Shown here one piece after another: positions 1-7,821 of a stretch of DNA of 7,821 nucleotides (position 1 is its first letter; each line of letters opens with the position of its first letter). The notes beneath the pieces were generated by a model. The model did no database searches. It worked only from the letters and a program-made list of their open reading frames with translations, and was not told the origin of the DNA. Made by a program: the position numbers and the translations under genes. Source of the stretch: an uncultured Lachnospiraceae bacterium (GTDB lineage: Bacteria > Bacillota > Clostridia > Lachnospirales > Lachnospiraceae); assembly GCA_949935685.1 (NCBI GenBank), contig CATLGN010000065.1, forward strand, positions 1 through 7,821. Direction: 5' to 3'.

Positions 1-364
1 CCGCATTTCTCGTCTCCGGCACCAAATAGGTATATCTGCCATACCGGAATACCTGCGGATAAGAGAGATGAAACGGTTCTTCCAGCACCGGCAGCGCCTT
101 CTCCGGCGCATCGTCCAGATTGCGGCACCACAGTGTCCCTTTCATATCCGTGAGATTCTGCCGCTCATAAAACAGCCATGTCTTCCCCTGATGGGTATAC
201 AGAAACGGATCCGCCTGCGTCACATACTTCCTGCCCGACAAAAGGCGAAACCCGGCCGTTCCGTCGTGATGCAGCAGACTTTGCTCCCCACTGCGCTTCC
301 GGTACGCAATCACCCAGTATTCACAGGTTTTCATTCTCTGAAACCGTTCTTCGAATCCGCTCAT
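1..364 (-). CDS. Partial beta-propeller protein, GINT1 N-terminal-like (GH43-like fold), C-terminus beyond window
   Basis: Reading leftward from the ATG at 364-362 gives 121 codons with no stop before the left edge, so only the N-terminus is present. Visible motifs are ADPFL (residues 51-55), GKTWLFYE (60-67), KGTLW (75-79), HLSYPQVF (99-106) and YLVPET (113-118). This order (ADPF, FYE, K/G strand, HLSYP-VF, PE) is what I recall from the five-bladed propeller domain named after plant glucosamine inositolphosphorylceramide transferase 1. In bacteria that domain occurs in sugar-modification and polysaccharide loci, sometimes next to formyltransferase domains. Its bacterial role is not well defined; glycan binding or transfer is an inference. 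The start codon overlaps the stop of the preceding GT4 gene as ATGA (361-364), and GAGGAG (370-375) lies five bases upstream, so translational coupling is likely. Family assignment is from motif memory, not a search. Confidence 0.72.
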   Translation of the reverse strand, partial: MSGFEERFQRMKTCEYWVIAYRKRSGEQSLLHHDGTAGFRLLSGRKYVTQADPFLYTHQGKTWLFYERQNLTDMKGTLWCRNLDDAPEKALPVLEEPFHLSYPQVFRYGRYTYLVPETRNA

Positions 365-1425
365 GCCAGCTCCTCATATATCTTCACCATCTGTCTGATG
401 TCGAACCCTTTTTCCGCAAATAAGCGATAATCCGGCGCCCTGCGCTCTGCCGCCGCCAATTCCCGGATCCGCTCCGCCCACGCGCATGCCGGCGCGTCCA
501 GCGGCATCTTGTGCACGCCTTCCGTCACCGCCGCGTCGTCCGTAATGACATCGGACACAAGGCATGGCAGTCCGCTGCACTGTGCCTCCACCATGGCAAT
601 CGGAAGTCCCTCGTACAGAGAGGGGAATAAAAAGACATCCATTGCCTGCAGCAGCGCCGCCGTATCCGTCCGCACGCCGGTGAGAATAACCTGCTGTGTC
701 AGGCCGAGCGCCTCCCGTTTTTCTTCGATCTGTGCGCGCATAGCGCCGTCCCCGACAAACACCATTCTGGCATGCGGGCAAATCGTTACGAGCTCAGCCA
801 TAATATCCAGCATAAACAAATGATTTTTCACCGGCAGCAGATTGCCGATATGGCCGATGACAAGCGCATCTTCCAGACCCTCCTGCCGGCGCGTCCGTCT
901 TCTCGTCTTTTCATCGTAAGCAAATTGCTCCAGACGGATTGCATTCATAACGACTTCATATGGCTTGTCCCCGTACAGCCATGCCCCGGCCCGGTCCGAA
1001 CAGGCAAAGCGCCTTGTACAAAGCGCGTTCAGCATCGGCTGGAACAGCAGATGCATCCGCACATTCGGCGTACTCGTCGAATGCGAATGCGCAATCCGCA
1101 CCTTTGCCCCGCCCAGCCACGCCGCCAGCAAGTCCAGCGCCACGGTGGAAATATCCGTATGACGGAATACGATACGATACCGGCCTTTTTTCACAACCCG
1201 GCGGATCTCCGCAAAATTCCTGACAGGACTGACCGATTTCCTCGTCACATAAAACAGCCTGCCGCCCAGTTCTTTGATTTCTTCATCAAAGCTGACATCC
1301 CGGTGTTCATGGACAATGAAATCAAACTGCACCTTACTGCGGTCGATATTCCTGTATACGTTCATAATAAAATTCCCGATGCCGCTCGGGGACATGGAAC
1401 CGACGATATGAAGCATCCGTGTCAT
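361..1425 (-). CDS. GT4-family glycosyltransferase, EpsF/CapH-like
   Basis: This 354-residue protein has the usual length of a GT-B retaining glycosyltransferase. The N-terminal domain begins MLHIVGSM with a glycine loop, SGIGNF (14-19). The C-terminal domain has HIGNLLPVKNH (192-202, with the nucleotide-phosphate-binding Lys200), VFVGDG (222-227) and FPSLYEGLPIAMVEA (267-281), which contains the E-x7-E signature (Glu272, Glu280). Layout and opening resemble EpsF/CapH-type enzymes that add a hexose or N-acetylhexosamine from a nucleotide sugar to a lipid-linked repeat unit at the cytoplasmic membrane face. Donor and acceptor cannot be deduced. The start has GGAG (1435-1438) nine bases upstream inside the end of the epimerase gene; only three bases separate the two genes. 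Its stop overlaps the next start. GT4 membership is very secure, the subfamily less so. Confidence 0.93.
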   Translation of the reverse strand: MTRMLHIVGSMSPSGIGNFIMNVYRNIDRSKVQFDFIVHEHRDVSFDEEIKELGGRLFYVTRKSVSPVRNFAEIRRVVKKGRYRIVFRHTDISTVALDLLAAWLGGAKVRIAHSHSTSTPNVRMHLLFQPMLNALCTRRFACSDRAGAWLYGDKPYEVVMNAIRLEQFAYDEKTRRRTRRQEGLEDALVIGHIGNLLPVKNHLFMLDIMAELVTICPHARMVFVGDGAMRAQIEEKREALGLTQQVILTGVRTDTAALLQAMDVFLFPSLYEGLPIAMVEAQCSGLPCLVSDVITDDAAVTEGVHKMPLDAPACAWAERIRELAAAERRAPDYRLFAEKGFDIRQMVKIYEELA

Positions 1426-1428
1426 ACA

Positions 1429-2412
1429 TTATTTCTCCGATAAGTTTTCTTTATACCAGTCGATGGCCAGCGCGATTCCCTGCGCAAAATCATAGGACGG
1501 CGCATAGCCTAACAGTTTTTTCGCCTTGGAAATATCCGCATTGGAATGTTTGATGTCTCCGGCCCGGTCCGGCCCGAAATTCGGCTCCACCTCTTTGCCG
1601 AGAGCCTTGCACAGATCATAGTAAATATCGATCAGATATTCCCGGCCGCCGTAGGCGATATTAAAAGCTTCCCCGGCCGCTTCGGACGGCGCCAGCGCCG
1701 CTTTTAAGTTGGCCTCAATCACATTGTCGATATACGTAAAGTCCCGCGACTGCTTCCCGTCACCGTTGATGGTAGGCGTCTCACCGTGCAGAAGCTGCCG
1801 GATAAAACGGGGAATGACCGCCGCATACGCGCCGTCCGGGTCCTGCCGCCTGCCAAACACATTAAAATAGCGCATTCCGTACGTGTCCAGTCCATATAGC
1901 TTTTTATAGAGTTTTCCGTATTCCTCGCCAACCCGTTTGGTCAATGCATAGGGAGAAAGCAGATTGCCTTCCTCCCCCTCCACCTTCGGCAGTACAGGAT
2001 GATCGCCATATACGGAGGAACTGGAGGCATAGACAAACTTTTTCACACCCTGCCGCCTTGCCGCTTCCATCATATTGAGCGTTCCCCGGATATTGATTTC
2101 TTCGTACAGCAACGGCATCTCAATGCTCCGCGGCACGCTCCCCCAGGCCGCCTGATGCAGTACATAATCCACGCCCTCGCAGGCCGCCATACACGTATCC
2201 AAATCACGGACATCGCCTTTGATAAACGTATAATTATCCCTGTCGGCCACAAAGTCAATATTTTCCTGTTTCCCCGTAGAGAGATTGTCCAGACACCGTA
2301 CCGTATATCCCATTTCGGTCAACGCATCGCACAGATTGGAGCCGATAAAACCGGCTCCCCCCGTTATCAGAAATTTACTGTTTTCCGGGAATCGAAGTTC
2401 TCTGTAATTCAT
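1429..2412 (-). CDS. tviC: UDP-N-acetylglucosamine (or UDP-GlcNAcA) 4-epimerase, SDR family, WbpP/TviC type
   Basis: A 327-residue extended short-chain dehydrogenase/reductase. The Rossmann NAD site is GGAGFIG (18-24), Asp42 follows the second strand, the catalytic Ser lies in SSSSVYGD (130-137), and the Tyr-Lys pair is Y155-ALT-K159. FNVFGRRQDPDGAYAAVIP (183-201) and NGDGKQSRDFTYIDNV are almost the wording of WbpP and TviC. Ser290 in the DIKHSNADIS stretch appears to sit where E. coli GalE has bulky Tyr299; a small residue there is the known hallmark of epimerases accepting N-acetylated sugars. The reaction is inversion at C4 of UDP-GlcNAc or UDP-GlcNAcA, in the cytoplasm. With the dehydrogenase at 5395-6714 it would supply UDP-GalNAcA. 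The open frame continues to 2652, but ATG 2412 is chosen because AAAGGA (2422-2427) lies nine bases upstream, the family motif begins shortly after it, and the longer form would overlap the membrane-protein gene. P. aeruginosa name: wbpP. Confidence 0.9.
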   Translation of the reverse strand: MNYRELRFPENSKFLITGGAGFIGSNLCDALTEMGYTVRCLDNLSTGKQENIDFVADRDNYTFIKGDVRDLDTCMAACEGVDYVLHQAAWGSVPRSIEMPLLYEEINIRGTLNMMEAARRQGVKKFVYASSSSVYGDHPVLPKVEGEEGNLLSPYALTKRVGEEYGKLYKKLYGLDTYGMRYFNVFGRRQDPDGAYAAVIPRFIRQLLHGETPTINGDGKQSRDFTYIDNVIEANLKAALAPSEAAGEAFNIAYGGREYLIDIYYDLCKALGKEVEPNFGPDRAGDIKHSNADISKAKKLLGYAPSYDFAQGIALAIDWYKENLSEK

Positions 2413-2421
2413 TGTTGTTCG

Positions 2422-2427
2422 TCCTTT
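2422..2427 (-). promoter_or_regulatory. Ribosome binding site fixing the epimerase start
   Basis: AAAGGA on the minus strand, nine bases before ATG 2412, inside the 47-base gap between the membrane-protein stop (2460) and the epimerase. It supports the short 327-residue form over an 80-residue longer reading that would run back into the membrane-protein gene. Confidence 0.7.
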
Positions 2428-2459
2428 CGTTCTGTATGGTTTCAAAGCCGGAAGCCGTA

Positions 2460-3923
2460 TTACCGCCTGCTGCGCGACTGGTACAGTTCCCGCAGGCACA
2501 TCAGTCCGGCGATATAAAAGAGGGATGTGTAGTAGATCATATAGCGGGAAAGGCACATAATCATCAGCGCCGTGGCAAAGGCATTGGCACAGATGATCAA
2601 AAGGGCAAAGAGCATCAACAGCGCCGCTTTGCTCCGTCTGTCCTTTTTCCACAAATACAACATCAATGCGATAGCAAGCACATACATAACCGCCGCATAA
2701 ATTCCCATCAGAAAGCCGCTCGCCGCTATGGAGCGGGTGAGGCCGCTGACCGCGGTTGCCAGGTAATTGGAAACAAAATCGCCTGCCAGACGGGGAAAGA
2801 GCTCCTGGTCCATCTGCGCCGCCATATCAGTCACTTGCCGAAGCTGTTCTCCCTCCGGAACGCCCTCACGTTCCATATAGCCAAACAGGCACGGCTGTTG
2901 TATTGTAAACCCAATCATATCATAATATTCCTCATAATGATATGCCCGATTCAAAATCCCCTGCGGTGCAAACGCCCGTGTCATGCCTTCCGCATCCATC
3001 TGTGTGTGCATCTCCAGAAACAGACCGCGCTGCACCGCATCCGACAGCGCCTCTGCGTCCGCCGTATCGGAAAGATACAGCAGCGTCGTCAGTATATTAT
3101 AGCTGCCGGTAGCCGTTCCCGTATAGCCCTGATGCGCAATGCCGTTATAAATCCGGTTGATCAGTCCCCGGCCGCCCACAAAGACCACAACAGCCAGTCC
3201 CAGAATGCAGAATCCTTTCCACCTGCGATACCGCAGCAGTTCGAATCCGATCACCGCGCACCAGACCGCAAAGGCAACCAGCATCTGATTCCGCGTCAGC
3301 GCCAGCAGCAAAGCCCACAGAAAGGCGGTTCCGTAATGTCTTCCCTTTTGTTCCCATTCCGCATACAGCCCCCGTATCATACGGCCCGCAAAAATGGCGG
3401 ACATCGGAAACGCCAGCCCTTCCGTCAGTACTGCCTTATTCAGCACCATATGGGAAGCCGAAGCCAGCGGCGTCAGCACATATGGAATCAGCGTACACAG
3501 CCCGGTCAGGACCGTCATTGCCGTTTGCAGGTGAAACGTCCGCCGCACCGACTGTGTCAGATCATAACAGGCAAACGCCGCAAATAAGCTCTGCACCAGC
3601 GTCGATACATGCAGCGCCGGCCACCGGTTAATCAATTCTATGGCCTTCTCACTGTCCAACTGACCCGAACTGGCCAGCCAGACAATCGTATCCTCTTCCC
3701 GAAAGATAAACCGAAAAAAAGCAAGAAAAATCGGGTATAATGGCTCTCTTCCATTCTGAAGCGAAATATAGGAACCGGAATCCGGATAAATCCCGATCGG
3801 TGCAAAATACCAGAGAATCCCGAAAAATGACAAAAAGGCGCCAAGCAGCCACCACTGCTTCGCCCCTTCCCGTCCGCTTATTTTCGATGGCTTACGCCAC
3901 AATCGTTTCATCGTTCCAGCCAT
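2460..3923 (-). CDS. Polytopic membrane protein, candidate GT-C-type glycosyltransferase or polysaccharide polymerase
   Basis: A 487-residue integral membrane protein. Hydrophobic segments fall near residues 24-43, 62-75, 103-120, 134-152, 163-180, 199-230 (two helices around LTRNQM), 236-250, 400-424, 432-455 and 461-477. A long polar stretch (about 255-395) separates the two hydrophobic halves and could face outside the cell. PDSGSY (47-52) just after the first helix, REPLYP (59-64), LTEGLAFP (166-173) and a late SRYMIYYT (459-466) resemble GT-C enzymes, where an acidic residue after TM1 is catalytic and polyprenyl-phosphate sugars are donors. I do not recognise a named family, so a Wzy-like polymerase or another membrane role is possible. 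The start is ambiguous: ATG 3923 has AGG seven bases upstream and overlaps the PIG-L gene by 16 bases, whereas ATG 3911 (Met5) would make an ATGA overlap with the PIG-L stop. Either way the genes are translationally linked. Confidence 0.75.
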   Translation of the reverse strand: MAGTMKRLWRKPSKISGREGAKQWWLLGAFLSFFGILWYFAPIGIYPDSGSYISLQNGREPLYPIFLAFFRFIFREEDTIVWLASSGQLDSEKAIELINRWPALHVSTLVQSLFAAFACYDLTQSVRRTFHLQTAMTVLTGLCTLIPYVLTPLASASHMVLNKAVLTEGLAFPMSAIFAGRMIRGLYAEWEQKGRHYGTAFLWALLLALTRNQMLVAFAVWCAVIGFELLRYRRWKGFCILGLAVVVFVGGRGLINRIYNGIAHQGYTGTATGSYNILTTLLYLSDTADAEALSDAVQRGLFLEMHTQMDAEGMTRAFAPQGILNRAYHYEEYYDMIGFTIQQPCLFGYMEREGVPEGEQLRQVTDMAAQMDQELFPRLAGDFVSNYLATAVSGLTRSIAASGFLMGIYAAVMYVLAIALMLYLWKKDRRSKAALLMLFALLIICANAFATALMIMCLSRYMIYYTSLFYIAGLMCLRELYQSRSRR

Positions 3924-4537
3924 TTGATAACCTGAAAGCCTTCCGCATAGGATACCCCATTCTGCCGACCGTTGTTTTCCGCATCATTTTTAAAATATGC
4001 AATTTTGTCCTCTTTTACTCTCCCGGAAACAGATTGATATTTGCGCATGGCAGCTTCTTTTTGTTCCCATACATCCGAAATGTCCACGAAAAAGTTGGGC
4101 GTAAACGGCGTCTCCGACTGATACCAGGTACACCGATAGCCCAGAATCCCCGGCACATGCCGGCCCGCATGGATCGCCGCCCTTGCCAGCGACCTGTGAT
4201 CATGCTGTATGTCCCCCGGAAAATGTGTGTACATCACGTCAAATTTTTCCTTTTCCATCATATGAATCAATTTGGCATTCAGACTGTCGTCAAATTCCAA
4301 ATGCAGTGTCTCAAATCCCCCGCAGATCAGCCGGCCGCCGATAATGCCCGCCGCTTCCTGCGCGTCCCGGAACACGGCATCATCTTTTCTGACCTCAATC
4401 CGTTCCGAATTTAAAACCCCGGAGGTGGCTGCCACAAAAAGCGTAATCTGATCCCCTTTTTGTTTATGCTTCAGAAGCGCTCCTCCGCAGCCGATTTCGA
4501 TGTTGTTAAAATGTGATCCAACCGCCAGTACCTTCAT
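3908..4537 (-). CDS. PIG-L/LmbE-family deacetylase-like protein with altered active-site motif
   Basis: This 209-residue protein has the length and order of PIG-L-family N-acetylglucosaminyl deacetylases: an N-terminal loop GSHFNNIEIGCGG (7-19), FVAATSG (34-40), a central ICGGFETLHLEF (71-82), and the second metal region THFPGDIQHDHRS (104-116). In characterised zinc enzymes such as MshB the first motif is AHPDD, with His and the second Asp binding zinc and the first Asp as general base. The later H-x-D-H supplies an acid/base His and the third zinc ligand. Here His9 and His114 remain, but the two Asp are Asn11 and Asn12 and the first later His is Gln111. The codons (AAC AAC; CAG) are unambiguous in the given sequence. 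It may be inactive as a hydrolase, bind metal differently, or have a binding role. The start has AAGGAGG (4546-4552) eight bases upstream. It is the first gene after the large non-coding gap and has its own promoter candidate. Confidence 0.87.
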   Translation of the reverse strand: MKVLAVGSHFNNIEIGCGGALLKHKQKGDQITLFVAATSGVLNSERIEVRKDDAVFRDAQEAAGIIGGRLICGGFETLHLEFDDSLNAKLIHMMEKEKFDVMYTHFPGDIQHDHRSLARAAIHAGRHVPGILGYRCTWYQSETPFTPNFFVDISDVWEQKEAAMRKYQSVSGRVKEDKIAYFKNDAENNGRQNGVSYAEGFQVIKWLER

Positions 4538-4545
4538 AACATCAG

Positions 4546-4552
4546 CCTCCTT
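4546..4552 (-). promoter_or_regulatory. Strong ribosome binding site of the PIG-L-like gene
   Basis: AAGGAGG on the minus strand, a full anti-16S match, eight bases before ATG 4537. It is the strongest ribosome site seen in the window and fits the first gene of a transcription unit. Confidence 0.85.
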
Positions 4553-4579
4553 CTCCTATTTATTTAATTCTTATATAGT

Positions 4580-4608
4580 AGTATACCATTTTTATCCATA
4601 AATGGAAA
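4580..4608 (-). promoter_or_regulatory. Candidate sigma-A extended -10 promoter for the pigL-to-left operon
   Basis: Read on the minus strand: -35 TTTCCA (4608-4603, four of six matches to TTGACA), a 17-base spacer, then TATACT (4585-4580) preceded directly by TGG, forming an extended -10 (TGnTATACT). Transcription would begin near 4573, giving a leader of about 36 bases that carries the AAGGAGG site. The surrounding 4556-4610 is clearly more A+T-rich than its flanks. It would drive the PIG-L-like, membrane, epimerase, GT4 and propeller genes. It lies only 28 bases from the edge of palindromic element A. Confidence 0.68.
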
Positions 4609-4635
4609 CAGAAAAGTCGTGAGAGGATCATGGCG

Positions 4636-4865
4636 TTCCGACAGAGGCGGACATCCCGTCGATGCACCGGGCTGCGGGCATAAACGGTTCTAAGCGTTGC
4701 GGCAGCAGATACAGGCAGGCGTGCAATCGGCCTCTATGCGCCATCCGGGCGCAGATCGGCCTTTTCCGGACATCCGTGTCCGGAAATTGCGGGCTGTGGC
4801 GCACCGCCAAGAACCGCTAATACCCTCCGCACGGCGCACCGACGGGATGTCCGCCTCTGTCGGAA
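4636..4865 (-). repeat. Palindromic element A (~230 bp), structured repeat or MITE-like
   Basis: The two ends are perfect inverted repeats of 26 bases (4636-4661 against 4840-4865). The pairing continues inward: aligning 4662-4701 with 4800-4839 by eye gives 29 matches in 40 positions. The whole can fold as one 66-bp arm topped by smaller hairpins, including 4763-4786 and a TGCGCC/GGCGCA stem in 4735-4753. Its reverse complement is clearly homologous to element B at 5140-5372; one 48-base block (4718-4765 against 5241-5288) differs at only four positions. No open frame resembling a protein, no transposase and no clear target-site duplication are visible. It could be a miniature non-autonomous mobile element, a REP-like intergenic repeat, or a structured RNA. 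Orientation is called minus from the internal hairpins, relative to B as plus. Confidence 0.82.
4763..4786. repeat. Apical hairpin of element A
   Basis: Ten perfect base pairs (4763-4772 with 4777-4786) and a four-base loop. The stem contains TCCGGACA/TGTCCGGA. The equivalent hairpin in element B has the same length and loop size but two base pairs replaced by other base pairs. Confidence 0.85.
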
Positions 4866-5139
4866 GCATATTGCACTGCAGTGCTTTTCCGTTTTTGTCC
4901 ATCTCAGTTCATGAAACCTTCACAATCCGTTCATTCATGCGTTTGTCGTGGCCGGGATTGGAGTATTACTTTTCGGCTGGGACGGATATATCCGCATTGC
5001 AGACTTCCCTGATTTCTGCCCGCCATATGCTCTTGGTCAAAAAAACAGATCCCTTATGCTTGCAAAAGCAGAAAACACCTTACGAATTCCAAAACATTAC
5101 CGGCAAAGCCGAGATAAAAAATTTTCAAACCGTAACGCT
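4866..5139. other. 274-bp spacer between inverted palindromic elements, no gene seen
   Basis: This stretch is bounded by inverted copies of the same element. It is more A+T-rich than the elements and holds no gene I can support. Forward reading gives a short hydrophobic peptide (around 4945-4990) without a ribosome site, and I do not recognise it. A 12-base palindrome, GCACTGCAGTGC (4873-4884), is followed by TTTT, but its stem is too short for a convincing terminator. The layout resembles a composite insertion or a remnant of older sequence split by two insertions; neither can be decided from this window. Confidence 0.5.
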
Positions 5140-5372
5140 CCGGGAATCCGGTCAGACACCCCGTTTTCCGGGCCTACGGAGGGCGTTAGCGGTTCTTTGC
5201 GGTTTGTCAGTCCCTGCAATTTCCGTGCATGGATGCACGGAAAAGGCCGACCTGCGCCCGGACGGCGCATAGAGGCCGGTTGCGCGCCGGCCATAGCGAA
5301 TACTCAAACCGCTTAGAACCGCTTATGCACGCAGTCCGGCACCGCAAACGGGGCGCCTGTCCGGATTCCCGG
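5140..5372 (+). repeat. Palindromic element B (~233 bp), inverted relative to A
   Basis: The terminal arms 5140-5166 and 5346-5372 pair with 24 of 27 positions matching, including a perfect outer 12 (CCGGGAATCCGG). Inner arms pair again through AGCGGTTCT (5188-5196) with AGAACCGCT (5315-5323). Between them lie an apical hairpin (5220-5243), a TGCGCC/GGCGCA hairpin (5253-5269) and GGCCGG/CCGGCC (5274-5292). The core is homologous to the reverse complement of element A, but the terminal repeats have diverged strongly while staying self-complementary. It begins 22 bases after the dehydrogenase stop (5395), so it occupies the 3' end of that transcript. No T-run follows the structure on the minus strand, so it is not a standard intrinsic terminator. 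Confidence 0.82.
5220..5243. repeat. Apical hairpin of element B
   Basis: Ten base pairs (5220-5229 with 5234-5243) and a TGGA loop. Compared with the hairpin of element A read in the same orientation, stem positions 7 and 8 change from G-C and A-T to T-A and G-C, so both strands changed together. Confidence 0.85.
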
Positions 5373-5394
5373 CCGCATCACTTTGATACAATTT

Positions 5395-6714
5395 TTACAG
5401 CCTCCAGTACAAATACCCCGCCGCTTCATAATCTTTTCTGTCCAGCACACCCTTAATATCGATCAGCACTTTCCTGCGTCCGCCGTACAGCCTGTCTATC
5501 TGCGCCATCGTAAGCGCTTCGTATTCCGTATGGGAAACCGCCAGAACGACCGCATCCATATCCCGGATCGCAGATTCCTCCACAAAGGTAACGCCATATT
5601 CCCGCTCCGCTTCCGCGCGGTCGGCCACCGGATCGGTGATCAACGGCTGAATGCCATATTCCTGCAGTTCGTGCACAATATCGATCACCTTGGTATTTCT
5701 CGTATCCGGGCAATTTTCCTTAAAGGTAAAACCGAGGATAGCCACCTTTGCTCCCTTTACCGGAATATTGGCGCGGATGAGATTTTTGACAAGGCTTTCC
5801 GCCACATATTTTCCCATATCGTCGTTAATCCGCCGTCCCGAGAGAATAATCTGGGAATGATAGCCGAGCTGTTCCGCCTTATAGGTCAGATAATACGGGT
5901 CTACGCCGATGCAGTGACCGCCCACCAGCCCGGGGAAAAATTTCAGGAAGTTCCATTTCGTTCCCGCCGCCTCCAACACGGCTCTCGTATCGATTCCCAT
6001 CTTATTGAAAATAATCGAAAGTTCGTTCATAAACGCGATGTTAATATCCCTCTGGCTGTTCTCGATCACCTTTGCCGCCTCGGCAACTTTGATGGACTCC
6101 GCTCTGTGCACACCGGCGGTAACAACCAGCTCATACACCTTCGCCACCTCTTCCAGCGTCTCCGCATCCATCCCCGACACAATTTTGGTGATCGTCTCCA
6201 GTCTGTGCACCTTATCGCCGGGGTTGATACGCTCCGGGGAATACCCGATCTTAAAGTCCACGCCGCAGGTAAGCCCAGACTCCCGTTCCAGAATCGGCAC
6301 GCAGATGTCTTCTGTCACACCCGGATATACGGTGGATTCAAAGACAACGATCGAACCCCTTGTCAGATTACGCCCCAGAACACGGCTGGCTCCCTCCACC
6401 GGCGTCAGATCCGGCGTATGGTCGGGATTGACCGGCGTGGGCACCGCCACGATATGGAACTTTGCTTCCTTCAGTCTGCTCTCATCGCATGTAAAATCCA
6501 CGCTGCACGCCGCGATCGCCGCATCCCCGACTTCCCGCGTCGGATCGACGCCGCTCCGATACTGCGCGATCTTATGCTCATTCAGGTCAAATCCGATCAC
6601 ATCGATCTTTCGGGAAAACGCGACCGCAATCGGCATCCCCACATACCCCAGACCTACCAGCGACAGTTTTTCCTCTTTGTTTACCAGTTTTTCATATAAA
6701 CCCGTTTCCATCAT
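5395..6714 (-). CDS. tviB: UDP-N-acetyl-hexosamine 6-dehydrogenase (UDP-GlcNAc/GalNAc), TviB/WbpO type
   Basis: A 439-residue cytoplasmic enzyme of the UDP-glucose/GDP-mannose dehydrogenase family. It oxidises the C6 alcohol of a UDP-N-acetylhexosamine to the uronic acid with two NAD+. The NAD loop is GLGYVG (21-26). VPTPVN (91-96) and PDLTPVEGAS (101-110) precede the ESTVYPG motif (126-132). YSPERINPGD (158-167), VAEAAKVIENSQRD (210-223, Lys215) and the catalytic Cys268 in GGHCIGVDPYYL (265-276) follow. The C-terminal domain has LGFTFKENCPDTRN (327-340). Wording is close to TviB across the whole length, so an N-acetylated substrate is favoured over UDP-glucose; gluco versus galacto cannot be settled. 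ATG 6714 overlaps the upstream GT4 stop as ATGA and has GGAGG (6724-6728) nine bases upstream; a second ATG follows directly. The partner epimerase lies three genes downstream. Other name: wbpO. Confidence 0.94.
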   Translation of the reverse strand: MMETGLYEKLVNKEEKLSLVGLGYVGMPIAVAFSRKIDVIGFDLNEHKIAQYRSGVDPTREVGDAAIAACSVDFTCDESRLKEAKFHIVAVPTPVNPDHTPDLTPVEGASRVLGRNLTRGSIVVFESTVYPGVTEDICVPILERESGLTCGVDFKIGYSPERINPGDKVHRLETITKIVSGMDAETLEEVAKVYELVVTAGVHRAESIKVAEAAKVIENSQRDINIAFMNELSIIFNKMGIDTRAVLEAAGTKWNFLKFFPGLVGGHCIGVDPYYLTYKAEQLGYHSQIILSGRRINDDMGKYVAESLVKNLIRANIPVKGAKVAILGFTFKENCPDTRNTKVIDIVHELQEYGIQPLITDPVADRAEAEREYGVTFVEESAIRDMDAVVLAVSHTEYEALTMAQIDRLYGGRRKVLIDIKGVLDRKDYEAAGYLYWRL

Positions 6715-7821
6715 TTCCGTTTGCCTCCGTTTGTATTTTTTATCACCGACCCAACCGCGTCCAGATAACGCCGAACGACGATGTTCCTGTCAAACCGTTC
6801 TTCCATATAGGCTCGTCCCGCCTCGCCCATCCTTTTTCGCTCCCCGGGCGGAAGGCTTAAAAACAATTCGATCTTTTCGATCAAATCCCCGCTGTCCCGC
6901 TCCCGGACAAGAAAACCGCTCTCTCCGTCCCGCACCGTCTCCCGGCAGCCCGGCCGGTCGGTCGTAATCACGGCCCGGCCGCACGCCGCACCTTCCAGAC
7001 AGACATTGGACATTCCCTCCGGGTACCAGGACGGATGTACGATACACTGGCTCCGGCGGATATAGGGAATCACATCCTCCACACTGCCCGCAAATTCGAT
7101 CACGCCGTCCCGCTGCAGCCGTTCGAAACGCTCCCGCCCGGTATAATCGTCTTCCAGAAATCCCAGTATGCGAAACACCGTCTGTGGATGCCTTCTGCGA
7201 ACCGTCTCCGCGGCGTCCAGATATTCTTCGATGCCTTTTTCCTTCATGATACGGGAGATAAACAAAAATCCCACCGTATCGCCCGCCGGGAAGTCCTGAC
7301 GGGTAAAATGCCGCAGATTGACACCGGACCCCGGCAGCATCCTGTGCCTGCCCGGCGCAATCCCCATACCGGCAAATATTTTTTCATTGGCTTCATTCTG
7401 AAAAAACACGACGTCCGCCCGTTTCATGGCCGCCCGGTACAACCGCCTTGTCAACTGCTGCAACAGGCCGTTTCCCTCCACCGCCGTACCCAGTCCCGTA
7501 ACGGTCGGCATATACGGAATCCGCCTTCTGCCGCATAAAAATCCCATATAAATATTCGGCTTGATCGTATATGTCAGCACCACATCGGGCTTTACACTGT
7601 CCAGTATCCGGCCATAGCGCCGAAGCAGGGAAAATTCCTGCAGCGGATTGGTACCCCGCCGGTTCAGCGCCGTATTGTGAAAACGGCATCCCATCGCCTG
7701 CAGCCGTTTTACATACGCCCCGTCCGGCACCGCGATATGCACCGCATATCCCGCTCCTGTCAGCGCTTCCAGCAGTTCTTTCCGAAAATTATACAGGCCT
7801 TCGTCAAAATTAATCGCAATC
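6711..7821 (-). CDS. GT4-family glycosyltransferase (partial 5' end), capsule type
   Basis: The frame is open to the right edge and gives 369 visible residues; the true start should lie only a few codons outside, because the first visible residues (IAINFDEGLYNFRKELL) match the usual opening of this family. A GTG at 7742 is internal, since the 26 codons before it encode the conserved first helix. Motifs in visible numbering: TYTIKPN (84-90), VTGLG (107-111), GSGVN (164-168), FLFISRIMKEKGI (185-197), and HPSWYPEGMSNVCLEGAACG (262-281) with the E-x7-E pair Glu268/Glu276. These are the GT4 donor-binding and catalytic signatures. It would transfer a sugar from a nucleotide donor to the growing lipid-linked repeat unit in the cytoplasm. 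It resembles Firmicutes capsule and PglA-like enzymes; the exact sugar is unknown. It is coupled to the dehydrogenase by an ATGA overlap, hinting that it may use the acidic sugar. Confidence 0.92.
   Translation of the reverse strand, partial: IAINFDEGLYNFRKELLEALTGAGYAVHIAVPDGAYVKRLQAMGCRFHNTALNRRGTNPLQEFSLLRRYGRILDSVKPDVVLTYTIKPNIYMGFLCGRRRIPYMPTVTGLGTAVEGNGLLQQLTRRLYRAAMKRADVVFFQNEANEKIFAGMGIAPGRHRMLPGSGVNLRHFTRQDFPAGDTVGFLFISRIMKEKGIEEYLDAAETVRRRHPQTVFRILGFLEDDYTGRERFERLQRDGVIEFAGSVEDVIPYIRRSQCIVHPSWYPEGMSNVCLEGAACGRAVITTDRPGCRETVRDGESGFLVRERDSGDLIEKIELFLSLPPGERKRMGEAGRAYMEERFDRNIVVRRYLDAVGSVIKNTNGGKRK

Follow-up and report, generated by a model that had tools for sequence, protein, structure and literature searches.

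Weinberg et al. (2010, PMC2864571) described the motif TwoAYGGAY (Rfam RF01731) as a probable RNA that is probably not cis-regulatory; in 2014 it was proposed, by motif matching, to bind CsrA (RMfam, PMC4333381). The accessible portions of the open-licence papers on TwoAYGGAY mention neither inverted ends nor target duplications; among the open-licence papers listed for MITEs of this bacterial group, none was relevant by title and start of abstract. Rfam gives the family the type label Cis-reg and places it in the clan of CsrB (CL00106). Dispersed palindromes, often arranged as inverted pairs, are also known from the REP/BIME elements with their RAYT transposases.

The window analysed here, a stretch of 7,821 nucleotides, contains two RF01731 copies in one intergenic region. 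What is new is that the RF01731 core is the interior of a longer element with terminal inverted repeats and target-site duplications.

Two inverted RF01731 copies in one intergenic region

The gap between a minus-strand ORF which we take to be UDP-glucose 6-dehydrogenase-like and one which is presumably PIG-L-type deacetylase-like is 857 bp long and contains two inverted palindromes. Both palindromes match RF01731 over the whole model (positions 1-168), with 94.2 and 91.0 bits against a gathering threshold of 43.

The initial annotation, made from the letters of the window, had described these palindromes as two inverted copies of an element of about 230 bp and had offered two identities for it, an undescribed structured RNA family or a palindromic mobile repeat. 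The inverted arrangement was confirmed: 4714-4851 pairs with 5155-5292 (78% over 138 nt), and each copy is itself a palindrome (4636-4704 with 4797-4865 and 5140-5174 with 5338-5372, both 83%). The apical hairpins were also as described, with ten pairs and a four-base loop each and with two stem pairs swapped between them (G-C to T-A and A-T to G-C). With such scores and 55 matches in the genome the repeat stands far above chance. The size of about 230 bp holds for the palindromes; the full elements are longer: the left element spans about 4604-4950, and a composite starting at about 4955 includes the right one. The two copies belong to one family, as proposed, but are two subtypes of it and not equal copies. 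The family is not undescribed, being already catalogued as RF01731; the Rfam comparison suggested at the time identified both copies. The features of the locus are as follows.

3908..4537, minus strand: flanking gene, presumably PIG-L-type deacetylase-like; relatives of 88% and 80% in the syntenic loci L052 and L053
4604..4950, minus strand: type A element, consisting of outer inverted repeat, inner box, outer stem, RF01731 core and second arm
4636..4704, no strand assigned: outer palindrome arm; partner 4797-4865, 83% complementary over 69 nt
4669..4832, minus strand: RF01731 TwoAYGGAY core of the type A element, 91.0 bits (cut-off 43)
4737..4753, minus strand: type A hairpin 2, TGCGCC-CGGAT-GGCGCA
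4763..4786, minus strand: type A hairpin 1, TTTCCGGACA-CGGA-TGTCCGGAAA, loop CA-CGGA-TG, ten pairs and four-base loop
4885..4900, minus strand: inner conserved box GGACAAAAACGGAAAA, 1 mismatch to the usual form GGACAGAAACGGAAAA
4929..4950, minus strand: outer terminal inverted repeat CACGACAAACGCATGAATGAAC, 0 mismatches
4955..5026, no strand assigned: composite element, remnant of its left hairpin (A'), matching the intact A' hairpin of locus L033 (G000:C160) in the same genome
5055..5139, no strand assigned: composite element, spacer; 81% to that of the L033 pair
5140..5372, plus strand: B palindrome of the composite element; window 5055-5394 is 86% to L033
5174..5337, plus strand: RF01731 TwoAYGGAY core of the B palindrome, 94.2 bits (cut-off 43)
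5220..5243, plus strand: B hairpin 1, TTTCCGTGCA-TGGA-TGCACGGAAA, loop CA-TGGA-TG, ten pairs and four-base loop
5253..5269, plus strand: B hairpin 2, TGCGCC-CGGAC-GGCGCA
5395..6714, minus strand: flanking gene, which we take to be UDP-glucose 6-dehydrogenase-like; its stop codon adjoins the insertion, and the gene order is kept in L052 and L053

In the window the type A element (about 4604-4950, its boundary at 4604 placed by eye) adjoins the composite element at 4955-5394. The far end of the type A element is missing: it is truncated next to a conserved, promoter-like stretch that belongs to the PIG-L gene, and the insertion lies upstream of this stretch. The composite is also incomplete, its A' hairpin being deleted at the base; the remnant matches one side of the A' hairpin of L033 with 4955-4989 (86%) and the other with 4986-5026 (79%).

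The promoter-like stretch itself, AAAAATGGTATACT (about 4576-4592, upstream of the PIG-L gene), is kept in L052 and L053, and the insertion ends just before it. A second divergent pair of cores occurs on contig C53 of the same genome (G000, loci L002/L005; 5939-6103 on the minus strand and 6264-6427 on the plus strand). It lies, like the pair in the window, directly upstream of a PIG-L-like gene (MNILAIGAHFDDIELGC...), which may be coincidence.

The RF01731 core is part of a longer element

Alignment of the copies together with their flanks placed the RF01731 core inside a longer element. In type A the order is the outer repeat CACGACAAACGCATGAATGAAC, the box GGACAGAAACGGAAAA, the outer stem and the core, followed by the mirror of all of these, about 400 bp in total. 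With up to 3 mismatches allowed, the genome has 75 occurrences of the outer inverted repeat, against 0 for the reversed-pattern control; the inner box occurs at 54+47 places at up to 2 mismatches, against 1+3 for its reversed control.

The composite subtype consists of two divergent cores and a conserved spacer, and close minus-plus pairs recur in G001, G017, G046, G411 and G430. The ends of the elements in G222, a genome of another genus, resemble GATTCGGGTGTCAAAAGG. Matches to this end pattern number 60 in G002, 61 in G222 and 36 in G412, compared with 0-2 for the reversed control.

Elements of 102 bp with the same arms and no core were found at three G222 loci, two of which have flanks with 8 or 9 matching positions out of 9; G412 has one element of equal length. 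Since these versions have the same ends, the core seems to be dispensable for movement. An element of 427 bp on contig C72 of the window's genome (2730-3156, L061) shares the ends and arms but carries another apical part where hairpin 1 would be, which suggests that the inner part is exchangeable.

Target-site duplications and an empty site

Both ends could be placed in 25 of 52 copies in the window's genome, three partial matches (contigs C134, C128 and C12) having been left out of the 55. Some of these elements are bordered by target-site duplications of 9-10 bp. The left and right flanks agreed at 9 or more of 10 positions in 7 of the 25 copies, compared with none of 600 mismatched left/right pairs, and at 8 or more in 11 of the 25, compared with 6 of 600; at the latter threshold no duplication was seen in the other 14 copies. 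Examples of flanks found on both sides of an element are GATTCTATTA, TTATTTTTCA and ATTTATCGCA.

Perfectly matching 9-base flanks were present in five copies of G222, of the CCTACTAG, CCTAATAG, CCTATAAG and CTTATAGG types. When 20 loci of G222, G412 and G002 were taken together, 5 had perfect flanks, against 17 of 380 mismatched pairs; this control is weaker because the insertion motif is shared, so that unmatched flanks often agree too. A search of 85 copies in other genomes for paired ends with duplications yielded 18 candidates, against 2 of 60 controls; it is a lead only, because several candidates are plain palindromes.

At the G222 loci L155-L169, about 11 of 15 insertions lie, by eye, at a CCTATAAG/CTTATAGG-like site, often by runs of T or A. 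This shared site is a possible fingerprint of the element's transposase.

Both syntenic loci that were found, L052 and L053, have an empty site: the gap measures 141 and 122 bp and carries no RF01731, compared with 857 bp in the window. At about 75% identity the comparison is not exact to the base.

No autonomous parent was recognised: among the matches listed, from a draft genome and few genomes in all, no paired ends 1-3 kb apart stood out, and none was seen around single inverted-repeat hits in the window's genome or in 20 G222 stretches. A Pfam scan of long ORFs beside the ends revealed no transposase domain; it covered 20 ORFs, of which 10 lie in ten G222 stretches and 10 in nine loci of the window's genome, with one or two ORFs for each locus.

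RF01731 is patchily distributed

The genome that carries the window (2.0 Mb in 361 contigs, 69% complete) has 55 RF01731 matches, 54 of them above the cut-off. Matches were obtained in at least 15 of 98 genomes (this one and its relatives), in at least 5 of 10 genomes at the level of the genus and in at least 65 of 397 genomes of a wider sample of the bacterial family; no match was present among the 25 candidates scored in one 99%-complete genome of the genus. These counts and absences are lower bounds, because up to 25 candidates per genome were scored in the set of 98 and up to 6 in the set of 397, with strict filters. So patchy a spread is more in keeping with a mobile repeat than with a regulator of the core genome's kind.

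The second identity offered at the outset, a palindromic mobile repeat, is supported by the terminal inverted repeats, the target-site duplications, the empty site in two relatives and this distribution.

Covariation resembles upkeep of a DNA palindrome

In an alignment of 47 cores from 45 genomes, 82% of the cells in paired columns could pair, versus 59% in shuffles. Two-sided changes affected 49 of 53 pairs and amounted to 583 cells versus 173 in shuffles, counted on a structure whose outer helix was shifted; the wobble counts below were made later with another structure. The initial annotation had read the paired substitutions in the two hairpins as a sign of conserved RNA structure and had looked to further genomic copies with covarying pairs for support. 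Such copies exist, 55 in the window's genome, with covarying pairs across the 47 cores. The covariation is real; as proof of a conserved RNA structure it is unsupported as stated, for the following reasons.

When a G-C pair undergoes a lone C-to-T or G-to-A change, the product is G-U or A-C. An RNA under selection retains G-U over A-C, and in a DNA palindrome neither is preferred. Across genomes, the 47 cores contained 24 G-U and 34 A-C cells, and two-sided to one-sided (G-U) changes stood at 422:15. Two RNAs from the same bacterial family, each represented by the best 30 of 38 positive genomes, gave very different values: 200 G-U versus 6 A-C cells and 91:101 for 6S RNA, 212 versus 1 and 120:81 for SRP RNA. 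Subsets of 30 cores gave the same picture as the full set (G-U versus A-C, 17 v 26, 14 v 22 and 30 v 25). The argument for RNA structure is weakened because the covariation across genomes is nearly all Watson-Crick and strand-symmetric, unlike that of 6S and SRP RNA; the scarcity of wobble pairs and the lack of strand bias suggest that it is at the DNA level that the arms regain their complementarity.

Within the window's genome the counts lean towards G-U. The 51 cores had 102 G-U and 29 A-C cells (23 v 19 columns), 58 of the 102 G-U cells sitting in three columns, and 23 whole elements had 151 and 74 (63 v 45 columns). In a rougher comparison of the arms, G-U stood against A-C at 74 v 17 in the core helix and 54 v 27 in the adjacent stem; the outer arms had 167 v 229. 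This excess is several-fold smaller than in 6S or SRP RNA. Because of it, the argument for a DNA palindrome is strong but not closed.

The covariation of RF01731 looks largely DNA-made. Concerted stem changes can arise when the template is switched during replication, a route described in the literature (PMC8794818).

Conserved loops and alternative readings

In the window copies both hairpins keep GGA in their loops. Their hairpin 1 has the AYGGAY forms ATGGAT and ACGGAT; hairpin 2 has CCGGAC and CCGGAT, with C for the first A. All 47 cores of the alignment have the closing C and G of hairpin 1, and 46 have the adjacent A. Loops were counted in 139 copies, 87 of which, from 44 other genomes, are a non-random choice from the best-scoring matches listed; two copies fell outside the loop pattern, though containing GGA. 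Among the 137 that fit the pattern, GGA was present in 122 hairpin-1 loops and missing from 15, in 7 genomes, 14 of the 15 having CGA. It is lost from both hairpins in four of six G017 copies and in the sole G142 copy, as if both loops were read by one reader. The altered loops read ACGA(U/G/C) in G017 (L089, L090, L152), G142 (L130) and G002 (L082-L084). Since conservation is far stricter in the loops than in the stems, something probably reads the loops.

CsrA is a candidate for this reader, and RF01731 could be an RNA whose two GGA loops titrate CsrA, the binding being predicted and mobility merely spreading the copies. The loop CA-NGGA-UG is a close match to the CsrA SELEX consensus RUACARGGAUGU (PMC7652899), and the frequency of GGA, the CsrB clan membership and the G-U excess within the window's genome point the same way, as does the presence of a CsrA gene in 62 of 65 RF01731 hosts against 148 of 332 non-hosts. 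Hosts and non-hosts differ as much in FliG (64 of 65 against 148 of 332), and within FliG-positive genomes the CsrA association vanishes (62 of 64 against 144 of 148; Fisher p 1.0). No separate CsrA signal is left, and the association is with flagellated lineages; the p values are optimistic because the genomes share ancestry. Strong RF01731 copies occur in G404, a 91% complete draft with no CsrA hit, GGA is absent from the 15 loops mentioned, sometimes in both hairpins, and the stems show no tolerance of wobble pairs across genomes. The SELEX hairpins, moreover, mostly have 4 pairs or fewer (PMC7652899), compared with about ten here. The CsrA reading keeps the loop match in its favour; as an account of what RF01731 is, we consider it unlikely.

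Two further readings were weighed against the same data. A REP/BIME-like palindrome mobilised by a RAYT-type single-strand transposase would account for dispersed palindromes, paired inverted copies and conserved loops; the elements here have target-site duplications, which RAYT chemistry is not known to produce, and their size and inverted ends are MITE-like, so that we hold this reading to be very improbable. Hardly any weight can be given to a cis-regulatory leader RNA, the reading implied by the Rfam type label Cis-reg. It is disfavoured by the absence of a fixed orientation: by a rough ORF rule, 20 of 42 copies lie on the same strand as the next gene and 22 on the opposite one. There are also many copies in a single genome, and the 2010 paper already marked TwoAYGGAY as probably not cis-regulatory (PMC2864571).

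Among the 397 genomes, RF01731 hosts are almost all flagellated, in a count that takes the genomes as they are, shared ancestry included. Divergent extra CsrA genes were considered as a part of the element and rejected: the one read throughout, a divergent second CsrA-like gene in G046 (C137:3601-3747, L055), lies by flagellin, and three of four such stretches have no RF01731. The neighbours of the G046 gene are presumably flagellin and a tyrosine-recombinase-like gene.

A mobile DNA element as the preferred reading

Established are the inverted repeats, the duplications, the 55 matches in a 69%-complete genome, the empty site in two relatives, the core-less versions and the pair statistics. 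The repeat is likely to be mobile DNA because of its inverted ends and duplicated flanking sites, and in this genome TwoAYGGAY is probably the interior of a palindromic, non-autonomous, MITE-like mobile DNA element whose arms are kept complementary at the DNA level. A transposase would act in trans on the ends of the element, with the RF01731 core as a passenger. Complementarity of the arms would be restored at the DNA level and not by selection on an RNA fold, most likely, we infer, when replication switches template across the palindrome. The loops may be read either by CsrA, in transcripts, or by a protein that binds DNA hairpins. Two points run counter to the MITE-like reading: the conservation of the loops needs a reader that a MITE does not supply, and the Rfam clan of RF01731 is that of CsrB.

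More tentatively, and with somewhat less than even confidence, we suggest that RF01731 as a whole is not an RNA family: the covariation would come from template switching in DNA, within a palindrome that is mobile, and the GGA loops would be read as DNA hairpins or, in transcripts, attract CsrA. If this were true, covariation-based RNA discovery would have a class of false positives that the count of G-U versus A-C exposes. This count is a cheap test that separates RNA-type covariation from the upkeep of a DNA palindrome, and it is applicable to every repetitive Rfam family. For a family that entered the literature in 2010 as a probable structured RNA of unknown function, the mobile-element reading provides a definite alternative identity whose life cycle can be tested. 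Should the loops indeed bind CsrA, a global regulator could be rewired in a new way, by a mobile element that disperses its sites.

Comparison with known systems

The window copies agree with Rfam RF01731 in the full-model match, the two hairpins and the GGA loops, apart from the C that replaces the first loop A of hairpin 2. The Rfam model comprises the inner core of about 165 nt, as an RNA, whereas here this core sits within a longer repeat that has inverted ends and target duplications.

With the CsrA-sequestering small RNAs (CsrB/RsmZ, clan CL00106) the elements share GGA hairpin loops and the clan of CsrB. They differ in occurring as dozens of dispersed copies with two loops each and stems of about ten pairs, in the loss of GGA in some genomes, in having few wobble pairs across genomes and in the many CsrA-bearing relatives without an RF01731 match. 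From REP/BIME elements they differ by target-site duplications and long terminal inverted repeats.

The elements also resemble prokaryotic MITEs (PMC10969869): both are short and have terminal inverted repeats, target duplications, many dispersed copies and strong hairpins. The element described here is one for which no parent insertion sequence was found, and it departs from MITEs in its palindromic arms along nearly the whole length, in ends that differ between species and in a conserved, sometimes absent, two-loop core.
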